Assembly (NCBI RefSeq): GCF_000424445.1 | Contig: NZ_AUJX01000004.1 | Location: 124,001-188,000 of the forward strand | Direction of reading: 5' to 3' | DNA from: Oribacterium sp. NK2B42 | GTDB lineage: Bacteria; Bacillota; Clostridia; Lachnospirales; Lachnospiraceae | DNA: 64,000 nucleotides | Part shown: in pieces, positions 1 through 64,000 of the stretch | How the letters are laid out: every line of letters starts with the position of its first letter | How positions within the stretch are numbered: the stretch's first letter is position 1 | Notes under the pieces: generated by a model | The model's input: the letters and a program-made list of their open reading frames with translations, nothing else | Databases searched by the model: none | Told to the model about the DNA's origin: nothing | Made by a program: the position numbers and the translations under genes

Positions 1-664
1 TAGTGCTTGTGTTTGCTGCCGCTGTAGTTCCCGTGGAAAGTGACTTTCCTACTTCCGGGCTTGCTGCATTGGTTACCAGATGACCTTCGCTGACTCTGTA
101 GCTGTAGGTTCCGGTCTGTACGCCCTGAGTTCCGGATATCTTTGCTGTTACGCTGTTTCCGGGACCGACATAGGTTCCATCAGCTATTCCGGTGGAGTTT
201 GCCAGTGTCTGATCAGAGGTCTGTATCGTAGGAAGCTGGCTGTTGGTAAGGGAGCTTGCCTTACTGTTGGAAATAACGTGATCCACAACAGTTACCATAT
301 TGGTGTTCATACCGATATTGGCTGCTGCGGTTGCCGCTGCATTAAGAGCAGCAGTACTTTCACTGGTGGTATTGCCTCCCCTTGCCGCTTTTGCTGCATC
401 TGCAGCCGCATTGGCTGCCTCTATGGCTGCAGCCGTATCAGTTTTTGTCACTGCCTGTGTTGTAAGAGTAAGATTTGGAGCAGGTGTTCCGTCGGGAGCC
501 GGCTGTCCTGCATAAACAGTGGTCTGCACTCCGGTTGCTGTATCGGTCCAAACGGCTATGGGACCATACAAAGTATACTGCCAGTCGGAAAGACCTGTCA
601 TACTCATAGAAATTGAAAGAGCCATAACGGCAATGGCAGTGTTTCTTATTTTATTAAGCTTCAT
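1..664 (-). CDS. Exported Ala/Thr-rich protein, C-terminus beyond the window edge
   Basis: Reading the minus strand from an ATG at 664 gives an uninterrupted frame to base 1 (about 221 codons). The start is preceded by AGGAGA with suitable spacing. The product begins MKLNKIRN, followed by a hydrophobic stretch AIAVMALSIS, which looks like a Sec signal peptide. The mature part starts with a W/Y-containing segment (DWQYTLYGPIAVWTD) and then a long Ala-rich stretch (about residues 75-115) and a Thr/Ser/Gly-rich region. I do not recognise a domain; composition suggests an extended, secreted or surface protein. It lies 48 bp downstream of the STAS gene on the same strand, so co-transcription is possible. 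The plus-strand frames over this region are Ser/Cys-rich shadows. Confidence 0.75.
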   Translation of the reverse strand, partial: MKLNKIRNTAIAVMALSISMSMTGLSDWQYTLYGPIAVWTDTATGVQTTVYAGQPAPDGTPAPNLTLTTQAVTKTDTAAAIEAANAAADAAKAARGGNTTSESTAALNAAATAAANIGMNTNMVTVVDHVISNSKASSLTNSQLPTIQTSDQTLANSTGIADGTYVGPGNSVTAKISGTQGVQTGTYSYRVSEGHLVTNAASPEVGKSLSTGTTAAANTST

Positions 665-711
665 TACTGTCTCCTGAAATACTCTGTGATTTTTTGAGTA
701 TATCACAGGGT

Positions 712-1011
712 TTATTCAATGGTCAGAATGTCTGAAAAACCTGTTACATTGAATATCTCATCGATTTCCTCGGAAACATTTCTGATAACCATTTTTCCCT
801 GCTTATTCATCTTCTTCTGAGCTGAAAGAAGAACACGAAGTCCGGCACTGGAGATATACTCAAGTGCTGCAAAGTCAAATGTAAGCTCAGTTACGTCCTG
901 GATTTCTGCATTGATCTCCTGCTCAAGCTGAGGTGCTGTTGTTGTATCAAGGCGTCCCTCAAGTACGAGATCTAATTTGCTGTCCTCTTTTTTCTTTGTG
1001 ATGTTAAACAT
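712..1011 (-). CDS. STAS-domain anti-sigma-factor-antagonist-like protein
   Basis: A 99-residue single-domain protein. The whole length fits the STAS fold of SpoIIAA/RsbV-type anti-anti-sigma factors: an N-terminal strand pair (LDLVLEGRLDTTTA), then TFDFAALEYISSAGL. Ser55, in the ISSAGL motif, lines up with the serine that is phosphorylated in SpoIIAA (family knowledge). It would normally bind an HATPase-type anti-sigma kinase. The gene directly upstream (1046-1663) encodes an HATPase-like protein, so the two may form a partner-switching pair; this is inference. No sigma factor or PP2C phosphatase gene is visible nearby. The start is the ATG at 1011, preceded by a purine-rich AAGGAAGAAA. Confidence 0.85.
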   Translation of the reverse strand: MFNITKKKEDSKLDLVLEGRLDTTTAPQLEQEINAEIQDVTELTFDFAALEYISSAGLRVLLSAQKKMNKQGKMVIRNVSEEIDEIFNVTGFSDILTIE

Positions 1012-1045
1012 ACTATTTCTTCCTTTTCTGTTTTTATAGTTTTAA

Positions 1046-1663
1046 TTATTTACATATTATAGTCAGATCAACATGATCATTCTTTACACCAACTATAACA
1101 TCTTTTGCAAGACTTGCAACTATAGACTTTTCCAGTTCGTCACTGGCATCTTCCATTTCTTCTCCCTCAGAGTCCTGAATCGTACCTCTGTAGTTCTCAA
1201 GTGACCACATCATGGGGACTCCTGCTGCGGGGTACTCTCCCATGAGTCCCATGGACATAAAATCATATCCTACGCCGTACTCCTGCTGAAGCTTTGCGCT
1301 TTCATCAAAACTCAAAAGTCCGTTTTGGATGATATCGCTTATTTTTCCCATAAAGCCTTTTGCCGCTGCGTTTTCATGGCTTGTGGAAACGGAGAGCAAT
1401 GCTTCCTTTTTTCCTTTGTCCATGATGGTTTCTGCCTGAAGTCTTACCCTGAATTCTCCGTTTTCTTCTTCTATCCAGAACAGGGCCTCAAAGTCTCCGG
1501 TCATGGCACGCACCATACCTAAGGTTTCTTCACAAACAAGTCTCAAGTGAATGGCCTTTTTGTTTTCCAGTGCTCTGCTTCTGATGTATTTATCAACTGC
1601 GTTCAATGCTTCTTCGGTGCTTTCATCTCCGCCGTTGATCCTGATTTCACTCATTTTCTTCAT
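1046..1663 (-). CDS. HATPase-like protein, putative partner of the STAS protein
   Basis: A 205-residue soluble protein. I place the start at 1663 rather than at an upstream ATG (1681) because AAAGGAG lies 8 bases before it. Residues about 35-60 (HLRLVCEETLGMVRAM) resemble the N-box helix of RsbW/GHKL-type ATPases, but the Asn that normally coordinates magnesium is not obvious; Met or Gly occupies the equivalent place. The segment AAAKGFMGKISDI and the C-terminal strands (DVIVGVKNDHVDLTIICK) complete a mixed alpha/beta protein. The assignment is a weak family resemblance strengthened by its position 34 bp upstream of a STAS gene. A degenerate or non-kinase regulator is an alternative. Confidence 0.55.
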   Translation of the reverse strand: MKKMSEIRINGGDESTEEALNAVDKYIRSRALENKKAIHLRLVCEETLGMVRAMTGDFEALFWIEEENGEFRVRLQAETIMDKGKKEALLSVSTSHENAAAKGFMGKISDIIQNGLLSFDESAKLQQEYGVGYDFMSMGLMGEYPAAGVPMMWSLENYRGTIQDSEGEEMEDASDELEKSIVASLAKDVIVGVKNDHVDLTIICK

Positions 1664-1765
1664 GCCACGATCTCCTTTCATTCATACTTTTTCTATTTTA
1701 CACCCTAAGTGGCTGGATGTCTCAAAAATTTTTTAACTTTATCATACAATTCGGAGGAATGGGGC

Positions 1766-1995
1766 GGTCAGAGCATGGGGGCAGCCGGTTAAAAACGGGT
1801 CGCTGCGGCGGAAAAATCTGAAACAGCCCCCTAAGCGGCTCTAGGCCCTCGCCAATGTCAGAGATTTTCTCTTATGAAAACTCTGACTTGGCGAGGGGGC
1901 TAAGGAAAAGGGAACCAAGAGCCGCTAAGGGGGCTGTTTCTGATTTTTCTCGTCCTCGCTCAACGTTTTTAACCGGCTGCCCCCATGCTCTGACC
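1766..1995. repeat. 230-bp near-palindromic element
   Basis: The left end GGTCAGAGCATGGGGGCAGC recurs inverted as the right end (about 1976-1995), continuing through CCGGTTAAAAACG. A second nested pair is AGCCCCCTAAGCGGCTCT (about 1825-1842) against AGAGCCGCTAAGGGGGCT (about 1918-1935). An innermost pair is CTCGCCAA plus GTCAGAG against CTCTGAC plus TTGGCGAG. Only the segments between these pairs have diverged. The element could fold into one long hairpin as RNA or DNA. It lies between two genes that are both on the minus strand. It may be a small non-autonomous mobile element or a structured RNA; no target-site duplication is evident. Confidence 0.85.
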
Positions 1996-2025
1996 TTACT
2001 CATCACTGGCCTTACAGTTATCATC

Positions 2026-2066
2026 AAAAAAAGACTATCGAATTTCCAGAGGAAATCCGATAGCTT
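2026..2066 (-). terminator. Intrinsic terminator of clpB
   Basis: On the minus strand CTATCGGATTTCC pairs with GGAAATTCGATAG across a CTCT loop, with an A-tract before and a run of seven T after the stem (GTCTTTTTTT). It lies 22 bases past the clpB stop codon. Confidence 0.85.
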
Positions 2067-2087
2067 TTGGGGGTAGAAGTGTTTTAT

Positions 2088-4679
2088 TTAAGAGTGCTTT
2101 ATTTCTGTAGAAAGTTTGCCGAGATGCTGGTCTATTACTATTTTGTCGCCTTCCTGAACTTGGTCTTCGAGGATGGCGCGGGCTACCAGTGTTTCGACGT
2201 TTTTCTGGATGAAACGGCGGAGAGGACGGGCACCGAACTGTGGTTCGTAGCCGTAGTCTGCGACGTATTCCTTGGCAGAATCTGTGAGCTCGATGGAGAT
2301 CTGTCTGTCTTCGAGTCTCTTGTTGATGGACTTTATCATGAGGTCTGTGATGTGGCCGATGTTGTCCTTGCTGAGAGGCTTAAACATTATGATCTCATCA
2401 AGACGGTTCAGAAACTCGGGGCGGAAGGCTCTCCGGAGTTCGTCGTTAACGTTCTTTCTGGCGGCTTCCGTGATGTTTCCGTTTGAGTCTATGCCATCGA
2501 GAAGATACTGGGCACCGAGGTTGCTTGTAAGTATGATTATGGTGTTTTTGAAGTCAACGGTCTTGCCCTGGCTGTCTGTGATACGTCCGTCATCCAGTAC
2601 CTGGAGAAGGATGTTGAAGACATCGGGATGTGCCTTTTCTATCTCATCGAAAAGGACTACCGAGTAGGGCTTACGGCGAACGGCTTCAGTGAGCTGACCG
2701 CCTTCTTCATAGCCAACGTATCCGGGAGCCGCACCGATGAGTCTGGAAACGGAATATTTCTCCATGTACTCTGACATGTCGATTCGAACCATGGCATTTT
2801 CGTCGTCAAAAAGGTTCTGGGCCAATGCTTTTGCAAGCTCTGTCTTACCTACACCTGTAGGTCCCATAAAGAGGAAGGAACCTATAGGTCTTCCCGGATC
2901 CTTTATGCCGGCCTTTGAACGCTGGATGGCTTCCACCACCTTTTCAACGGCTTCATCCTGACCTATGAGTCTCTTGTGGATCTCTTCATCAAGGTGAAGA
3001 ACCTTGCTTCTCTCGGATTCATTAAGCTTTGATACAGGGATTCCTGTCCAGCGGCTTACGATCTTTCCGATTTCTTCTTCGGTTACCGTTTCCTGAAGGA
3101 GAGCCTTGTCCTCATTGTGGACGCTGTTCTCTGCATCTGAAAGCTGTTTTTCAACCTGCGCCAGATCCTGATACTTAAGCATTGAAGCTTTTTCATAATC
3201 GCCTGTCTGCATAAGCTTTTCGATTTCTTTACGTATCTGGTCTCTCTTTTCACGAAGCTGCTGAAGGTTTCCGACGGAGTTCTTTTCGTTTTCCCACTGG
3301 GCGGATTTTGCGTCAAACTCCTCCTGAAGCTCAGCAAGCTCCTTTTCTATCTCCTGAACTCTTTCCTTTGAAAGCTTGTCATCCTCCTTTTTAAGTGAGC
3401 TTTGTTCCATCTTAAGCTGGGTGATATGGCTCTTCATGGCAGCCATTTCCTCAGGCATTGACTCCATCTGGGTCTTTACCATGGAGCAGGCTTCATCCAC
3501 AAGGTCAATGGCCTTGTCGGGAAGGAATCTGTCGGAGATATATCTGTCGGAAAGCATTGCCGCCGCCACCAGAGCATTGTCCGTAATTGATACGCCATGA
3601 TATCTTTCATAGCTGTCCTGAATACCTCTTAAAATATAGATAGTATCCTCTACAGTTGGCTCGTCTATCATTACCGGCTGGAAACGTCTCTCGAGGGCTG
3701 CATCTTTTTCTATATATTTATGGTATTCATTAAGAGTTGTGGCACCGATACAGTGGAGCTCACCTCTTGCAAGCATAGGCTTAAGAAGGTTTCCGGCATC
3801 CATGGCACCATCGGTTTTTCCGGCGCCTACTATGGTGTGAAGCTCATCAATGAACATAAGTATCTGCCCGTCGGACTGCTTAACTTCATCAAGAACTGCC
3901 TTCAGTCTCTCCTCAAACTCTCCTCTGTACTTTGCACCTGCCACAAGGGAACCCATGTTAAGGGCAAATATCTTTTTATCTTTAAGACTTTCAGGTACCT
4001 CACCGGCAGCTATCCTCTGGGCAAGGCCTTCAACAACTGCGGTTTTACCTACACCGGGCTCACCGATGAGAACCGGGTTGTTCTTGGTCTTTCTGCTGAG
4101 GATACGGATAATGTTTCTGATCTCCTCATCTCTTCCGATTATGGGGTCAATCTTCTGGTCCTTTGCGCTCTGTACCATTTCATAGCCATACTTATTTAAG
4201 GTATCATAGGTGCTCTCAGGATTATCTGTGGTTACTCTCTGATTTCCTCTTACTTCCGAAAGTGCCTTCAGGAACTTATCCTTTGTGATGTCATATTCCT
4301 TAAGGAGCTTCTTAACCGTAGGATCCGCTTCCTTGATTATGGACAGGAAGATGTGCTCTACCGCAACATAATCATCTCCCATAGATTTCATATGGTCTTC
4401 AGCCCTTGTAAGAGCGAGGTTTGCAGCCTGTGACATATACATCTGACCGTTTCCGGATACCTTGGGAAGCTTTGAGATTTCAGCTTCAAGGGATGACTTA
4501 AAGCCATCCACGGAAACTCCCATTCTTTTAAGAAGCTGGGCGATGAGACTATCATCTATAGTTATAAGGCTGTACAGAAGATGCACCTGCTCCACATACT
4601 GGTTTCCATACTCTGTAATGATATCCTGACACTTATTTATGGCTTCAACTGATTTCTGTGTAAACTTGTTAATATTCAT
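2088..4679 (-). CDS. clpB: ATP-dependent disaggregase ClpB (Hsp100)
   Basis: An 863-residue AAA+ chaperone that, with DnaK, extracts polypeptides from aggregates by threading them through a hexameric ring. The N-domain (about 1-145) contains the two Clp_N repeats. NBD1 has Walker A GEPGVGKT near residue 206. A coiled-coil M-domain spans about residues 405-530 ([20 protein letters not shown] and following), the hallmark separating ClpB from ClpA/ClpC. NBD2 has Walker A GPTGVGKT near residue 605, plus [10 protein letters not shown] and a sensor region. Length is normal. The gene is monocistronic, with a terminator at 2026-2066 and a CIRCE/promoter at 4847-4888, so HrcA heat-shock control is expected. 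Confidence 0.97.
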
Positions 4680-4846
4680 AATATCCTCCTATAAACGCTT
4701 GTTTTTCGCCGTTTATTTCTGACATACAGATACAGATCTATCCGGCTCCTTAAAAACCCTTTTCTTTGTTAATGTCTTTTACTTTGGTTCCGGTCAGGGT
4801 TCCCCGGATAAAATCCGATTCTCTCTGTCTCCCTTTTATAGTAATG

Positions 4847-4874
4847 ATTATATCTCGATTGTTAGCACTTTCAA
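4847..4874 (-). promoter_or_regulatory. SigA-type promoter of clpB
   Basis: On the minus strand the -35 is TTGAAA (4869-4874) and the -10 is TATAAT (4847-4852), with a 16-bp spacer. The CIRCE operator overlaps the -35 box. Confidence 0.75.
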
Positions 4875-4888
4875 GTGTCGAGTGCTAA
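4862..4888. promoter_or_regulatory. CIRCE operator (HrcA binding site)
   Basis: TTAGCACTT, nine bases, then GAGTGCTAA. This matches the CIRCE consensus TTAGCACTC-N9-GAGTGCTAA with one substitution in the left arm. It covers the -35 region of the clpB promoter, which is where HrcA would block RNA polymerase at normal temperature. Confidence 0.93.
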
Positions 4889-5122
4889 TTTTAGACTTTT
4901 TTTAGTAAGTTTATAAACTGTTTGTTTTGTGCATTTTCACCATAGATTTTACTTTTTATACATTTGCCTGCCTTTTCCGTTATTTATAAAGCATTCTTTT
5001 TCACTTTTTTGCTCCGTTTTTCAAGAACACATAGTCTCTTTTCAGACCTTGTCACAATTTAGACTATAGGCATATCTGAAGATCGGTCATATACTGAGCA
5101 CACAAATTCATACGGAGGCAAC

Positions 5123-5764
5123 ATGACAGTATCTCATCTGGTTCTTCTGCAGTTCCTTTACGGTTCAGCACTCACCGATCTTTATGACCGGCGCATACCA
5201 AATACTTTTACAGGTATGTATCTTTTACTCGGATTATTTCTCAATTTCCGGTGTATCTCTTTTCTTCATATGACAGGTACTTTCAACCTTTCATACTCAC
5301 TCAGCTTTCTTGTAACTTTTCTGGTCTCAGTTCTGATCCTGTCCGTTCTCACCGCTATGACCAATGCAGGCGCAGGAGACGCCAAACTAATCGCTCTTAT
5401 CATCTCTTGGACCGGTTTTTATGAAGGTCTTCATTTGTTACTACCCGGTCTCATCCTGGCACTTGCATTTATTCTGATCAGCAAAGCTGAAACAGTTTTC
5501 GCATCTTCTATATGTAAAAAAGTAAACATTACCCCTAAATGCTTTTTTATGCCCACAAAGATCCCTACAGCTTTTTATCACCCCTACAAACAAAAGCTAA
5601 AGTTTCTCTTTCCGGAGCTTAAGTGCCTTCTTATAGATTTCAGGATTTTTGAAATCTGCCTGAGGCTCCCGGAAAGAGGTACTCTTCCCCTCGCGATCCC
5701 TGTTTTTCTCGGTGCAATTCCGGGACTGATCACTACTTCACTCCGGAGTCCCTTGTGGACTTAG
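5123..5764 (+). CDS. Type IV prepilin peptidase (A24 family), first of two
   Basis: A 213-residue membrane protein. Prepilin peptidases of the TadV/CpaA type cut the leader from Flp pilins at the cytoplasmic membrane face using two aspartates. The first is Asp19 in LTDLYDRRIPN; the second lies in the GxGD motif NAGAGDAKL (about residues 81-88). There are about five hydrophobic segments, and the C-terminal tail after about residue 130 is longer than in minimal TadV proteins, ending in another hydrophobic stretch (LPLAIPVFLGAIPGLI). The start at 5123 has ACGGAGG upstream. It heads the Tad locus. A second A24 peptidase lies at 13808-14293. Confidence 0.85.
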   Translation: MTVSHLVLLQFLYGSALTDLYDRRIPNTFTGMYLLLGLFLNFRCISFLHMTGTFNLSYSLSFLVTFLVSVLILSVLTAMTNAGAGDAKLIALIISWTGFYEGLHLLLPGLILALAFILISKAETVFASSICKKVNITPKCFFMPTKIPTAFYHPYKQKLKFLFPELKCLLIDFRIFEICLRLPERGTLPLAIPVFLGAIPGLITTSLRSPLWT

Positions 5765-5794
5765 GAGTGAACATACTAAAGATAAGGAGTTTTT

Positions 5795-6949
5795 ATGCAT
5801 CATATTCTTGCTTTCTTTGATGAAGATAAAACCTACTGTGACAGGTTCAGAAAATTTGCTTCCAACCATTCCAACTGTCCGTTTACGGTTTATTCTTTCG
5901 ATAATTATCATGATCTTAGGAACTTTTCCCAGGACCATCCCATAGAATTGCTGGTTGGAAGCGAAGCCAAAAGCTACAATTCCGGAATTTCCGGAGCCAA
6001 GACCTATTCAGGATCTGCTTTTGCCTCCGTCCATGATGGTTCGGGAGATTCTTATGACAGGAAGTATTCCTTTGAAACGGGAAGATCCCTGGTTTCGGAA
6101 CCTGACCTTTTATATCAGATACCTGCAAAATCCATCATTAAGCTTTCTGAGACACCGGTTGAATCCGGGGATGCCGAAGTACATCATTCCGGTTCTGACG
6201 GAAAGTACCGGATATATAAGTATCAGTCCGGCGAAAACATTCTTCGTGAGATCATGACCTTTTACGGACATAATACTGCGGCTTCCAAAAGGAAAGCATC
6301 AGGCAGACATTCAAAGCTCTACCTTATATACAGTCCCATCGGGCGTTCCGGAAAAACCCGTTTTGCACTTGCTCTTACCAGGGTATTGCAAAAGGATATG
6401 AAACCTCTGTATCTGACTCTTGAGGAGGTTTCTTCTCATCATTTGGCCGATGATGACGTTATGTGCCGTGGCACCTTGTCTGAGGCAATGTACTTTTATA
6501 AAGAGGGGAAGCTTACGGGGGATCGGCTTCAGGAGCTCATACTTCATGATGCTCAGATGGACTCCATCCTTCCCGTAAGGACACCGGAAGACATAACCAC
6601 TCTCACTCCCCAGGAAATAGTCGGATTCATTGAACACCTGAGAACTGTTTCAGGAAGGGATGCCATCATACTTGATACCGACAGCATTTTAAGCCGTATT
6701 GAGGGTCTGCTGCCGCTTTGCGACTGGACCTTTATGCCGGTAACAGATGACATTAAGGGAAACTCCAAGATAACAAAGCTCGAAAACTATCTCTCAAAAA
6801 ACCTGGCTCCGGAAGCTCTCAGTCACATATCAAAAATCGTGGTTCCGGAAACAGATCGGGACATCTCTTATATTGATGCCATGGAGAATCCCTCAGACCC
6901 TCTTATTAATTTCGCAAAGGCTGTAGTACAGAATTATATATATGAATAA
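5795..6949 (+). CDS. tadZ: TadZ/CpaE-like localisation ATPase
   Basis: A 384-residue protein preceded by AAGGAG. Residues 1-55 look like an atypical receiver domain (HILAFFDEDKTYCDRFRKF, then a strand with LLVGSEA). After a linker, a ParA/MinD-like domain starts near residue 170 with YSPIGRSGKTRFALAL as a deviant Walker A. A later LDTDSIL provides a Walker B-like strand. Family members (TadZ/CpaE) place the pilus machine at a cell pole or site. It sits 30 bp after the prepilin peptidase and 2 bp before cpaF. The match rests on domain order and context more than on high sequence identity. Confidence 0.8.
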   Translation: MHHILAFFDEDKTYCDRFRKFASNHSNCPFTVYSFDNYHDLRNFSQDHPIELLVGSEAKSYNSGISGAKTYSGSAFASVHDGSGDSYDRKYSFETGRSLVSEPDLLYQIPAKSIIKLSETPVESGDAEVHHSGSDGKYRIYKYQSGENILREIMTFYGHNTAASKRKASGRHSKLYLIYSPIGRSGKTRFALALTRVLQKDMKPLYLTLEEVSSHHLADDDVMCRGTLSEAMYFYKEGKLTGDRLQELILHDAQMDSILPVRTPEDITTLTPQEIVGFIEHLRTVSGRDAIILDTDSILSRIEGLLPLCDWTFMPVTDDIKGNSKITKLENYLSKNLAPEALSHISKIVVPETDRDISYIDAMENPSDPLINFAKAVVQNYIYE

Positions 6950-6951
6950 AC

Positions 6952-8127
6952 ATGAACACTTTAAATGAAATAAAAAAAGAACTAAAACAGGAGATTCTTT
7001 CGGATCTTAAAAACGAGCAGAACCTTCAGGATGAAGAGCTCTACGGAAGGATCGATGAACTGTTACTGTCACGAAATGACATAAGTCTCAAAAACAGACT
7101 CTATCTCCGTTCTGCCATCTTTAACAGCTTCCGGCGTCTGGATGTTCTTTCAGAGCTTTTGGATGATCCGACCATAACAGAGATCATGATCAATTCCCAC
7201 CGGGAAATCTTTATCGAACGTTTCGGTCATCAGGAAAAGTGGAACAGAAGCTTTGAATCCGAGGATCAGCTTGAAGAAGTCATTCAGTCCATAGTTAGTA
7301 AGGTTAACCGTACCGTTAATACTTCAAACCCCATCGTTGACGCCCGTCTTTCAGACGGCTCCAGAGTCCACGTGGTTCTCCCGCCCATAGCATTAAAGGG
7401 ACCCACTCTTACCATTCGTAAATTCCCGGAGCCCATCACCATGGATAAGCTTATAAGCTATAAATCCCTGTCGGAAGAAGCTGCAGCCTTTGTTAAGGAT
7501 CTTACCAGAGCCGGCTACAACATCTTTATCTCGGGCGGTACCAACAGTGGAAAGACCACCTTCCTTAATGCCTTAAGCCAGTACATACCGGCTGAGGAAA
7601 GAGTTATCACCATCGAGGATTCCGCGGAGCTCCAGATCCGGAATGTTCATAATCTTGTTTCCATGGAAACCAGAAATGCAAATTCCGAAGGTGAAGGACA
7701 GGTCAGTATGGCGGACCTTATAAAGGCCTCTCTCCGAATGTCTCCAAACCGTATCATCGTCGGTGAGGTCAGAGGCGGTGAGGCCCTGGATATGCTCAAT
7801 GCCATGAACACGGGACATGACGGCTCCATAAGCACGGGTCACGCAAATTCTGCAAAAGACATGCTGAAACGTATGGAAGTCATGATACTTCAGGCTGCAG
7901 ATCTGCCTCTTCCCGCCATAAGAAATATGATAGCTTCTGCCATAGATGTAGTCATTCACCTGGGCAGGACAAATGACAGGAAAAGACGTGTTTTAGAAAT
8001 ATCGGAGGTACTTGGAGTTGAAAACGGAGAAATCGTCCTTAACCCGCTTTATAAATTCGACGGTGAAAAGCTTCAGAAGCTTTCGGCCCTTAAACAAACA
8101 GACAAACTCATTAATAAATTACAATGA
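6952..8127 (+). CDS. cpaF: CpaF/TadA-family secretion ATPase
   Basis: A 391-residue hexameric ATPase that powers Flp pilus assembly. The N-terminal domain includes LLDDPTITEIMIN, typical of CpaF. Walker A is GGTNSGKT (residues about 195-202), the Asp box is ITIEDSAELQ, Walker B is RIIVGEVRGGEA, and the His box is STGHANS. Length is usual for the family. The start lies 2 bp after the TadZ stop and lacks a clear Shine-Dalgarno sequence, so translational coupling to the gene before it is likely. Confidence 0.95.
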   Translation: MNTLNEIKKELKQEILSDLKNEQNLQDEELYGRIDELLLSRNDISLKNRLYLRSAIFNSFRRLDVLSELLDDPTITEIMINSHREIFIERFGHQEKWNRSFESEDQLEEVIQSIVSKVNRTVNTSNPIVDARLSDGSRVHVVLPPIALKGPTLTIRKFPEPITMDKLISYKSLSEEAAAFVKDLTRAGYNIFISGGTNSGKTTFLNALSQYIPAEERVITIEDSAELQIRNVHNLVSMETRNANSEGEGQVSMADLIKASLRMSPNRIIVGEVRGGEALDMLNAMNTGHDGSISTGHANSAKDMLKRMEVMILQAADLPLPAIRNMIASAIDVVIHLGRTNDRKRRVLEISEVLGVENGEIVLNPLYKFDGEKLQKLSALKQTDKLINKLQ

Positions 8128-8851
8128 TTACAGCTTCACCATACCGGAATATCTCCGGCATGTTCTTACAGCGGTGGCAGCCGATGCACTGGTGAGCTAT
8201 ACATTTTACCAAAGCAGGACTGTATTTCTGGCAGCACTTCCGGTATGCCTCATTTACCCTTTTCTAATCAGAAAAACTTTGGTGGAAAAAAGGCGCCAGC
8301 AATTGCTTGATCAGTTTAAAGAGGCCTTATCTACATTGTCCTCATTCCTTAGTGCAGGTTATTCAACGGAAAATGCCTTCAGGGTTTCGGTTCCGGAGCT
8401 TAAGCATATGTACTCCGAGGACGCTCTCATAGTGAGAGAATTTGAACATTTCACAAAGGGTATGGATCTCAACAAACCTTTGGAGGAGATGCTTTCGGAT
8501 TTTGCTTACCGTTCTGGACTGGATGATGTATCCAATTTCGCAGAGATCTTCATCGCCGCGAAAAAGAACGGCGGAAACCTTGTGCAGATCATCGCACATA
8601 CCTCCGGTATCATAAGGGATAAGGTTCAGATAATGGAGGATATCAAAACTCTGAATGCGTCAAAGCAGTATGAACAGAAGGTAATGAATCTCATTCCTTT
8701 CGTCATCATAATCTATATGAATTTTTCTTCCCCGGACTTCTTCAGGTCTCTTTACACCCAGACTCTCGGCCGCGTAACCATGACTGTATGTCTTCTTTTG
8801 TATTGTCTTGCAGTTTATCTTGCAAACCGCATTATGGATATAGAGGTGTAA
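8018..8851 (+). CDS. tadB: TadB-like inner-membrane platform protein
   Basis: About 277 residues with a T2SSF domain: QFKEALSTLSSFLSAGYSTENAF near the N-terminus and FAEIFIAAKKNGGNLVQII later, closing with two membrane helices and the family-typical tail NRIMDIEV. Two hydrophobic stretches occur near the start. The reading frame begins inside cpaF. I prefer the TTG at 8018, nine bases after GGAGG (8004-8008); a TTG at 8012 is too close to that site, and no ATG exists near the cpaF stop. The overlap of about 110 bp with cpaF is therefore long. TadB and TadC form the platform rotated by the CpaF ATPase. Confidence 0.85.
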   Translation: MKTEKSSLTRFINSTVKSFRSFRPLNKQTNSLINYNDYSFTIPEYLRHVLTAVAADALVSYTFYQSRTVFLAALPVCLIYPFLIRKTLVEKRRQQLLDQFKEALSTLSSFLSAGYSTENAFRVSVPELKHMYSEDALIVREFEHFTKGMDLNKPLEEMLSDFAYRSGLDDVSNFAEIFIAAKKNGGNLVQIIAHTSGIIRDKVQIMEDIKTLNASKQYEQKVMNLIPFVIIIYMNFSSPDFFRSLYTQTLGRVTMTVCLLLYCLAVYLANRIMDIEV

Positions 8852-8854
8852 CAA

Positions 8855-10252
8855 ATGAAAGCTAAAAATACATTTATTACCTCTTTTGAAAACAGGATAA
8901 AACAGCTTTCATTAAAGCTCGGTAAAATCCCACGGAAGCTGCTGAAGGAACAGATGCTTTGCATAGGCGTATCGCTGCTCCTCAGTGTTCTGGTTTTTCT
9001 GAGTTCCCAGTCCGGAAACATTATCACCGGCGGGAACCTCATAGAAAGAAACAGCTATGGAAGCAGTGACAGAAATCTCACTTTGGAGGTCTCCGGTTTA
9101 CGTGATGACTCGGACGTGTCCCTGGATATAAAGGTAAGTCCCAGGCGTTACAGTAAGGAGGAAGCCGATCTGGTATTTCAGGATATCGTCGAAAATATCG
9201 AAGGCATAATCATAAAGGATGAGGGTGAGAGTCTTGCGGCTGTAAGTCGTGATCTAAACCTTTTAACGAAGCTTAAAGACAGAGGTGTCGATCTTTCATG
9301 GGATTTTTATCCGGAAACGGAGGATCAGGAATCCTACAGAAAATACAGACATCTTATCGACGATAACGGTCAGGTGCATAATGACAGCATACCTGAAGGT
9401 GAGGTTGTTACAGGCTACCTTTCACTTATCATGAGTACCTATATAGTCCCGGAGGAGAAATCTTCCCTGGATGATACCGCAAAAGACTACACTAAGATCA
9501 AGTATCACTCCGAGCCCTACAAGATCTATGTTAATGTCATCCCTCCCGAATTCAGTGAATATGAGCTTCTTCTGAGAAGCCTTAAGGAAAAGATAAATGC
9601 AGCTGATATGTCCGCTCTTGGTGATGATTCCCTGACTCTTCCCACAGAACACGAGGGAAGAGCCCTAAGCTATCATGAGCCTTCAGATCAAACCTATCTT
9701 TTTATGCCTCTTCTCGGTGTGATAGCCGCCATGGCTTTATATCTTCGTCAGGGTTCTCTTGCAAAGGAAGAAAAAAAGAAAAAAGAGATTCTTCTCATGC
9801 TTGATTATTCCGATCTCGTATCGAAGCTCATGGTCTATACCGGAGCCGGGCTCACCATAAAAAATGCCTTTATAACCATTTCCAAAGGCTATGACAATCT
9901 GGTTCAGAGGAAGCTGAAACCGGATCGGCCTCTTTACCGGGAGCTCAGAACCCTATGTTTTCAGTTCAACAGAAATATGCCGGAATCCGAGGTTTATCTA
10001 GACCTTGGGCGACGCATAAATCTCAAGTCTTATACAAAGCTTGTATCTCTTATCGAGCAGAACCGCCGTAATGGAACAAAAAATCTCAGAGCCATGCTGG
10101 AGCTCGAAATGAATGATGCTTTCGAGCAGCGGAAAACCACAGCCAAACGTCTGGGAGAAGAGGCCGGCACCAAACTGCTGCTTCCTTTGTTCCTGCTGCT
10201 TGGCATAGTGATGGTCATAGTTATCGTTCCGGCTCTCACAGCCATAAGATAA
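8855..10252 (+). CDS. tadC: TadC-like platform protein with a large extracytoplasmic insert
   Basis: A 465-residue protein. The C-terminal part (about 305-465) is a T2SSF module: SKLMVYTGAGLTIKNAF, then LEMNDAFEQRKTTAKRLGEEAG and a terminal membrane helix. Unlike a standard TadC of roughly 300 residues, a first membrane helix (about 37-50) and a second (about 282-298) enclose some 230 hydrophilic residues (TLEVSGLRDDSDVSLDIKVS and following), which should lie outside the membrane. The start follows the TadB stop by 3 bp. The function of the insert is unknown; an interaction with pilin or the cell wall is a guess. Confidence 0.82.
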   Translation: MKAKNTFITSFENRIKQLSLKLGKIPRKLLKEQMLCIGVSLLLSVLVFLSSQSGNIITGGNLIERNSYGSSDRNLTLEVSGLRDDSDVSLDIKVSPRRYSKEEADLVFQDIVENIEGIIIKDEGESLAAVSRDLNLLTKLKDRGVDLSWDFYPETEDQESYRKYRHLIDDNGQVHNDSIPEGEVVTGYLSLIMSTYIVPEEKSSLDDTAKDYTKIKYHSEPYKIYVNVIPPEFSEYELLLRSLKEKINAADMSALGDDSLTLPTEHEGRALSYHEPSDQTYLFMPLLGVIAAMALYLRQGSLAKEEKKKKEILLMLDYSDLVSKLMVYTGAGLTIKNAFITISKGYDNLVQRKLKPDRPLYRELRTLCFQFNRNMPESEVYLDLGRRINLKSYTKLVSLIEQNRRNGTKNLRAMLELEMNDAFEQRKTTAKRLGEEAGTKLLLPLFLLLGIVMVIVIVPALTAIR

Positions 10253-10448
10253 TGCTTCACCTTCACATTTTAAACCCCTTTTTTTCGGAGTAATATCCGT
10301 TCAACCATAAAACATGGTCCTAATCTGAAAGGACCGGCAATCCCTTTTTTTCCCGTCCGGGATAATCCGGACAAATCATTAACCGCGGGCACAAAAGTGC
10401 CACTTAAAAATCATTAAACGAGGAAATATCCTCGGAAGGAGAATCAAA

Positions 10449-10778
10449 ATGAATATCACAACAACATCTATGCTTTTTTCACCCTTATCTGTTTTTGCTT
10501 TCGGCCCCTTCGGTCCCCTTGAGGATCTGGCAAGAAAGCTTATGGATTTTTTCAGAAGACTTCAATTCTCTGTTTTCTGCTGCAATCAGAAGGCAAAGAG
10601 AGCCGTAAGATCCCATATGGATTACGTTATAAACGGAGAATCCGGAATCGGAACCATCGAAATGGTGTTGATTCTGGTAGTGTTGATCGCCCTTGTTCTT
10701 GTATTCAAGGGAAGAATCAATGACCTCCTCACCAACATCTTCGATCAGATCGACAGCTCTGCTCAAAGCGTTTATTAA
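10449..10778 (+). CDS. flp: Flp-type IVb pilin
   Basis: A 109-residue prepilin. The type IVb processing pattern is seen in NGESGIGTIEMVLILVVLIA: cleavage between Gly66 and Ile67 would place Glu71 at position +5 of the mature pilin, followed by a hydrophobic helix (71-88). The mature pilin would be about 43 residues, but the leader, at 66 residues, is much longer than usual and rich in Phe, Arg and Lys. A strong GGAAGGAG precedes the start and a 196-bp gap separates it from tadC, so an own promoter or mRNA processing is plausible for this highly expressed subunit. Confidence 0.85.
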   Translation: MNITTTSMLFSPLSVFAFGPFGPLEDLARKLMDFFRRLQFSVFCCNQKAKRAVRSHMDYVINGESGIGTIEMVLILVVLIALVLVFKGRINDLLTNIFDQIDSSAQSVY

Positions 10779-12880
10779 TGTTTAACGGAAGTACCAAAGA
10801 AAGGAGCCTTACGGATTCTTTTACGGCATTCAGTTCCGCGTGGCTCCGACCATTAAAAACCACAGGCAGTTCAAAATCATCAGTGACCATCTTTATGGCA
10901 CTGAGTTTCACCATGATCGCCGCCTTACTGCTGACGATAACAGAATCCTGCAGAACTGTCGGAGAACGGTTCTACTGGCAGGTTGCGGCAGATGCCTCCA
11001 TGGAGTCTCTTTTCTCACAGTACCATCGGGGACTATGGGAAAACTATCGTCTGCTCGGTCTTCAGTACCGGACAGACGGAGATCTCATAGAAGAGTTCTT
11101 TGATTTTTCCGAACCATACAGAAGTGCCCATAATCTTTTTCCCGGAAATCTGAAGGAGGAAAACATTGACCTCAGCGATCATCTTCATATCACCGAGGAT
11201 ACCTGTTTTCAGGAAGAAATTCTTGAATACATGAAGTACGGAATGGTTGATTCTCTGATCCGTTTTGCAGGTTCGGAGAAAAACGAAGCCGATCTTTCGG
11301 AGGAAATGCAGAATATCTTTAAGCGTACCTCCGAAACCTCTGAAATAAGGGAGCTCCAAAAGAAATATGCTCTTGATTCCAAGGATTTAAAGGCGGTGGA
11401 GGATGCTATTTTTAATGTTGACGCCACAGCCAAAAGCTCCAAGGCCTGTCACTATGATGCATGGTCAGATTTGAGTAATGAATCCCCTGACGGGTTCTAC
11501 AGTTCGAAAGACAGCTTTATGAGATCCCTTGACAAAATAGACTCAGCGGTTTCCGATTACAGAGACGCAGCGGATCTTCTCGCTTTAAGAGTCTCTGAAC
11601 TAAGGAGCGACTTTGAATCCCGTAAGTCATCCCTTTCCGAAGAGGGCATCGCCGCCATAGATGCGGAGATTTCCGAATACGAAAGCTATGTTTCGGGAAC
11701 CGGAACCGTAAGATCCGAAATAGAAGCCATGCCTGCAAAGACTCTTGAGCTTCGGAGCGAAGCTGACCGTGTGGAAAACGAAGTAATAGAATTTGAAGAC
11801 TGGCTTCAGGAAGCAATGGCTGAATGTGACGAGGAGGATGAAGAGGAAGAGGATTTTGATGACGAGATAAGCGCTTTCTACAGCAGTGCCGCATCAGACT
11901 GGAACAGTTTTCCACTTGTGACCTATAACGGCGAGGTATCGGAGATAAACAGCCATAACAAGCAGCTTCTCGACAATATCATCACCTTTATAGAGGGTAA
12001 TCTGCTGTCCATGGTGCTTCCCGATGGTCAGGCAATTCCATCAAAAGCAAAAGTCAATGACAGTAATCCACATTTTATGACGGATTCCACAGCCAATCCG
12101 GTGGAAATAGCTCTTATTGGAGAATATGCACTGAAGTATTTCAACTACTATCATCAGGGTACCCAGGATAAAAAGTCTCTTCCCCCAAGCGGAAATACAG
12201 GTCTGGAGCTTGAGTACCTTCTTCAGGGTAAGGAAAGTGACTATGATAATTTATCGGAATTTGTCACAAAGCTTGTCACCTTAAGAGAAGGGCTTAATCT
12301 CATATATCTCTACACGGATACCGCCAAAAGAAATGAAGCCAGGGCGTTTGTTACTTCCTTTTTGTGTGTAACCGCAAACCCTGCCCTTATATCGGTTTTC
12401 ACCTTCTTTGTTCTTGGAGTCTGGGCTCTTGCCCAGTCTATAAAAGACGTAAAGACATTGCTCTCAAACGGACGCGTGCCTGTTTTTCATAATTCGGAAA
12501 CCTGGTCCATGGATATAGGCGGTTTACTGGATTTCGGAAGCAGCAGATCCATTGAAGCAGACAATGCAGCAAAAAAAGGCCTTTCCTACAGAGATTACTT
12601 AAGAACCTTTCTGCTTGGACAGGGCATCATGGATCAGACTCAGATCAACAAAAGGATGCTTAGCCGGATAGAAAAAAATCTTCGAACAATAGGTAAGGAT
12701 CCGGAATCCACTTTTTCCATAGACGAATGTTTATATGCTCTGGAAATTGACCTCCAGCCGGACACGAGACACGTTATGTACGGTATCGGAGTTTTAAATC
12801 TCATAGCAGGAAATGTTCCCGAAAAAGATTACTCTTTCAGGGTTTCGACCTATTACAAATATAAAAATGATACACATTAA
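10778..12880 (+). CDS. DUF5702-type Tad locus protein
   Basis: A 700-residue protein whose ATG overlaps the flp stop codon by one base (TAATG), so translation is coupled. The N-terminus has one membrane helix (about 37-55, VTIFMALSFTMIAALLL) followed by TESCRTVGERFYWQVAADAS, which is the pattern of the DUF5702 family found in clostridial Tad loci; it resembles a TadE/TadG-type pseudopilin entry. The following approximately 500 residues are mainly outside the membrane, with a coiled-coil stretch near 250-350 including an acidic run (EEDEEEEDFDDE). A second hydrophobic segment lies near residues 530-550. The biochemical role is unknown; the locus suggests a pilus assembly or tip component. Confidence 0.75.
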   Translation: MFNGSTKERSLTDSFTAFSSAWLRPLKTTGSSKSSVTIFMALSFTMIAALLLTITESCRTVGERFYWQVAADASMESLFSQYHRGLWENYRLLGLQYRTDGDLIEEFFDFSEPYRSAHNLFPGNLKEENIDLSDHLHITEDTCFQEEILEYMKYGMVDSLIRFAGSEKNEADLSEEMQNIFKRTSETSEIRELQKKYALDSKDLKAVEDAIFNVDATAKSSKACHYDAWSDLSNESPDGFYSSKDSFMRSLDKIDSAVSDYRDAADLLALRVSELRSDFESRKSSLSEEGIAAIDAEISEYESYVSGTGTVRSEIEAMPAKTLELRSEADRVENEVIEFEDWLQEAMAECDEEDEEEEDFDDEISAFYSSAASDWNSFPLVTYNGEVSEINSHNKQLLDNIITFIEGNLLSMVLPDGQAIPSKAKVNDSNPHFMTDSTANPVEIALIGEYALKYFNYYHQGTQDKKSLPPSGNTGLELEYLLQGKESDYDNLSEFVTKLVTLREGLNLIYLYTDTAKRNEARAFVTSFLCVTANPALISVFTFFVLGVWALAQSIKDVKTLLSNGRVPVFHNSETWSMDIGGLLDFGSSRSIEADNAAKKGLSYRDYLRTFLLGQGIMDQTQINKRMLSRIEKNLRTIGKDPESTFSIDECLYALEIDLQPDTRHVMYGIGVLNLIAGNVPEKDYSFRVSTYYKYKNDTH

Positions 12881-12891
12881 GTGAGCCCGAC

Positions 12892-13800
12892 ATGACCATG
12901 AAAGTATTTAAACCTAAATTGCGCTTATTTCAAAACTCCAAGTACGAACAAACGCAATCAGAAAATAAAAATAAAAACAAATACATCACACAACTTAATA
13001 CTTTTCTTCATTCGTCATGCCGTTCTTCATATACGGTGGAGGCAACTCTCTCATTAACACTGCTCATTTTTGCCTGCGTTGTCCTCATGACACCCATGTT
13101 GATCCTGAACCACCAGCGTAATGCTCTTGTGATCCTTGAAGAGAATTCCCGCATGGTGGCTCAGGAAAAATACATTGAATACTACAAAAGAAAAGAAGGA
13201 ACCCTGAAGCTGGATAAAGATATGGTAAGCAGCTTTGAAACCACCCTTTCCGCTCTGGCTCTTGGTCACCAGATAGAGCAGCCCGGAATGGCGCATATCG
13301 ATATGCTGAAGGATTCTGAGGTAACCGATAAAAACATCAAGTATGTGGCTGATTATGATGCTTTACTGCCTTTTTCGGTTTTTGGACTGAACAGCATTGA
13401 GCAGCAGGTAGTAAGCAGCCGGAGAGCCTGGATAGGTGCTGACGGCAACCGCTGGATGGAGGATAACGGAAACACCGGAATAAAGGATGATATCACGGTT
13501 TATGTAAGTACAAAGGAAAGCGATGTTTATCATACTACCATGGACTGTACCTATATAACCCATGAGATACATAAGGCTTCCGGGGAAGAAATGAAAACCC
13601 TTCGCACGAAGTTCGGTGGACGATTTTCTCCCTGCGCCTCCTGCAGACCAAATACAAGAATGTCAGTTGTTTACTATACCAGCGGGGCCAGAAGCTATCA
13701 CAGTACTCCCACCTGTAAAACCTTATCAAGTTACATTCAACCCTTTAAAAAATCCGAAGCAGAGGCTATGGGCAAACATGGCTGCGTCCGCTGCGGTTAA
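12892..13800 (+). CDS. TadE-like pseudopilin with two C-terminal Cys/His modules
   Basis: A 302-residue protein. Residues 44-73 (RSSYTVEATLSLTLLIFACV) fit the TadE-type entry with Glu50 followed by one membrane helix. A central region of about 130 residues has no recognised domain. The C-terminus holds two similar modules. Module one (about 211-253) contains VYHTTMDCTYI and CASC. Module two (about 265-301) contains SYHSTPTCKTL and CVRC. The pattern YHxxxxC...CxxC resembles the small Ada-like zinc-binding modules found at the ends of some secreted nucleases. Zinc binding is inferred from spacing. No clear Shine-Dalgarno sequence precedes the start. Confidence 0.7.
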   Translation: MTMKVFKPKLRLFQNSKYEQTQSENKNKNKYITQLNTFLHSSCRSSYTVEATLSLTLLIFACVVLMTPMLILNHQRNALVILEENSRMVAQEKYIEYYKRKEGTLKLDKDMVSSFETTLSALALGHQIEQPGMAHIDMLKDSEVTDKNIKYVADYDALLPFSVFGLNSIEQQVVSSRRAWIGADGNRWMEDNGNTGIKDDITVYVSTKESDVYHTTMDCTYITHEIHKASGEEMKTLRTKFGGRFSPCASCRPNTRMSVVYYTSGARSYHSTPTCKTLSSYIQPFKKSEAEAMGKHGCVRCG

Positions 13801-13807
13801 AATCCCT

Positions 13808-14293
13808 ATGTTAAATACTATTATTCTATCTAAAGTCTGTTTTTTTATATTTCTGTTTTATTTTTTTCTGGCCTGTGTATTTGATCTCAGATACAGAGCT
13901 GTGCCGAATATGATACATCTCATTTTTATCCTCACAGGATTCCCTTTATTCCTGTATCATAATATTTTTACCAAAACAGCTTTTGACATCTCTTTATTGA
14001 ATGACCTTGTCATAAGATTTATCCCGGGTCTTCTGTTGCTTTTTGTCAGTCTCGTTTCAAGAGGAGCTCTCGGGATAGGAGATGCTGTATTTATGACCAT
14101 TTCAGCACTTTATATCAATGTAAGATCCGTACTTTTCATCTTTATCAGCGGCTTTCTTTCGGCATTTGTTTTAAGTGCTGTGATGCTGATTTACGGAAAA
14201 ATCAAAAACAGGGATCTTCAACATATGTCACTGCCCCTTATACCCCTTATGCTGCCGGGGCTTTATCCAATTCTTATGAATCTTAACCTTTAA
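13808..14293 (+). CDS. Second type IV prepilin peptidase (A24 family)
   Basis: A 161-residue membrane protein with the catalytic Asp26 in FDLRYRAVPN and the second Asp in GALGIGDAVF (about residues 86-92). About five hydrophobic helices are visible. A longer in-frame extension upstream overlaps the previous gene and is not needed; I chose the ATG at 13808. It lacks the C-terminal extension of the first peptidase (5123-5764). Two A24 enzymes in one Tad locus may separately process Flp and the TadE-like pseudopilins, which is inference. Confidence 0.85.
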   Translation: MLNTIILSKVCFFIFLFYFFLACVFDLRYRAVPNMIHLIFILTGFPLFLYHNIFTKTAFDISLLNDLVIRFIPGLLLLFVSLVSRGALGIGDAVFMTISALYINVRSVLFIFISGFLSAFVLSAVMLIYGKIKNRDLQHMSLPLIPLMLPGLYPILMNLNL

Positions 14294-14312
14294 TCTCTAA
14301 CCCGGAGTTACT

Positions 14313-14549
14313 ATGAACACAATTGAAGCCACCTATGTACTAAGCTTTACTTTTTTAGTTATAGCCACTTTGATAAACGGAGCCGTCCACCTTCAATCAA
14401 AGATCAACAACTTCACAAGAACTGCCATCGAAGAGGAATTGGACAGCCATAAACCGGATGGTGAAAAAATATTTAAACCGGAAAATTTCATTCGGGAAAT
14501 CAGTATATTTGAGCAGGACATCGATCCTGCAGAAGAAGGAGAGTCCTAA
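14313..14549 (+). CDS. Small pseudopilin-like protein of the Tad locus
   Basis: A 78-residue protein with CGGAG before the ATG. Its first residues MNTIEATYVLSFTFLVIATLI show a Glu followed at once by a membrane helix, as in TadE-type pseudopilins (compare YTVEATLSLT two genes upstream). It then has a polar tail (HLQSKINNFTRTAIEEELDS) with acidic residues. There is no conventional leader, so processing is unclear. It overlaps neither neighbour and is only 2 bp from the next gene. Likely a minor pilin-like component; function unproven. Confidence 0.65.
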   Translation: MNTIEATYVLSFTFLVIATLINGAVHLQSKINNFTRTAIEEELDSHKPDGEKIFKPENFIREISIFEQDIDPAEEGES

Positions 14550-14551
14550 TC

Positions 14552-15796
14552 ATGGAAAACAACATCAGTTTTGAACATTCACTTACACATAGCTTTATGA
14601 ACATCAGGAATATGGATATATCACCGGAAGCATATGAAACAAAGCTTTTAAAGGAAACCCCTGTACCCGGTGCTTTACCTTTGGTTTATGAACATTCACC
14701 GGAAGGTACGATCTTAAGCTACAATGTCACCGGTCTTGAACCCATGAACAGGCTTTTCGATACAAAAGCATTATCTCATCAGGACATCTCGGTCTTTATG
14801 GAATGTCTCAATGATTTTCTTTCTTCCCTGGAAGAGTATATGATCTCTGAAAACTCCGTATTTCTTTCCTCATCTTCCGTTTTCTACAATCCGGACAGCA
14901 ACAAGTGGCTTTTTACGCTGATTCCGACATATAACAATGTTTTCAGGGATGAACTTACAGAGCTTCTCACCTATGTTTTAAAGCATATTGATTATGAAGA
15001 TGACAGAGCCGTCATCATCGGCTATTCCTTATTTCAGGAAACAGGCAAGGAATTCTATCAATTAACTGACCTCATGCGAATCGTGCGCACAAACATTGAA
15101 AAAGAGAAGGAGCTGAATAATGTTTCTGCCGATAATACAAAAAAGCAGCCGGGTCTCATTTCCCGGGATGGAATTTTCAGACCTGTGGATGCCGGAATAA
15201 TCCTGAACAATAACAGTAAGGCTCCTTCTGAAGCTCTTATGGACAGTACTGAAGCAAGTGAAGATATAGAATTTTTGAAGCTGAAGGCTCAGCTCAAGAG
15301 CGAAAAGGAAGAGGCGGTCCCCGGAATATCTTCCGGCATAATGTCCCTGTCTTCTGCCTCCCCGTATCCCGAAACCGGTGCTGGCAGTATTTCCTTCCCT
15401 TCAGATTACGACAAGAATAACTACCCTGTTAATGACCTTTCTCAAAATGTGGAGGTTCGTAATCTGGCAGAACCTGAGGATTCAAAGCTGTTCGGTATTT
15501 TTACATTCCCGCAGATCCATAAGTCAAAGGAAAGCAGAAAAACCGAAGCTTTACAGAATGAAGCAACAATAAAAGACAGGCTTGATTCTAAATCCGGGGA
15601 TCATTCTCTGAGGGGAAAGATTTTGCTTTCTGTTCTTCTTATGATCGCGATTCCCTCTCTGGTCTGGTTCCTGAAAGGTGCTTTTATCTTTAGAAAAACT
15701 CTCCCTCTGATCCTGGCTTTAGAAGCCGGCCTGTCTCTCATGATTGCAATTGACCTCATTATGCATAAAATGCCCGATGAGGCTCAAATTGCATAA
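14552..15796 (+). CDS. DUF6382-like protein with C-terminal membrane helices
   Basis: A 414-residue protein preceded by GAAGGAGAG. Residues about 1-180 (ISFEHSLTHSFMNIRN and, later, ISVFMECLNDFLSSLEEYM) resemble the DUF6382 domain of Lachnospiraceae Tad-associated proteins. In homologues I recall, this domain is followed by an FHA phosphopeptide-binding domain; none is evident here. Instead a low-complexity Ser/Pro linker leads to two hydrophobic helices (about 355-375 and 380-400) near the C-terminus. This is the last gene of the Tad locus on the plus strand. Confidence 0.6.
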   Translation: MENNISFEHSLTHSFMNIRNMDISPEAYETKLLKETPVPGALPLVYEHSPEGTILSYNVTGLEPMNRLFDTKALSHQDISVFMECLNDFLSSLEEYMISENSVFLSSSSVFYNPDSNKWLFTLIPTYNNVFRDELTELLTYVLKHIDYEDDRAVIIGYSLFQETGKEFYQLTDLMRIVRTNIEKEKELNNVSADNTKKQPGLISRDGIFRPVDAGIILNNNSKAPSEALMDSTEASEDIEFLKLKAQLKSEKEEAVPGISSGIMSLSSASPYPETGAGSISFPSDYDKNNYPVNDLSQNVEVRNLAEPEDSKLFGIFTFPQIHKSKESRKTEALQNEATIKDRLDSKSGDHSLRGKILLSVLLMIAIPSLVWFLKGAFIFRKTLPLILALEAGLSLMIAIDLIMHKMPDEAQIA

Positions 15797-15808
15797 TACA
15801 TATTAATA

Positions 15809-15916
15809 CCCATTCCGCCGCCTTTGGTCGACGGCACAAATAGTGATGAAAAGTATTTTTCACACTAATCTCCATTCCACCATCAAACGGCAGAACAAAT
15901 AGTGATGTGAAGTTAT
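15809..15916. repeat. Degenerate direct repeat of about 60 bp period
   Basis: Two related segments between the Tad locus and the next minus-strand gene share CATTCC at the start, CGGCA in the middle and ACAAATAGTGATG near the end (15837-15849 and about 15896-15908). The copies differ by several substitutions and short indels. No coding potential is seen. Confidence 0.55.
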
Positions 15917-15928
15917 AAATCCGCAGTA

Positions 15929-16555
15929 TTACTCTGCTGCTTCCTTATCCCCGGCTTCCGCTGCTTTCTCTGCCGCTTTTTCTTCTGCATCCAGATCTCT
16001 TTCGTAGGTATAATTCAGTATTCCGATATGTTTTTCCAATGCAAAGTCATCCGGAAGATAATTACCAAGCTTTTTTCTGAACTCCTGATTAATAGCAATG
16101 GCAGAATAAGCCTTTCCGGAAATAGCACCTATCATATCACTGAATTCCGGTCTGTTAGGAAGAATATAGTAAACCTTTTCCATTTCTGAAAGATCAGTCT
16201 TTATTCTTTTATTGTTAAAGCCTGTATTTCCGAAGCCATCAACGGTAATAAAAGGAGTAAACACTATGCTGACCCCTTCCTTGTTTCCGTCAACAGCATA
16301 AAGATCAAAAAACTGGGATTCATCATCCCCCTTACCTCCGGCGAACTCGCCTCTTATCCATTTGACTGAACCAACAATCTCCCGGTTAACAAATTGCTCC
16401 ATGGTAACACTGGGTGTGTTGGGATCTCTCATATCCTTTAACCACTCACCCTGGATATACTTTATGTTACTTTTTACGTATCTGGGATATATGGATGGAA
16501 ATTCTTCCTGTTTTATAAGTAATACAACCCTCTCTACGCTATACCATCTCTTCAT
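15929..16555 (-). CDS. Unrecognised 208-residue protein
   Basis: The start at 16555 is chosen over an ATG 21 bases upstream because GAGGTG lies six bases before it. The protein begins MKRWYSVERVVLLIKQEEFPSIYP and has no signal peptide or membrane helix. A central part with FDLYAVDGNKEGVSIVFTPFITVDGFGN and SEMEKVYYILPNRPEF looks like mixed alpha/beta structure. The C-terminus ends in an Ala/Glu/Lys-rich tail that should be helical and disordered. I do not recognise the family. It lies downstream of tcdA on the same strand, 63 bp away. Confidence 0.7.
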   Translation of the reverse strand: MKRWYSVERVVLLIKQEEFPSIYPRYVKSNIKYIQGEWLKDMRDPNTPSVTMEQFVNREIVGSVKWIRGEFAGGKGDDESQFFDLYAVDGNKEGVSIVFTPFITVDGFGNTGFNNKRIKTDLSEMEKVYYILPNRPEFSDMIGAISGKAYSAIAINQEFRKKLGNYLPDDFALEKHIGILNYTYERDLDAEEKAAEKAAEAGDKEAAE

Positions 16556-16617
16556 AAAATCACCTCGCCAACGCATAAATAAATTTCTTTCTTTATTTTA
16601 ATAATTCCCGGAGATTT

Positions 16618-17376
16618 TTACCAGTCTTTTATAAGATCCTTTATAACTTCTCCACCAATTATCATTCCTGCAACAGATGGTACAAATGCCACAGATCCGG
16701 GGGGTGCCTTTTTGAAAGCTCCGGAAGCAACATCGTGATAAGCGGAAGTTTCCGACTCCTCAGGCGATTTTTCCACATTTCCCTTCGGTTTTACAGGTAA
16801 TTCAGTGGAGAAAACGACTTTAAGCTTCTTTATACCTCTTTTTTTAAGTTCATGACGCATAACTCTGGCCAGAGGATCTATGGAGGTTTTATAAATGTCA
16901 GCAACCTGGAATTTTGTAGGATCCAGTTTATTTCCCGCCCCCATACTGCTAAGCACCGGAGTCCCGGCTTCATTACAGGCTGCTATTATCTGTATCTTGG
17001 CTGTAACGGTATCTACAGCATCCACAACATAGTCATATTCCCGAAAATCAAATTCATGACTGTTTTCGGGAAGAAAAAACATCCTGTGTGCGTTAACTCT
17101 GCACTCGGGATTTATGTCGTTGATCCTTTCTGCCATTACATCAACTTTATATCTTCCGATGGTTTTTCTCGTGGCTATGATCTGACGGTTGATATTGGAT
17201 TCATTAACTGTGTCATTATCCACCAAGTCAATGCTGCCTACCCCGGTTCTGGCCAGAACTTCACATACATATCCCCCGACGCCTCCTACACCAAACACTA
17301 TCACTCTTTTATTTTTAAGCCTTTCCACAGCCTCTTTCCCTAGAAGTAACTCGGTTCTGCTGAATGTAGTTTCCAT
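16618..17376 (-). CDS. tcdA: tRNA threonylcarbamoyladenosine dehydratase TcdA
   Basis: A 252-residue ThiF/MoeB-type E1-like enzyme that converts t6A to cyclic ct6A at tRNA position 37 using ATP. The Rossmann nucleotide-binding motif is VFGVGGVGGYVCEVLARTGV, followed by LVDNDTVNESNINRQ, which is the characteristic adenylation motif, and YVVDAVDTVTAK. The C-terminal GSVAFVPSVAGMIIGGEVIKDL is typical. No CxxC zinc motif is present, which agrees with TcdA rather than MoeB. Length is normal. It appears to be expressed separately from the kinase gene on its 3-prime plus-side (17502), being separated by a terminator. Confidence 0.9.
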   Translation of the reverse strand: METTFSRTELLLGKEAVERLKNKRVIVFGVGGVGGYVCEVLARTGVGSIDLVDNDTVNESNINRQIIATRKTIGRYKVDVMAERINDINPECRVNAHRMFFLPENSHEFDFREYDYVVDAVDTVTAKIQIIAACNEAGTPVLSSMGAGNKLDPTKFQVADIYKTSIDPLARVMRHELKKRGIKKLKVVFSTELPVKPKGNVEKSPEESETSAYHDVASGAFKKAPPGSVAFVPSVAGMIIGGEVIKDLIKDW

Positions 17377-17460
17377 GATAACTCCTGTAATAATCCCAAA
17401 TCACATAGCATGTATCCGTCCTGTACATTACCTATGTCAACACTATCTTCATGCTTACTA

Positions 17461-17490
17461 AAAAACCGTCGCCCCGGGGCGACGGTTTCA
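17461..17490 (-). terminator. Intrinsic terminator after the phosphotransferase gene
   Basis: A perfect stem AAACCGTCGCCCC / GGGGCGACGGTTT, with a T-run on the minus strand. It ends the transcript of the gene at 17502-18251 before tcdA. Confidence 0.85.
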
Positions 17491-17501
17491 TCATACTTTG
17501 T

Positions 17502-18251
17502 TTACATCAAATCTGCAACGTTAAGCCAGCTTTCGAGAATCTCTTTCTCCTCAGGTCTGTTCTTGGTAAGATTTGCTGCTGCAACGATAGGCAGCCACTT
17601 ATGTACATAGCTCTTATCTGTATTTGTCTTTGCACAGAAATCAGCATAATACTTCTCAGCTGCATCCTTATTCTTAAGGTACAAAATGATATAAGTTCTT
17701 GCAACATCCGCACTTGCATTACCCTGTGAAGCATGTACCCAGTCGATAAGATACATACTTCCGTCATCCTTAACGATGATGTTTGAAGGTCTGAAATCTC
17801 CATGCACAAGCTTAAAGTGCTTTGGCATAGACTCAAGTCTTGTAAGAAGCTCATATCTTGTGCTTGAATCAATGGTGTTTAATCCATTAATCTGATAGGT
17901 CAGCTTGTCTCTCAGCTTCTGGAGAAGAGGTGCCTTCTTTGTGAAAATAAGAAGCTGAAGGTCTACCATCTTTCCAATATACTCGTCAAGCTTGTCCGGA
18001 TTTTCATCCATAAGCTGCTGAAGAGTCTTTCCTTCAATGTACTCTTTTTCGATGATCCACTGTCCATCTTCAACTCTGATGCCGATTATCTTTGGTACGT
18101 TTATCCCGTCAATATTCTCAACACGAGTATTGATAAATGCCTCATGGAAAACTTCAGACTTGTCAAAATCTTTGGCAAATATCTTTAAGATTTTATCTCC
18201 GTCGCGATAAACACTCTGAGTTGCTTTTTGTGATAATAACTCTCTTGCCAT
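17502..18251 (-). CDS. APH/choline-kinase-fold phosphotransferase
   Basis: A 249-residue protein of the aminoglycoside phosphotransferase superfamily. The N-lobe contains YRDGDKILKIFAKD (the Lys that would hold ATP) and EKEYIEGKTL. The catalytic loop is HGDFRPSNIIV, and the metal-binding Asp is in LIDWVHASQGN. The family phosphorylates small hydroxyl substrates such as aminoglycosides, choline or sugars, and here the substrate cannot be told from sequence. The 'kinase near glycogen genes' context suggests a sugar, but a terminator and a 142-bp gap separate it from glgB. Confidence 0.8.
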   Translation of the reverse strand: MARELLSQKATQSVYRDGDKILKIFAKDFDKSEVFHEAFINTRVENIDGINVPKIIGIRVEDGQWIIEKEYIEGKTLQQLMDENPDKLDEYIGKMVDLQLLIFTKKAPLLQKLRDKLTYQINGLNTIDSSTRYELLTRLESMPKHFKLVHGDFRPSNIIVKDDGSMYLIDWVHASQGNASADVARTYIILYLKNKDAAEKYYADFCAKTNTDKSYVHKWLPIVAAANLTKNRPEEKEILESWLNVADLM

Positions 18252-18393
18252 GTTCCTGTCTCCTTTACATATAACCCTTATGTATTCACTGTCGTTCTAA
18301 AAATGTCCATCCGTTCTTTGGATAAACCTATCATACTACAGTGCTTTCCAAAAGGAAACAAAAATCGTTAAAAAAATAACAAATTTTTTATTA

Positions 18394-20418
18394 TCAATAA
18401 TTGAACCTGAATACTGCGCATCCGTAGGCCGGTAATGAATATTTGATACGGAATGGTTTACCGTCACATTCTCCTTTTTCTGCAAGATAAACATTCTTTG
18501 CATCCGCTCTTGTATTTCCGTTTTCATCCAGGATCAAAGTATATTTGGTCTTTACAGGTGCTCCTACCATGTAGTCCTTTCTTTCCATAGGAGTCATATT
18601 GATAACGAAGAGAAGGCTGTTCTTTCCGGTCTTGTCCTTTCGTATAAAGCTGAAAATGGATCTGTCATTATCATCGGCATTGATCCACTCAAATCCCTGC
18701 CAGCTGTCATCAAGCTCCCACAAAGCAGGATATTTTCTGTACATATGAAGGAGATCCCTCATAAATTCATGTACATTCTTATGCCATGGTTCATCCATGA
18801 GATACCAGTCCAAAGCCACATTCTCATTCCACTCATGAAGCTGGGCAAAGTCCTGTCCCATGAAAAGAAGCTTCTTTCCGGCATGGCCAAACATGAACAG
18901 ATAGCCGCACTTCAGATTCCTGAACTTGTCCTCATAGATTCCGGGCATCTTGTTTATCATGGAGCACTTAAGATGCACTACCTCATCATGTGAAAGTACA
19001 AGAATGAATTTTTCGGCAGTGGCATAGCTCATACCGAAGGTCATAAGGTTATGTGCACCCTTACGGAATAAGGGATCCAGCTTCATGTAATCAAGGAAGT
19101 CATGCATCCAGCCCATATTCCACTTATAGGTAAATCCCAGACCATCATCCTCGGGAGGAGTTGTTACCTTCGGCCAGGCTGTGGACTCCTCTGCGATGAT
19201 CATGGTTCCGTCTTTTCTGCCGCGTATTACGGAATTGAGATGCTTGAAGAACTCCATGGCATCCAGATTTCCGTTGCCTCCAAACTTGTTCGGACACCAC
19301 TGACCATCCTTACGTCCATAGTCAAGATATAACATCGATGCAACCGCATCCACACGGAGTCCGTCTATATGGTACTCGTCATACCAGTAAAGAGCGTTTC
19401 CGATCAGGAAATTCTTTACCTCATTCTTGCTGTAGTTAAATATCTTTGTGCCCCAGTCAGGATGCTCTCCCATACGTGGATCCGGATATTCATAGGTAGG
19501 GGTACCGTCAAAATCCGCAAGTCCCTGGGCATCCTTCGGGAAGTGTGCCGGAACCCAGTCAAGAATGACTCCGATTCCCTTCTGGTGCAGATGATCCACC
19601 ATGTACATAAAATCCTTGGGGGAACCGTATCTGCTGGTAGGTGCATAATAACCTGTAACCTGATAACCCCAGCTTGCGTCCAGAGGATGCTCGGCTATTC
19701 CCATAAGCTCCACATGGGTGTATCCCATATCATTACAATACTGTGCAAGCTCATCTGCTGCCTCTCTGTAATTATAGAAACCGTTCTTCTCTTCCCGGTC
19801 TTTCTTACGCCATGAACCTATATGACATTCGTAAATGGCCATAGGCTGTGCAAATGTAGGAGTTGCAGCTCTTTTGCTGAGCCACTCACCATCCCCCCAT
19901 GGATAACCGGCTACATCAGCAGTCTTTGAAGCGGTTCCGGGTCTGTATTCTGCAGAAAAAGCATAGGGATCGGCTTTATATAATATTTCGCCTCTCTGGG
20001 TATGTATGGCGAATTTGTAGAGCTCATCATAACCCATGTTTTCTATAAAGCCTTCATATATTCCGCTGTCTTCCAGGGGAAGCATATAATTCGCTTCCAC
20101 ATCCCATCCGTTTCTGTCGCAAACGATGGCTACAGCCTTGGCATGAGGTGCCCAGACAGCAAAATGCATTCCCTTCTTTCCGTTGAGTACAGCAGGATGT
20201 GCTCCCATCTTCTGATAAATCTTGTAATTTCTGCCTTCTCCAAAAAGATAACGGTCTAACTGCGTTAAAAATACGGGATCCAATTCTTCCATATTCTGCC
20301 TCTTGGTTTTTGGTGCATCAACGGAAACTGCGGTCACAGGTGTGTTTTTTATCGCTACGTTACTTTTTTCCACCTTAGGTTTAGTTATTTTTTTTCTTCT
20401 TGATGACCTAGCTGACAT
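18394..20418 (-). CDS. glgB: 1,4-alpha-glucan branching enzyme GlgB
   Basis: A 674-residue GH13 enzyme that introduces alpha-1,6 branches into glycogen. The CBM48 domain (about 75-160) contains MHFAVWAPHAKAVAIV. The catalytic barrel has Asp in GLRVDAVAS (about residue 356), Glu in IIAEESTAW (about 409) and Asp in LSHDEVVH (about 478), so all three catalytic residues are present. A basic, disordered N-terminal leader of about 40 residues precedes the usual start, which is slightly unusual. The start is preceded by ATGGAGGAAAAG. It lies 30 bp after the GH13 gene at 20449-21774, so the two are probably one transcript. Confidence 0.93.
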   Translation of the reverse strand: MSARSSRRKKITKPKVEKSNVAIKNTPVTAVSVDAPKTKRQNMEELDPVFLTQLDRYLFGEGRNYKIYQKMGAHPAVLNGKKGMHFAVWAPHAKAVAIVCDRNGWDVEANYMLPLEDSGIYEGFIENMGYDELYKFAIHTQRGEILYKADPYAFSAEYRPGTASKTADVAGYPWGDGEWLSKRAATPTFAQPMAIYECHIGSWRKKDREEKNGFYNYREAADELAQYCNDMGYTHVELMGIAEHPLDASWGYQVTGYYAPTSRYGSPKDFMYMVDHLHQKGIGVILDWVPAHFPKDAQGLADFDGTPTYEYPDPRMGEHPDWGTKIFNYSKNEVKNFLIGNALYWYDEYHIDGLRVDAVASMLYLDYGRKDGQWCPNKFGGNGNLDAMEFFKHLNSVIRGRKDGTMIIAEESTAWPKVTTPPEDDGLGFTYKWNMGWMHDFLDYMKLDPLFRKGAHNLMTFGMSYATAEKFILVLSHDEVVHLKCSMINKMPGIYEDKFRNLKCGYLFMFGHAGKKLLFMGQDFAQLHEWNENVALDWYLMDEPWHKNVHEFMRDLLHMYRKYPALWELDDSWQGFEWINADDNDRSIFSFIRKDKTGKNSLLFVINMTPMERKDYMVGAPVKTKYTLILDENGNTRADAKNVYLAEKGECDGKPFRIKYSLPAYGCAVFRFNY

Positions 20419-20448
20419 TCTTTTCCTCCATTAAAAAAATCATTTATC

Positions 20449-21774
20449 TCATTTTATTTTTATAATCTTTCCCGAATTCGGTTCAAGATTTATCATGATC
20501 CTGTCATCCTGCTCGATCTCAATCTCTTCTTCCGTAATAAGATCAAAGGCAACATTACCCTTCACTGGCAGGCTTACATAGAATACAGCCGGTTCTTCTG
20601 CATTGTTTAATGCCGTTATCACCGCACTGTTAGTATCTACGCGGGCATATGCCCATTGCTTACATTGGAGATAAAGCTCTTTATACTGTCCCATGTGAAG
20701 CTCTGAATTCTTACCGTGTATTTCCGCAAGCTTGGCGACAAAGGAAGTAAAGCTGTTGGGCTTCATTTCGTCAATATTGATGGAAGGTCTCAGAGGACTG
20801 TCATCACAACCGTCCTTCTTCCTGCCTTCAAGTCCGAATTCACCGCCATAGTAGATTGAAGGCTTGCCCGGCATGGTAAAAAGAGCCATGTAACAGGGCT
20901 TAAGGTTATCTTTATTCTCAAGCTTTGAAGCGATCCTGTCCACATCATGATTCTCAAGGAACAGATACAGATCCCTCGCAATATTCATATTCCGATTGAG
21001 ATTATGGGCAATCTCAAAAAAGTTATGGCTGTTGAAACCGCTGTAAATGGATTTATGAAGCTCATAGTTTGTGACTGAATGCAGGGTTTCAGCATTAACC
21101 CATCTTGGATACTCCCCATGTATAACCTCACCCATAAGCCAGAAATCCGGCTTCATCTGGGTCGTGAAGTATCTTAAGGACTTTTGGAAGTTGATATCCA
21201 GAACATCAGCACAGTCAAGCCTCAATCCGTCGATATCAAAGGTATCTACCCAATACTGTACCACTTCTATGAGATATTTTCGCATATGCTCATTGTTGAA
21301 GTTAAGCTCCGGAAGCTCCCATGCCCCGCGCCATGCGGAATAGCCGAAATTATCACCTCTCGGTGAACGACCTCCGAAATTGATGCCTTTGTACCAGTCC
21401 TTATACTGACTGTCCGGTCCCTTTTCCCTTATATCTTTAAATGCAAAAAAGTCTCTGCCTGTGTGATTAAAAACTGTATCAACTATTACGTGGATGCCGT
21501 AATTATGGGCCGTATCCACAAATTTCCGAAAGTCTTCATTGGTACCCAGTCTACGGTCTACGGTTTTGTAATCAGTGGTGTCATACCCATGACTTCCTGA
21601 CTCAAAGAGCGGGCCAATGTATATGGCGTCACATCCAAGTACCTTAAGATAGGGGATAAAAGCCGTAAGCTGATCAAAGCGGCGTTTCACTTTTCCGCCA
21701 TCATTCACTTTTTCGGCTCCCACCATACCAAGGGGATACATATGATAAAAAATTGCACTATCGTACCAGGCCAT
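20449..21774 (-). CDS. GH13 alpha-glucan hydrolase (neopullulanase/amylase-like)
   Basis: A 441-residue intracellular glycoside hydrolase with no signal peptide. The GH13 regions are DTVFNHTGRDF, then GLRLDCADV (nucleophile Asp about residue 186), LMGEVIHGE (acid/base Glu about 216) and FLENHDVDR (Asp about 277). The absence of a large N-terminal domain and the C-terminal beta domain suggest a small cyclomaltodextrinase- or neopullulanase-type enzyme acting on maltodextrins. It is upstream of glgB on the same strand, so it likely takes part in glycogen turnover. The start has ACGGAGGAA. Confidence 0.88.
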   Translation of the reverse strand: MAWYDSAIFYHMYPLGMVGAEKVNDGGKVKRRFDQLTAFIPYLKVLGCDAIYIGPLFESGSHGYDTTDYKTVDRRLGTNEDFRKFVDTAHNYGIHVIVDTVFNHTGRDFFAFKDIREKGPDSQYKDWYKGINFGGRSPRGDNFGYSAWRGAWELPELNFNNEHMRKYLIEVVQYWVDTFDIDGLRLDCADVLDINFQKSLRYFTTQMKPDFWLMGEVIHGEYPRWVNAETLHSVTNYELHKSIYSGFNSHNFFEIAHNLNRNMNIARDLYLFLENHDVDRIASKLENKDNLKPCYMALFTMPGKPSIYYGGEFGLEGRKKDGCDDSPLRPSINIDEMKPNSFTSFVAKLAEIHGKNSELHMGQYKELYLQCKQWAYARVDTNSAVITALNNAEEPAVFYVSLPVKGNVAFDLITEEEIEIEQDDRIMINLEPNSGKIIKIK

Positions 21775-21906
21775 ATTTCCTCCGTATGTAAAAAAAATTC
21801 CGCAATGGTCATCAGTCGATAAAGGATTCTTTCGTTACTACCAAAAATTTACCATGTAAGCCATATAGTTTTGAGTACCTCAAAAGAATCCCCGGGGATT
21901 ATCTGT

Positions 21907-23067
21907 TTATTTCAGTCTGCTAACAAATTTTTCTATCCTGTCCAGAGCCTTCTTCAGATCCTGAAGCGAATATGCATAGGATATACGCAAAAATCCTTCG
22001 CCGCAATCCCCGAAGGCGGTACCTGGAACGAGAGCCACCTTTTCTTCTTGAAGAAGTCTCGTTGCAAATTCCTCCGAACTCATATTAAAGCGTTTGATGG
22101 ACGGAAATACATAGAAAGCCCCATAAGGCTCAAAACACTCCATGCCCATCTCTCTCAAACGTGTCACCAGATATCTTCTTCTCTCATTATACGACTCTCT
22201 CATCTTGGCTACATCATCGTCACCGTTTTTCAGGGCTTCAGTAGCAGCATACTGTGAAGTTGTGGGAGCGCACATGATAGCGAACTGATGAAGTTTGAGA
22301 ATCTGCTGCATTATGATCTGAGGTCCGCAGCAGTATCCAAGTCTCCATCCGGTCATAGCATAAGCCTTGGAGAAACCGTTGATATAAACAGTTCTCTCAC
22401 GCATTCCCGGAAACTCGATGATGCTGGAGGGAGTTCCCTTGTAGCTTAGTTCACTGTAGATTTCATCCGTAATAACAAAGAGGTCGTGCTCTTCGATGAT
22501 AGGTATGATCTTCTCGAGATCCTCCTTCTCCATAATTGCTCCCGTAGGATTGTTGGGGAAGGGGAGTACCAGCACCTTTGTCTTCGGCGTGATCTTTTCC
22601 TGAAGCTTCTCCGGTGTCAGTCTGAACTCATCCTTTTCCTCAAGCTCTATAGGCACAGGTGTTCCGCCTGCCATAATGGTGCAGGGAACGTAGGATACGT
22701 AACTGGGCTGAGGTACCAGCACTTCATCCCCGGGATCCAGCATTACCCTGAGAGCCATATCTATGGCCTCTGATCCGCCTACAGTTACCAGGGTCTCTGT
22801 CACCGGATTATAGTCCACATTGTACTTTCTTTTTATATACCTGGTGATCTCATCTCTCAGTTCCTTAAGGCCTGAATTGGAGGTATAAAAGGTTCTTCCT
22901 CTCTCGAGAGAATGTATACCCTCTTCTCTTATATGCCAGGGAGTGTCAAAATCAGGCTCACCGACTCCGAGGGATATGGCATCCTTCATCTCCGAAACTA
23001 TATCAAAAAATTTTCTTATACCACTGGGCTGAATCCCTGTGATCTTACTGTTCAATGGATTTCTCAT
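21907..23067 (-). CDS. Class I/II PLP-dependent aminotransferase
   Basis: A 386-residue aminotransferase of the AspC/PatA type. The PLP lysine is in NGFSKAYAMTGWRLGY (about residue 233), NNPTGAIM is the Asn/Pro loop, and the C-terminal Arg is in GFLRISYAYS. Substrate is not certain from sequence; aromatic or branched-chain amino acids are common for this subgroup. Its ATG overlaps the stop of the Lrp-family gene by four bases, so it is translationally coupled to that regulator. A short perfect palindrome AATCCCCGGGGATT (21888-21901) follows the stop and may be part of a terminator. Confidence 0.92.
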   Translation of the reverse strand: MRNPLNSKITGIQPSGIRKFFDIVSEMKDAISLGVGEPDFDTPWHIREEGIHSLERGRTFYTSNSGLKELRDEITRYIKRKYNVDYNPVTETLVTVGGSEAIDMALRVMLDPGDEVLVPQPSYVSYVPCTIMAGGTPVPIELEEKDEFRLTPEKLQEKITPKTKVLVLPFPNNPTGAIMEKEDLEKIIPIIEEHDLFVITDEIYSELSYKGTPSSIIEFPGMRERTVYINGFSKAYAMTGWRLGYCCGPQIIMQQILKLHQFAIMCAPTTSQYAATEALKNGDDDVAKMRESYNERRRYLVTRLREMGMECFEPYGAFYVFPSIKRFNMSSEEFATRLLQEEKVALVPGTAFGDCGEGFLRISYAYSLQDLKKALDRIEKFVSRLK

Positions 23068-23546
23068 GGTGATACCTTCATTCTCTCGTCAACTCTTGGC
23101 TGTTCTATAACGGTGCCATGATCTTTATATTTCTTAAGTACAAAATGTGTAGCTGTGGAAAGCACGGAATCCATGGGAGAAAGCTTGCTGGATACGAAGG
23201 AAGCGACCTCCTTCATGGTTTTTCCGCTTATAAGCACGGTAAAATCAAAGGAACCTGACATAAGATAAACCGCATCAACCTCATCATACTGATAGATGCG
23301 CTGTGCTATGGAGTCAAATCCAAGTCCGCGCTGAGGTGTTACCTTTACTTCTATAAGAGCATCAACTCTCTCATCCTGAGTTTTGTCCCAGTTTATAAGA
23401 GTATGATATCCGCAAATAATATGTTCATTTTCCATTGCCTCTATCTCTGCGGCAACCTTGGCGTCAGACTCACCCAGGATACTTGCGATATCCTTGACTG
23501 TAAGTCGGGAATTCTTTTCTATGATGGTTAAGATTTTTTCTCTCAT
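23064..23546 (-). CDS. Lrp/AsnC-family transcription regulator
   Basis: A 160-residue protein with an N-terminal winged helix-turn-helix (LTIIEKNSRLTVKDIASILGESDAKVA) and a C-terminal RAM ligand-binding domain (VDAVYLMSGSFDFTVLISGK). Proteins of this type are octamers that bind an amino acid and usually control nearby amino-acid genes. Here the aminotransferase gene overlaps its end by ATGA, so it probably regulates that gene and itself. Confidence 0.9.
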   Translation of the reverse strand: MREKILTIIEKNSRLTVKDIASILGESDAKVAAEIEAMENEHIICGYHTLINWDKTQDERVDALIEVKVTPQRGLGFDSIAQRIYQYDEVDAVYLMSGSFDFTVLISGKTMKEVASFVSSKLSPMDSVLSTATHFVLKKYKDHGTVIEQPRVDERMKVSP

Positions 23547-23694
23547 GATTTACTCCTTACATTTTTTAAACTTCCCTATAACATTATTTTAATTTTAATA
23601 TCCTGTAACTGTTCATTCAACTTAAGACTCTATTAAGGTAACGCGATCTTATCCTCCGAACCCTTACCGGCAACCGGAATGTCACTTCCACCGG

Positions 23695-24444
23695 TCACTG
23701 TTTAAGGAATCTGTCAAGCTCTTCATAGCTTTCCCTTGTCAGATATCCGATCTCTGTACCGTCTACCCTTATGCGCTTCTTTTCCTTTGTTATCCTTCCG
23801 AAAACAGATGCTTTTACAGGTTCCGTGGTTCTCGCATGCTGTTCACTGTCAAAACCCACTCTTGACCCCTTTAAAAATGTCTCGTCCGCCAGCTTTTTTG
23901 ATGCTCTTAACTGCATCTCCAGAAAATCACGGCAAAAGTGATCTCCCTTTTCCATGGTCATGAGGAAACAGTCCCGGGACCAAAGTCTGTATGGCAAAAC
24001 ATCGAATAACTCACATATCTCCATGGTAAACTGGCTTACAGGTATGCTGTCGTATCTAAATTCACATCCAAGCCCGTATCCCTTTTTTCTTCCGGTTTCC
24101 GGGTCCAATGCAGCCGCCTCACAAAAATCCCACAATGCTTTAAGTATTCCGCCCTTTTCAACCTTTCGTATTTCAGTTACTCCGTAAATCTTCCTGTAAT
24201 CCGGCATGGCATACTCAACGGGATCTGCCGAAGCCTCCTCCGCTCGCGCCTCCCGGGCGGCATGATACCACTGCTCCATTACAGCTTTCTGATCCGAGAG
24301 CTTTCTTTTTTCTTCGGAAAGATAGAAGCTTGAAAATCTTTTATTTATTTCTTCCGGATACAATTCCAAAAGCTTCTCAGCCCCATGGGTACCTATCTCG
24401 CCTACTAAAACAAGATCCTGCCCCGGCATTATACTTTGTTCCAT
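23695..24444 (-). CDS. AIR-synthase/HypE C-terminal-like protein
   Basis: A 249-residue protein. GQDLVLVGEIGTHGAEKLL at the start and YDSIPVSQFTMEICELFDVLPYRL near the centre match the pattern of the AIR-synthase C-terminal domain found in hydrogenase maturation factor-type proteins (vdlr.IPi.qet.eICe.fd..PY). The end, VFGRITKEKKRIRVDGTEIGYL, fits the same fold. It lacks the N-terminal AIR-synthase half, so it is a domain orphan. It is not next to the hydrogenase gene (57724). The function is unknown. The start may be ATG 24444 or the internal ATG 15 bases later. Confidence 0.6.
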   Translation of the reverse strand: MEQSIMPGQDLVLVGEIGTHGAEKLLELYPEEINKRFSSFYLSEEKRKLSDQKAVMEQWYHAAREARAEEASADPVEYAMPDYRKIYGVTEIRKVEKGGILKALWDFCEAAALDPETGRKKGYGLGCEFRYDSIPVSQFTMEICELFDVLPYRLWSRDCFLMTMEKGDHFCRDFLEMQLRASKKLADETFLKGSRVGFDSEQHARTTEPVKASVFGRITKEKKRIRVDGTEIGYLTRESYEELDRFLKQ

Positions 24445-24565
24445 ACTGTCACCATAATAGATCAGGAAGATCCCTTCCCGATTCTTCGCAGACCGTCACC
24501 TGTATCGAGGCAGCTTCTACAGGAACCTGTTATGAAGCGCCTGTGATGTGGCGGACTTATCACTA

Positions 24566-24600
24566 TAAAAGAAGCGGCAGTCCGCAATGGACTGCCGCCT
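24566..24600 (-). terminator. Intrinsic terminator after the 33-residue membrane peptide gene
   Basis: Stem GGCGGCAGTCC / GGACTGCCGC with a short ATTGC loop, followed on the minus strand by TTCTTTTAT. It ends the transcript of the small gene at 24615-24716. Confidence 0.75.
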
Positions 24601-24614
24601 CGCATTTCTCTTTC

Positions 24615-24716
24615 TTATTTCAAAATATAAGGAAGAACCATTGTCAGCACCATTGCAAATACAAGAGCAATGACAATAACCGCTGATATGGTTTTCTTTG
24701 TTTTTGGATTCATCAT
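24615..24716 (-). CDS. Small 33-residue membrane peptide
   Basis: An ATG at 24716 with AGGGAGA upstream opens a short frame that starts MMNPKTKKTISAVIV and continues as one hydrophobic helix (about 10-30) with a Lys at the end. It has a strong hairpin terminator just after the stop. Short peptides of the form MNPKTKK plus a single hydrophobic helix recur in Firmicutes genomes. The combination of ribosome binding site, helix and own terminator supports a real gene; function unknown. Confidence 0.65.
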   Translation of the reverse strand: MMNPKTKKTISAVIVIALVFAMVLTMVLPYILK

Positions 24717-24859
24717 CTCTATACTGTCTCCCTGAAACCTCTTCTATATTAATGTTTCAACCGGCATCTATGACCTAACGTCAAAAATCCATGCCAACAA
24801 TTTTTCTATATAATACACTTTTTACTTAATACTGACAAGTTTTTTATAATTTTAGAGGT

Positions 24860-25666
24860 TCATCCCTGTATTGTCTTTACGGCATCTATCACAGCTCCCC
24901 TGAATCCATGTTCCTCCAGGGCCGCAACACCCTTTATGGTTGATCCGCCCGGTGAACAAACTTCATCCTTCATCTCTCCGGGATGCTTTCCGCTGTGGAG
25001 CTGCAGTGCAGAGGTACCCTCTATCATCCTTGACACCATCTGATAAGCTGTTTTTCTCGGTATTCCGTACATTACCGCTGCATCTGAAAGTGATTCTATG
25101 AACATATCCGTAAAGGCAGGACCGCATCCGCAGACAGTACCGGAAATGCCCAGAAGCTTTGTCTCTACCGGAATAACCAGGCCTATCCTTCCCAGAAGTT
25201 CGTTTACGCTTTCAAACTCTTCCTCTGAAAGGGAATTCTTATTCTCCACAACAAAAATCCCCTTATTTATGGCAACCGGAGTATTGGGGCAGGAACATAT
25301 GACATGAGTCCCCTTAACGAGAACCTCTTCATCAAAGTATCGGTCATAATTATATCCCCATACAACAGACACTATAACCTTGCCGCTTAAAGAAAGCTGA
25401 GCTCTTACAGGTGTGATAACCTCTTTTATCTTAGCAGGTTTCACTGCGATAAAGATTATATCAGAAGCATCGATAAGATCCGATATATCTTCAACAGGGT
25501 TAATTCCGCCCATTTTCTCACACTTTTCCTTAAGCCTGTCAAAGTGACCTGCTGCTGCATAGCAGTTTTCGGCCGCAAAGCCTGAATTGATAAGTCCTTC
25601 AGCTATTGCTCCCGCCATATTCCCAAAACCAATAAAACCAATTTTTAATTCTTCAGCTGTATTCAT
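24860..25666 (-). CDS. proC: Pyrroline-5-carboxylate reductase ProC
   Basis: A 268-residue enzyme for the last step of proline synthesis, NAD(P)H reduction of pyrroline-5-carboxylate. The Rossmann motif is KIGFIGFGNMAGAIAEGL; VKPAKI and the C-terminal SPGGSTIKGVAALEEHGFRG motif are typical. An upstream in-frame ATG (25732) would add 22 residues; I chose the ATG at 25666 because GAGAGGAG stands six bases before it and the Rossmann motif then sits at the normal position. Confidence 0.93.
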   Translation of the reverse strand: MNTAEELKIGFIGFGNMAGAIAEGLINSGFAAENCYAAAGHFDRLKEKCEKMGGINPVEDISDLIDASDIIFIAVKPAKIKEVITPVRAQLSLSGKVIVSVVWGYNYDRYFDEEVLVKGTHVICSCPNTPVAINKGIFVVENKNSLSEEEFESVNELLGRIGLVIPVETKLLGISGTVCGCGPAFTDMFIESLSDAAVMYGIPRKTAYQMVSRMIEGTSALQLHSGKHPGEMKDEVCSPGGSTIKGVAALEEHGFRGAVIDAVKTIQG

Positions 25667-25822
25667 CCGGAACTCCTCTCTCTGAATGTCTGTGCTTAAA
25701 ATATAATCTGCAATACCCGACAATCCAACCATCTAATGCATATAAATACTCTGTATCCACTGTAATCCTTCTTTTATTTTATATTCTCATGCTCTCCAAT
25801 GCCATTTCTTTTTTTGCCGGAT

Positions 25823-25862
25823 AAAAAAACAGACCTATGAGCGTAAATGCCATAAGTCTGCT
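25823..25862 (-). terminator. Terminator of the ATP synthase operon
   Basis: On the minus strand CAGACTTATG pairs with CATAGGTCTG, followed by seven T. It lies just after the atpC stop codon. Confidence 0.8.
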
Positions 25863-25879
25863 TTTTGCTTATTAATCCA

Positions 25880-26305
25880 TCAAATATAGTGCTTTTTATG
25901 GCTTGAAAACTCAAGTCGGGTAAGGGCTCTTGCGAGTGATGACTGTGTCATCTTATATTCTCCGACTGACTGCTTCTGTCTGAGCTGTTCCAATGCTCTT
26001 TCTTTTGCTTCCTCTGCTCTTCTTATGTCTATCTCTTCGGCAGTCTCGCATGTATCAACAAGCACAGTTACACGGTTATTGGCAACTGAGCAGATTCCTC
26101 CGCTCACTACCACCGTAATTCTTTCTCCGTCCGGCTTTAGTATACTCATCTGCCCGGTTTCTACTGCAACTATACACGGTGCGTGATGTGCCATGATCCC
26201 GCGTGAACCGGTCAGCGTGATTATCTGCAGATATTCTGCCTGAGCATCATAAAAGACTTTATTGGACGCTATTACCTTTAAGCTGAAGCTTGGTGTATCT
26301 GCCAT
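25880..26305 (-). CDS. atpC: F1 ATP synthase epsilon subunit
   Basis: A 141-residue subunit of the central stalk that couples rotation and inhibits ATPase activity. The N-terminal beta-sandwich contains IMAHHAPCIVAVETGQM, and the C-terminal helical hairpin is EEIDIRRAEEAKERALEQL. Normal length. Last gene of the operon, 46 bp after atpD. Confidence 0.92.
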   Translation of the reverse strand: MADTPSFSLKVIASNKVFYDAQAEYLQIITLTGSRGIMAHHAPCIVAVETGQMSILKPDGERITVVVSGGICSVANNRVTVLVDTCETAEEIDIRRAEEAKERALEQLRQKQSVGEYKMTQSSLARALTRLEFSSHKKHYI

Positions 26306-26351
26306 TCTATAAACCTCACATTTTACTGTTAACCACTATCATGTTATATGT

Positions 26352-27773
<1,422 letters not shown>

Positions 27774-27788
27774 TTAAATTATGCTATA

Positions 27789-28697
27789 CTAATGCATCTT
27801 TTGAGCTCTTGCACCTGCAGCAATTTCTGTAATCTCCTGGGTGATAGCTGCCTGACGTGATCTGTTATACTGGATGCTAAGTTCCTGCTTCAGCTTGTTA
27901 CCGCTTCTGTTGGCTGCGTCCATAGCTGTCATACGTGCATTCTGCTCAGAACAGAAGGATTCAACCAGAGCGCTATATATGAAACCGTTGATATAATCAG
28001 GGATTACATTATCGATAATAGCCTTAGGAGTAGGTCTGAGTCTGAACTCCTCCATTCCGGCCACCATAGGTATGGTAGTAGTCAAAGCACCGCCATTGAT
28101 CTTATCTATCGGTAACAACTGCTCTGTTTCTGTGATCATCTCCAAAGAGTTCTTCATTCTTGTGTACACTATGTAAACAGAATCTATCCTGTCCTGTTGA
28201 AAAAGATCTAGCATACGACCTGTGATAACACGTGCACGATGCAATGTAGGGTTCTGAGCTGTATAATGAAAATGCTCTTCTATATCCACACCGGCCTGTC
28301 TGAAATAAACTCTCCCCATCTCACCTACGATATATAATCTGTGATCGGGCCGTTCCTTAAGCAATTCCTCCGTACGTTTGATCACATTATGATTATACGC
28401 TCCCGCAAGTCCCTTATCTGCTGTAACACATATTATGGCAGTACGGTAATGCTTTGGATCGAATCGCTCTCTCAGATCCTCTCTCAGATCAAGATAGGGA
28501 TGCGTGAAGCCTTCAGGAAGATGCCTGAGTATTCGCTGGATCATTGTCTGAAGTGTGTAGAAGTACGGTTCAGTCTGCTGTAATTCTATCTTGGCTTTAC
28601 GCAGCTTGGTACTGGAGATAAGATACATGGCATTTGTGATCTTTAAAGTATTATCGATGCTTGAGATTCTGTCTCGCAGTTCTCTTGTTGTTGCCAC
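27789..28697 (-). CDS. atpG: F1 ATP synthase gamma subunit
   Basis: A 302-residue rotor shaft. The N-terminal helix is ELRDRISSIDNTLKITNAMYL, and the C-terminal helix is LSIQYNRSRQAAITQEITEI, the conserved end of gamma. Normal length. A 24-nt hairpin (28729-28752) separates it from the alpha subunit gene. Confidence 0.93.
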   Translation of the reverse strand: MATTRELRDRISSIDNTLKITNAMYLISSTKLRKAKIELQQTEPYFYTLQTMIQRILRHLPEGFTHPYLDLREDLRERFDPKHYRTAIICVTADKGLAGAYNHNVIKRTEELLKERPDHRLYIVGEMGRVYFRQAGVDIEEHFHYTAQNPTLHRARVITGRMLDLFQQDRIDSVYIVYTRMKNSLEMITETEQLLPIDKINGGALTTTIPMVAGMEEFRLRPTPKAIIDNVIPDYINGFIYSALVESFCSEQNARMTAMDAANRSGNKLKQELSIQYNRSRQAAITQEITEIAAGARAQKMH

Positions 28698-28728
28698 AAT
28701 TAACTCCTCTATACAATAATTCTAAATG

Positions 28729-28752
28729 AGCTATACCTTTTAAGTATAGCTC
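28729..28752 (-). other. Intercistronic hairpin between atpA and atpG
   Basis: GAGCTATAC pairs with GTATAGCTC, nine perfect base pairs in the 67-bp gap. No T-run follows, so it is more likely an mRNA-stability or processing element than a terminator. Confidence 0.6.
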
Positions 28753-28764
28753 AGCTTAACCACA

Positions 28765-30813
28765 TTATTTCTCTACGGAAATCTCAACATTTCCATCATT
28801 ATCTTTCCACAGCTTCAGGAATTCATCAGCCACAGTGAGGATCTGATTTTTTTCATCCTCTCCGATCATTTTGGAAATCTCGATATTCTTACCTATCTCC
28901 GGATATCTCTGGGCAAAATATGAAAGCATCTTACCCTGGAACTCCTTGACCTTCTTTTTCTCAATGCTCATCATGCTATGATTAAGAGCAACCACAAGTG
29001 TTATCACCTGATCGCTCAGGGACAAAGGATTGCATAATGGCTGCTTTAAAAGCTCCATCAAAACATTACCCTGTGTAAGAAGGTCCTTTGTGTTCTGATC
29101 AAGATCCGAAGAGAACTGGGTGAAAACAGCCATTTCTCTAAACTGGGCAAGGTCTATACGTAAAGAGCCTGAAGATTTCTTCATGGCCTTGGTCTGGGCA
29201 GCTCCACCCACACGGGATACTGAAAGTCCGACATTCACCGCAGGTCTCTGACCCTCAAAGAAAAGGTTTGACTCTAGGAATATCTGTCCGTCGGTAATGG
29301 AAATAACATTCGTAGGAATGTATGCAGACACATCACCGTCCATGGTCTCTATGATAGGAAGAGCTGTTATGGATCCGCCTCCAAGCTTACTGTTCAGGTG
29401 GCAGGAGCGCTCCAAAAGTCTTGAATGAAGATAGAATACATCACCCGGATATGCCTCACGTCCCGGTGATCTCCCGAGAAGCAGTGAAAGCGCTCTGTAA
29501 GCAACCGCATGCTTTGAAAGATCATCATATACGATGAGAACATCCTGACCCTTATACATAAAGTATTCAGCCAGTGATGTAGCAGCGTAGGGAGCTATAT
29601 ACTGGAGCGGTGCGGGATCTGCTGCTGTAGCAGCTACCACACAGGTGTAACTCATAGCCTCATGCTTCTTTAAGGTCTCAACCAAAGCTGCTACGGTTGA
29701 TTCCTTCTGGCCGATGGCTACATAAATGCATATGCAGTTTTTGTCATGCTGATTAAGAATGGTATCTATAGCAATAGAGGTCTTTCCTGTCTGGCGGTCG
29801 CCGATAATAAGCTCACGCTGGCCTCTTCCTATAGGAAACATTGAATCTATGGCGAGGATTCCTGTCTGCATAGGTTCATTAACCGGTGAACGGTCAATGA
29901 TTCCGGGGGCCGGCTGCTCGATGGCACGGAATTCTGATCCGTTTACCGGACCAAGTCCGTCAATAGGCTCTCCGAGAGCATTGACAACTCTTCCGAGGTA
30001 CTCATCGGAAACCGAGATACCTGCCATTCGTCCTGTACGTATACCTCTGCTTCCTTCCGAAAGCCCGGATTCGTCTCCGAACAGGATAACGCCTATTCTG
30101 TCTCTCTCGATATTCTGAACCATACCTTTGGTTCCGTTATCAAAGGTGATAACTTCGCCGTACATGGCATGGTCAAGACCATTCATTATGGCAATGCCGT
30201 CACCGATGCTCTCGATGAAGCCTATTTCCTTCTTTTCAGCCTTAAGGTCGAAGTTGCCTACACTCTGCTGAAGTATGGTAATGATGTCGGCGTCACTGGT
30301 TAACTCCGAGCGGGTATTTTTTAACTGCTCCAGGAACTGGTTTCGTCTTCCGATGGTTGACCAGTCATACTGATCATTTCCAACTTCCAGGATAAATCCG
30401 CCGCCCAGGCTCTTATCCTCACATAGATCAAAATCAAAGTGATGGGTATTATATTTATCAAAAACAAACTTTTGGATATCCATAAGCTGTTTTTCAGAAG
30501 GTCTGGTCACATATCTCAGCTGTACATGGATCTGTCTTTCATTGCTAGTACGTATATTTGTGTACTGCTTGGCTATTTCATCCCATTTCTTCAGATCATT
30601 GTCATCACAGAGGCTCTTAAGAGTCTTTCTTACTTCTGTAGGAAATACACTATCGATAACCTCGTAACGCTTTTCAATGGGAATCGTAGGATCACTCAGC
30701 TGAGAAGCCGTCTGGGGAAGTACCTTGAAAATTCTTGAGGTTGAACTCATTACACTTTCCGATACCTGTGACTGAATCAGACGTTCTGCGATTTCTCTGG
30801 CATTCTGACTCAC
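28765..30813 (-). CDS. atpA: Fused delta-alpha subunit of F1 ATP synthase
   Basis: A single 682-residue frame. Residues about 1-168 correspond to the delta subunit (OSCP): the conserved end of delta is seen as GGGFILEVGNDQYDW followed by RRNQFLEQL. From about residue 175 the alpha subunit begins with DIITILQQSVGNFDL, then IGDGIAIMNGL, Walker A GDRQTGKTS and the alpha-specific SRVGGAAQTKAMK. No in-frame ATG, GTG or TTG with a ribosome binding site lies at the junction, so alpha cannot start alone. The gene occupies the position of the separate atpH and atpA of other bacteria, between atpF and atpG. The delta part is slightly short at its N-terminus. Confidence 0.93.
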   Translation of the reverse strand: MSQNAREIAERLIQSQVSESVMSSTSRIFKVLPQTASQLSDPTIPIEKRYEVIDSVFPTEVRKTLKSLCDDNDLKKWDEIAKQYTNIRTSNERQIHVQLRYVTRPSEKQLMDIQKFVFDKYNTHHFDFDLCEDKSLGGGFILEVGNDQYDWSTIGRRNQFLEQLKNTRSELTSDADIITILQQSVGNFDLKAEKKEIGFIESIGDGIAIMNGLDHAMYGEVITFDNGTKGMVQNIERDRIGVILFGDESGLSEGSRGIRTGRMAGISVSDEYLGRVVNALGEPIDGLGPVNGSEFRAIEQPAPGIIDRSPVNEPMQTGILAIDSMFPIGRGQRELIIGDRQTGKTSIAIDTILNQHDKNCICIYVAIGQKESTVAALVETLKKHEAMSYTCVVAATAADPAPLQYIAPYAATSLAEYFMYKGQDVLIVYDDLSKHAVAYRALSLLLGRSPGREAYPGDVFYLHSRLLERSCHLNSKLGGGSITALPIIETMDGDVSAYIPTNVISITDGQIFLESNLFFEGQRPAVNVGLSVSRVGGAAQTKAMKKSSGSLRIDLAQFREMAVFTQFSSDLDQNTKDLLTQGNVLMELLKQPLCNPLSLSDQVITLVVALNHSMMSIEKKKVKEFQGKMLSYFAQRYPEIGKNIEISKMIGEDEKNQILTVADEFLKLWKDNDGNVEISVEK

Positions 30814-30815
30814 GA

Positions 30816-31322
30816 TTATGCCTCCTGATTACTTGGTTTAACTGTATTACTGTCTCCGTTTATGAACTGATCGAAAAGCTTTCTGTCATTAGCCTCGCTG
30901 TCCTGGGAAGCTGCGATCTTGTAAGCGGCTTCGGCAACAAGAACTGCCATCTGCTGCTGCATCTCACGCTGCTTTGTCTCTGCTTCCTTCTCTGCCTGGA
31001 TCTTGGCTTCGGCTATAATCTTATCAGCCTTCTTGTTTGCATTGTTTACTATCTCATCATATTCCTTTGAAGCATCGATTTTTGCTTTATTGATAGTATT
31101 CTTTCGCTCTTCTTCGATATTTCCGAGGCTTTCCTCATATTTTTCTTTCAGATGCTTGGCATCTTCATTTACCTGTTCAGCCTTCTTATAGGACTCTTCT
31201 ATCTCTGCCTGACGCTTCTCCATAACCTCACGAACAGGTTTGAACAGAAACTTTTTCATGAGATAGACGAGTACCAACAGATTAATGACTGTAAATAATA
31301 AGTTGATATCTACTCTTAACAT
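30816..31322 (-). CDS. atpF: Fo ATP synthase subunit b
   Basis: A 168-residue peripheral stalk subunit: an N-terminal membrane helix (LLFTVINLLVLVYLMKKFLF), then a long charged coiled coil (RQAEIEESYKKAEQVNEDAK and on). The end of the gene lies 2 bp from the fused delta-alpha gene, whose delta part it should bind. Confidence 0.92.
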   Translation of the reverse strand: MLRVDINLLFTVINLLVLVYLMKKFLFKPVREVMEKRQAEIEESYKKAEQVNEDAKHLKEKYEESLGNIEEERKNTINKAKIDASKEYDEIVNNANKKADKIIAEAKIQAEKEAETKQREMQQQMAVLVAEAAYKIAASQDSEANDRKLFDQFINGDSNTVKPSNQEA

Positions 31323-31371
31323 ACTTTCTCTCCTGATGATCTTGAATTATGATTTTGAAATTCCGGAATGA

Positions 31372-31593
31372 TCATTTAAGGAAGAAAATGCAAAGGATAC
31401 CAAGTACGAAACCGTAAATAGCTGTTGCCTCCGCAAGAGCACATCCGAGAAGAAGGATTCTCATGATCTTTCCGTCTGCTTCAGGCTGTCTTGCAATAGC
31501 CTCTGCTGCTTTACCTGTTGCGATACCGATTGAAAGTCCTGCTCCCAGGCAGGCAAGTGCTGCTAAACCTACACCAATTGCTGTCATGCTCAT
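31372..31593 (-). CDS. atpE: Fo ATP synthase subunit c
   Basis: A 73-residue hairpin of two membrane helices with the polar loop ARQPEA. The ion-binding carboxylate is the Glu in CALAEATAIYG. Sodium-type c subunits carry Gln in the first helix and Ser/Thr beside the Glu (as in Ilyobacter); here the equivalents are Ile and Ala, which favours proton coupling. This is inference from alignment by eye. Confidence 0.92.
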   Translation of the reverse strand: MSMTAIGVGLAALACLGAGLSIGIATGKAAEAIARQPEADGKIMRILLLGCALAEATAIYGFVLGILCIFFLK

Positions 31594-31704
31594 ATTTTTT
31601 CTCCTTTAATGTTAAAAATATTTTTTGCTCATGGACTGTGGTCTGAACCTAAGCTGCCATAAGCTGATTTATGGTTTTAAATATCATCCTTTGTTCCCGA
31701 AGCT

Positions 31705-32382
31705 TTATTCCGTTGCATCCTGGATATAAAGAGATGTCAGGAAAACAAATACATAGGCCTGGATAAGACCGTCAAATATATCAAAGTAAAGGCTGAAGAT
31801 CGCAGGAACACCTACGGGAACCACCATCTTTATAAGCTCCATGATGATGAACGCACCGAGGACATTACCAAACAATCTCATGCAAAGAGACAGGGGTCTG
31901 ATAACCAGCTCCAGAATATTGATAGGAGTGACAATGGCCACAGGCTCTGAAAAATGCTTTATCCAGCCTTTGGCACCCTTTCTTCTGAATCCCGCGATCT
32001 CTATGAGGAAGATGCTTATGACAGAAAGTCCCACTGTTACATTGAGATCCTTTGTCGGCGGCTTCAGGCCAAAAAGACCAATTAGATTGGATACTCCAAT
32101 GTAAATAAGGATAACGGAAATTATGGTACTGTACTGTTTTCCGTGTTCACCCAGAAGCTCTCCCGTGAAATTGTCAAACCAGGAAACAATGATTTCTGCC
32201 AGCTGCTGTTTCTTACCCGGATTTCTGACTTTCAGATCAGATCCGAGGTAAACTGACAATCCGACCAGTATCGCCATGATGATCCATGTTACAACCGTTG
32301 ATTCCGCAACTCCGATTCCTCCGATACTGAATACTGTAGAAACCTGCAGCTGTTCCTGGAGTTCTTCGGTAAAATGCTCCAT
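31705..32382 (-). CDS. atpB: Fo ATP synthase subunit a
   Basis: A 225-residue membrane protein. The essential Arg is in PLSLCMRLFGN in the fourth helix, and the last helix is LIQAYVFVFLTSLYI. About five helices in total. It is the first gene of the operon; no atpI is present upstream. Confidence 0.93.
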   Translation of the reverse strand: MEHFTEELQEQLQVSTVFSIGGIGVAESTVVTWIIMAILVGLSVYLGSDLKVRNPGKKQQLAEIIVSWFDNFTGELLGEHGKQYSTIISVILIYIGVSNLIGLFGLKPPTKDLNVTVGLSVISIFLIEIAGFRRKGAKGWIKHFSEPVAIVTPINILELVIRPLSLCMRLFGNVLGAFIIMELIKMVVPVGVPAIFSLYFDIFDGLIQAYVFVFLTSLYIQDATE

Positions 32383-32728
32383 TTGACTACCTCCATTTCT
32401 ATTATTGTGTTCATGTGAAAAATGTGATGTAAAACATTTTTTACATGTTTACTAACTCACTTCACTCACGGGTTTTTATTATATTCCCGGATTTTTAATA
32501 TTCAATCCGCATTTTTTGCATGTCATCTATATCAATTTGACATGTATTGTAAATTTTGTTATATAATTTTATATATCTTTTTATAATAATTGTTTCTTTT
32601 ACATCATAAACAGAGCTGTATTTCGATTTTGTTTTTATATATATATTTGTTCGGAATGATTATTTTTTCGTCATAATTGTAGCACGACCCTGTACTCTAC
32701 TTTGTTCGGCAAAATATCGGAGAATATT
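32383..32728. other. Divergent promoter region between atpB and a LysR gene
   Basis: An AT-rich 346-bp gap. A minus-strand promoter candidate for atpB is TTTACA (32548-32553) and TATAGA (32526-32531), spacing 16. A plus-strand candidate for the LysR gene is TTGACA (32537-32542) with TATAAT (32562-32567, spacing 19) or TTATAT (spacing 16). The two overlap back to back, as is common for LysR regulators and their targets, but no T-N11-A palindrome stands out. Confidence 0.4.
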
Positions 32729-33661
32729 ATGATTTCTTTTGATTACTACAGAATCTTTTACTTTGTAGGTACCTACAAAAGCTTTACAAGGGCTGCAAGG
32801 ATGCTTGGCTCAAACCAGCCCAATGTCAGCAGAGCCATGAATAATCTTGAAGAAAACCTGGGATGTAAGCTTATGCAAAGAGGTAAACGCGGTATAACAC
32901 TTACCCCCAATGGCCAGAAGCTTTTTGAACATGTGTCCATAGCATTTGAACAGATAGATGAGGCCGAAAAGGAATTGAATAAAGATGTCAATCTTGAATG
33001 CGGACAGGTAACCATAGCGGCATCGGAGAATGCCCTCAGGATAGTTCTGCTTCCAGTACTTAGAGATTTTAAAACCAAATTTCCGGATATAAACATTCGC
33101 ATATCAAATCATGCCACACCCAAGGCCATAGTATCTCTTCAGAATGGCATTGCGGATTTTGCACTTATTACCACTCCTCTTACCATTCGTGCCCCTCTGA
33201 CTATGGAACCTTTATTTAATTTCAGGGAGATACCTATCGTTGGTCCATCTCTGAAGCACCTATCAGAAAAACCCATGTCTCTGAGAGAGCTCAGCACCTA
33301 TCCCCTCATCAGTGTCGGACGTGATACCGGAACAAGAGAATTATATGTACAGTATTTTCTGAATCATCAGCTTACTTTTCAGCCTGAGTTTGAAGCTTCA
33401 TCCACAGATCAGATCCTTCCCATGGTGGAAAACGATCTGGGAATCGGATTCTATCCTGAAGCTCTTGCCGCGGATGCACTGGAGAGAAAACTCGTATACA
33501 GGATTCCTTTATTGGAGCCCATTCCCGAAAGGACTTTTTGTCTTGCCATAGACAGCTCCCGAAACCTTTCTTCGGCTGCCATAAGGCTTATAGAAACCTT
33601 TGTCCGTGAATCCAACAGAAGGGAGCTTCTCCACTCCTACTCCCCTGAAAAAGAACAGTAA
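32729..33661 (+). CDS. LysR-family transcription regulator
   Basis: A 310-residue regulator. The winged helix-turn-helix at the N-terminus is YFVGTYKSFTRAARMLGSNQPNVSRAMNNLE, shortened here to its core GSNQPNVSRAMNNLE, followed by a substrate-binding domain from about residue 95 (VTIAASENALRIVLLP). I chose the ATG at 32729, five bases after GGAGA; a longer TTG-initiated frame at 32702 is not needed. The effector is unknown. It is divergent from the ATP synthase operon. Confidence 0.88.
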   Translation: MISFDYYRIFYFVGTYKSFTRAARMLGSNQPNVSRAMNNLEENLGCKLMQRGKRGITLTPNGQKLFEHVSIAFEQIDEAEKELNKDVNLECGQVTIAASENALRIVLLPVLRDFKTKFPDINIRISNHATPKAIVSLQNGIADFALITTPLTIRAPLTMEPLFNFREIPIVGPSLKHLSEKPMSLRELSTYPLISVGRDTGTRELYVQYFLNHQLTFQPEFEASSTDQILPMVENDLGIGFYPEALAADALERKLVYRIPLLEPIPERTFCLAIDSSRNLSSAAIRLIETFVRESNRRELLHSYSPEKEQ

Positions 33662-33780
33662 TTCCAAAGCCGCTCAAATCCTGTATCAATTTTCTGTAAG
33701 ATTGATACGCAGCATCAACTCTCAAGAAGCGATTTTAAATAAGCAGACATTAGCAGCAACAGTTTTTACAATAAAAAATA

Positions 33781-33829
33781 AGACCCCGGTCACATCAGAA
33801 TTATCTTTTCTGATGTGACCGGGGTCTTT
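33781..33829. terminator. Bidirectional intrinsic terminator
   Basis: A perfect 20-bp stem (AGACCCCGGTCACATCAGAA and its inverse) around a TTATCTT loop, with A/T runs on both sides. It can serve the LysR gene on the plus strand and the lipoprotein gene on the minus strand. Confidence 0.85.
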
Positions 33830-33917
33830 AAGTCAGTATAGCGTAATAAAAACCGGCCTTTCTGACCTTTCGTGTTATATGTTTGTTATATCTAAGCACT
33901 CAGCGGTTATTTACCTG

Positions 33918-35528
33918 TCAGCTGAAGATTCTCCAGCCGCAGATAAAGTGATTTGCCCACCATGCTCCTAGATTTCTGTGAACTACACGTCCGTTTGAAG
34001 ATGAAGCATCGATGATTGTTCCGCCTCCGGCTACGATACCAACGTGGCCTGAAACTACAATTATGTCTCCTGCCTGAAGCTCGTTATAAGATACCTGCTT
34101 AAATCTTCCGGGATTTCTCCATCCTGAGGATGTCATGTAGGAAACACCTACACCGGCCTGATTCAGACACCAGTATACGAATCCTGAACAGTCAAAGCTG
34201 TTAGGTCCCTTTGCTCCCCATACATAAGGACATCCGATCTTGGAGGATGCTATAGCAATGAGGTTGGCCGCTGAGCCTGAAACTGTTGCTCCACCGTTTC
34301 CTACATATGAAGTCTGAGGTATCGAAACAGGAGCTGAGGTTCCTGTATTTGCAGGAACAGTTGCAGCCGTGTTTCCGGTATTTCCTGTGGAGCTCTGTGA
34401 AGTGCTGCTTTGCTTTGTATTCTTCTTTACATTTCCGCTGTGAAGAAGTGATATGGTCTTGGCTCCCGCAAGTCCGTCTGCAGTAAGTCCGTTCTTGCTC
34501 TGGAAATTGGCAACCGCTGTTTTTGTAAGTTCACCAAAGTAACCTGTAGCCTTATCCGAATCAAGATATCCGTACTTAACCAGATATTCCTGCAATTCCT
34601 TAACTGAATCGGACTGTTCTCCGAGACGCATAGCAAATGGAATAGCATTGGGATCATCCAAAGCGGCTCTTGTATCGGGACCGAGATATCCGTCCACAAC
34701 CTGGTCATTTCTTGACTGGAATGCTTTGATGGCATTCTGTGTTCCCAGACCGAAGTTACCGTCTGCCTCACCCTCAAGATAACCGAGATTTATCAAAATC
34801 TGCTGATACTTTTTAACAAGTTCGGACTGCTCACCCAAGGCAACAATATTGGCCTTTACTTCATCTGAATATAACAGGTTGTATGTGCTGGTTCCGTAAA
34901 TGCCGTCTACGGTAAGTCCGTTCATCTCCTGTAATTTCTTTACAGCCTCCATGGTTTTTTCATCGTAGGTTCCGTTTATATCGGAAGCATTGTAGAGATA
35001 ACCGAGGTTATATAAACGGTACTGGGCATGAGTTACGTCATTACCCTGAAAACCGAGTTTTAATGCATAATGCGGAGCGCTGTCAGACATGATCGCATCC
35101 CAGGTCTCCACACCGCAGATTCCATCCATAGCCATCCCGGCCTGTCTCTGGAAATACTGTACTGCAAGAGATGTTGCATCACCATAATAGGTTGTGGGTT
35201 CATCGGGATCCATATATCCGAGATCCATGAGTCTCTGCTGGAGATCCCTTACAACTGAGTTAATGACTCCGACCGTAAGGTTAACCGGTGCCAGATCTTC
35301 AGCTGCATCGTCTACTGTTACTCCCGCTATAGAGGGCAATACATTGGAATTGATTCCCAATGCAGCCACATATTCAACAGCCTCGGTTTCCGGTGCTGTT
35401 GTAACCACTATCTCCGATTCATTTTCTGCAATAACAGATTCACTTATCTGCTGTTCACATCCTGTCATAACCAGCATACTTGCTGCCAATGCCAGTGATG
35501 TAAGCCTTAAAAAACTGCGATTGAACAT
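33918..35528 (-). CDS. Lipoprotein with four peptidoglycan-binding repeats and an NlpC/P60 domain
   Basis: A 536-residue cell-wall hydrolase. The signal peptide ends in MLVMTGC, a lipobox. A short acidic linker leads to four PG_binding_1 modules of about 65 residues each (centred near 115, 185, 255 and 325), each ending in the pattern DGxxGxxT (such as MDGICGVET, VDGIYGTST). A Ser/Thr/Asn-rich linker connects to an NlpC/P60 endopeptidase (about 425-536) with catalytic Cys in NSFDCSGFVYW and His in SGHVGIVAGG. It probably cuts stem peptides. A large unit expressed alone from its own promoter. Confidence 0.93.
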   Translation of the reverse strand: MFNRSFLRLTSLALAASMLVMTGCEQQISESVIAENESEIVVTTAPETEAVEYVAALGINSNVLPSIAGVTVDDAAEDLAPVNLTVGVINSVVRDLQQRLMDLGYMDPDEPTTYYGDATSLAVQYFQRQAGMAMDGICGVETWDAIMSDSAPHYALKLGFQGNDVTHAQYRLYNLGYLYNASDINGTYDEKTMEAVKKLQEMNGLTVDGIYGTSTYNLLYSDEVKANIVALGEQSELVKKYQQILINLGYLEGEADGNFGLGTQNAIKAFQSRNDQVVDGYLGPDTRAALDDPNAIPFAMRLGEQSDSVKELQEYLVKYGYLDSDKATGYFGELTKTAVANFQSKNGLTADGLAGAKTISLLHSGNVKKNTKQSSTSQSSTGNTGNTAATVPANTGTSAPVSIPQTSYVGNGGATVSGSAANLIAIASSKIGCPYVWGAKGPNSFDCSGFVYWCLNQAGVGVSYMTSSGWRNPGRFKQVSYNELQAGDIIVVSGHVGIVAGGGTIIDASSSNGRVVHRNLGAWWANHFICGWRIFS

Positions 35529-35825
35529 AAATTTCCTTTCTGTAGTGACTCACCCAAAAGAAAAATCCTTGCGCGTATCTCACACTATTATTAATTATGG
35601 GCAGTTTTGTATCATCCTACTTCTTAAACTATATGATTATAACATCAGCATTCTAAATTCATGTTACTTTATTCTTACAAAACAATAAGAATCAAAAGAA
35701 ATCCACCGGGGACGGTTCTCAACCGCGAGAACCGTCCCCGGTGGATAACCTCAAAAAAGAAAACCGAAGTCCTCACGGGCTCCGGCTTCCTTATACTGAC
35801 ACTATATGTTTTAAGCAACAAAAAA
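35529..35825. other. Intergenic region without a gene
   Basis: It holds the promoter region of the lipoprotein gene (minus) and a palindromic repeat copy (35702-35745), followed by the tRNA gene. Short frames here are not convincing. Confidence 0.6.
35702..35745. repeat. Dispersed palindromic repeat, copy 1
   Basis: The stem TCCACCGGGGACGGTTCTC pairs with its inverse around AACCGC. Related copies lie at 38028-38071 and 57483-57544. The core GGGGACGGTTCTC recalls REP-type repeats associated with RAYT transposases in clostridia; no transposase gene is in the window. Confidence 0.85.
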
Positions 35826-35898
35826 TGCACCTTCAGGGACTTGAACCCTGGACAAACGGATTAAGAGTCCGCTGCTCTACCAACTGAGCTAAAGGTGC
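35826..35898 (-). tRNA. tRNA-Lys (CTT)
   Basis: On the minus strand the acceptor GCACCTT pairs with AAGGTGC plus discriminator A; TA follows at positions 8-9; D-arm GCTCAGTTGGTAGAGC; anticodon loop CTCTTAA gives anticodon CTT (codon AAG); T-arm CAGGG TTCAAGT CCCTG. The 3-prime CCA is not encoded. Length is 73 nt. Confidence 0.95.
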
Positions 35899-36045
35899 AT
35901 GTTTACTGCGCTCTTTTTGAGCGCTTGTTTATAGTACACAATCAGCCGGTTCTTGTCAACAACTTTTTAAAATTTTTTCATCCTGTTTTTTTTGTTCGGT
36001 TGTAACAGTCCCCATGGCCCACCGTCTGAACCGTTTCTTTTCAAA

Positions 36046-36699
36046 TCACTGTACAGCTATGAGTTTATATATAGGATTACCCTTTGCCGAAAACTTCTCT
36101 TCGTACTCAGTCATGATATTTCCTTCGTTCATAGTTGAGTCATTATGAAGATTTCTCGTTACAGCAGTAAGCTTCCAGCCCGATTCGGGAATAGATAAAA
36201 GAGAATAGTCAAAGAGTCCCATGTTATCTGTTTTAAATTCAAGCTGACCGTCTGTCTTGAGGAACTCCTTATATATCTTCATAAAAACAGGGCTTGTCAA
36301 ACGCCGGTTAGCCTGTCTGTCCTTAGGCCACGGGTCTGAAAAATTAAGATAAATCCTGTCTACCTCACCGGGAGCAAAAACCTCTGCCAGCATCCTGGCA
36401 TCAATTGAGATAAATGTGAGATTATCAAGCTTTACGCCTTCACTCTCAAGAGCTTCCCTCTTTTTTATTGCTTTCAATATTACTGTGTCATATCTTTCTA
36501 TACCTATAAAATTAACATCCCTGTTTTCTGCAGCCATCTTTTCGATAAACTGTCCTTTTCCCATTCCTATCTCGATCCTTATGGGATTATCGTTTCCAAA
36601 ATACTCTTTCCACTTTCCTTTATTCTGCTCCGGATCATGTGTTACATACTCCGAATTTGCCACAAAATCTTCAGATCCCGTTATATGTCTTAATCTCAT
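36046..36699 (-). CDS. trmB: tRNA (guanine-N7-)-methyltransferase TrmB
   Basis: A 217-residue enzyme that makes m7G46 in tRNA. The SAM-binding motif is IEIGMGKGQFIEKMA, and the characteristic NFSDPWPKDRQANRRL gives the catalytic Asp region. Length is normal. Confidence 0.93.
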   Translation of the reverse strand: MRLRHITGSEDFVANSEYVTHDPEQNKGKWKEYFGNDNPIRIEIGMGKGQFIEKMAAENRDVNFIGIERYDTVILKAIKKREALESEGVKLDNLTFISIDARMLAEVFAPGEVDRIYLNFSDPWPKDRQANRRLTSPVFMKIYKEFLKTDGQLEFKTDNMGLFDYSLLSIPESGWKLTAVTRNLHNDSTMNEGNIMTEYEEKFSAKGNPIYKLIAVQ

Positions 36700-36776
36700 C
36701 TTAAATACCTTTCATTTTATATTTTTACTATGTTTAACATAGATTCTTTTTTTCATCAAGTCTGTACCCGCTTCCC

Positions 36777-36805
36777 TTGAAGTGACTTTTGAAATTGAGT
36801 ATACT
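36777..36805 (+). promoter_or_regulatory. Promoter of the SH3b membrane protein gene
   Basis: A -35 TTGAAG (36777-36782) and a -10 TATACT (36800-36805), 17 bp apart, ahead of the AAGGAGG at about 36827. Confidence 0.6.
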
Positions 36806-36838
36806 AGATATGATTTAATTTCCGTTAAGGAGGTTTTT

Positions 36839-37969
36839 ATGCCAACACCGAGAGAAACCAGTATTTGGGGCAATATAAGAAGTGATCTTAACAAGGCTCA
36901 GCAGAGTATCCTGAATGGACAGTATTCCGAGGCTATGATCCTCGATAAGAGCATCCTTAAAACTCTGGTTCGTTTACAGATCGATAAAGCCGTTCTGGTA
37001 TCCAACAATCTTGAAAACGACATAGATCAGCTTTATAACAATCATCTTATTTCCGAAGAAACAAGAAACAACTATCACACCATACGTTTATATGGAGAGC
37101 GTGCGGAATCCGGTGAAGCCTCATCACAGGCTGCCAATGATTCCTTTTCTCTCATCCGTGATGAACTTGCTGTTTACATGGATTCGGCTTCCGATTCCAG
37201 ACAGTCTGTTCCTTCCTACACCCAGAACATAAGAGAGGCTGCACAGGCTTCCGATGAATATGGTGATGCCCCGAAAGATAATGCAGATGCCTTTGATGAA
37301 ACAGCAGTGGAAAGTAATTTCCGGAATCCCGAAGATTTATCCGGCACATCCACCGGAAGCACACCTTCCTTCGTAAGTAACATTGGTAATGTAGACATTC
37401 CTCTGTCAAACAGCTCCGCAGGAAGAGGCTCATCCCAGAAACGTACTTCACGTCCCACAAGACCGCTTCGTGACAGTGAACGTGTCACAAGAAATCAGGA
37501 AAGACGGATGTCTCCGGGCAGAGACGGAAGGCCTTCACGCAGAGTTAAGAGAAGAAGCAGCTCTCTTGATATGTACAATATCATGAAGTTTGCTATTCCT
37601 ATCGCATGTATCATACTTCTTATTATCCTTATAAAGATAATAATGGGAGGTTCCGATAAGTCCACAATCGAGACAACTCCTGCTGCAACAACAGAAGCAG
37701 TTATGGAAACAACAGCTGCCGCTGAGGCTATTCCCGAGGAAACTGCAGCTCCCGAGACTGAAGCAGCTGCATCTGTCTGGGTAACAACCACAGGTGTAAA
37801 GGTTCGTACAGAGCCCAATACAGATTGTGAGGTTCTGGATGTTCTTGACGCAGGCGTTCAGGTAACTTATAAGGGTGATGCCGGAGACGAATGGATCATG
37901 ATAGATTACAATGGCCGCGATGCATACCTTAACAAGCAGTTTGTTCAGCCTGTTGCCTCTGAAGCATAA
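36839..37969 (+). CDS. Membrane protein with DUF4145-like N-terminus and SH3b C-terminus
   Basis: A 376-residue protein; start set at 36839 because AAGGAGG stands just before it. Residues 1-115 are helical and resemble DUF4145/HEPN-type helical bundles (NLNKAQQSILNGQYSEAM...YHTIRLYGERAESG). A Ser/Arg/Pro-rich linker with a basic patch (RRMSPGRDGRPSRRVKRRS) leads to one membrane helix (about 248-270). Outside the membrane, an acidic Thr/Ala-rich spacer ends in a bacterial SH3 domain (about 312-372, VWVTTTGVKVRTEPNTDCEV). The N-terminus is likely cytoplasmic. SH3b domains often bind the cell wall; role otherwise unknown. Confidence 0.75.
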   Translation: MPTPRETSIWGNIRSDLNKAQQSILNGQYSEAMILDKSILKTLVRLQIDKAVLVSNNLENDIDQLYNNHLISEETRNNYHTIRLYGERAESGEASSQAANDSFSLIRDELAVYMDSASDSRQSVPSYTQNIREAAQASDEYGDAPKDNADAFDETAVESNFRNPEDLSGTSTGSTPSFVSNIGNVDIPLSNSSAGRGSSQKRTSRPTRPLRDSERVTRNQERRMSPGRDGRPSRRVKRRSSSLDMYNIMKFAIPIACIILLIILIKIIMGGSDKSTIETTPAATTEAVMETTAAAEAIPEETAAPETEAAASVWVTTTGVKVRTEPNTDCEVLDVLDAGVQVTYKGDAGDEWIMIDYNGRDAYLNKQFVQPVASEA

Positions 37970-37985
37970 TTCTTTATAACGATTG

Positions 37986-38014
37986 AAAGCTTCCGGTTCG
38001 CCGGAAGCTTTTTA
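37986..38014 (+). terminator. Intrinsic terminator
   Basis: Stem AAAGCTTCCGG / CCGGAAGCTTT with loop TTCG, followed by T-rich sequence. It ends the SH3b protein transcript. Confidence 0.85.
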
Positions 38015-38027
38015 TATTTCAGAGTTA

Positions 38028-38071
38028 TCCAGCGGGGACGGTTCTCTCCGGCGAGAACCGTCCCCGCTGGA
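38028..38071. repeat. Dispersed palindromic repeat, copy 2
   Basis: Stem TCCAGCGGGGACGGTTCTC with its inverse around a TCCGGC loop. It is the same element as at 35702-35745 with a matched G/C change in both arms (CAGCGG and CCGCTG). Confidence 0.85.
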
Positions 38072-38139
38072 TTTCAAAGAATCGTTGCTCCCGGGATTAA
38101 AAATCCCGTAAAATCCCGGGTAGTTTCTTCTGACTTTCT

Positions 38140-38168
38140 TTGCATTGAATAGACCAATAATGTATAAT
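38140..38168 (+). promoter_or_regulatory. Promoter of the two-component system operon
   Basis: A -35 TTGCAT (38140-38145) and a -10 TATAAT (38163-38168), 17 bp apart, 59 bp before the response regulator start. Confidence 0.7.
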
Positions 38169-38226
38169 AATGTAGTTTATTAGTATCTACAGATACCTAC
38201 TTCACCTACCAACAGGAGGTTTTTAT

Positions 38227-38937
38227 ATGCAGACAATTCTTGTATGCGACGACGACAAGCAGATCGTCGAAGCCATTTCCATCTATCTTACCGGAGAAGG
38301 ATTCAACGTCCTCAAAGCTTATGACGGCTATGATGTTCTGGAGATCATGGAACAGCACAGGGTGGATCTTCTCATCATCGACGTAATGATGCCTGGTCTT
38401 GACGGAGTTCATACCGTTTTAAAAATAAGGGAGACCAGTTCCATACCTATCATCATGCTTTCCGCAAAGGGTGAGGACAATGACAAGATCCTCGGTCTTA
38501 ATGTGGGGGCAGATGACTATCTCACCAAACCTTATAACCCTCTTGAGCTTATTGCCAGAGTAAAGTCACAGCTCCGCAGATATACCCAGCTCGGAAACAT
38601 CGGAGAGGCTGACAACGGAAACATTTATGCCTGCGGAGGTCTCATGATGAATGACGATACAAAGGAGGTTACCGTTGATGGCAATGCCGTAAAGCTGACA
38701 CCTATCGAATATAACATCCTTCTTCTCCTGGTAAAGAATGCCGGCAAGGTTTTCTCTATTGATGACATCTATACTTCCATCTGGAATGAGGAAGCAATCG
38801 GTGCAGACAATACTGTAGCTGTCCATATACGTCATATACGTGAAAAAATCGAGATAAATCCCCGTGAACCGAGATATCTTAAGGTAGTTTGGGGTGTAGG
38901 CTATAAAATCGAAAAACAGGACTCTGCCAAATCATGA
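38227..38937 (+). CDS. OmpR/PhoB-family response regulator
   Basis: A 236-residue regulator. The receiver domain has the acidic cluster CDDDKQIVEA, the phosphorylated Asp52 in LLIIDVMMPG, and Lys in DDYLTKPYNP. The C-terminal winged helix carries VKLTPIEYNILLLLVKNAGK and AVHIRHIREKIE. AGGAGG precedes the start. It overlaps the histidine kinase gene by 4 bp (ATGA), so the two are a pair. Confidence 0.95.
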   Translation: MQTILVCDDDKQIVEAISIYLTGEGFNVLKAYDGYDVLEIMEQHRVDLLIIDVMMPGLDGVHTVLKIRETSSIPIIMLSAKGEDNDKILGLNVGADDYLTKPYNPLELIARVKSQLRRYTQLGNIGEADNGNIYACGGLMMNDDTKEVTVDGNAVKLTPIEYNILLLLVKNAGKVFSIDDIYTSIWNEEAIGADNTVAVHIRHIREKIEINPREPRYLKVVWGVGYKIEKQDSAKS

Positions 38938-41114
38938 AACGAATCATCCTTACAATAATTAATTTTGTCTCGATAATCCTTATAATCTGCAGCATCGGTG
39001 TCTTAACCTTCGGTGCTGCGGAGGGATCAGCCCTGGAGTATGTACGTCAGCCGGATTATATTAAGAGCGTCTCCTACGAGTCTCAGGTAAATGAGATGAT
39101 GACGGATGTTTTCGACTATGTTCAGCTCACGGATATTTTTGAAAAAAACGGAAAGCTGGACCTTGGTCTCATCATAGCTCAGGCTGACATACAGGGACAG
39201 AATGTATCCTACTCCCTCGATTATCTCATACAGTATGCCAGATCCATGGGCTATTATTTTGATTCCTGGAATCGTCTCAAAAATGACGGATCCAGAACCA
39301 TATCAAAGGAAGATGATGAACTCAATCATCAGATAATAGTTCAATATCGTGCTTATCTTCCCAATTATAAACAAACCAGCCCCACAGACGGTCAGATGTC
39401 TCTCGGAGCTCTCGCGGAAGAAGCATTAACATATCTGGCCAGGTACTATGCGGTAAAAAATGAGTTCGATAAAAGTGCAACCAACTTCTTCTTTAATATC
39501 CGGTATACCTCAAAGGGTAAGGAAGTGGTTTTCACAAACGATACCGAACGGACTGAAGATGATATACGTTCCCTGCCGAGTTTTGCTTATGCGGATTCCA
39601 ACTCACTCCAGGTATCCACAAGCTTCAGAAACATTCCCCAAAACCTTATCCCGCTTTTACAGGCCAGAAATCCATTTCAGTCAGAAAGCTCACAATACCA
39701 CTATTCTGTTGGCATAGATACCTCATTTCCCAATGATGATATCCTGAAAGAAAATGCAGAGATTTATAACAGCCGAAGGATTTCAAGTATATCAGGACTC
39801 CTGGTGCTTTCACTGTCCTCTATAGCGGCGATTTCATCTCTTGTATATCTTGCCCTTAAAACCGGACAAAGCGAGGACAAAGCAGATAAAAAGATCCATC
39901 TTTATAAGATTGATCACTGTCCCACAGAGATAATTGTTTCAGCATTCTTTATCTGGGGCTTTATCGCAGAAATGGTATCGCCGCAGTTTCTTGAGTCTTT
40001 GGAAAATGTTATCGGTGTTCTGAACAACTGGGATTTCTGGACATCGGCATTAAGCTTTCTCCTGAAGTACATCGTGTTTGTTCCGATGCTGTTTTCGCTA
40101 ATAAGAAATTATAAAGCAGAGCGCTTGTGGAAATCATCGTTGCTGAAAAAGATATGTGATCTTTTCGGGCATTACATCTTCAGTGCCGAGAAAACCACCT
40201 CCAGGCTCTTCAGCTATCTCTTGTTTGTTCTGCCGAACCTTTTGGCATTTGCAATGATAATTTTCCTTTTCGTCCGTTTCTATAAAATGGCAAGTCTCAA
40301 TGCTTTACTGCTTGCCCTTGCGATACTTCTCATCATTCTGTCAATTGATTTTTATGCCTGGCACATAGCAACGGGTCTGAGTCATGCAGTTGATGAGCAG
40401 GTTAAGTCCGAACGTTTAAAGGCAGACCTTATCACCAATGTTTCCCATGACCTGAAAACACCTCTGACTTCCATAATAAGCTATGTAGACCTGCTTAAAC
40501 GTGAGGAAATAGATAACCCGAGAGTTCAGGAGTATATAAAGGTTCTTGACCAGAAATCCACCAGACTTAAAACCCTGACGGAGGATCTGGTTGAAGCAAG
40601 TAAGGCAAGCTCCGGAAATGTCAAGATAGACTTTGCGGATATCAATTACAACGAAATAGTTGAACAGGCACTTGGAGAATTTGAAGACAAGACCCATGCC
40701 GCAAAGCTTGAAGTGATACTCAATTACCCGGAGCATCCTGTTATGATCTCTGCCGACGGAAGACATCTTTGGAGAGTTATCGAGAATCTCTTAAATAACT
40801 GCTGTAAATATGCTCTTCGTGAATCGAGAGTTTACGTGGATATCACCGAGGATGATGATTCGGATACAGCAACCTGCACCATAAAAAACATTTCCTCAAG
40901 ACCACTTAACATTTCTCCCGAAGAACTCACGGAGAGATTTGTAAGAGGCGATGTAAGCCGTACAACCGAGGGTTCGGGTCTCGGACTCTCCATAGCAAAG
41001 AGCCTGACAAAGCTTATGAACGGAGAGCTTGTTATAAGCATTGACGGAGATCTCTATAAAGCATCCGTAGTCCTGAAAAAGGCTGTGAAAGAAGCAAATG
41101 ATACAAAAGATTAA
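38934..41114 (+). CDS. Membrane sensor histidine kinase
   Basis: A 726-residue kinase. An N-terminal membrane helix (about 7-29) and a large extracellular domain (about 30-280) are followed by several membrane helices (between about 285 and 485). The HisKA motif is NVSHDLKTPLTSIISYVDLL (His about 505), and the HATPase has an N box in LLNNCCKYAL and the G box GLGLSIAKSL. The gene overlaps the following D,D-carboxypeptidase gene by 17 bp. A signal linked to the cell wall is likely from context. Confidence 0.93.
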   Translation: MKRIILTIINFVSIILIICSIGVLTFGAAEGSALEYVRQPDYIKSVSYESQVNEMMTDVFDYVQLTDIFEKNGKLDLGLIIAQADIQGQNVSYSLDYLIQYARSMGYYFDSWNRLKNDGSRTISKEDDELNHQIIVQYRAYLPNYKQTSPTDGQMSLGALAEEALTYLARYYAVKNEFDKSATNFFFNIRYTSKGKEVVFTNDTERTEDDIRSLPSFAYADSNSLQVSTSFRNIPQNLIPLLQARNPFQSESSQYHYSVGIDTSFPNDDILKENAEIYNSRRISSISGLLVLSLSSIAAISSLVYLALKTGQSEDKADKKIHLYKIDHCPTEIIVSAFFIWGFIAEMVSPQFLESLENVIGVLNNWDFWTSALSFLLKYIVFVPMLFSLIRNYKAERLWKSSLLKKICDLFGHYIFSAEKTTSRLFSYLLFVLPNLLAFAMIIFLFVRFYKMASLNALLLALAILLIILSIDFYAWHIATGLSHAVDEQVKSERLKADLITNVSHDLKTPLTSIISYVDLLKREEIDNPRVQEYIKVLDQKSTRLKTLTEDLVEASKASSGNVKIDFADINYNEIVEQALGEFEDKTHAAKLEVILNYPEHPVMISADGRHLWRVIENLLNNCCKYALRESRVYVDITEDDDSDTATCTIKNISSRPLNISPEELTERFVRGDVSRTTEGSGLGLSIAKSLTKLMNGELVISIDGDLYKASVVLKKAVKEANDTKD

Positions 41115-42693
41115 ATCCTTTATAAACAAAAATAAGCTGTGTAAGCAGGTTTTGATGACCCTTGCCTCCGTCTTCATTATCACCTCAAGGTGCTATGCCG
41201 AAGGATGGCCTCAGGCTGACTTTGATATCGTATCAGACGGTGCAATCCTGATTGATGCCGATTCCGGTGCCGTACTTTATGAAAAGAATGCAACCACCGC
41301 CTATTATCCGGCTTCCATAACAAAGGTTCTTACAGCGATCCTGGTACTTGAGAATTGTGATAATCTGGAAGACAAGGTCACCTTTTCCTATGCAGCGGTA
41401 AATACGAATCTGGAACCCAATTCAACCATCATCGGTGCGGTTCCGGGTGACAAGCTTTCTGTGCGTGACTGTCTTTACGGCCTCCTGCTTCATTCAGCAA
41501 ATGACTGTGCCAATGCTTTGGCCGAATATATTTCAAAAACCAATGAAAAATTTGCAGATCTGATGAATGAAAAAGCCGCGGAGCTTGGATGTGTTAATTC
41601 TCACTTTGTCAATCCATCGGGACTTAACGATCCGGAGCATTATACCTGCGCTTACGATTATGCAAAGATCATGCAGTATGCCATCAAAAATGATACCTTC
41701 CGAAGCATTGATGCAACCCAGGCCTATACACATGCACCCATAACAAAATATCCCAATGTTGATGACAGCGAGAATACCGTTTACGCCCACCATCATATGA
41801 TGAGAAAAAGCTATTCGGACTACTATCCCGGAGTTTTCGCAGGAAAGACCGGCTATACAACATTGGCAGGTAATACCCTGGTTACGGCATGTGAAAGAGA
41901 CGGCATGACTCTTATCGCTGTGATACTTAACGGTCATAGTGCACAGTACTCAGATACCAAAAAACTCTTTGATTTTGGCTATGATAATTTCTATTCCATA
42001 AGTGCCAGGAGCAATGATAAGAATCTGAACAAGCTCTCCAGCAATATGAAGGTTTATGGCATTCAGCTTATAGACTCAATAGGCTTCGATATCTCTCCTT
42101 CATATCATATAACAGTCCCTAAAGGGGATAACATCGATGCTGTTACGGATACTCTTACCTATGATCTTAGTGACGAAGAAAAAAGTGATGGTTCTTTCGC
42201 ACGTATCGACTATAGTTACGGCGACAGGGAAGTAGGAAAAGCATATATCAAATTAAGCGATAATTCTCTGAAGACCAAACTCAGCAGGCAGCTGGCAGAA
42301 GAAGCTTCAGAAACAGGAGCTGTGAAACTGCAGGAAGAAACAATTCCTGAAACCATCAGTATAACCAGTAATGAATCCGATGCGGTTTCCAACTCAGGAA
42401 CCGAACATCCTGAGGCTCAGGAAAAACATGCGCCTATAGTGATAAACAACGAGGACGGACGCCTGGAAATATCCAAACCCATCAAACAACTGCTGCTGAT
42501 ACTCGGGTCTATCGCTCTCATTGCAGGAATTATCTTTCTCGTTTACTTCCTGTTTGAACTACGAGAAAAATATGCCAATAACAGACGAAGATCCCGGATG
42601 CTCAAGCATACAAGAGATCTTTCAAAGGCACAGAAGATACGAAGAGATATGCTTTTAAACAGCCGCTCAAGAAAAAAATATCCTAAAAAATAA
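41098..42693 (+). CDS. dacA: D-alanyl-D-alanine carboxypeptidase (PBP5-type)
   Basis: A 531-residue penicillin-binding enzyme that trims the last D-Ala of the peptidoglycan stem. The catalytic motifs are SITK (Ser about 73), SAN in LLHSANDCANALA and KTG in AGKTGYTT. An N-terminal hydrophobic signal (about 15-34) and a C-terminal membrane helix near residues 462-483 anchor it; most homologues have only an amphipathic C-terminal helix. Its start lies inside the kinase gene, so it is translationally coupled to the two-component system. Confidence 0.9.
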   Translation: MIQKIKSFINKNKLCKQVLMTLASVFIITSRCYAEGWPQADFDIVSDGAILIDADSGAVLYEKNATTAYYPASITKVLTAILVLENCDNLEDKVTFSYAAVNTNLEPNSTIIGAVPGDKLSVRDCLYGLLLHSANDCANALAEYISKTNEKFADLMNEKAAELGCVNSHFVNPSGLNDPEHYTCAYDYAKIMQYAIKNDTFRSIDATQAYTHAPITKYPNVDDSENTVYAHHHMMRKSYSDYYPGVFAGKTGYTTLAGNTLVTACERDGMTLIAVILNGHSAQYSDTKKLFDFGYDNFYSISARSNDKNLNKLSSNMKVYGIQLIDSIGFDISPSYHITVPKGDNIDAVTDTLTYDLSDEEKSDGSFARIDYSYGDREVGKAYIKLSDNSLKTKLSRQLAEEASETGAVKLQEETIPETISITSNESDAVSNSGTEHPEAQEKHAPIVINNEDGRLEISKPIKQLLLILGSIALIAGIIFLVYFLFELREKYANNRRRSRMLKHTRDLSKAQKIRRDMLLNSRSRKKYPKK

Positions 42694-42792
42694 AGAGCCT
42701 CACGGCCTTCGGGATTGAAAATCCCGGACATATAAACAAATGCAGATGTCAGAGCTGATCACTCCCCTGACAACTGCACTTTTTCGGTACTA

Positions 42793-42852
42793 AAAGGCAC
42801 TGCGGAATTGTTTTGCATCCATTAAACAAAGCGATTCTGCAGTGCCTTTTTT
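42793..42852. terminator. Convergent intrinsic terminator
   Basis: AAAAGGCACTGCGGAAT pairs with ATTCTGCAGTGCCTTTT around a loop of about 24 bases; T-runs on both strands. It ends dacA on the plus strand and the metallopeptidase on the minus strand. Confidence 0.75.
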
Positions 42853-43402
42853 ATTCCATACGTCCGATTATCACTCCGCCATTTTCATCAAGCCATTTTC
42901 GTCTTTCCCTGTAATCAGGTAAAACCTTTTCAACAAGTGCCCAGAACTGAAAGGAATGATTCATTTCTTTTCTGTGACATAACTCATGTACCACTACGTA
43001 ATCTATTATCTCCGGAGGTGTCAGCATAAGAAGGCAGTTAAAATTCAGATTACCTTTGGAGCTGCAGCTTCCCCATCTGGACTTTTGGTTCCTTATGGTT
43101 ATGCGGCCATACTGAACTCCAACCTTGGGTGCGAAGTATTCCACACGTTTTGGTATGTACTCCACAGCCTTGTCTCCCAATTTGCTTAGTTCTTCGTTAC
43201 TGAGCGGTTCAACGCTCTTTGCCCGCTCTCTTTCTTTCCTGACTTTATCCACATGATCCTTGATCCATTTTGCCCTTTTTTGCAAAATCTCTTGTATCTC
43301 AGCATTAGTTGTATTATATGGAGCTTTAATGATCACTTCTGCCTTACTGTTGACTGTGATCACCACCGATTTTCTGTTACATCTCTGTATTTCTATCTGC
43401 AT
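42851..43402 (-). CDS. YgjP/DUF45-type M48-like metallopeptidase
   Basis: A 183-residue protein. The zinc-binding motif is VVHELCHRKEMNHSFQFW, a HExxH-like pattern with the third ligand in the same region. The conserved core RWGSCSSKGNLNFNCLL matches the family. Its cellular role is unclear. Normal length for YgjP-type proteins. Confidence 0.85.
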   Translation of the reverse strand: MQIEIQRCNRKSVVITVNSKAEVIIKAPYNTTNAEIQEILQKRAKWIKDHVDKVRKERERAKSVEPLSNEELSKLGDKAVEYIPKRVEYFAPKVGVQYGRITIRNQKSRWGSCSSKGNLNFNCLLMLTPPEIIDYVVVHELCHRKEMNHSFQFWALVEKVLPDYRERRKWLDENGGVIIGRME

Positions 43403-43454
43403 TTCCTTACACCTCGGTTTTTATATTAACATAATTTATCATGGAGCAGGGATA

Positions 43455-43500
43455 CAAAAAACGCCCGAACCGGGAATTCTCCCAATCCGAGCGCTTTTAA
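43455..43500 (-). terminator. Terminator after the HPr-like gene
   Basis: On the minus strand GCTCGGATTGGGA pairs with TCCCGGTTCGGGC with some wobble, followed by TTTTTT. It lies after the stop of the gene at 43514. Confidence 0.6.
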
Positions 43501-43513
43501 CGATTTAAGCGGA

Positions 43514-43744
43514 TCACTCAACAATATAGTCCTTGAGAGAAACCCTTGCATCCGCAAGATTCTCTGTTCTGACCTTAAGGTTCAAAACCTTTCCAAGGCC
43601 CATATAAATTATTCCAAGTACTGATTTTGCATCAACGATTTTTGACCCCTGAACAAGATCCATCTCGTATGGAAGCTTTGATGTTAATGCTACGAAATCT
43701 CCTACTGCCTCACGATTTGGAATCATAATGTTTAATTCACTCAT
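43514..43744 (-). CDS. HPr-like protein lacking the active-site His (Crh-like)
   Basis: A 76-residue HPr-fold protein. By alignment, HPr His15 corresponds to Asn10 here, so it cannot carry phosphate in PTS transfer. The regulatory serine region KSIMG is retained as AKSVLG with Ser41 equivalent to Ser46 of HPr. This combination is that of Crh, the CcpA co-regulator of Bacillus. Non-PTS HPr homologues are frequent in clostridia, so an ancestral role is also possible. Single gene, with a purine-rich GGAGGAAAA at the start. Confidence 0.8.
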   Translation of the reverse strand: MSELNIMIPNREAVGDFVALTSKLPYEMDLVQGSKIVDAKSVLGIIYMGLGKVLNLKVRTENLADARVSLKDYIVE

Positions 43745-44159
43745 CGCTTTTTCCTCCTGAAATCTGCAAAAATAAAAACTAATCCCAAATAATCACTTAA
43801 AATCTCAGTAAATACTTACACTCTGCTGTCTGTCAATCGGTTTGCACGATGATAACACCTTCATTCTTAAATTGCAATGAAATAATTTTGAATTTAATTT
43901 TACAATTACCTTGCCTCTCAATAATTTAAATTTTTTAAATAAAACATCATTTGGCTCCCGCTGATTTTTTGTTCTTAATGTCATGCGTAATTCGTGTATC
44001 CTATAATACATTGTGCATTATCTATTTACTTTTAAATTTTTTTATGACATTTTGGAATAATGTGCTATAATTTTCACCTGTATATAGAGTTTGCACAATA
44101 ATTCCGGTTGCATCCGGAACATATTCAGCACTTTGAAAACTGAATAAGGAGGGGATAAT
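43745..44159. other. AT-rich intergenic region
   Basis: It contains the promoter of the 67-residue gene (44044-44071) and AT-rich sequence. A 68-codon minus-strand frame (43805-44011) has no ribosome binding site and an unconvincing composition, so I do not annotate it. Confidence 0.5.
44044..44071 (+). promoter_or_regulatory. Promoter of the 67-residue protein gene
   Basis: A -35 ATGACA (44044-44049) and a -10 TATAAT (44066-44071), 16 bp apart. Confidence 0.55.
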
Positions 44160-44363
44160 ATGGATAGAATTCATTCAGTTCTATCACATCTTAACGGAGA
44201 TCATCAGATCAGCGTTTACCGTGTTAATTCCCATCTTGATATCGAGATGACAAACACTTCTGTAAATACTTTTCTTGGAATGATCTCTAACGGTACCATC
44301 GACATCAGTCAGGTGGTTCAGATCAACTGTGATAAGAACATCATTTATAATATTTGTGCATAA
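44160..44363 (+). CDS. Small 67-residue protein, unknown
   Basis: AAGGAGGGG directly precedes the ATG, a promoter lies at 44044-44071 and a terminator follows the stop. The product (MDRIHSVLSHLNGDHQ and on, ending NIIYNICA) is soluble, with no membrane helix or recognised domain. A central SVNTFLGMISNGTIDISQVVQI suggests a compact alpha/beta domain. Function unknown, but the expression signals make a real gene likely. Confidence 0.65.
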   Translation: MDRIHSVLSHLNGDHQISVYRVNSHLDIEMTNTSVNTFLGMISNGTIDISQVVQINCDKNIIYNICA

Positions 44364-44364
44364 T

Positions 44365-44407
44365 AAAAGAGAACCCGAAACGGTTTTGCCGTTTCAGGTT
44401 CTCTTTT
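44365..44407. terminator. Bidirectional terminator between the small gene and uxaA
   Basis: A long stem AGAGAACC-GAAACGG / CCGTTTC-GGTTCTCT with a TTTTG loop and A/T runs on both sides. It serves the plus-strand 67-residue gene and the minus-strand uxaA gene. Confidence 0.8.
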
Positions 44408-44442
44408 CTATTTTACAGAACCAAACCCACAGTGAATGGTTC

Positions 44443-45933
44443 TTACAGGACTACCCCATCCTTAAATATAGATATCTCTCTGAAGCCATGCTTTTCCGCC
44501 TGAGTCTGTTTTCCTGAGGCAATCTCTTTAACAAAGTCAAACAATCTTCTTCCGGCATCATCCACTGACTCACCTTCTGAAGCCACAGGTCCTGCATTGA
44601 AATCTATCCAGTTCTTTTTCTTTTCCGCAAGCCTGTCATTTGTAGCAATCTTGGCAACCGGTGCAGGTGCTCCAAATGGTGTTCCTCTTCCTGTTGTAAA
44701 AAGGATAACTGTACATCCTGCTGCAGTAAGATTTGTACTGGAAACAAGATCATTGCCCGGACCGTAAAGAAGGTTAAGTCCCTTGGTATGTACCGGTTCA
44801 GCATAGGAAAGAACATCTGAAATCGCTGCCTTTCCGCCCTTCTGTACACATCCGCAGGATTTATCCTCAAGTGTGGTTATTCCACCCTCCTTGTTACCGG
44901 GAGACGGATTATCGTAAACCACCTCATTATGGCTTATAAAGTAATCCTTGAAGCCATTAAGCATATTTGATGCCTTCTCAAAGACTTCTTTGTTAATGCA
45001 TCTGTCCATGAGCATACTCTCTGCCCCGAACATCTCAGGCACCTCTGTAAGAATTGTGGTTCCGCCCTGAGCAACGATCATATCGGATACTCTTCCTACA
45101 GTCGGGTTCGCAGTTATGCCGGAAAGACCATCCGATCCGCCGCACTTCATACCAAGTACAAGCTTATCTATACCTACAGTCTCTCTCTTAAACTTACCTG
45201 CATACTCCGCAAGCTCATGTAAAAGCTCTGATCCTGCCTCAAATTCGTCCTCAACCTCCTGGCAGGTAAGGAACTTTACTCTCTCGGGGTCATACTCACC
45301 AAGCTCCTTAAGGAACTGCTCATGTGTGAGATTCTCACATCCAAGGGAAAGTACAAGTACAGCTCCCGCATTGGGGTGACGTACAAGGTCTGCAAGCACC
45401 TTACGAGTCTGGGCATGATCTCCGCCTGTCTGAGAACATCCGAAAGGATGTGTATAGGTATAAAGCCCCTCTATGGAGCCTTTAACAATATCCTGATTCA
45501 TCTCCACAAGGTGCTTTGCCACATCATTAACGCACCCTACAGTGGGAATGATCCAGATTTCATTACGTGTTCCGACTTTTCCGTCAGGACGAACGAAACC
45601 TTCAAAGGTCTCAACAGGCATTTCTTTTTTCTCCGGTACAGCGGGGTTATAAGTATAAACCACCTCACCGCTTAAGTTGGTTGCCATATCATGAGTATGT
45701 ACCCACTGTCCTGTCTCAATATCTTTAGTTGCATGGCCAATGGAAACACCGTACTTAATGACCTGCTCATCCTTTTTAATAGGCTTAACAGCCACCTTAT
45801 GTCCCTGAGGGATATCTTCAGCTGCAGTTATGTCAATGTCATCAACCTGTATCTCCATGCCCTTACTGATGGGAGCGATGGCAACCACAACATTGTCTTC
45901 TGCATTTATATGAACTACCTTTGCTTTTGACAT
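44443..45933 (-). CDS. uxaA: Altronate dehydratase
   Basis: A 496-residue enzyme that dehydrates D-altronate to 2-keto-3-deoxygluconate in galacturonate catabolism. The N-terminal SAF domain (about 1-90) contains NVVVAIAPISKGMEI, followed by the UxaA catalytic domain with GCSQTGGDHAQTRK and KCGGSDGLSG. Of normal length. The gene is separated from uxaB by a terminator-like hairpin (45951-45997). Confidence 0.92.
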   Translation of the reverse strand: MSKAKVVHINAEDNVVVAIAPISKGMEIQVDDIDITAAEDIPQGHKVAVKPIKKDEQVIKYGVSIGHATKDIETGQWVHTHDMATNLSGEVVYTYNPAVPEKKEMPVETFEGFVRPDGKVGTRNEIWIIPTVGCVNDVAKHLVEMNQDIVKGSIEGLYTYTHPFGCSQTGGDHAQTRKVLADLVRHPNAGAVLVLSLGCENLTHEQFLKELGEYDPERVKFLTCQEVEDEFEAGSELLHELAEYAGKFKRETVGIDKLVLGMKCGGSDGLSGITANPTVGRVSDMIVAQGGTTILTEVPEMFGAESMLMDRCINKEVFEKASNMLNGFKDYFISHNEVVYDNPSPGNKEGGITTLEDKSCGCVQKGGKAAISDVLSYAEPVHTKGLNLLYGPGNDLVSSTNLTAAGCTVILFTTGRGTPFGAPAPVAKIATNDRLAEKKKNWIDFNAGPVASEGESVDDAGRRLFDFVKEIASGKQTQAEKHGFREISIFKDGVVL

Positions 45934-45950
45934 TTCATATCTCCTGTTCT

Positions 45951-45997
45951 AAAAAACGTCAGTCTTTTCGCAAATGTCATTTCACAAAAGACTGACG
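45951..45997 (-). terminator. Terminator-like hairpin between uxaB and uxaA
   Basis: Stem CGTCAGTCTTTT with its inverse around a loop of about 17 bases, followed on the minus strand by TTTTTT. It lies just before the uxaA ribosome binding site. Confidence 0.75.
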
Positions 45998-46074
45998 TCG
46001 TATAAATCACTTATTTAAAATCCTGGCGCATCTTCTCAGGATGATCCTTAAAAGATCGCATCCGATAATTTCTT

Positions 46075-47568
46075 TTACAGTACTGATGCGTATGCAGCCT
46101 TGGCACCCTGCTCTCTTATAAGAGTAAGATTCTTAACTGTTGTCTCTTCGAAGTCCTTAACTGCTGTAAGATCCTGTCCCCAGAAGTCAACATTGGACAT
46201 AACTGCGTGAACAAGTGTCTTCACATCATCTGCCTTGTGTGCTTCGTAGAAATCGAGAACTTCCTTGTCATCCTGGATCTTGTACTCGTTTCCTGCAGGA
46301 CGCTTGCATACGAGTCCATCCTCTTCACGACGCTGTACTTCATTGCTGTAGAAAGCGATGTAAGCTGCAAAGCTCATTGCAAGAACCTCAGGAAGCTTTC
46401 CGAACTTCTCAACATACTCAAGGAATGACGGCATATTTCTTGCCTTCCACTTTGAAGTTGAGTTAAGAGAAATGCTCATGAGTTGGTGATCTACAAATGG
46501 GTTATTGAATCTGTCTTCAACAGCTGCCGCAAATTTCTCGCAATCCTCCTTATCGAGAGGAAGGATAGGAATGATCTCCTCCTGAAGCATCTTGTTCATA
46601 TAGTTCTTAACCACATCATCATGCATACAGTCACGAACGATGTCAAAGCCTGCAAGATAAGCACCAAGTACGAAACCTGTGTGTGCACCGTTAAGGATGC
46701 GAACCTTTCTCTTCTTGTATGGAGCAACCTCAGGAACAACGTGAACATTTACACCGGCCTTCTTAAACGGAAGCTTGTCCTCAAGCTCCTTAGGTCCTTC
46801 GATGTACCAGACACCGAATACCTCACCTACATCTGTAAGAGGATCTGTGTAGCCATTCTCCTTCTCGATCTCCTCAACTTCCTTAGGATCACGCATACGG
46901 CCCGGAACGATTCTGTCAACAAGTGTTGAGCAGAAAAGTACCTCGTCATTTACCCACTTCTTGAAATCTTCTCCGAGATTCCACTCATCGATGTGACGGT
47001 TAACGATCTTCTTGAGCTCCTGACCGTTATTGTCGATAAGCTCGCAGGAAAGAACCACAAGTCCGCCCTTTCCGGCCTTGAATCTCTCAAAGAGGATCCT
47101 TGTCATCTTTCCGGGGAAGGATACGGGAGGCTCCTGATCAAACTTTGTATCTGCATCGTAAACGATTCCTGCCTCTGTTGTATTTGATACTACATATTCA
47201 AGATCATCTGACTTGGCAAGCTCAAGAAGTGCCTCAAAGCCTTCCTTTGTATAAGGGTTGACAGCATCCTTACATACAGAGATAACTCTCTTGTTATTTA
47301 CCTTCTGACCATTCTCCGATCCGCGAAGATAAAGGGTGTAAAGACCCTCCTGCTCATTGATAAGTTCAGTAAGACCTGAGGCGATAGGCTGTACAAGAGT
47401 CACCTTGCCGTTCCAGCCGACCTTTTCATTGGACATATCAAAGAAATAGTCAACAAATGCTCTGAGGAAGTTTCCTTCTCCGAACTGCATAACCTTAACC
47501 GGTGCATCCTTAAGGATGTAACCCTGATAGCCGGATTTCTCAAGTACCTGATAGTTTAATTTTTCCAT
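46075..47568 (-). CDS. uxaB: Tagaturonate reductase
   Basis: A 497-residue NAD-dependent polyol dehydrogenase that reduces D-tagaturonate to D-altronate. The N-terminal motif VMQFGEGNFLRAF binds NAD, and the long-chain mannitol dehydrogenase signature is KKRKVRILNGAHTGFVLGA with the catalytic Lys/His. Length is normal. Its promoter at 47669-47697 carries two palindromic operators. The uxaA gene lies downstream, so the product flows to the next enzyme. Confidence 0.92.
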   Translation of the reverse strand: MEKLNYQVLEKSGYQGYILKDAPVKVMQFGEGNFLRAFVDYFFDMSNEKVGWNGKVTLVQPIASGLTELINEQEGLYTLYLRGSENGQKVNNKRVISVCKDAVNPYTKEGFEALLELAKSDDLEYVVSNTTEAGIVYDADTKFDQEPPVSFPGKMTRILFERFKAGKGGLVVLSCELIDNNGQELKKIVNRHIDEWNLGEDFKKWVNDEVLFCSTLVDRIVPGRMRDPKEVEEIEKENGYTDPLTDVGEVFGVWYIEGPKELEDKLPFKKAGVNVHVVPEVAPYKKRKVRILNGAHTGFVLGAYLAGFDIVRDCMHDDVVKNYMNKMLQEEIIPILPLDKEDCEKFAAAVEDRFNNPFVDHQLMSISLNSTSKWKARNMPSFLEYVEKFGKLPEVLAMSFAAYIAFYSNEVQRREEDGLVCKRPAGNEYKIQDDKEVLDFYEAHKADDVKTLVHAVMSNVDFWGQDLTAVKDFEETTVKNLTLIREQGAKAAYASVL

Positions 47569-47608
47569 TTGAACTTATCCCCTTTCAGATAAATAATTTA
47601 TAATTTGA

Positions 47609-47622
47609 TGTAAAAGCTTACA
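47609..47622. promoter_or_regulatory. Palindromic operator candidate 2 of uxaB
   Basis: TGTAAAAGCTTACA, a palindrome of TGTAA arms, lies in the uxaB leader, 43 bp from the other site (center to center). Confidence 0.55.
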
Positions 47623-47651
47623 TGTTCCTGAAATAAAGCTCTTGTCGTTTC

Positions 47652-47665
47652 TGTAAGCGCTTACA
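47652..47665. promoter_or_regulatory. cre-like/LacI-type operator of uxaB
   Basis: TGTAAGCGCTTACA is a perfect palindrome that matches the cre consensus for CcpA and other LacI-family repressors. It lies just downstream of the -10 box, where a bound repressor would block transcription. Confidence 0.8.
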
Positions 47666-47668
47666 TTT

Positions 47669-47697
47669 AATATATTCTGTTTATCTTGGGATGTCAA
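47669..47697 (-). promoter_or_regulatory. Promoter of uxaB
   Basis: On the minus strand the -35 is TTGACA (47692-47697) and the -10 is TATATT (47669-47674), 17 bp apart. Confidence 0.8.
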
Positions 47698-47816
47698 TTA
47701 GTAATTTTGAAATATTATAATAAGGTTCTTTTGTAACATATGTACTGATACCGGACTCATACGGTATCCAAGCCCGAAAAAAATCCTTCCGGGTTCAGGG
47801 TGACTGCATTATCACG

Positions 47817-47855
47817 AAAAAAGACCGTCCGAAACATAATGTTCCAAACGGTCTT
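47817..47855 (-). terminator. Terminator of the fab operon
   Basis: On the minus strand AAGACCGTTTGGAACA pairs with TGTTTCGGACGGTCTT, followed by a T-run. It lies after the marR stop. Confidence 0.8.
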
Positions 47856-47872
47856 ACGATCAAAATATCAAT

Positions 47873-48337
47873 CTATTTTCTGTCGCTCTTCTTAAAGTGA
47901 CTTGGGTCTACTTCCGGAACCATTTCTTCAATGATGGTTCCCAGCATATTATCGAACTTTTCAATGTCTTCCTTGGAAAATCTGCTTTCACATCTTTCAA
48001 CCAGCTTCTTAAGAAACTCATAGCTGTTCTTATTGTATTCATTAAGTTTTGATGTTGTTCTCAAAAAGTATTCTCTGTGATCAGATTGAGACTGAACCTT
48101 TTCGATGTAACCCTTTTGCACCAGGGCATTTACCTTATAGGCGGCATTGGGTGCAGAAATCCCCATCATTTTAGCAAATTCTGCCACAGTTGGCTCACCA
48201 AGAGCCTTTATGCATTCCAGACTGAAGGCCTCTACTGACGTAAGGTTATCATCCAAAGTGTTTCCTTTTGAAAATACCTGAATATAAAAATGCACTCTGA
48301 ATCGATTATATAGTTCTTCTACCGTCTTGCTAAGCAT
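47873..48337 (-). CDS. MarR-family regulator at the end of the fab operon
   Basis: A 154-residue winged helix-turn-helix protein. The DNA-binding region reads EPTVAEFAKMMGISAPNAAYKVNALVQKGYIEKVQSQ, shown here as its core MMGISAPNAAYKVNAL, with the wing SDHREYFLR. MarR members next to fatty acid genes (FabT) repress the operon when long-chain acyl-ACP is present. This gene lies at the distal end of the operon, unlike FabT, which is usually first. FabT function is inference from context. Confidence 0.85.
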   Translation of the reverse strand: MLSKTVEELYNRFRVHFYIQVFSKGNTLDDNLTSVEAFSLECIKALGEPTVAEFAKMMGISAPNAAYKVNALVQKGYIEKVQSQSDHREYFLRTTSKLNEYNKNSYEFLKKLVERCESRFSKEDIEKFDNMLGTIIEEMVPEVDPSHFKKSDRK

Positions 48338-48420
48338 ATCAAATCACCTTAATATAACAAATATTTATACAAAATTAGAGCGGTTCAAAAGAATCCGTCA
48401 GGCTTCTTTTCATAACAATC

Positions 48421-48882
48421 TCACTTAATTGCAAATGTAAGCTCAGCCACTACAGCTACCTTGCCGCCAACAGTTGCCTTTGCGGTACCTATTCCCACAG
48501 GTCCGTGCATCCTGGTAAGTTCACAATGAAGTTCCAGTACGTCACCGGGTCTTACCTGGCGCTTGAAACGTGCATTTTTGATACCTCCGAAAAGGGCTAT
48601 CTTTCCCCGGTTTTCAGGAATACTTAAAAGGGCTACTGCTCCGGTCTGGGCCAATGCCTCGATTATGAGCACTCCCGGCATAACAGGATACTCAGGAAAA
48701 TGTCCCTGGAAAAACGGTTCATTTACTGTGACACATTTTGTGGCATCAGCAAATTTTCCCGGTTCATAATCATTAACATGATCTATAAGTAAGAAGGGAT
48801 ATCTGTGAGGTATTATATCCTTTATTTCTTCGATGCCTAATTCCTGAGGCTTTCTTTCCTCAGCTTTTAATTCTTCTGCCAT
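48421..48882 (-). CDS. fabZ: (3R)-hydroxyacyl-ACP dehydratase FabZ
   Basis: A 153-residue hotdog-fold dehydratase. The catalytic His and Glu lie in [14 protein letters not shown] and [13 protein letters not shown]; the [11 protein letters not shown] motif is characteristic. I chose the ATG at 48882 because AGGAGGAAAT stands immediately before it. The gene follows fabF by 27 bp. Confidence 0.94.
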
Positions 48883-48909
48883 ATTTCCTCCTGACACTCT
48901 CAGTCTGCC

Positions 48910-50151
48910 TTAAGCTTTTGCAAAAATGATGCAGGCATTGTGTCCGCCAAATCCGAGTGAGTTGCTTAATGCATACTTAAGGTCTGCATTTCTTCCCTCG
49001 TTAGGAACTATATCCAGGTCACACTCCGGATCCGGTGTCTTGTAGTTAATTGTTGCAGGAATGAATCCTTCTTCGAGAGCCTTTACACAGAATACAGCTT
49101 CAACTCCGCCTGCTCCTCCGAGAAGATGACCTGTCATGGATTTTGTTGAAGAAACAGGAATCTTGTATGCATTCTCTCCAAATACAGCCTTGATAGCCTT
49201 GGTTTCGCAGGAATCGTTAAGATGAGTTGAGGTACCGTGAGCATTGATATAAGAGATTTCCGAAGCATCAATTCCGGCATCCTTTATGGCAAGACGCATA
49301 CACTCTGCGCCGCCTTCTCCTTCCGGATTCGGGCTTGTGATATGGAATGCATCACAGTTGGCACCATATCCAACGATCTCTGCAAGTATCTTTGCCCCTC
49401 TGTTTAATGCATGCTCTCTTTCCTCCATTACAAGGACTCCCGAGCCTTCTCCCATTACGAAACCGCCTCTTTCAGCATCAAAGGGAATACTTGCACGATT
49501 TGGATCTGTTGCCTGGCTGAGGGCTCTCATGCTGCTGAATCCGCCTATTCCAAGCTGAGAAATACTTGCCTCTGTTCCACCGGCAACCATAACATCCTCA
49601 TATCCGTCTCTTATTCTGTGGAAGGCGTCTCCGATGGCATTTGATCCACCGGCACAGGCTGTTACAGGACAGGTACACATTCCCTTGAAACCGTGGCGTA
49701 TGGCCACATTGGCTGCTGCCATGTTGGAAATGGACATAGGGATAAAGAAAGGTGAAACTCTCTCATAGCCATGGTTTAAACCTCTGCTATGCTCTACTTC
49801 GATGGTATCAAGTGCACCGATACCTGAAGAGATGATTACACCGATTCTGGATACATCATACTCATTGGTATCCTTTATGCCGCTCTGTAAAATTGCTTCT
49901 TCTGCAGCGATAAGTGCGAACTGAGTGAAACGTGATAAATGTTTCTGTTCACGGCGATCTATAACCTGTGAAGGGTCAAAATCCTTTACTTCTCCTGCAA
50001 GCTTTACTACGAAATCTGTTGTATCGAAATGTGTTATAGGTGCGATTCCGCATACTCCATGACGGATATTATCCCATGACTCTGCCACAGTATTTCCTGT
50101 GGGGTTTACGGTTCCTACTCCTGTTATAACTACTCTTCGCTTATTCTCCAT
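48910..50151 (-). CDS. fabF: Beta-ketoacyl-ACP synthase II FabF
   Basis: A 413-residue condensing enzyme that elongates acyl-ACP with malonyl-ACP. The catalytic Cys is in CPVTACAGGSN (about 165), with the two His in INAHGTSTHLND and KSMTGHLLGGAGG. The start at 50151 is preferred over an ATG 12 bases upstream because GGAG stands before it. The intergenic stretch to fabG holds several hairpins (about 50195-50330). Confidence 0.95.
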   Translation of the reverse strand: MENKRRVVITGVGTVNPTGNTVAESWDNIRHGVCGIAPITHFDTTDFVVKLAGEVKDFDPSQVIDRREQKHLSRFTQFALIAAEEAILQSGIKDTNEYDVSRIGVIISSGIGALDTIEVEHSRGLNHGYERVSPFFIPMSISNMAAANVAIRHGFKGMCTCPVTACAGGSNAIGDAFHRIRDGYEDVMVAGGTEASISQLGIGGFSSMRALSQATDPNRASIPFDAERGGFVMGEGSGVLVMEEREHALNRGAKILAEIVGYGANCDAFHITSPNPEGEGGAECMRLAIKDAGIDASEISYINAHGTSTHLNDSCETKAIKAVFGENAYKIPVSSTKSMTGHLLGGAGGVEAVFCVKALEEGFIPATINYKTPDPECDLDIVPNEGRNADLKYALSNSLGFGGHNACIIFAKA

Positions 50152-50194
50152 GACATACTCCATTCTGTATTTATATTTGCTTCGTGAAATATTC

Positions 50195-50330
50195 TACTTG
50201 GCCGTACCCGCTGGCGCTCCGCCGGTCAGAAACGGTCTTGGGTAGACCGTTTCTGATCCCTTCGGGACCAGAGCTCCGCTCTGGCCAGTTCGCTCCGGAG
50301 TTTTGCCGATGCAAAACTCCTACGCTCCCA
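50195..50330. repeat. Cluster of hairpins between fabG and fabF
   Basis: Three adjacent inverted repeats: GTCAGAAACGGTCT / AGACCGTTTCTGAT with a loop; CCAGAG / CTCTGG; and GGAGTTTTGC / GCAAAACTCC. The last overlaps the end of fabG, so the gene and the hairpin share the stop region. Confidence 0.7.
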
Positions 50331-51069
50331 TACCCCCATCAACACCCAGCACCTGGGCGGTGATGTAGCGGGCATCATCTGATGCAAGGAAGGCTACGGC
50401 TTTTGCGATATCCTCAGGCTCACCGAACTTTCCGGCGGGTATACGTGTAAGCATTGATTCCTTTACCTTATCCGGTAATGCTTTTGTCATATCCGTATCG
50501 ATGAAGCCTGGGGCGATAACATTGGCCGTAATACCGCGGCTTGCATACTCAAGGGCAGTTGTCTTTGTAAGACCGATGATTCCTGCCTTTGATGCCGAGT
50601 AGTTGGCCTGACCGGCATTTCCATGTAATCCTACGATTGATGAGATATTTACGATGCGTCCGGATCTCTGCTTCAGCATGATCTTTCCGGCATACTTTGT
50701 CATAAGGAAGGCTCCGCGAAGATTCTTTGAGATAACCTCATCAAAATCATCGGCACTCATCCGAAGCATCAGATTGTCTCTTGTGATACCTGCGTTGTTT
50801 ACCAGGATGTCAATGCTTCCGAACTGCTCCTGTGCTGCAGTAACGATCTCGTTAACCGCTGCCTCATCGGAAACATCTCCCTTCATGGCTACGGCTTTTA
50901 CTCCTGCCTCCTCGCACATCTTTACTGTTTCGAGGGCAGCTGCCTCATTACCTGCGAAATTTACAACAACGTTACAGCCTCTTCCGGCAAGCTCCAAAGC
51001 GATGGCTCTTCCGATACCTCTTGAAGCACCTGTAACTATAGCTGTCTTATCCTTTAAATTATTCATCAT
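50320..51069 (-). CDS. fabG: 3-oxoacyl-ACP reductase FabG
   Basis: A 249-residue short-chain dehydrogenase that reduces 3-ketoacyl-ACP using NADPH. The cofactor motif is TGASRGIGRAIA, and the catalytic triad lies in NISSIVGLHGNAGQANYSASKAG, shown here as its core YSASK with Ser in NISS. It overlaps the fabD stop by four bases. Confidence 0.94.
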   Translation of the reverse strand: MMNNLKDKTAIVTGASRGIGRAIALELAGRGCNVVVNFAGNEAAALETVKMCEEAGVKAVAMKGDVSDEAAVNEIVTAAQEQFGSIDILVNNAGITRDNLMLRMSADDFDEVISKNLRGAFLMTKYAGKIMLKQRSGRIVNISSIVGLHGNAGQANYSASKAGIIGLTKTTALEYASRGITANVIAPGFIDTDMTKALPDKVKESMLTRIPAGKFGEPEDIAKAVAFLASDDARYITAQVLGVDGGMGA

Positions 51070-52094
51070 ACACTCTCTTTATCTGCAATAAGCTTTTCTA
51101 CTTCCTCAGAGGTTTCCACTGAGCAAATGTTGAAATCCTTAATTTCCATATCCTTGGCAACCTTCTTTACAAAACCGCCAAGTGTATGTCCGGGACCAAT
51201 CTCAACAAAATCCGTAACGCCCTTTTCAAACAAATTTCTGATTATAGCTTCCATACGTACAGGCTTCTGAACCTGCATTACAAGAAGCTCGGGAATTTCC
51301 TTACGGAATGCTGCTGCGGTTGTTGCAGTTGTTGAGTTTATGGCTTCGGTAACTGCCTCTGATTCACCGCCAAGGTAATTGAACATAACAGTGCATTTAG
51401 GACGGTTCATACGGATATTTTTGAAATACTCCTGAAGTGCATCTCCGGCACTTGACATAAAGCTTGTGTGGAAAGGTCCTGATACCTTGAGAGGAATGCA
51501 GCGAACCTTGTCATAACCCTTTGCAAGCTCGGTTACCTTATCAACAGCCTCTGTCTCTCCGCCTATAACGATCTGTCCCGGACAGTTGTAGTTACAGATG
51601 GAAACAACCTTTCCGGTTTCTGTTCTGACCTTCTCACAGCATTCCTCAAGGTCAGCTTCCGCCATTCCAAGCACGGCTGTCATTCCGCAATCCACACCTT
51701 CGCTTGCTTCTGCCATCTTCTTTCCGCGATATGCCACCATATCAACCGCTGTATCGGCATCCATGACTTCGGCAGCCTCCAGTGCAGAGTACTCACCGAG
51801 GGAAAGCCCGGCAGCATAGTCAGGACGGATGCCATGAACCTTAAGTATTTCTGTTACACCGCAGGCAAATGCTACCATAGCCGGCTGTGTGTATCTGGTT
51901 TCATTGATCACTCCATCAGGATCTTCAAAACAAAGACGACAAAGATCATAGTTCTTATCATCCGGATTCTGATTCTGTAATTTCTCTGAAACTCCATCAA
52001 ATATTCTGCGGAACTCAGGATAGTCCCGGTAAAGGTCTGCACCCATACCGGCATGCTGGCTTCCCTGTCCTGCATATAAAAATGCTGTCTTCAT
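51066..52094 (-). CDS. fabD: Malonyl-CoA:ACP transacylase FabD
   Basis: A 342-residue acyltransferase that loads malonyl units onto ACP. The catalytic Ser is in AAGLSLGEYSALEA (about 98), the His in VSGPFHTSFM, and the conserved Gln in YAGQGSQHAGMG. Longer than the usual 310 residues because of a longer C-terminus (KKVAKDMEIKDFNICSVETS). It overlaps fabG. Confidence 0.93.
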   Translation of the reverse strand: MKTAFLYAGQGSQHAGMGADLYRDYPEFRRIFDGVSEKLQNQNPDDKNYDLCRLCFEDPDGVINETRYTQPAMVAFACGVTEILKVHGIRPDYAAGLSLGEYSALEAAEVMDADTAVDMVAYRGKKMAEASEGVDCGMTAVLGMAEADLEECCEKVRTETGKVVSICNYNCPGQIVIGGETEAVDKVTELAKGYDKVRCIPLKVSGPFHTSFMSSAGDALQEYFKNIRMNRPKCTVMFNYLGGESEAVTEAINSTTATTAAAFRKEIPELLVMQVQKPVRMEAIIRNLFEKGVTDFVEIGPGHTLGGFVKKVAKDMEIKDFNICSVETSEEVEKLIADKESV

Positions 52095-52196
52095 TTATTT
52101 CTCTCCTCCGGGTCAGCGGGACAGTTTTCCTGCCCGTTTGACTCTCCTTTTAGTCTTAAAACAGATGCCTCAGAGCCTGATGGCTCTATGCTCTAT

Positions 52197-53120
52197 TTAC
52201 ATCTGTGTCAAATCCTTAAGTATTTCTGCCAAAGGACGGATCTCCTTAAGCTGTCCGCAGGCCTGTCCTGACATAAGAGAACCGGTCTTTACGTCACCTT
52301 CAAATACGGCACGGCGTAATGATCCGAGTGTGTACTTCTCAAGCTCCATCTTGTCTGCTCCGGCCTTTTCCTGCTTTAAGTACTCAACTGTCATCTGATT
52401 CTTAAGTACTCTTACAGGAGTTCCGCCTATACGGCCTGTAACGATGGCATCTGTACCCTTTGCCTTAAGAAGAGCTGCCTTATAGTTATCATGTATAGGA
52501 CACTCAGGTGATGCCAGAAGAACAGTACCGACCTGAACACCGCAGGCTCCGAGAGCCATGGCAGCTCTGAACTGACGGTTATCTGCAATTCCGCCTGCTG
52601 CGATTACAGGAATATTTACAGCATCAACTGTCTGAGGAACAAGTGTCATGGTTGTCATCTCACCAACGTGACCGCCGCTCTCAGTACCTTCTGCGATAAC
52701 AGCATCAGCTCCGAGTCTCTCAACGTGCTGTGCAAGTACAGGCGCACCTATTACAGGGATTACCTTTATGCCTGCTGCCTTAAAATCCTCCATATATTTT
52801 CCGGGATTTCCCGCACCTGTTGTAACCAAAGGAATCTTTTCCTCGATACAAACCTTTACAAAATCATCTGTTGAAGGATTCATAAGCATCAGGTTAACAC
52901 CTATAACCGGCTTATATCCGTCTGCTGTCTCCGGTGCAAGCTCACGGGCTGTGCGGATCTCATTTCTAAGCTCGTCTGCTGTTCTGATTCCGCCTGTTCC
53001 GATAAGTCCTACGGCGCCGGCATTGGCACAGGCTGCCGCAAAACGTCCTGTTGCGATATTTGCCATACCACCTTGAATAACCGGGTAACGGGTTCCTAAA
53101 ATTTCATTTAATAACTTCAT
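52197..53120 (-). CDS. fabK: Enoyl-ACP reductase II FabK
   Basis: A 307-residue FMN-dependent TIM-barrel reductase that completes each elongation cycle. The N-terminal PVIQGGMANIATG, GVNLMLMNP and AEGTESGGHVG are typical for FabK. FabK-type enzymes are known to resist triclosan. It replaces FabI here. The gene lies between fabH and fabD. Confidence 0.93.
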   Translation of the reverse strand: MKLLNEILGTRYPVIQGGMANIATGRFAAACANAGAVGLIGTGGIRTADELRNEIRTARELAPETADGYKPVIGVNLMLMNPSTDDFVKVCIEEKIPLVTTGAGNPGKYMEDFKAAGIKVIPVIGAPVLAQHVERLGADAVIAEGTESGGHVGEMTTMTLVPQTVDAVNIPVIAAGGIADNRQFRAAMALGACGVQVGTVLLASPECPIHDNYKAALLKAKGTDAIVTGRIGGTPVRVLKNQMTVEYLKQEKAGADKMELEKYTLGSLRRAVFEGDVKTGSLMSGQACGQLKEIRPLAEILKDLTQM

Positions 53121-53162
53121 GATATACCTTCTCTGTTTTTGTTGATTGTTTTGTTTAATGCT

Positions 53163-54224
53163 TTATCTGTAATTTATTACACATCCGCCCCAGGTGAGTC
53201 CGCCGCCAAAGCCGGCCAGGATCATCCTGTCTCCTTCATGCAGCAGTCCCTTGTTCTTCATATCGTAAAGAGCGATAGGGATTGAGGCTGCACTGATATT
53301 TCCGAGAGTTTCCATATTCATAAAGAACTTCTCATCAGGAGCATGCATGGCTCTGATAACATGTCGTATGATTCTTGCGTTCGCCTGATGGCAAACTACA
53401 TGGTCCACGTCTTCAAGACTCAGTCCTGTCTTATCCAGAAGTCCGTTTATGATCTTTGGTATGATATCGCAGGCAAATACAAATACGTCCTTACCATCCA
53501 TAAGCATGTGATCGATCTTTGGCTTTTCCTGACCATCCTCAGAAGTACTCTTTCTAAGCTTCTGCTCGTAGGCCCCTGTATAAATTGAGGGTGCCTCTAT
53601 GACTCCGGAACCTCTTGAACCGAGAAGGCTCACATAGAGATTCTCATCTTCCCCGCTGTCCAATGCTATAACCGCAGCACCGGCACCGTCTCCGAAAAGA
53701 ATGGCTGTTGTTCTGTCTTCCATAGATACAAGCCTTGAAAGCTGTTCGGTTCCTATTACCAGGGCACACTTTTGTGATGCCTTCCGTGACTCTCTCTCTT
53801 CTTTTTTATCAGGATAGATATCACATACATCGAGACCGGCTGATAAAAGACCTCTTGCAACTTCCAGCGCATATATAAATCCGCTGCAGGCAGCATTGAG
53901 ATCAAGTGCAGGTACCTCCGGAAGCTCCAGCTCTCTCTGTATAAGAGCTGCCATGCTGGGAGTAGCAAGATCCGGTGACATGGACGCAACTATTACGGCC
54001 CCTATGGATTCTTTCCGTATTCCTGAATCTTCAATGGCTTTTCTTCCTGCTTCTATGGCAAGTGTCAATGCACTTTCATCTTCCGTGCAGAATTTTCTTT
54101 CATGGATTCCTGTTCTGGGATATATCCAGGCATCCGATGTATCCATGATCTCTCCCAGAGCATCGTTTGTGACTGTATTGCTTGGAAGTGCTCCTCCCAG
54201 GCCGATGATTTTTATTCCCTTCAA
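53163..54224 (-). CDS. fabH: Beta-ketoacyl-ACP synthase III FabH
   Basis: A 353-residue condensing enzyme that starts fatty acid synthesis from acyl-CoA and malonyl-ACP. The triad is Cys in NAACSGFIYAL (about 112), His in HVVCHQANARI (about 277) and Asn in ETLGNISAASIP (about 306). About 30 residues longer than common homologues because of an insertion near residue 145 (YPDKKEERESRKASQKC). Confidence 0.94.
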   Translation of the reverse strand: MKGIKIIGLGGALPSNTVTNDALGEIMDTSDAWIYPRTGIHERKFCTEDESALTLAIEAGRKAIEDSGIRKESIGAVIVASMSPDLATPSMAALIQRELELPEVPALDLNAACSGFIYALEVARGLLSAGLDVCDIYPDKKEERESRKASQKCALVIGTEQLSRLVSMEDRTTAILFGDGAGAAVIALDSGEDENLYVSLLGSRGSGVIEAPSIYTGAYEQKLRKSTSEDGQEKPKIDHMLMDGKDVFVFACDIIPKIINGLLDKTGLSLEDVDHVVCHQANARIIRHVIRAMHAPDEKFFMNMETLGNISAASIPIALYDMKNKGLLHEGDRMILAGFGGGLTWGGCVINYR

Positions 54225-54264
54225 AACTATACTCCTGATATTAAACTGTGTACGCTACACTTCT

Positions 54265-55191
54265 TTATATGTTCCTGTACTTTTCCTGTCTCTGCTTTCT
54301 AACTTCTTCAGGTGACAGTTTGAGCAGGTCTGTAAATGTCTTCTCAAGAACGATGTCAAGACTCGCATAAAGTCTCTCCGGATCCTCCTGTGCACCTCCA
54401 AGAGGCTCAGGGATAACATGATCCGCAACACCTGTCTTTCTTAAGTCACGGGCTGTAAGCTTCATTACTTCGCAGGCTTCTTCGTGACGTCCGGCATCCT
54501 TCCATAAAATAGAAGCGAATCCCTCGGGGCTGAGAACTGAGTAAACTGCATTCTCCAGCATAAGGATCTTGTTGGCAACACCGATGGCGAGAGCTCCGCC
54601 GGAATTTCCCTCACCTGTAACTATGGAAATAACCGGTACATGGAAGCTGCTCATGGCTGCAAGGTTTCTGGCAATGGCTTCACCCTGACCATGCTCCTCA
54701 GCCTCAAGACCCGGATAAGCACCCGGAGTATCGATAAAGGTAATGATTGGACGTCCAAACTTCTCTGCCTGCTGCATTAAACGAAGAGCTTTTCTGTAAC
54801 CTTCCGGTCTTGGCATTCCGAAATTATAGGCAAGATTTTCTTCCATGGTCCTGCCCTTCTGATGTCCAAGTACTGTTACAGGACAGCCTTTGTAACGGGC
54901 GATGCCACCATAGATGGAAAGATCCTCATCATATAAATGATCTCCCTTCTGCTCAAAGAAATCGGTAAATAGATTTTCGATAAAATCCTTTATGTGAGGA
55001 CGCTTGGGATGTCTTGCAAGATACACTCTGTCAGCGGCACTTAAATCTGTGCACTTTGAAAGAAGATCATTTCTTGTTTTATCAAGCTCGCGTATCTCTT
55101 CAGCGTTCTGTTCCAACAATTCATCATTTTCAGAGAGAGCATTGATCTTTTCCTCAATCTGTTCTGTTTCCTGTATTATCTCTTTTATCAT
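54265..55191 (-). CDS. accA: Acetyl-CoA carboxylase carboxyltransferase alpha subunit AccA
   Basis: A 308-residue subunit that with AccD transfers the carboxyl group from biotin to acetyl-CoA. The crotonase core contains DTPGAYPGLEAEEHGQGEAIA, shown here as its core GAYPGLEAEEHGQGEAI, and IVTGEGNSGGALAIG. It follows accD by 2 bp. Confidence 0.94.
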   Translation of the reverse strand: MIKEIIQETEQIEEKINALSENDELLEQNAEEIRELDKTRNDLLSKCTDLSAADRVYLARHPKRPHIKDFIENLFTDFFEQKGDHLYDEDLSIYGGIARYKGCPVTVLGHQKGRTMEENLAYNFGMPRPEGYRKALRLMQQAEKFGRPIITFIDTPGAYPGLEAEEHGQGEAIARNLAAMSSFHVPVISIVTGEGNSGGALAIGVANKILMLENAVYSVLSPEGFASILWKDAGRHEEACEVMKLTARDLRKTGVADHVIPEPLGGAQEDPERLYASLDIVLEKTFTDLLKLSPEEVRKQRQEKYRNI

Positions 55192-55193
55192 CC

Positions 55194-56228
55194 TTATTTC
55201 TCCGAAGCTATATCTGTTCTTGACTGAAATTTTCCGGAATCCATATGTAGTTTCAGTATATCCGTGAGTACATCTCTCATTTCATATCTTTCTACTATTC
55301 TGTCCACAAAGCCGTGATTCTCAAGATATTCGGCACGCTGGAACCCCTTAGGCAGCTTACGGTTGATGGTCTGCTCTATAACTCTCGGACCTGCAAATCC
55401 TATAAGCGCACCGGGTTCAGCCAGGGTAATGTCTCCAAGTGTGGCAAAGCTTGCTGTTACACCGCCTGTGGTAGGATGTGTCAGGAAACTGATAAACAGT
55501 CCGCCATGCTCACTGAATGTCTGAACTGCTGAGGTTGTCTTGGCCATCTGCATCAGGCTGTAAATCCCTTCCTGCATACGGGCGCCGCCGCTTGCGCTGA
55601 AAATAACTAAGGGTAATTTTTCCCTGTCTGCATACTCTATGGCACGGGTAACCTTTTCTCCCACTGCACGGGACATTGAACCCATAAAGAATCTGCTGTC
55701 CAGAACCACTGTTACAAGTCGGATACCTTGAATGGTTCCGACTGCTGAAATAACGGATTCGTTTAAACCTGTTTTTTCTTCCTGCTTTTCAATCTTCTCT
55801 TTGTAGCCCGGAAAATCCAGCGGGTCTTCTGCCTTGATATCTGTATCTATTTCTTCAAAAGAACCTTTATCCAGAATGAGGCTTAATCTGTAATAAGCTC
55901 CGATGGGTGCATATTTTCCACATTCAGGACAAACGAAGAAGCTGTCTTCCCACTTTTTTCTGAGAGCACGTCTTCCACAGGATCTGCAGGTAATAAAACT
56001 TGAAGGTATCATTACCGCAGGAATACGGAAACCGTTTTTGTCTCTTACTTCTTCTGCACCTTTTTCGGGAGCAGCAGTTTTCTTATCGGAACTCTTGGAT
56101 TTAGCATCCTGAGAATCTTTTCCGAAATTGAACCTGAGTCCGCTGTGTCCGACGGTGTCCGCCAGAGCCTTTTTACGTAAGGCTCTGTCCTTGTACATTT
56201 CGTATATCTTTGTAATTGGAGATTCCAT
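55194..56228 (-). CDS. accD: Acetyl-CoA carboxylase carboxyltransferase beta subunit AccD
   Basis: A 344-residue partner of AccA. The zinc ribbon is CRSCGRRALRKKW plus CPECGKY, followed by the crotonase fold with GGARMQEGIYSLMQM. It starts with a longer charged N-terminus (about 60 residues). The biotin carrier (accB) and carboxylase (accC) are not in this cluster. Confidence 0.94.
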   Translation of the reverse strand: MESPITKIYEMYKDRALRKKALADTVGHSGLRFNFGKDSQDAKSKSSDKKTAAPEKGAEEVRDKNGFRIPAVMIPSSFITCRSCGRRALRKKWEDSFFVCPECGKYAPIGAYYRLSLILDKGSFEEIDTDIKAEDPLDFPGYKEKIEKQEEKTGLNESVISAVGTIQGIRLVTVVLDSRFFMGSMSRAVGEKVTRAIEYADREKLPLVIFSASGGARMQEGIYSLMQMAKTTSAVQTFSEHGGLFISFLTHPTTGGVTASFATLGDITLAEPGALIGFAGPRVIEQTINRKLPKGFQRAEYLENHGFVDRIVERYEMRDVLTDILKLHMDSGKFQSRTDIASEK

Positions 56229-56248
56229 TTATTCCTCCATACTTCATT

Positions 56249-56277
56249 GAAAAAGCCAAAGACGAGCTTTGGCTTTA
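56249..56277 (-). terminator. Terminator-like hairpin between acpP and accD
   Basis: On the minus strand AAAGCCAAAG pairs with CTTTGGCTTT, followed by TTTTT. It comes after the acpP stop and 21 bases before accD. Confidence 0.7.
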
Positions 56278-56291
56278 ATTAGTAAACATCC

Positions 56292-56344
56292 ATGCCTTCA
56301 TAAGTCCCGGCAGGAGCAGGACCCCTGCCTGACCTGATGAAGGC
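56292..56344. other. Hairpin downstream of acpP
   Basis: TGCCTTCAT pairs with ATGAAGGCA, with an inner GGCAGG / CCTGCC pair. It lies between acpP and the terminator-like hairpin at 56249-56277, so acpP mRNA would end in two stems. Confidence 0.65.
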
Positions 56345-56369
56345 AGATCATTTCTTCGGATTTAATTGA

Positions 56370-56591
56370 TTATTTGTTGCAGTAATCTACAAGCTCCTGG
56401 ACTGTCTGAAGCTTTCCGATCTCACCGTCCGGGATTGAGTGTCCAAGCTCATCCTCAAGAGCCATGTGAAGTTCAACGAGTGAAAGTGAATCTACCTCAA
56501 GATCCTCAATGAATCTTGCCTCAGGTGTAACCTTGTCCTCGTCACAAGCAAGTGTGTCAACAATAATGCTCTTAACTTTCTCGAAATCCAT
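56370..56591 (-). CDS. acpP: Acyl carrier protein
   Basis: A 73-residue carrier. The phosphopantetheine site is Ser35 in EVDSLSLVELH (DSL motif). I chose the ATG at 56591 because AAGGAGAAAAC precedes it; an ATG 30 bases upstream is out of place. First gene of the fab operon. Confidence 0.95.
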   Translation of the reverse strand: MDFEKVKSIIVDTLACDEDKVTPEARFIEDLEVDSLSLVELHMALEDELGHSIPDGEIGKLQTVQELVDYCNK

Positions 56592-56706
56592 GTTTTCTCC
56601 TTTTGGTCGATAAAACGACATCTCAATTCTTTATTTGTTGATATTTACAAGCAGATAGAAAAAAAATTTTTATTAAAATCTTTTAACTATCCTCTCGCTG
56701 TTGTTG

Positions 56707-56735
56707 ATAATACCTAAAGGTTAAACTTTAGTCAA
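56707..56735 (-). promoter_or_regulatory. Promoter of the fab operon
   Basis: On the minus strand the -35 is TTGACT (56730-56735) and the -10 is TATTAT (56707-56712), 17 bp apart. Confidence 0.8.
56714..56731. promoter_or_regulatory. Operator-like palindrome in the fab promoter
   Basis: CTAAAGGTTAAACTTTAG, an 18-bp near-perfect palindrome, fills the spacer between the -35 and -10 boxes. A bound dimer would directly block RNA polymerase. The MarR-family protein of the operon is the natural candidate. Confidence 0.7.
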
Positions 56736-56826
56736 TGAAAGAAATTTTCGAATAAAAGTAGTTTCTGAAACTATGACTAATGGAGATAAAAGCGCATGAC
56801 GCTATTACGTCGTTTGTTTCGACATG

Positions 56827-56868
56827 GCTATTTAAAAAATTTGTGTGTACTTAAATTTTTTAAATAGC
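56827..56868. repeat. AT-rich palindrome
   Basis: GCTATTTAAAAAATTT with a near-perfect inverse around GTGTGTACTT. It lies between two divergent promoters. Confidence 0.7.
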
Positions 56869-56907
56869 ATCGATACCCCTGTCATATTCCTGCCTTCCTT
56901 AAACCTG

Positions 56908-56936
56908 TGTAAACATCACCTTATATATGGTATAAT
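56908..56936 (+). promoter_or_regulatory. Promoter of the gene at 57034
   Basis: A -35 TGTAAA (56908-56913) and a -10 TATAAT (56931-56936), 17 bp apart. Confidence 0.55.
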
Positions 56937-57033
56937 CCTACTTATTTATAATATGTCTTTTCAGAAATCGGTTTAATCCCGATATGTAAAAAAGATTAAT
57001 GAAAACAAATTTAAGCACAGGAGAAATACCATC

Positions 57034-57468
57034 ATGGATCCAAGAGATAAAGAAATGCTCCCTTTTAATGAAGAAAATCCCGACAACAACGATGATACCT
57101 ATAAGGATTTTCAGGACTCACTAAATGAGTTTCAGAAAGAACCCTCCAATGCCGAGATCATGGCAAAGCTTGAACAGAACCACAAGCTGATGGTCACTAC
57201 TCTTGTGATAACGCTTCTGGCAGTGGCAGTTTTCGTTATTTTAGGATTCTATCTTTACAATATCGTCATCGATTATAAAGCTGAGGTTGATGCAGCCATA
57301 GAAACCATGAAAAAAGTGGATAGCATGGTTGAACAGCTGGAGGCCGATTACTCCAACTATAGTCAGAAGATAGATGACTTCTTCGATTCAATAGAGACTC
57401 TTAAGTCATACCTTGACAGCATCAATTCTGCCCTGAGCTCTGTCCCATCCTTAAGGCTTCCTTTCTGA
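57034..57468 (+). CDS. Small single-helix membrane protein with coiled coil
   Basis: A 144-residue protein with GGAGAAA before the start. Residues 1-45 are acidic and polar; one membrane helix lies at about 52-76 (LMVTTLVITLLAVAVFVILG). The rest (about 80-140) is a helical coiled coil outside the membrane (DYKAEVDAAIETMKKVDSMV). No recognised domain. A terminator follows at 57557-57582. Confidence 0.7.
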   Translation: MDPRDKEMLPFNEENPDNNDDTYKDFQDSLNEFQKEPSNAEIMAKLEQNHKLMVTTLVITLLAVAVFVILGFYLYNIVIDYKAEVDAAIETMKKVDSMVEQLEADYSNYSQKIDDFFDSIETLKSYLDSINSALSSVPSLRLPF

Positions 57469-57482
57469 GATACGAACTAACC

Positions 57483-57544
57483 CCACCGGGGACGGTTCTC
57501 GCCGGTAGGGACGGTTCTCGCCGGAGAGAACCGTCCCCGGTGGA
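57483..57544. repeat. Dispersed palindromic repeat, copy 3 (with internal duplication)
   Basis: The same stem as the copies at 35702 and 38028 (CCACCGGGGACGGTTCTC and its inverse), but the loop region holds an extra copy of GGGACGGTTCTCGCCG, making 62 bp. Confidence 0.85.
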
Positions 57545-57556
57545 TATAACTTGAAC

Positions 57557-57582
57557 AACCACCCGCATAACGGGTGGTTTTG
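57557..57582 (+). terminator. Intrinsic terminator
   Basis: Stem AACCACCCG / CGGGTGGTT with a short loop, followed by TTG. It ends the transcript of the gene at 57034. Confidence 0.6.
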
Positions 57583-57657
57583 TGTTCCGCACGCTTTAAG
57601 TTTTGCTGCCGGCAAAACTTGAAGCAGTGCGTGTCACGTGGTCTCGACCTACAATCG

Positions 57658-57700
57658 AAAAAGCCGGAAACCCGCTGATTACGGGGTTCCCGGCTTTTTT
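57658..57700. terminator. Bidirectional terminator
   Basis: Stem AAAAAGCCGGGAACCCCG or its mirror, with A/T runs on both sides. It ends the hydrogenase gene on the minus strand. Confidence 0.75.
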
Positions 57701-57723
57701 GGTATCAATCTTTGGATTTCAGA

Positions 57724-59220
57724 TTATTTATCACAATTGAACTCGTTCATCGGTCCTCTCATCATGGAGAACTTGTCCATAGGATAGTTCTTAAGGTTGT
57801 CCAGGATCTTACGATTATCCGCCTGGTTAAGGAGATCCTGACGTGCCTTTCTTATCTCAAGCTCTGTCTTGTGCTTTGAAGGTCCGCCTACGCAGCCGCC
57901 TTCACAAACCATTCCTTCGATAAAGTCTTCAGGAAGCTTTCCGAGCTTAAGGAGCTGAAGAGCGGTTGTACACTCTTTTCCGCCTGCTGCTGCACGAAGC
58001 TGGATCCCTGTTGAATCCTGCTTACGCTCTCTCATACACTCAAGAACAGCATTGGCAACTCCGCCTGAGCTTGCGAAGCTCTTACCCCAGATTGAAGACT
58101 CCTGGTATGGATCGACTACAGGCACCATCTCAACATTCTTTGATCTCATCATTGCCTGCATCTCACCGAAGGTAAGTACGTAGTCAGCATTATCCTTTAT
58201 GCCCATCTCATGAGCCTCAGACTTCTTGGCTATGCATGGTCCGATAAATACAGTCTTGCATCCCGGATGTGTTGCCTTGAGATATCTGGAGATAGCACAC
58301 ATAGGTGATACTGTCTCTGACATATTCTCTTTAAACTGATCAGGATAATGCATTCTCAGCATATTTATAAATGCTGGGCAGCAGGAGGTTGTCATCTTCT
58401 TTCCTTCCTGACGTGCCTCATACCATTCCTCAGCCTCATATGCAGCAGTCATATCTCCACCGAGACCAACTTCAACCATATCTGTGAAGCCAAGCTTCTT
58501 AAGTGCCTCTCTGATGGAGCCCATGGTGATATCCTTACCAAACTGACCTTCGATAGCAGGCGCACACATTGCATAAATCTCTTTGCCTTCCTTGATATCC
58601 TTTATGATATCGAGAACATCAAGCTTTGATGCGATTGCTCCGAAAGGACAGCTGTGGATGCACTGACCGCATCTTATACACTTCTTGTCATCTATCTTGC
58701 AAATGCCATTTTCATCATAGGTAATTGCATTAACAGGGCAGGGCTTACGGCATGGTCTCTCAAGGTGAGCGATAGCTCCGTAAGGGCAGGCATTGGCACA
58801 CATACCACACTCTTTACACTTGTTGGGATCGATATGTGCTCTCTGGTCACCCATGGTGATGGCACCAAAACGACAGCTGTTCTGACATGCCTTTCCTAAA
58901 CACAAACGGCAGTTATCAGTTACTGTATAGGAAGAAAGCGGACACTCCTCACAAGCCGGATCTATAACCTGGATAATGTTTGGATTAGGCTCAGTTGCAT
59001 AAGGATTTGCATCAAGATTCTCTGTGAGACGGATACGCCATCTCAGGATCTCCCTCTCTTTATAAACACAGCATCTCCATGTTGAGTGAGGCCCCGGTGA
59101 AATAGCCATGATAGTCTCATTCTCTGCTTCCCTGCCGAGTCTGTCCTCCCATGCGGCTCTGGACAGTCTTTCGATGACTTCGTGTTTAAGCGCGATAGCC
59201 CCCTTATCATTTGTTACCAT
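57724..59220 (-). CDS. [FeFe] hydrogenase-type protein with ferredoxin-like clusters (group B-like)
   Basis: A 498-residue iron-sulfur protein. The N-terminal half holds several Cys-rich 4Fe-4S motifs (CKECGMCANACPYGA, CIRCGQCIHSCPFGA, and others). The C-terminal half is the H-cluster domain with TTSCCPAFINM, FIGPCIAKKSE and EGMVCEGGCVGGP; the four cluster cysteines are all present. The TSCCPAF and GPCIAKK forms suggest group B, for which hydrogen-producing or sensing roles are less clear. A ribosome binding site GGAGGG precedes the start. The other maturation genes are not in the window. Confidence 0.85.
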   Translation of the reverse strand: MVTNDKGAIALKHEVIERLSRAAWEDRLGREAENETIMAISPGPHSTWRCCVYKEREILRWRIRLTENLDANPYATEPNPNIIQVIDPACEECPLSSYTVTDNCRLCLGKACQNSCRFGAITMGDQRAHIDPNKCKECGMCANACPYGAIAHLERPCRKPCPVNAITYDENGICKIDDKKCIRCGQCIHSCPFGAIASKLDVLDIIKDIKEGKEIYAMCAPAIEGQFGKDITMGSIREALKKLGFTDMVEVGLGGDMTAAYEAEEWYEARQEGKKMTTSCCPAFINMLRMHYPDQFKENMSETVSPMCAISRYLKATHPGCKTVFIGPCIAKKSEAHEMGIKDNADYVLTFGEMQAMMRSKNVEMVPVVDPYQESSIWGKSFASSGGVANAVLECMRERKQDSTGIQLRAAAGGKECTTALQLLKLGKLPEDFIEGMVCEGGCVGGPSKHKTELEIRKARQDLLNQADNRKILDNLKNYPMDKFSMMRGPMNEFNCDK

Positions 59221-59510
59221 TCGTACCCTCCTGTGTAGACATACATATACTCATCAATCAAAGGCTATATAACAGTGTTCGTGAAAATAGCCCACATACA
59301 GTTCTATCGTAAAAAAACAGTTAAACTATAAATGTCTGACCAATGAAAAATAAAATGTTTTGACTTTGCAGCCGCACGAAACCTGACTTTCATGCAGCCT
59401 GATGAGCTAAGTATAACATCCTTAATACATTTAAACTATTATGACGTTATAGAATTAACAATCTTTTTATTCTTATATTTTGTTCATGTTTTTTTGCAGA
59501 TACCAAGATC
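59221..59510. other. Upstream region of the hydrogenase gene
   Basis: AT-rich region with a hairpin (59371-59398), arms GCCGCACGAAA and TTTCATGCAGC, which allow G-U pairs in the RNA. It would lie in the hydrogenase leader. No gene. Confidence 0.5.
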
Positions 59511-60551
59511 TTAGTTTTGTACGATCTTTCGTACAGCTATGCCGGATATCTCAAATACCATGTCATTATTTATAAGAACATAAGGACCGTCATCCTTACC
59601 TATAAATATGCCGGCATCCTTTGCCGCGGTCTTAAGGAGATCCTCCGTTACCACAGCTTTTATAAGTCCGGGAGTCCATATATTGTCTTTAGCCTTTTCA
59701 AGAGCTTCTGCGTCCTTGTATTCCTTTCCGTCAATAAGAATCGGATACTGTACCTTTCCGGCAAAAGACTTGAAATCATTATTCGCAAAATCAAGTATTA
59801 CTTCACCTGCTGCCACTGCGGCCTCGGGATTGTTTATGGAGACATCCATACTTTCCAGAGAAAGTGCATCGCCGTCTTCATTGAAGAATACGCGGACACC
59901 GTCACCGGGATTAACCTTCCCACCTACTGCACTTTTATCGGTTTCCTTGCTTACAGTGAACTCAACAGGACCTTCAACAGTCTGCACTATGGTTCCGTCT
60001 TCTCCGGAAACTTCTATAACAACTCCGCTAACGGCTCCGGCATTCTGAATGTCATAGCTGAGGTCTGCCACAGTCTTTACTCCGCTCTGAAGCTGCTTAA
60101 CCTCATCACTTGAGACCGCTGCTTCGCTTTCAGCCTCCTCTGTCTCACCCACAAGATCAGTTCCGGCAGGTCTTATGGATATAACATCTCCATGGCTGTC
60201 AAGCTCCACGGTAACATCCATTCCGACTTCAACTCCCCCCTGGAGCATGCTAATGTCTACACCGTCCACTTCGCTGAGCTCATAGGTATTGCCATCCTTA
60301 TCCTCAAGTACCAGAGAATGCATTGCGGCATCCACTACTTTTCCTGTGATTTCTTTTTCGTCTTTAGCTGCTTCGGTAGTTTCCGCTTCGGTGGAAGCCT
60401 CGGTAGCAGCAGTAGTCGCAGCAGTAGTTTCCTCAGCCTTTGGTTTCTTTCCACAGGCGATGCTTGTTCCGAAAAGCAGCATGATGAGTCCTGCTGCAGA
60501 GCCTCTCTTTATCACTTGTTTAATGCTTCCATCAGATATTTTTCTTTTCAT
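59511..60551 (-). CDS. Lipoprotein of unknown function
   Basis: A 346-residue protein. I start at 60551, seven bases after GTGAGG; a longer frame (60614) only adds a charged leader. A basic N-terminus and hydrophobic stretch end in LLFGTSIACGKKP, with the Cys as the lipidation site. A Thr/Ala/Glu-rich spacer precedes several beta-rich repeat-like segments: KEITGKVVDAAMHSLVLEDKDGN and, later, VSGVVIEVSGEDGTIVQTVEG. No recognised enzyme domain. It has an own promoter region. Confidence 0.75.
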   Translation of the reverse strand: MKRKISDGSIKQVIKRGSAAGLIMLLFGTSIACGKKPKAEETTAATTAATEASTEAETTEAAKDEKEITGKVVDAAMHSLVLEDKDGNTYELSEVDGVDISMLQGGVEVGMDVTVELDSHGDVISIRPAGTDLVGETEEAESEAAVSSDEVKQLQSGVKTVADLSYDIQNAGAVSGVVIEVSGEDGTIVQTVEGPVEFTVSKETDKSAVGGKVNPGDGVRVFFNEDGDALSLESMDVSINNPEAAVAAGEVILDFANNDFKSFAGKVQYPILIDGKEYKDAEALEKAKDNIWTPGLIKAVVTEDLLKTAAKDAGIFIGKDDGPYVLINNDMVFEISGIAVRKIVQN

Positions 60552-60852
60552 AATTTTCCTCACTTTCGGGAACTCCGGTCCTTTTAAATTTTCCTCTAAA
60601 TACCGGAGCTTCATTTCGGATTTTCAAAATAATCCTGACTTAACCCCTGTTTTCATTCAAATATAACATACATCATATTTTTGATTAATCCTATCTCTTT
60701 TTATCACTCATGATTATATGATTGCTTTAAATACAATCTTTTCTTAAACTTATAACAGTTGAAAATCATTCTCATCTTTAAATGCATGTTTTTTGCCGTA
60801 TGTATCTGACACACGTCAGTCTGATCGGCTCTACACCCGGAACGGAATATAT

Positions 60853-61740
60853 ATGGAAACAAAAATGATGATCTATTCAGAATCTGAGGCTTTTCTTGAT
60901 ACTGCAAGGATACTGTCCGAAAGGCTCCGGATTCCCTATACACTTGATAAAGCAGAGCTTGATGCCTTTTTATATGAAGATAACTCTAAAATGCCGAAAT
61001 CCAATGAGGATCATAATGAGCCTTCTTCTATAGATAATCATCCAAAGCACGCCTCCAATGAGACTCATCCTGAGTCTGCTTCTCCGAATAGTTCTCTGTA
61101 TTTAAAGCTGGACGAAACAGGATTATCACTTACGGACGGAAATCTTTCCCTGCGAGGTGATTTTACCGACAATGCTTCCAGATTAAAAAAGAGCAACCTG
61201 GAGCGGGAGCTTCTTGTGAAATGCGCCAAGATGAAGGGTCTTGACCACACACCTGTCATTATTGATGCAACGGCAGGTATGGGCGAGGATTCCCTGCTTC
61301 TTGCCGCCTCAGGCTTTAAGGTTATCCTTTATGAATATGATCCGGTCATAGCTTCCCTGCTTGAAGATTCCTTACGCCGTGCCGCAATGGATCCTGATCT
61401 GAAGGAAATAGTTTCCCGCATGGAATTGCATATTGAAAGCAGTATAGATGCAATGAAGCATCTGGATCATTCCCCTGATGCTGTTCTTCTGGATCCAATG
61501 TTTCCTGCCAGAACAAAAAGCGCACTGGTAAAGAAGAAATTCCAGCTTCTTCAGCAGCTGGAACGTCCCTGTTCGGATGAAACCGAGCTGTTTAACGCTG
61601 CCCTTCAGACAAAACCTCATAAGATTATCATAAAAAGACCTCTGAAGGGTCCTTTTCTTGCAGGCGTTAAGCCCGATTATTCTTTATCCGGAAAAGCAAT
61701 ACGCTATGACTGTATCCTGCCTGAAACAAGAAAGCTCTGA
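60853..61740 (+). CDS. rsmJ: Class I methyltransferase, RsmJ-like (16S rRNA m2G1516)
   Basis: A 295-residue SAM-dependent methyltransferase. The SAM motif is DATAGMGEDSLLLAASGFKV, the catalytic LLDPMFPARTKSALVKKKF is typical of RsmJ, and KRPLKGPFLAGVKPDYSLSG closes the family signature. I start at the ATG at 60853, as an in-frame start 60 bases upstream has no ribosome binding site. Residues about 35-75 form a polar Asn/His/Ser-rich insert not usual for the family. Confidence 0.88.
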   Translation: METKMMIYSESEAFLDTARILSERLRIPYTLDKAELDAFLYEDNSKMPKSNEDHNEPSSIDNHPKHASNETHPESASPNSSLYLKLDETGLSLTDGNLSLRGDFTDNASRLKKSNLERELLVKCAKMKGLDHTPVIIDATAGMGEDSLLLAASGFKVILYEYDPVIASLLEDSLRRAAMDPDLKEIVSRMELHIESSIDAMKHLDHSPDAVLLDPMFPARTKSALVKKKFQLLQQLERPCSDETELFNAALQTKPHKIIIKRPLKGPFLAGVKPDYSLSGKAIRYDCILPETRKL

Positions 61741-61759
61741 CAAATGAAGCACAACGACT

Positions 61760-61846
61760 ACTTGTCAGGTAATGCGAATTTGAATTTCGTGCAGGCACAG
61801 CACGCACTTGTCAGGTAATGCGGATTTGGATTTTGTGCAGGCACAG
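61760..61846. repeat. Two-copy tandem repeat, period 46 bp
   Basis: Units 61760-61800 and 61806-61846 share ACTTGTCAGGTAATGCG and GTGCAGGCACAG with a few substitutions, joined by CACGC. It lies between rsmJ and its terminator and is not coding. Confidence 0.75.
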
Positions 61847-61869
61847 GGTGCACATGAAAGACTTATATC

Positions 61870-61908
61870 AAAAAAGACCCCACCGGTTTTTCCGGCGGGG
61901 TCTTTTTT
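61870..61908. terminator. Bidirectional intrinsic terminator
   Basis: Stem AAAAAAGACCCCACCGG with its inverse around a TTTTT loop, with A/T runs on both sides. It ends rsmJ on the plus strand and the CAP-domain gene on the minus strand. Confidence 0.8.
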
Positions 61909-61965
61909 GCGTAGGATTATGTTTATCATGAGAATTATTGTTATATGTTTTTCTTCTATATCAGA

Positions 61966-62397
61966 TTAAATTCCGAATTCCTGTGCCCAGTATGTTCTTC
62001 CGTTCTGAGTTGTTGTTGAGATTGCGCATGTTGTGAAATCAGGCTTTAAGATGTTTGCTCTGTGTGTAGGTGATGCCATCCATGCGTTAACTACGTCGTC
62101 TGCTGTGTTGTAGCCTTCTGCAAGGTTCTCGCCGTACTGAAGATCTGCATTTACTGTGTACCAGTCTGTTCCGTCCGGTCTTGTGTGTGAGAACTTAGTT
62201 GTGATCTCGTTTGCTCTTACTACTGATGTTGTCTCAAGTGATGCGCTGTACTGAACTGCTGAAAGTCCGTTTGCCATTCTTATCTCATTAACCTTTGCAA
62301 GTGCCTGAGCCTCAAGGTCAGTCTGTGCAAAAGATGTAAGTGTCATCATTACTGCGAAGAAGATTGCTACGAATATTGTTCTAACAAGGTTTCTCAT
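61966..62397 (-). CDS. Secreted CAP-domain (SCP/PR1) protein
   Basis: A 143-residue protein. A signal peptide (IFVAIFFAVMMTLTSFAQ) is followed by a complete CAP domain: VNEIRMANGLSAVQ, KFSHTRPDGTDWYT, GENLAEGYNTADDVVNAWMASPTHRANI (shown here in parts GENLAEGYNT and WMASPTHRANI) and YWAQEFGI. The conserved His and Glu of the CAP cavity are present. It lies directly behind two GEMM-I riboswitches, so a cyclic dinucleotide should control it. Purine-rich GAAAGGAAAAG precedes the start. Confidence 0.93.
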   Translation of the reverse strand: MRNLVRTIFVAIFFAVMMTLTSFAQTDLEAQALAKVNEIRMANGLSAVQYSASLETTSVVRANEITTKFSHTRPDGTDWYTVNADLQYGENLAEGYNTADDVVNAWMASPTHRANILKPDFTTCAISTTTQNGRTYWAQEFGI

Positions 62398-62414
62398 TTT
62401 CTTTTCCTTTCAAG

Positions 62415-62476
62415 TGCAGCTGGCTGACCTTTCGGTCCCTGTAGCTTTGCGTCGCCGGATTTCTCCGGGTTTGCTA
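62415..62476 (-). promoter_or_regulatory. GEMM-I riboswitch, downstream copy (A20)
   Basis: On the minus strand the core reads GCAAACC, stem CCGGA-GAAA-TCCGG, GACGCAAAGCTACAGGG and AGCCAGCTGC, the layout of the cyclic-di-GMP-I aptamer: GNRA loop of P1b/P2, GACGCAAAGC core and closing AGCC. The base two places before C22 (position 20 in Vc2 numbering) is A, as in GEMM-Ib aptamers that bind 3',3'-cGAMP. The aptamer ends close to the CAP gene start. Confidence 0.82.
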
Positions 62477-62492
62477 TTTAAGTGAATCGGGA

Positions 62493-62530
62493 TAAAAAAA
62501 TTGGCACCGGGTTTTGTACCCTGTGCCAGT
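62493..62530 (-). terminator. Terminator between the two riboswitches
   Basis: On the minus strand TGGCACAGGG pairs with CCCGGTGCCA across a short loop, followed by TTTTTTT. It lies between the two aptamers and so can act as the expression platform of the upstream one. Confidence 0.8.
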
Positions 62531-62598
62531 TAACCTAGAACCTTCTTGAATTAATTCTGATTCGAGAACTAACCTTCGGAGCTCTGCTCCATGAAGAT

Positions 62599-62660
62599 TG
62601 CAACTGGCTGGCCTTTCGGCCCCTGTAGTTTTGCGTCGCCGGATTTCTCCGGGTTTGCCC
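62599..62660 (-). promoter_or_regulatory. GEMM-I riboswitch, upstream copy (G20)
   Basis: Almost identical to the downstream copy: GGGCAAACC, CCGGA-GAAA-TCCGG, GACGCAAAACTACAGGG and AGCCAGTTGC. Position 20 is G, as in canonical c-di-GMP aptamers. It is followed by the terminator at 62493-62530 through a spacer of about 70 nt. Confidence 0.82.
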
Positions 62661-62749
62661 AACTAAAATCTAGGTTGGATCTTAGTTTAAAGAGAAGCGA
62701 ACCGTTTTTTCTGGTTCCTTTCTTTTCTCATCTCCTCTTTACAATTCTA

Positions 62750-62777
62750 ATTATACTATAGATTTTTTAAATTGCAA
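62750..62777 (-). promoter_or_regulatory. Promoter of the riboswitch-CAP transcript
   Basis: On the minus strand the -35 is TTGCAA (62772-62777) and the -10 is TATAAT (62750-62755), 16 bp apart, upstream of both aptamers. Confidence 0.65.
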
Positions 62778-62832
62778 GACTTTTTCTTAAAATTAATCAA
62801 TTAAATATAGATTTTAATTTGTGTTTATACCG

Positions 62833-64000
62833 TTAGTTTTTAATATTCTGCTCTCTAAGCCTTTTTCTTCTGATTATTATGAAATATGCAACCTCTAAAA
62901 TACAGCAGGATACCCAGCCTACCGGGTAACCAAGAGCTACTATCCGGGGAGTGTTGGCAACAAAATGAGTTACGACAAAAAGATATATCTGTCTGATAAC
63001 CACAAATGTTCCAAGCATGATCATCATGGGTCCCTTTGAATCTCCTCTTCCTCTCAGGGCGCCGGCCAACACATGATTAACACAGTTAAACATCAGAAAG
63101 TAAACATTGGTCCTAAGGAACATAACACCATAATCTATAACGCTTTTATCCGAAGTGAACATGCCTACAGCCTGTGATGCAAAAACAAAGATTCCTGTGG
63201 CTATAACTCCGGTGATCACAAAACTCATACTGACTGCTGTGTTGGTACCTTCATCTGCTCTCTTCAGTTTTCCGGCTCCCACGTTCTGACTTACAAAGGT
63301 GGTGGAGGCCATGGCCATACTCTGCATAGGAAGCATTATAAACTGGTCGATTTTGTTATAGCAGCTCCATCCCGCCATGCAGCTTGCTCCGAAGAAGTTG
63401 ATATAAGCCTGGACGAAAACATTGGAAAATGCAGTAATAACTGACTGTATACCTGCAGGAAGTCCCACCAGCATGATTTTCTTCAGTATAGGTATATCTA
63501 CCTTCAGGTCATGCCAGGTGAGCTTATAGATATCATCCGTCTTTGTCAGTAATCTCAGGGTTAAAAATGCAGAAATGAACTGAGCTATGATGGTTGCAAG
63601 AGCAACTCCCATGATCCCCATTTTAAATACAATTACAAAAAGAAGATCCAGAATTGTGTTTATAATACTGGTCAAAACAAGAAAATACAAAGGCCTTTTG
63701 GTATCTCCCACCGCTCTCAGGATACCGCTCCCTATGTTATATATAAGAAGTCCGGATATTCCGGCAAAATAAACTCTCAGGTAAAGTGTTGCTTCCCCCA
63801 TTACATCTTCCGGGGTTGACATGAAATGAAGCATGGGAGTTACTCCCAGAACACCTATTATGGTAAAGACCACCGAGAGTATAAATGTTGTGGCTATGGT
63901 AGTTTCCACTGAGGAATGAAGTCTTTCCAGATTCCTTGCACCGAAATAGGTACCCATAACAACGCCGGCACCGGTTGCAAAACCGTTAAAGAAAAATACC
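62833..64000 (-). CDS. MATE-family efflux transporter, N-terminus beyond the window edge
   Basis: The frame stays open to the right edge (FFNGFATGAGVVMGTYFGA before residue 1 of the internal ATG), so the true start is outside. About 388 residues with some ten hydrophobic segments are present. The repeat of MATE transporters is visible (IGSGILRAVGDTKRPLYF, LAGALRGRGDSKGPMMIM), along with NFFGASCMAGWSCYNKIDQF. MATE proteins export drugs or metabolites using proton or sodium gradients; the substrate is not clear. Confidence 0.9.
   Translation of the reverse strand, partial: VFFFNGFATGAGVVMGTYFGARNLERLHSSVETTIATTFILSVVFTIIGVLGVTPMLHFMSTPEDVMGEATLYLRVYFAGISGLLIYNIGSGILRAVGDTKRPLYFLVLTSIINTILDLLFVIVFKMGIMGVALATIIAQFISAFLTLRLLTKTDDIYKLTWHDLKVDIPILKKIMLVGLPAGIQSVITAFSNVFVQAYINFFGASCMAGWSCYNKIDQFIMLPMQSMAMASTTFVSQNVGAGKLKRADEGTNTAVSMSFVITGVIATGIFVFASQAVGMFTSDKSVIDYGVMFLRTNVYFLMFNCVNHVLAGALRGRGDSKGPMMIMLGTFVVIRQIYLFVVTHFVANTPRIVALGYPVGWVSCCILEVAYFIIIRRKRLREQNIKN

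Follow-up and report, generated by a model that had tools for sequence, protein, structure and literature searches.

Tandem c-di-GMP-I riboswitches with unlike bases at position 20 upstream of a CAP-domain gene in Oribacterium

Introduction

Tandem riboswitches of the c-di-GMP-I (GEMM-I) class have been counted as 347 doublets and 12 triplets (PMC9481103), and Bc3-5 is a triple tandem of this class (PMC4759541). In these accounts such tandems are treated as elements of identical ligand with a pseudo-cooperative response. Position 20 of the aptamer has been described as a selectivity factor and not as a hard filter (PMC9262584). An adenine at this position (A20) marks the cGAMP riboswitches of Geobacter, and the exchange A20G switches Gmet_0970 from cGAMP to c-di-GMP (PMC6456294). 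The Geobacter A20 aptamers are cGAMP-selective (PMC8835794, PMC6456294), while an A20 aptamer of D. acetoxidans gained affinity for cGAMP with 'perhaps a slight weakening' for c-di-GMP (PMC9481103). A20 aptamers can thus retain c-di-GMP binding (PMC9481103, PMC9262584). Hypr enzymes differ from canonical diguanylate cyclases in having Ser or Thr in place of Asp at a selector position (PMC6456294).

Here we describe a locus of Oribacterium sp. NK2B42 in which two GEMM-I aptamers, one with G20 and one with A20, precede a gene for a CAP-domain protein. Like known c-di-GMP-I tandems it places its aptamers one after another upstream of a single gene and has a terminator that belongs to the first of them (PMC9481103, PMC4759541), but its pockets differ at position 20 and its second element lacks a terminator. 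With the GEMM-Ib riboswitches of Geobacter it shares A20 within a GEMM-I fold and, for some of them, the occurrence as tandem pairs (PMC6456294). Geobacter tandems may also be mixed at position 20. Unlike those, the Oribacterium A20 copy occurs in a genus in which no Hypr enzyme was seen in three genomes. In cluster 3 of D. acetoxidans the partner of the A20 aptamer is an AdoCbl riboswitch (PMC9481103), whereas the A20 copy of Oribacterium lies beside a G20 copy on one transcript. The layout also resembles the bi-mechanism SAM-II/SAM-V riboswitches, in which the first element stops transcription and the second acts at the ribosome-binding site; the Oribacterium pair differs from these in using the same aptamer class twice and for a second messenger (PMC9481103). 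The bi-mechanism entries in Table 1 of that paper are SAM pairs only, and its authors state that not all tandems were evaluated for this property (PMC9481103). Finally, as in Cd1 of C. difficile, a transcriptional OFF switch whose antiterminator takes the pocket C, the corresponding strand of the Oribacterium element is predicted to enter an antiterminator; Cd1, however, is a single aptamer, and a hairpin like the P0 described below is not mentioned for it in the accessible part of its description (PMC9262584). We found no earlier account of a G20/A20 c-di-GMP-I tandem in the literature searched, which comprised search listings and passages of PMC9481103, PMC12452182, PMC4759541, PMC6456294, PMC8835794 and PMC9262584.

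Results

The analysed stretch of DNA (the window) comprises 64 kb. A riboswitch-plus-CAP module occupies 62777-61966 on its minus strand and consists, in the direction of transcription, of a promoter-like site, a hairpin (P0), a G20 aptamer, an intrinsic terminator, an A20 aptamer, a Shine-Dalgarno sequence and the CAP gene (Table 1). The region 62415-62660 given in an earlier note on this DNA contains the aptamer cores, but the 5' hairpin and the promoter-like site, up to about 62777, lie outside it. The promoter-like site is weak when taken alone, because the scan found four sites in the region where shuffled sequence would give 2.2. Three related leaders (L011, L017, L028) show a TATAAT at the corresponding place. 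The terminator scan lists an inner stem (62520-62503), which is lengthened to 62527 in the folds. The encoded protein matches PF00188 with 64.3 bits (cut-off 21.1, E 2.3e-17), and its hydrophobic N-terminus, read by eye from the translation, resembles a signal peptide.

Table 1 Features of the riboswitch-plus-CAP module (positions in the window)
Feature	Positions	Strand	Description
Sigma-70-like promoter (putative)	62750..62777	-	TTGCAA, 16 nt, TATAAT; 10/12 matches in a consensus scan
P0 hairpin (predicted)	62661..62687	-	Directly 5' of the upstream aptamer; 7-nt loop with AACCUA
Upstream c-di-GMP-I aptamer	62596..62669	-	RF01051, 51.8 bits, E 3.2e-7; G20 at 62659
Strand X	62593..62608	-	Covers the 3' end of the upstream aptamer, including the 3' strands of P3 and P1 and the pocket C; supplies the 5' half of the predicted antiterminator
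Strand Y	62525..62545	-	3' half of the predicted antiterminator; overlaps the 5' arm of the terminator
Intrinsic terminator (predicted)	62494..62527	-	Stem-loop 62527-62503, U tract to 62494; between the aptamers
Downstream c-di-GMP-I aptamer	62412..62485	-	RF01051, 52.9 bits, E 1.7e-7; A20 at 62475
Shine-Dalgarno sequence	62405..62409	-	AAGGA; 7 nt before ATG, just past the P1 3' strand of the downstream aptamer
CAP-domain gene	61966..62397	-	143 aa; PF00188; signal-peptide-like start

The earlier note had described two near-identical aptamers by eye, with a terminator between them and one CAP gene behind, and had proposed a search with the Rfam GEMM-I covariance model. This search, applied to the whole window, returned both copies above the gathering score of 35 bits, each aligned over the full model (1-87/87), and no other match above this score. 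A 60-nt direct repeat of 93% identity and 184-nt spacing underlies the two aptamers. Over their 74 nt they are alike at 58 positions, and the differences are mainly found in the 5' strand that holds position 20.

For the numbering we take model position 11 to be position 20 of Vc2, as placed from the model pairs 12-37 and 13-36, corresponding to G21-C46 and C22-G45 of Vc2; model position 83 is taken as the pocket C, C92. The upstream pocket then reads G20, A47 and C92, and the downstream pocket A20 with A47 and C92 kept. The downstream copy thereby has the GEMM-Ib trait, A20 in a GEMM-I fold, at the level of sequence. A misalignment of position 20 in the earlier, by-eye reading was considered and ruled out, since the covariance-model alignment gave the same G20/A20 assignment. 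A better fit of either copy to a related Rfam family was also rejected: none outscored RF01051 (four lower-scoring overlaps from the same clan were left out of the listing), and the match to IMES-2 reached only 17.5 bits against a cut-off of 54.7. A mobile-element origin of the leader was likewise discarded; the phage and plasmid collections gave one short match each (42 and 40 nt), both falling inside the downstream aptamer by query positions.

Matches over the cut-off were found in 13 of 17 Oribacterium genomes (35 matches, and one below the cut-off). Twelve genomes account for 15 complete tandem pairs. In addition, L005 and L009 are single aptamers, and L028, L031 and L032 are upstream copies that lie at contig ends. 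All 15 complete pairs are mixed at position 20, 13 of them in the order G20-then-A20 and two, in genomes G001 and G002, in the order A20-then-G20, while both singles and all three contig-end copies have G20. The mixed pair is therefore not a slip in one genome. In G001 and G002 the upstream copy is recognisable by eye, from its P0 hairpin and its P3 sequences, as the same element as elsewhere, and thus the bases, not the elements, have been exchanged.

In a tree of the CAP proteins (14 rows) the G001 protein groups with that of the single-aptamer genome G009 (support 100/99), and 11 G-then-A loci together with L005 lie on the other side of the midpoint root from G001/G009. Three of the 15 pairs are not represented in this tree, namely G012 (where the contig end truncates the gene), G002, and the pair on contig C7 of G005 (gene without Pfam match). 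Since the pairs share descent, the 15 mixed cases amount to at least one inherited arrangement and one exchange, not to 15 independent events. The end branches of the CAP proteins measure about 0.3-0.4 changes per column. In the G005 C7 locus (L018) the mixed tandem precedes a gene for a 200-aa protein (1229-627, minus strand) with a similar signal-peptide-like start and no Pfam match at E 0.01; perhaps the leader was co-opted here by a different gene. In the downstream A20 aptamers of L017 (G006) and L018 GGCGC replaces the otherwise kept GACGC.

The genome of strain NK2B42 (G000) itself holds five aptamers over the cut-off: the pair in the window, a near-identical pair on contig C9 and a single one on contig C34 (L005). 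They belong to three riboswitch-plus-CAP modules, on C3 (window 61966-62777), C9 (L001/L004) and C34, whose CAP genes are near-identical (136 to 141 matching positions out of 144, counting the stop). The single aptamer of L005 (1501-1574) has G20, lacks a terminator and is a chimera, its informative positions agreeing with the upstream copy in the 5' part and, all but one, with the downstream copy in the 3' part. Its sequence is as would be expected from recombination between the identical cores with deletion of one repeat spacing, and such a natural deletion product would be useful as an experimental control. The two-step design is not indispensable, because the same genome keeps this single-aptamer module without a terminator. 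A search of the named genomes for relatives of the CAP protein gave eight loci, all in Oribacterium. In Oribacterium sp. KHPX15 all five relatives found sit at contig ends, which suggests repeats that broke the assembly.

Within the family, 112 of 299 genomes have RF01051 matches (G000 and G001 included). Position 20 was read by a regular expression in 110 loci drawn from the best 150 matches listed, and leaning to high scorers; 117 raw hits, minus three spurious ones and nine seen in two loci, left about 105 sites, and 10 of the loci gave no hit. Among these sites about 16 (~15%) have A20. Outside the genus, 53 family genomes have two or more matches and contain 11 tandem clusters (within ~400 nt), seven of them G/G, one C/G (L118 on contig C14 of G260, whose first aptamer has the C) and three with both G and A, namely A/G in G092, G/A on C86 of G263 and G/A/A in G261. 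The share of mixed clusters (3/11) is close to the 26% expected for independent draws at the family rate of A20. Strict mixing was therefore seen only in Oribacterium. The triple on C26 of G261 (L124/L207) and the double on C86 of G263 (L125/L208) are close-packed arrays, with aptamers ~84-94 nt apart, and precede open reading frames whose low-complexity sequence resembles that of surface proteins.

These numbers bear on the explanation that position 20 has simply drifted, with both aptamers binding c-di-GMP about equally and the pair giving only a steeper response, as proposed for other c-di-GMP-I tandems. The family rate of A20 and the near-random mixing outside the genus are what drift would produce, and the shared descent of the 15 pairs leaves few independent events. 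Nevertheless, mixing is complete in Oribacterium despite the long end branches of the CAP proteins, and the exchange of bases between otherwise recognisable elements in G001 and G002 means that the unlikeness has outlived two opposite changes. We therefore consider drift unlikely, while still a serious competitor.

Fold predictions for the 15 leaders give the first element a terminator/antiterminator platform throughout. Strand X pairs with strand Y in every leader, with duplex energies of -14.2 to -16.4 kcal/mol that were matched by only 3 to 23 of 2000 shuffles of Y. In transcripts stopping 8 nt past Y all seven outer X-Y pairs are present in the minimum-energy fold of all 15 leaders. In full-length folds the difference between forced terminator and forced antiterminator is at most 4.9 kcal/mol; the terminator is favoured in 14 leaders and the antiterminator in G001, by 0.8 kcal/mol (the folds ignore pseudoknots and ligand). 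The small energy gap together with the complete antiterminator of the cut transcripts fits a bistable switch. X and Y are nearly invariant across the 12 window-type leaders, so that support for the pairing there consists of conservation; in G008, G001 and G002 it is maintained through one-sided changes. These predictions, in 15/15 leaders, give the upstream element the appearance of an OFF switch of transcription.

A hairpin at the place of P0 folds in all 15 leaders despite differing stem sequences. Its loop is complementary to 62538-62532 (CUAGGUU in the window), which lies between the two halves of Y. By eye, both partners of this match have changed together in G008 and again in G001/G002, an argument for a real contact. 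The contact may serve to hold Y off X once the ligand is bound.

In the window the start codon follows the pocket C of the downstream aptamer at a distance of 18 nt, which leaves no room for a terminator after this aptamer. From this position a translational step would be expected. The Shine-Dalgarno sequence of the window has an unpaired probability of 0.23 with the 5' strand of the aptamer and 0.76 without it, since a longer P1 could cover it. Such translational control by an extended P1 was tried as a candidate and rejected: the complementarity looked good by eye in several relatives, but the blocking was not significant against shuffled 5' strands in 11 of the 12 window-type leaders. With 60 shuffles per leader, the fraction at or below the observed value was 0.15 in the window and 0.03 to 0.90 across the 12 leaders; at most 5% of the shuffles reached the observed value in one leader, and more than 60% did so in six. 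As shuffled 5' strands block about as well, the proposed translational step rests on position. Sequestration was computed for 14 of the 15 leaders (all except G002). The Shine-Dalgarno sequence lies inside a predicted hairpin in G001 (unpaired probability 0.21) and G008 (0.00), and visual inspection showed a similar one in G002 and G009.

The downstream aptamer might accordingly be a non-regulating leftover of the duplication that made the pair, with only the upstream terminator switch working. The weak predicted blocking of the ribosome site agrees with this, as does the L005 chimera, in which recombination between the copies seems to have happened. A leftover would however hardly keep a score between 45.7 and 56.3 bits in each of the 15 pairs, nor an invariant 5' strand, UAAAUAGC, in the 12 window-type leaders, and we judge this explanation quite improbable.

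The earlier note cautioned that position 20 alone does not fix specificity; nor does it by itself determine affinity. The published A20 aptamers range from cGAMP-selective to c-di-GMP-binding (PMC9481103, PMC8835794, PMC6456294). In strain NK2B42 24 of 43 GGDEF matches have the strict motif [GAS]G[DE]E[FY] and the canonical Asp, one (L046) has the strict motif with Asn, and the remainder, several of them read by eye, have altered motifs or are partial; Ser or Thr at the selector position was found in none of the 43. Of eight matches in G001, six are intact, all with Asp, one is degenerate with Asp and one is a fragment short of the selector position. G014 has 28 matches, of which 15 are intact, all with Asp, and five are fragments short of the selector position; the remaining eight, degenerate or partial, carry Asp, Asn or Glu, except L229, which has no GGDEF motif and aligns a Ser. 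A Hypr-type GGDEF with intact motif was thus seen in none of these three genomes. A DncV-like NTase over the cut-off was found in 0/17 Oribacterium genomes, the one weak match (G001) scoring 15.4 bits against 24.9. For synthases of 3',3'-cGAMP of a known kind, the result is hence negative for Hypr GGDEF proteins in G000, G001 and G014 and for DncV in all 17 genomes, and the mixed pair is kept where neither was seen. A SMODS CD-NTase was found in 1/17 genomes, that of strain NK2B42, where it adjoins a 2TM effector in a CBASS-like arrangement (L065:1396-2840); it was thus found in none of the other 11 genomes that hold complete mixed pairs.

Against this background the possibility of a second ligand was weighed. 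The earlier note suggested that the pair might read two different cyclic dinucleotides or be a two-input gate. In such an arrangement one transcript would carry a G20 pocket for c-di-GMP and an A20 pocket for 3',3'-cGAMP, or for an adenine-containing dinucleotide unknown so far and made by an unrecognised enzyme; the CAP protein would be made only when both are low (a NOR gate of transcription plus translation), and selection would keep both kinds of pocket present, whichever comes first. The mixed pair is indeed kept even with swapped order in G001 and G002, A20 is the mark of the Geobacter cGAMP riboswitches and A20G converts Gmet_0970 (PMC6456294), and the genome does have one CD-NTase. That enzyme is CBASS-like and confined to 1/17 genomes, however, no DncV-like protein passed the cut-off in any of the 17, and no intact-motif GGDEF with Ser or Thr was present among the 43, 8 and 28 matches of G000, G001 and G014. 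3',3'-cGAMP as second ligand is weakly supported, and a two-ligand gate seems very unlikely to us. A gate of two steps acting on a single secreted protein is well supported in its form, with a terminator between the aptamers and a second aptamer beside the start codon, but most likely answers to one ligand; for two ligands, support is lacking in the Hypr and CD-NTase searches.

Discussion

We favour, at a probability of about one half, the reading that c-di-GMP turns off a single secreted CAP protein in two steps, in which the A20 and G20 pockets would be set at different c-di-GMP levels. In the first step, when no ligand is present, the 3' end of the upstream aptamer would pair with the terminator's 5' side and so let RNA polymerase read through. 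With ligand bound, the upstream aptamer would hold its 3' strand, so that the terminator could form and transcription would stop. In the second step the full-length transcript would present the second aptamer, the P1 3' strand of which adjoins the ribosome-binding site, and ligand could still shut down translation. Both aptamers most likely bind c-di-GMP; the A20 pocket would make one of them less selective and probably differently sensitive, and the two steps would then answer different levels of the messenger.

The synthesis of c-di-GMP appears plentiful in strain NK2B42, since 24 of its 43 GGDEF matches combine the strict motif with the canonical Asp. The direction of switching is supported by the fact that the strand predicted to be taken by the antiterminator holds the pocket C, as described for Cd1 (PMC9262584). 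A staged c-di-GMP response at two levels of control is thus the most economical reading, and a two-ligand gate is possible but not favoured.

Because A20 occurs at about 15% of the family sites read and no intact Hypr enzyme was seen in three Oribacterium genomes, our results suggest that A20 alone should not be read as the sign of a 'cGAMP sensor' in this family. The mixed G20/A20 pairs of Oribacterium, kept in 15/15 cases and in either order, are a natural experiment on position 20, in which the choice of ligand stands against the tuning of sensitivity.
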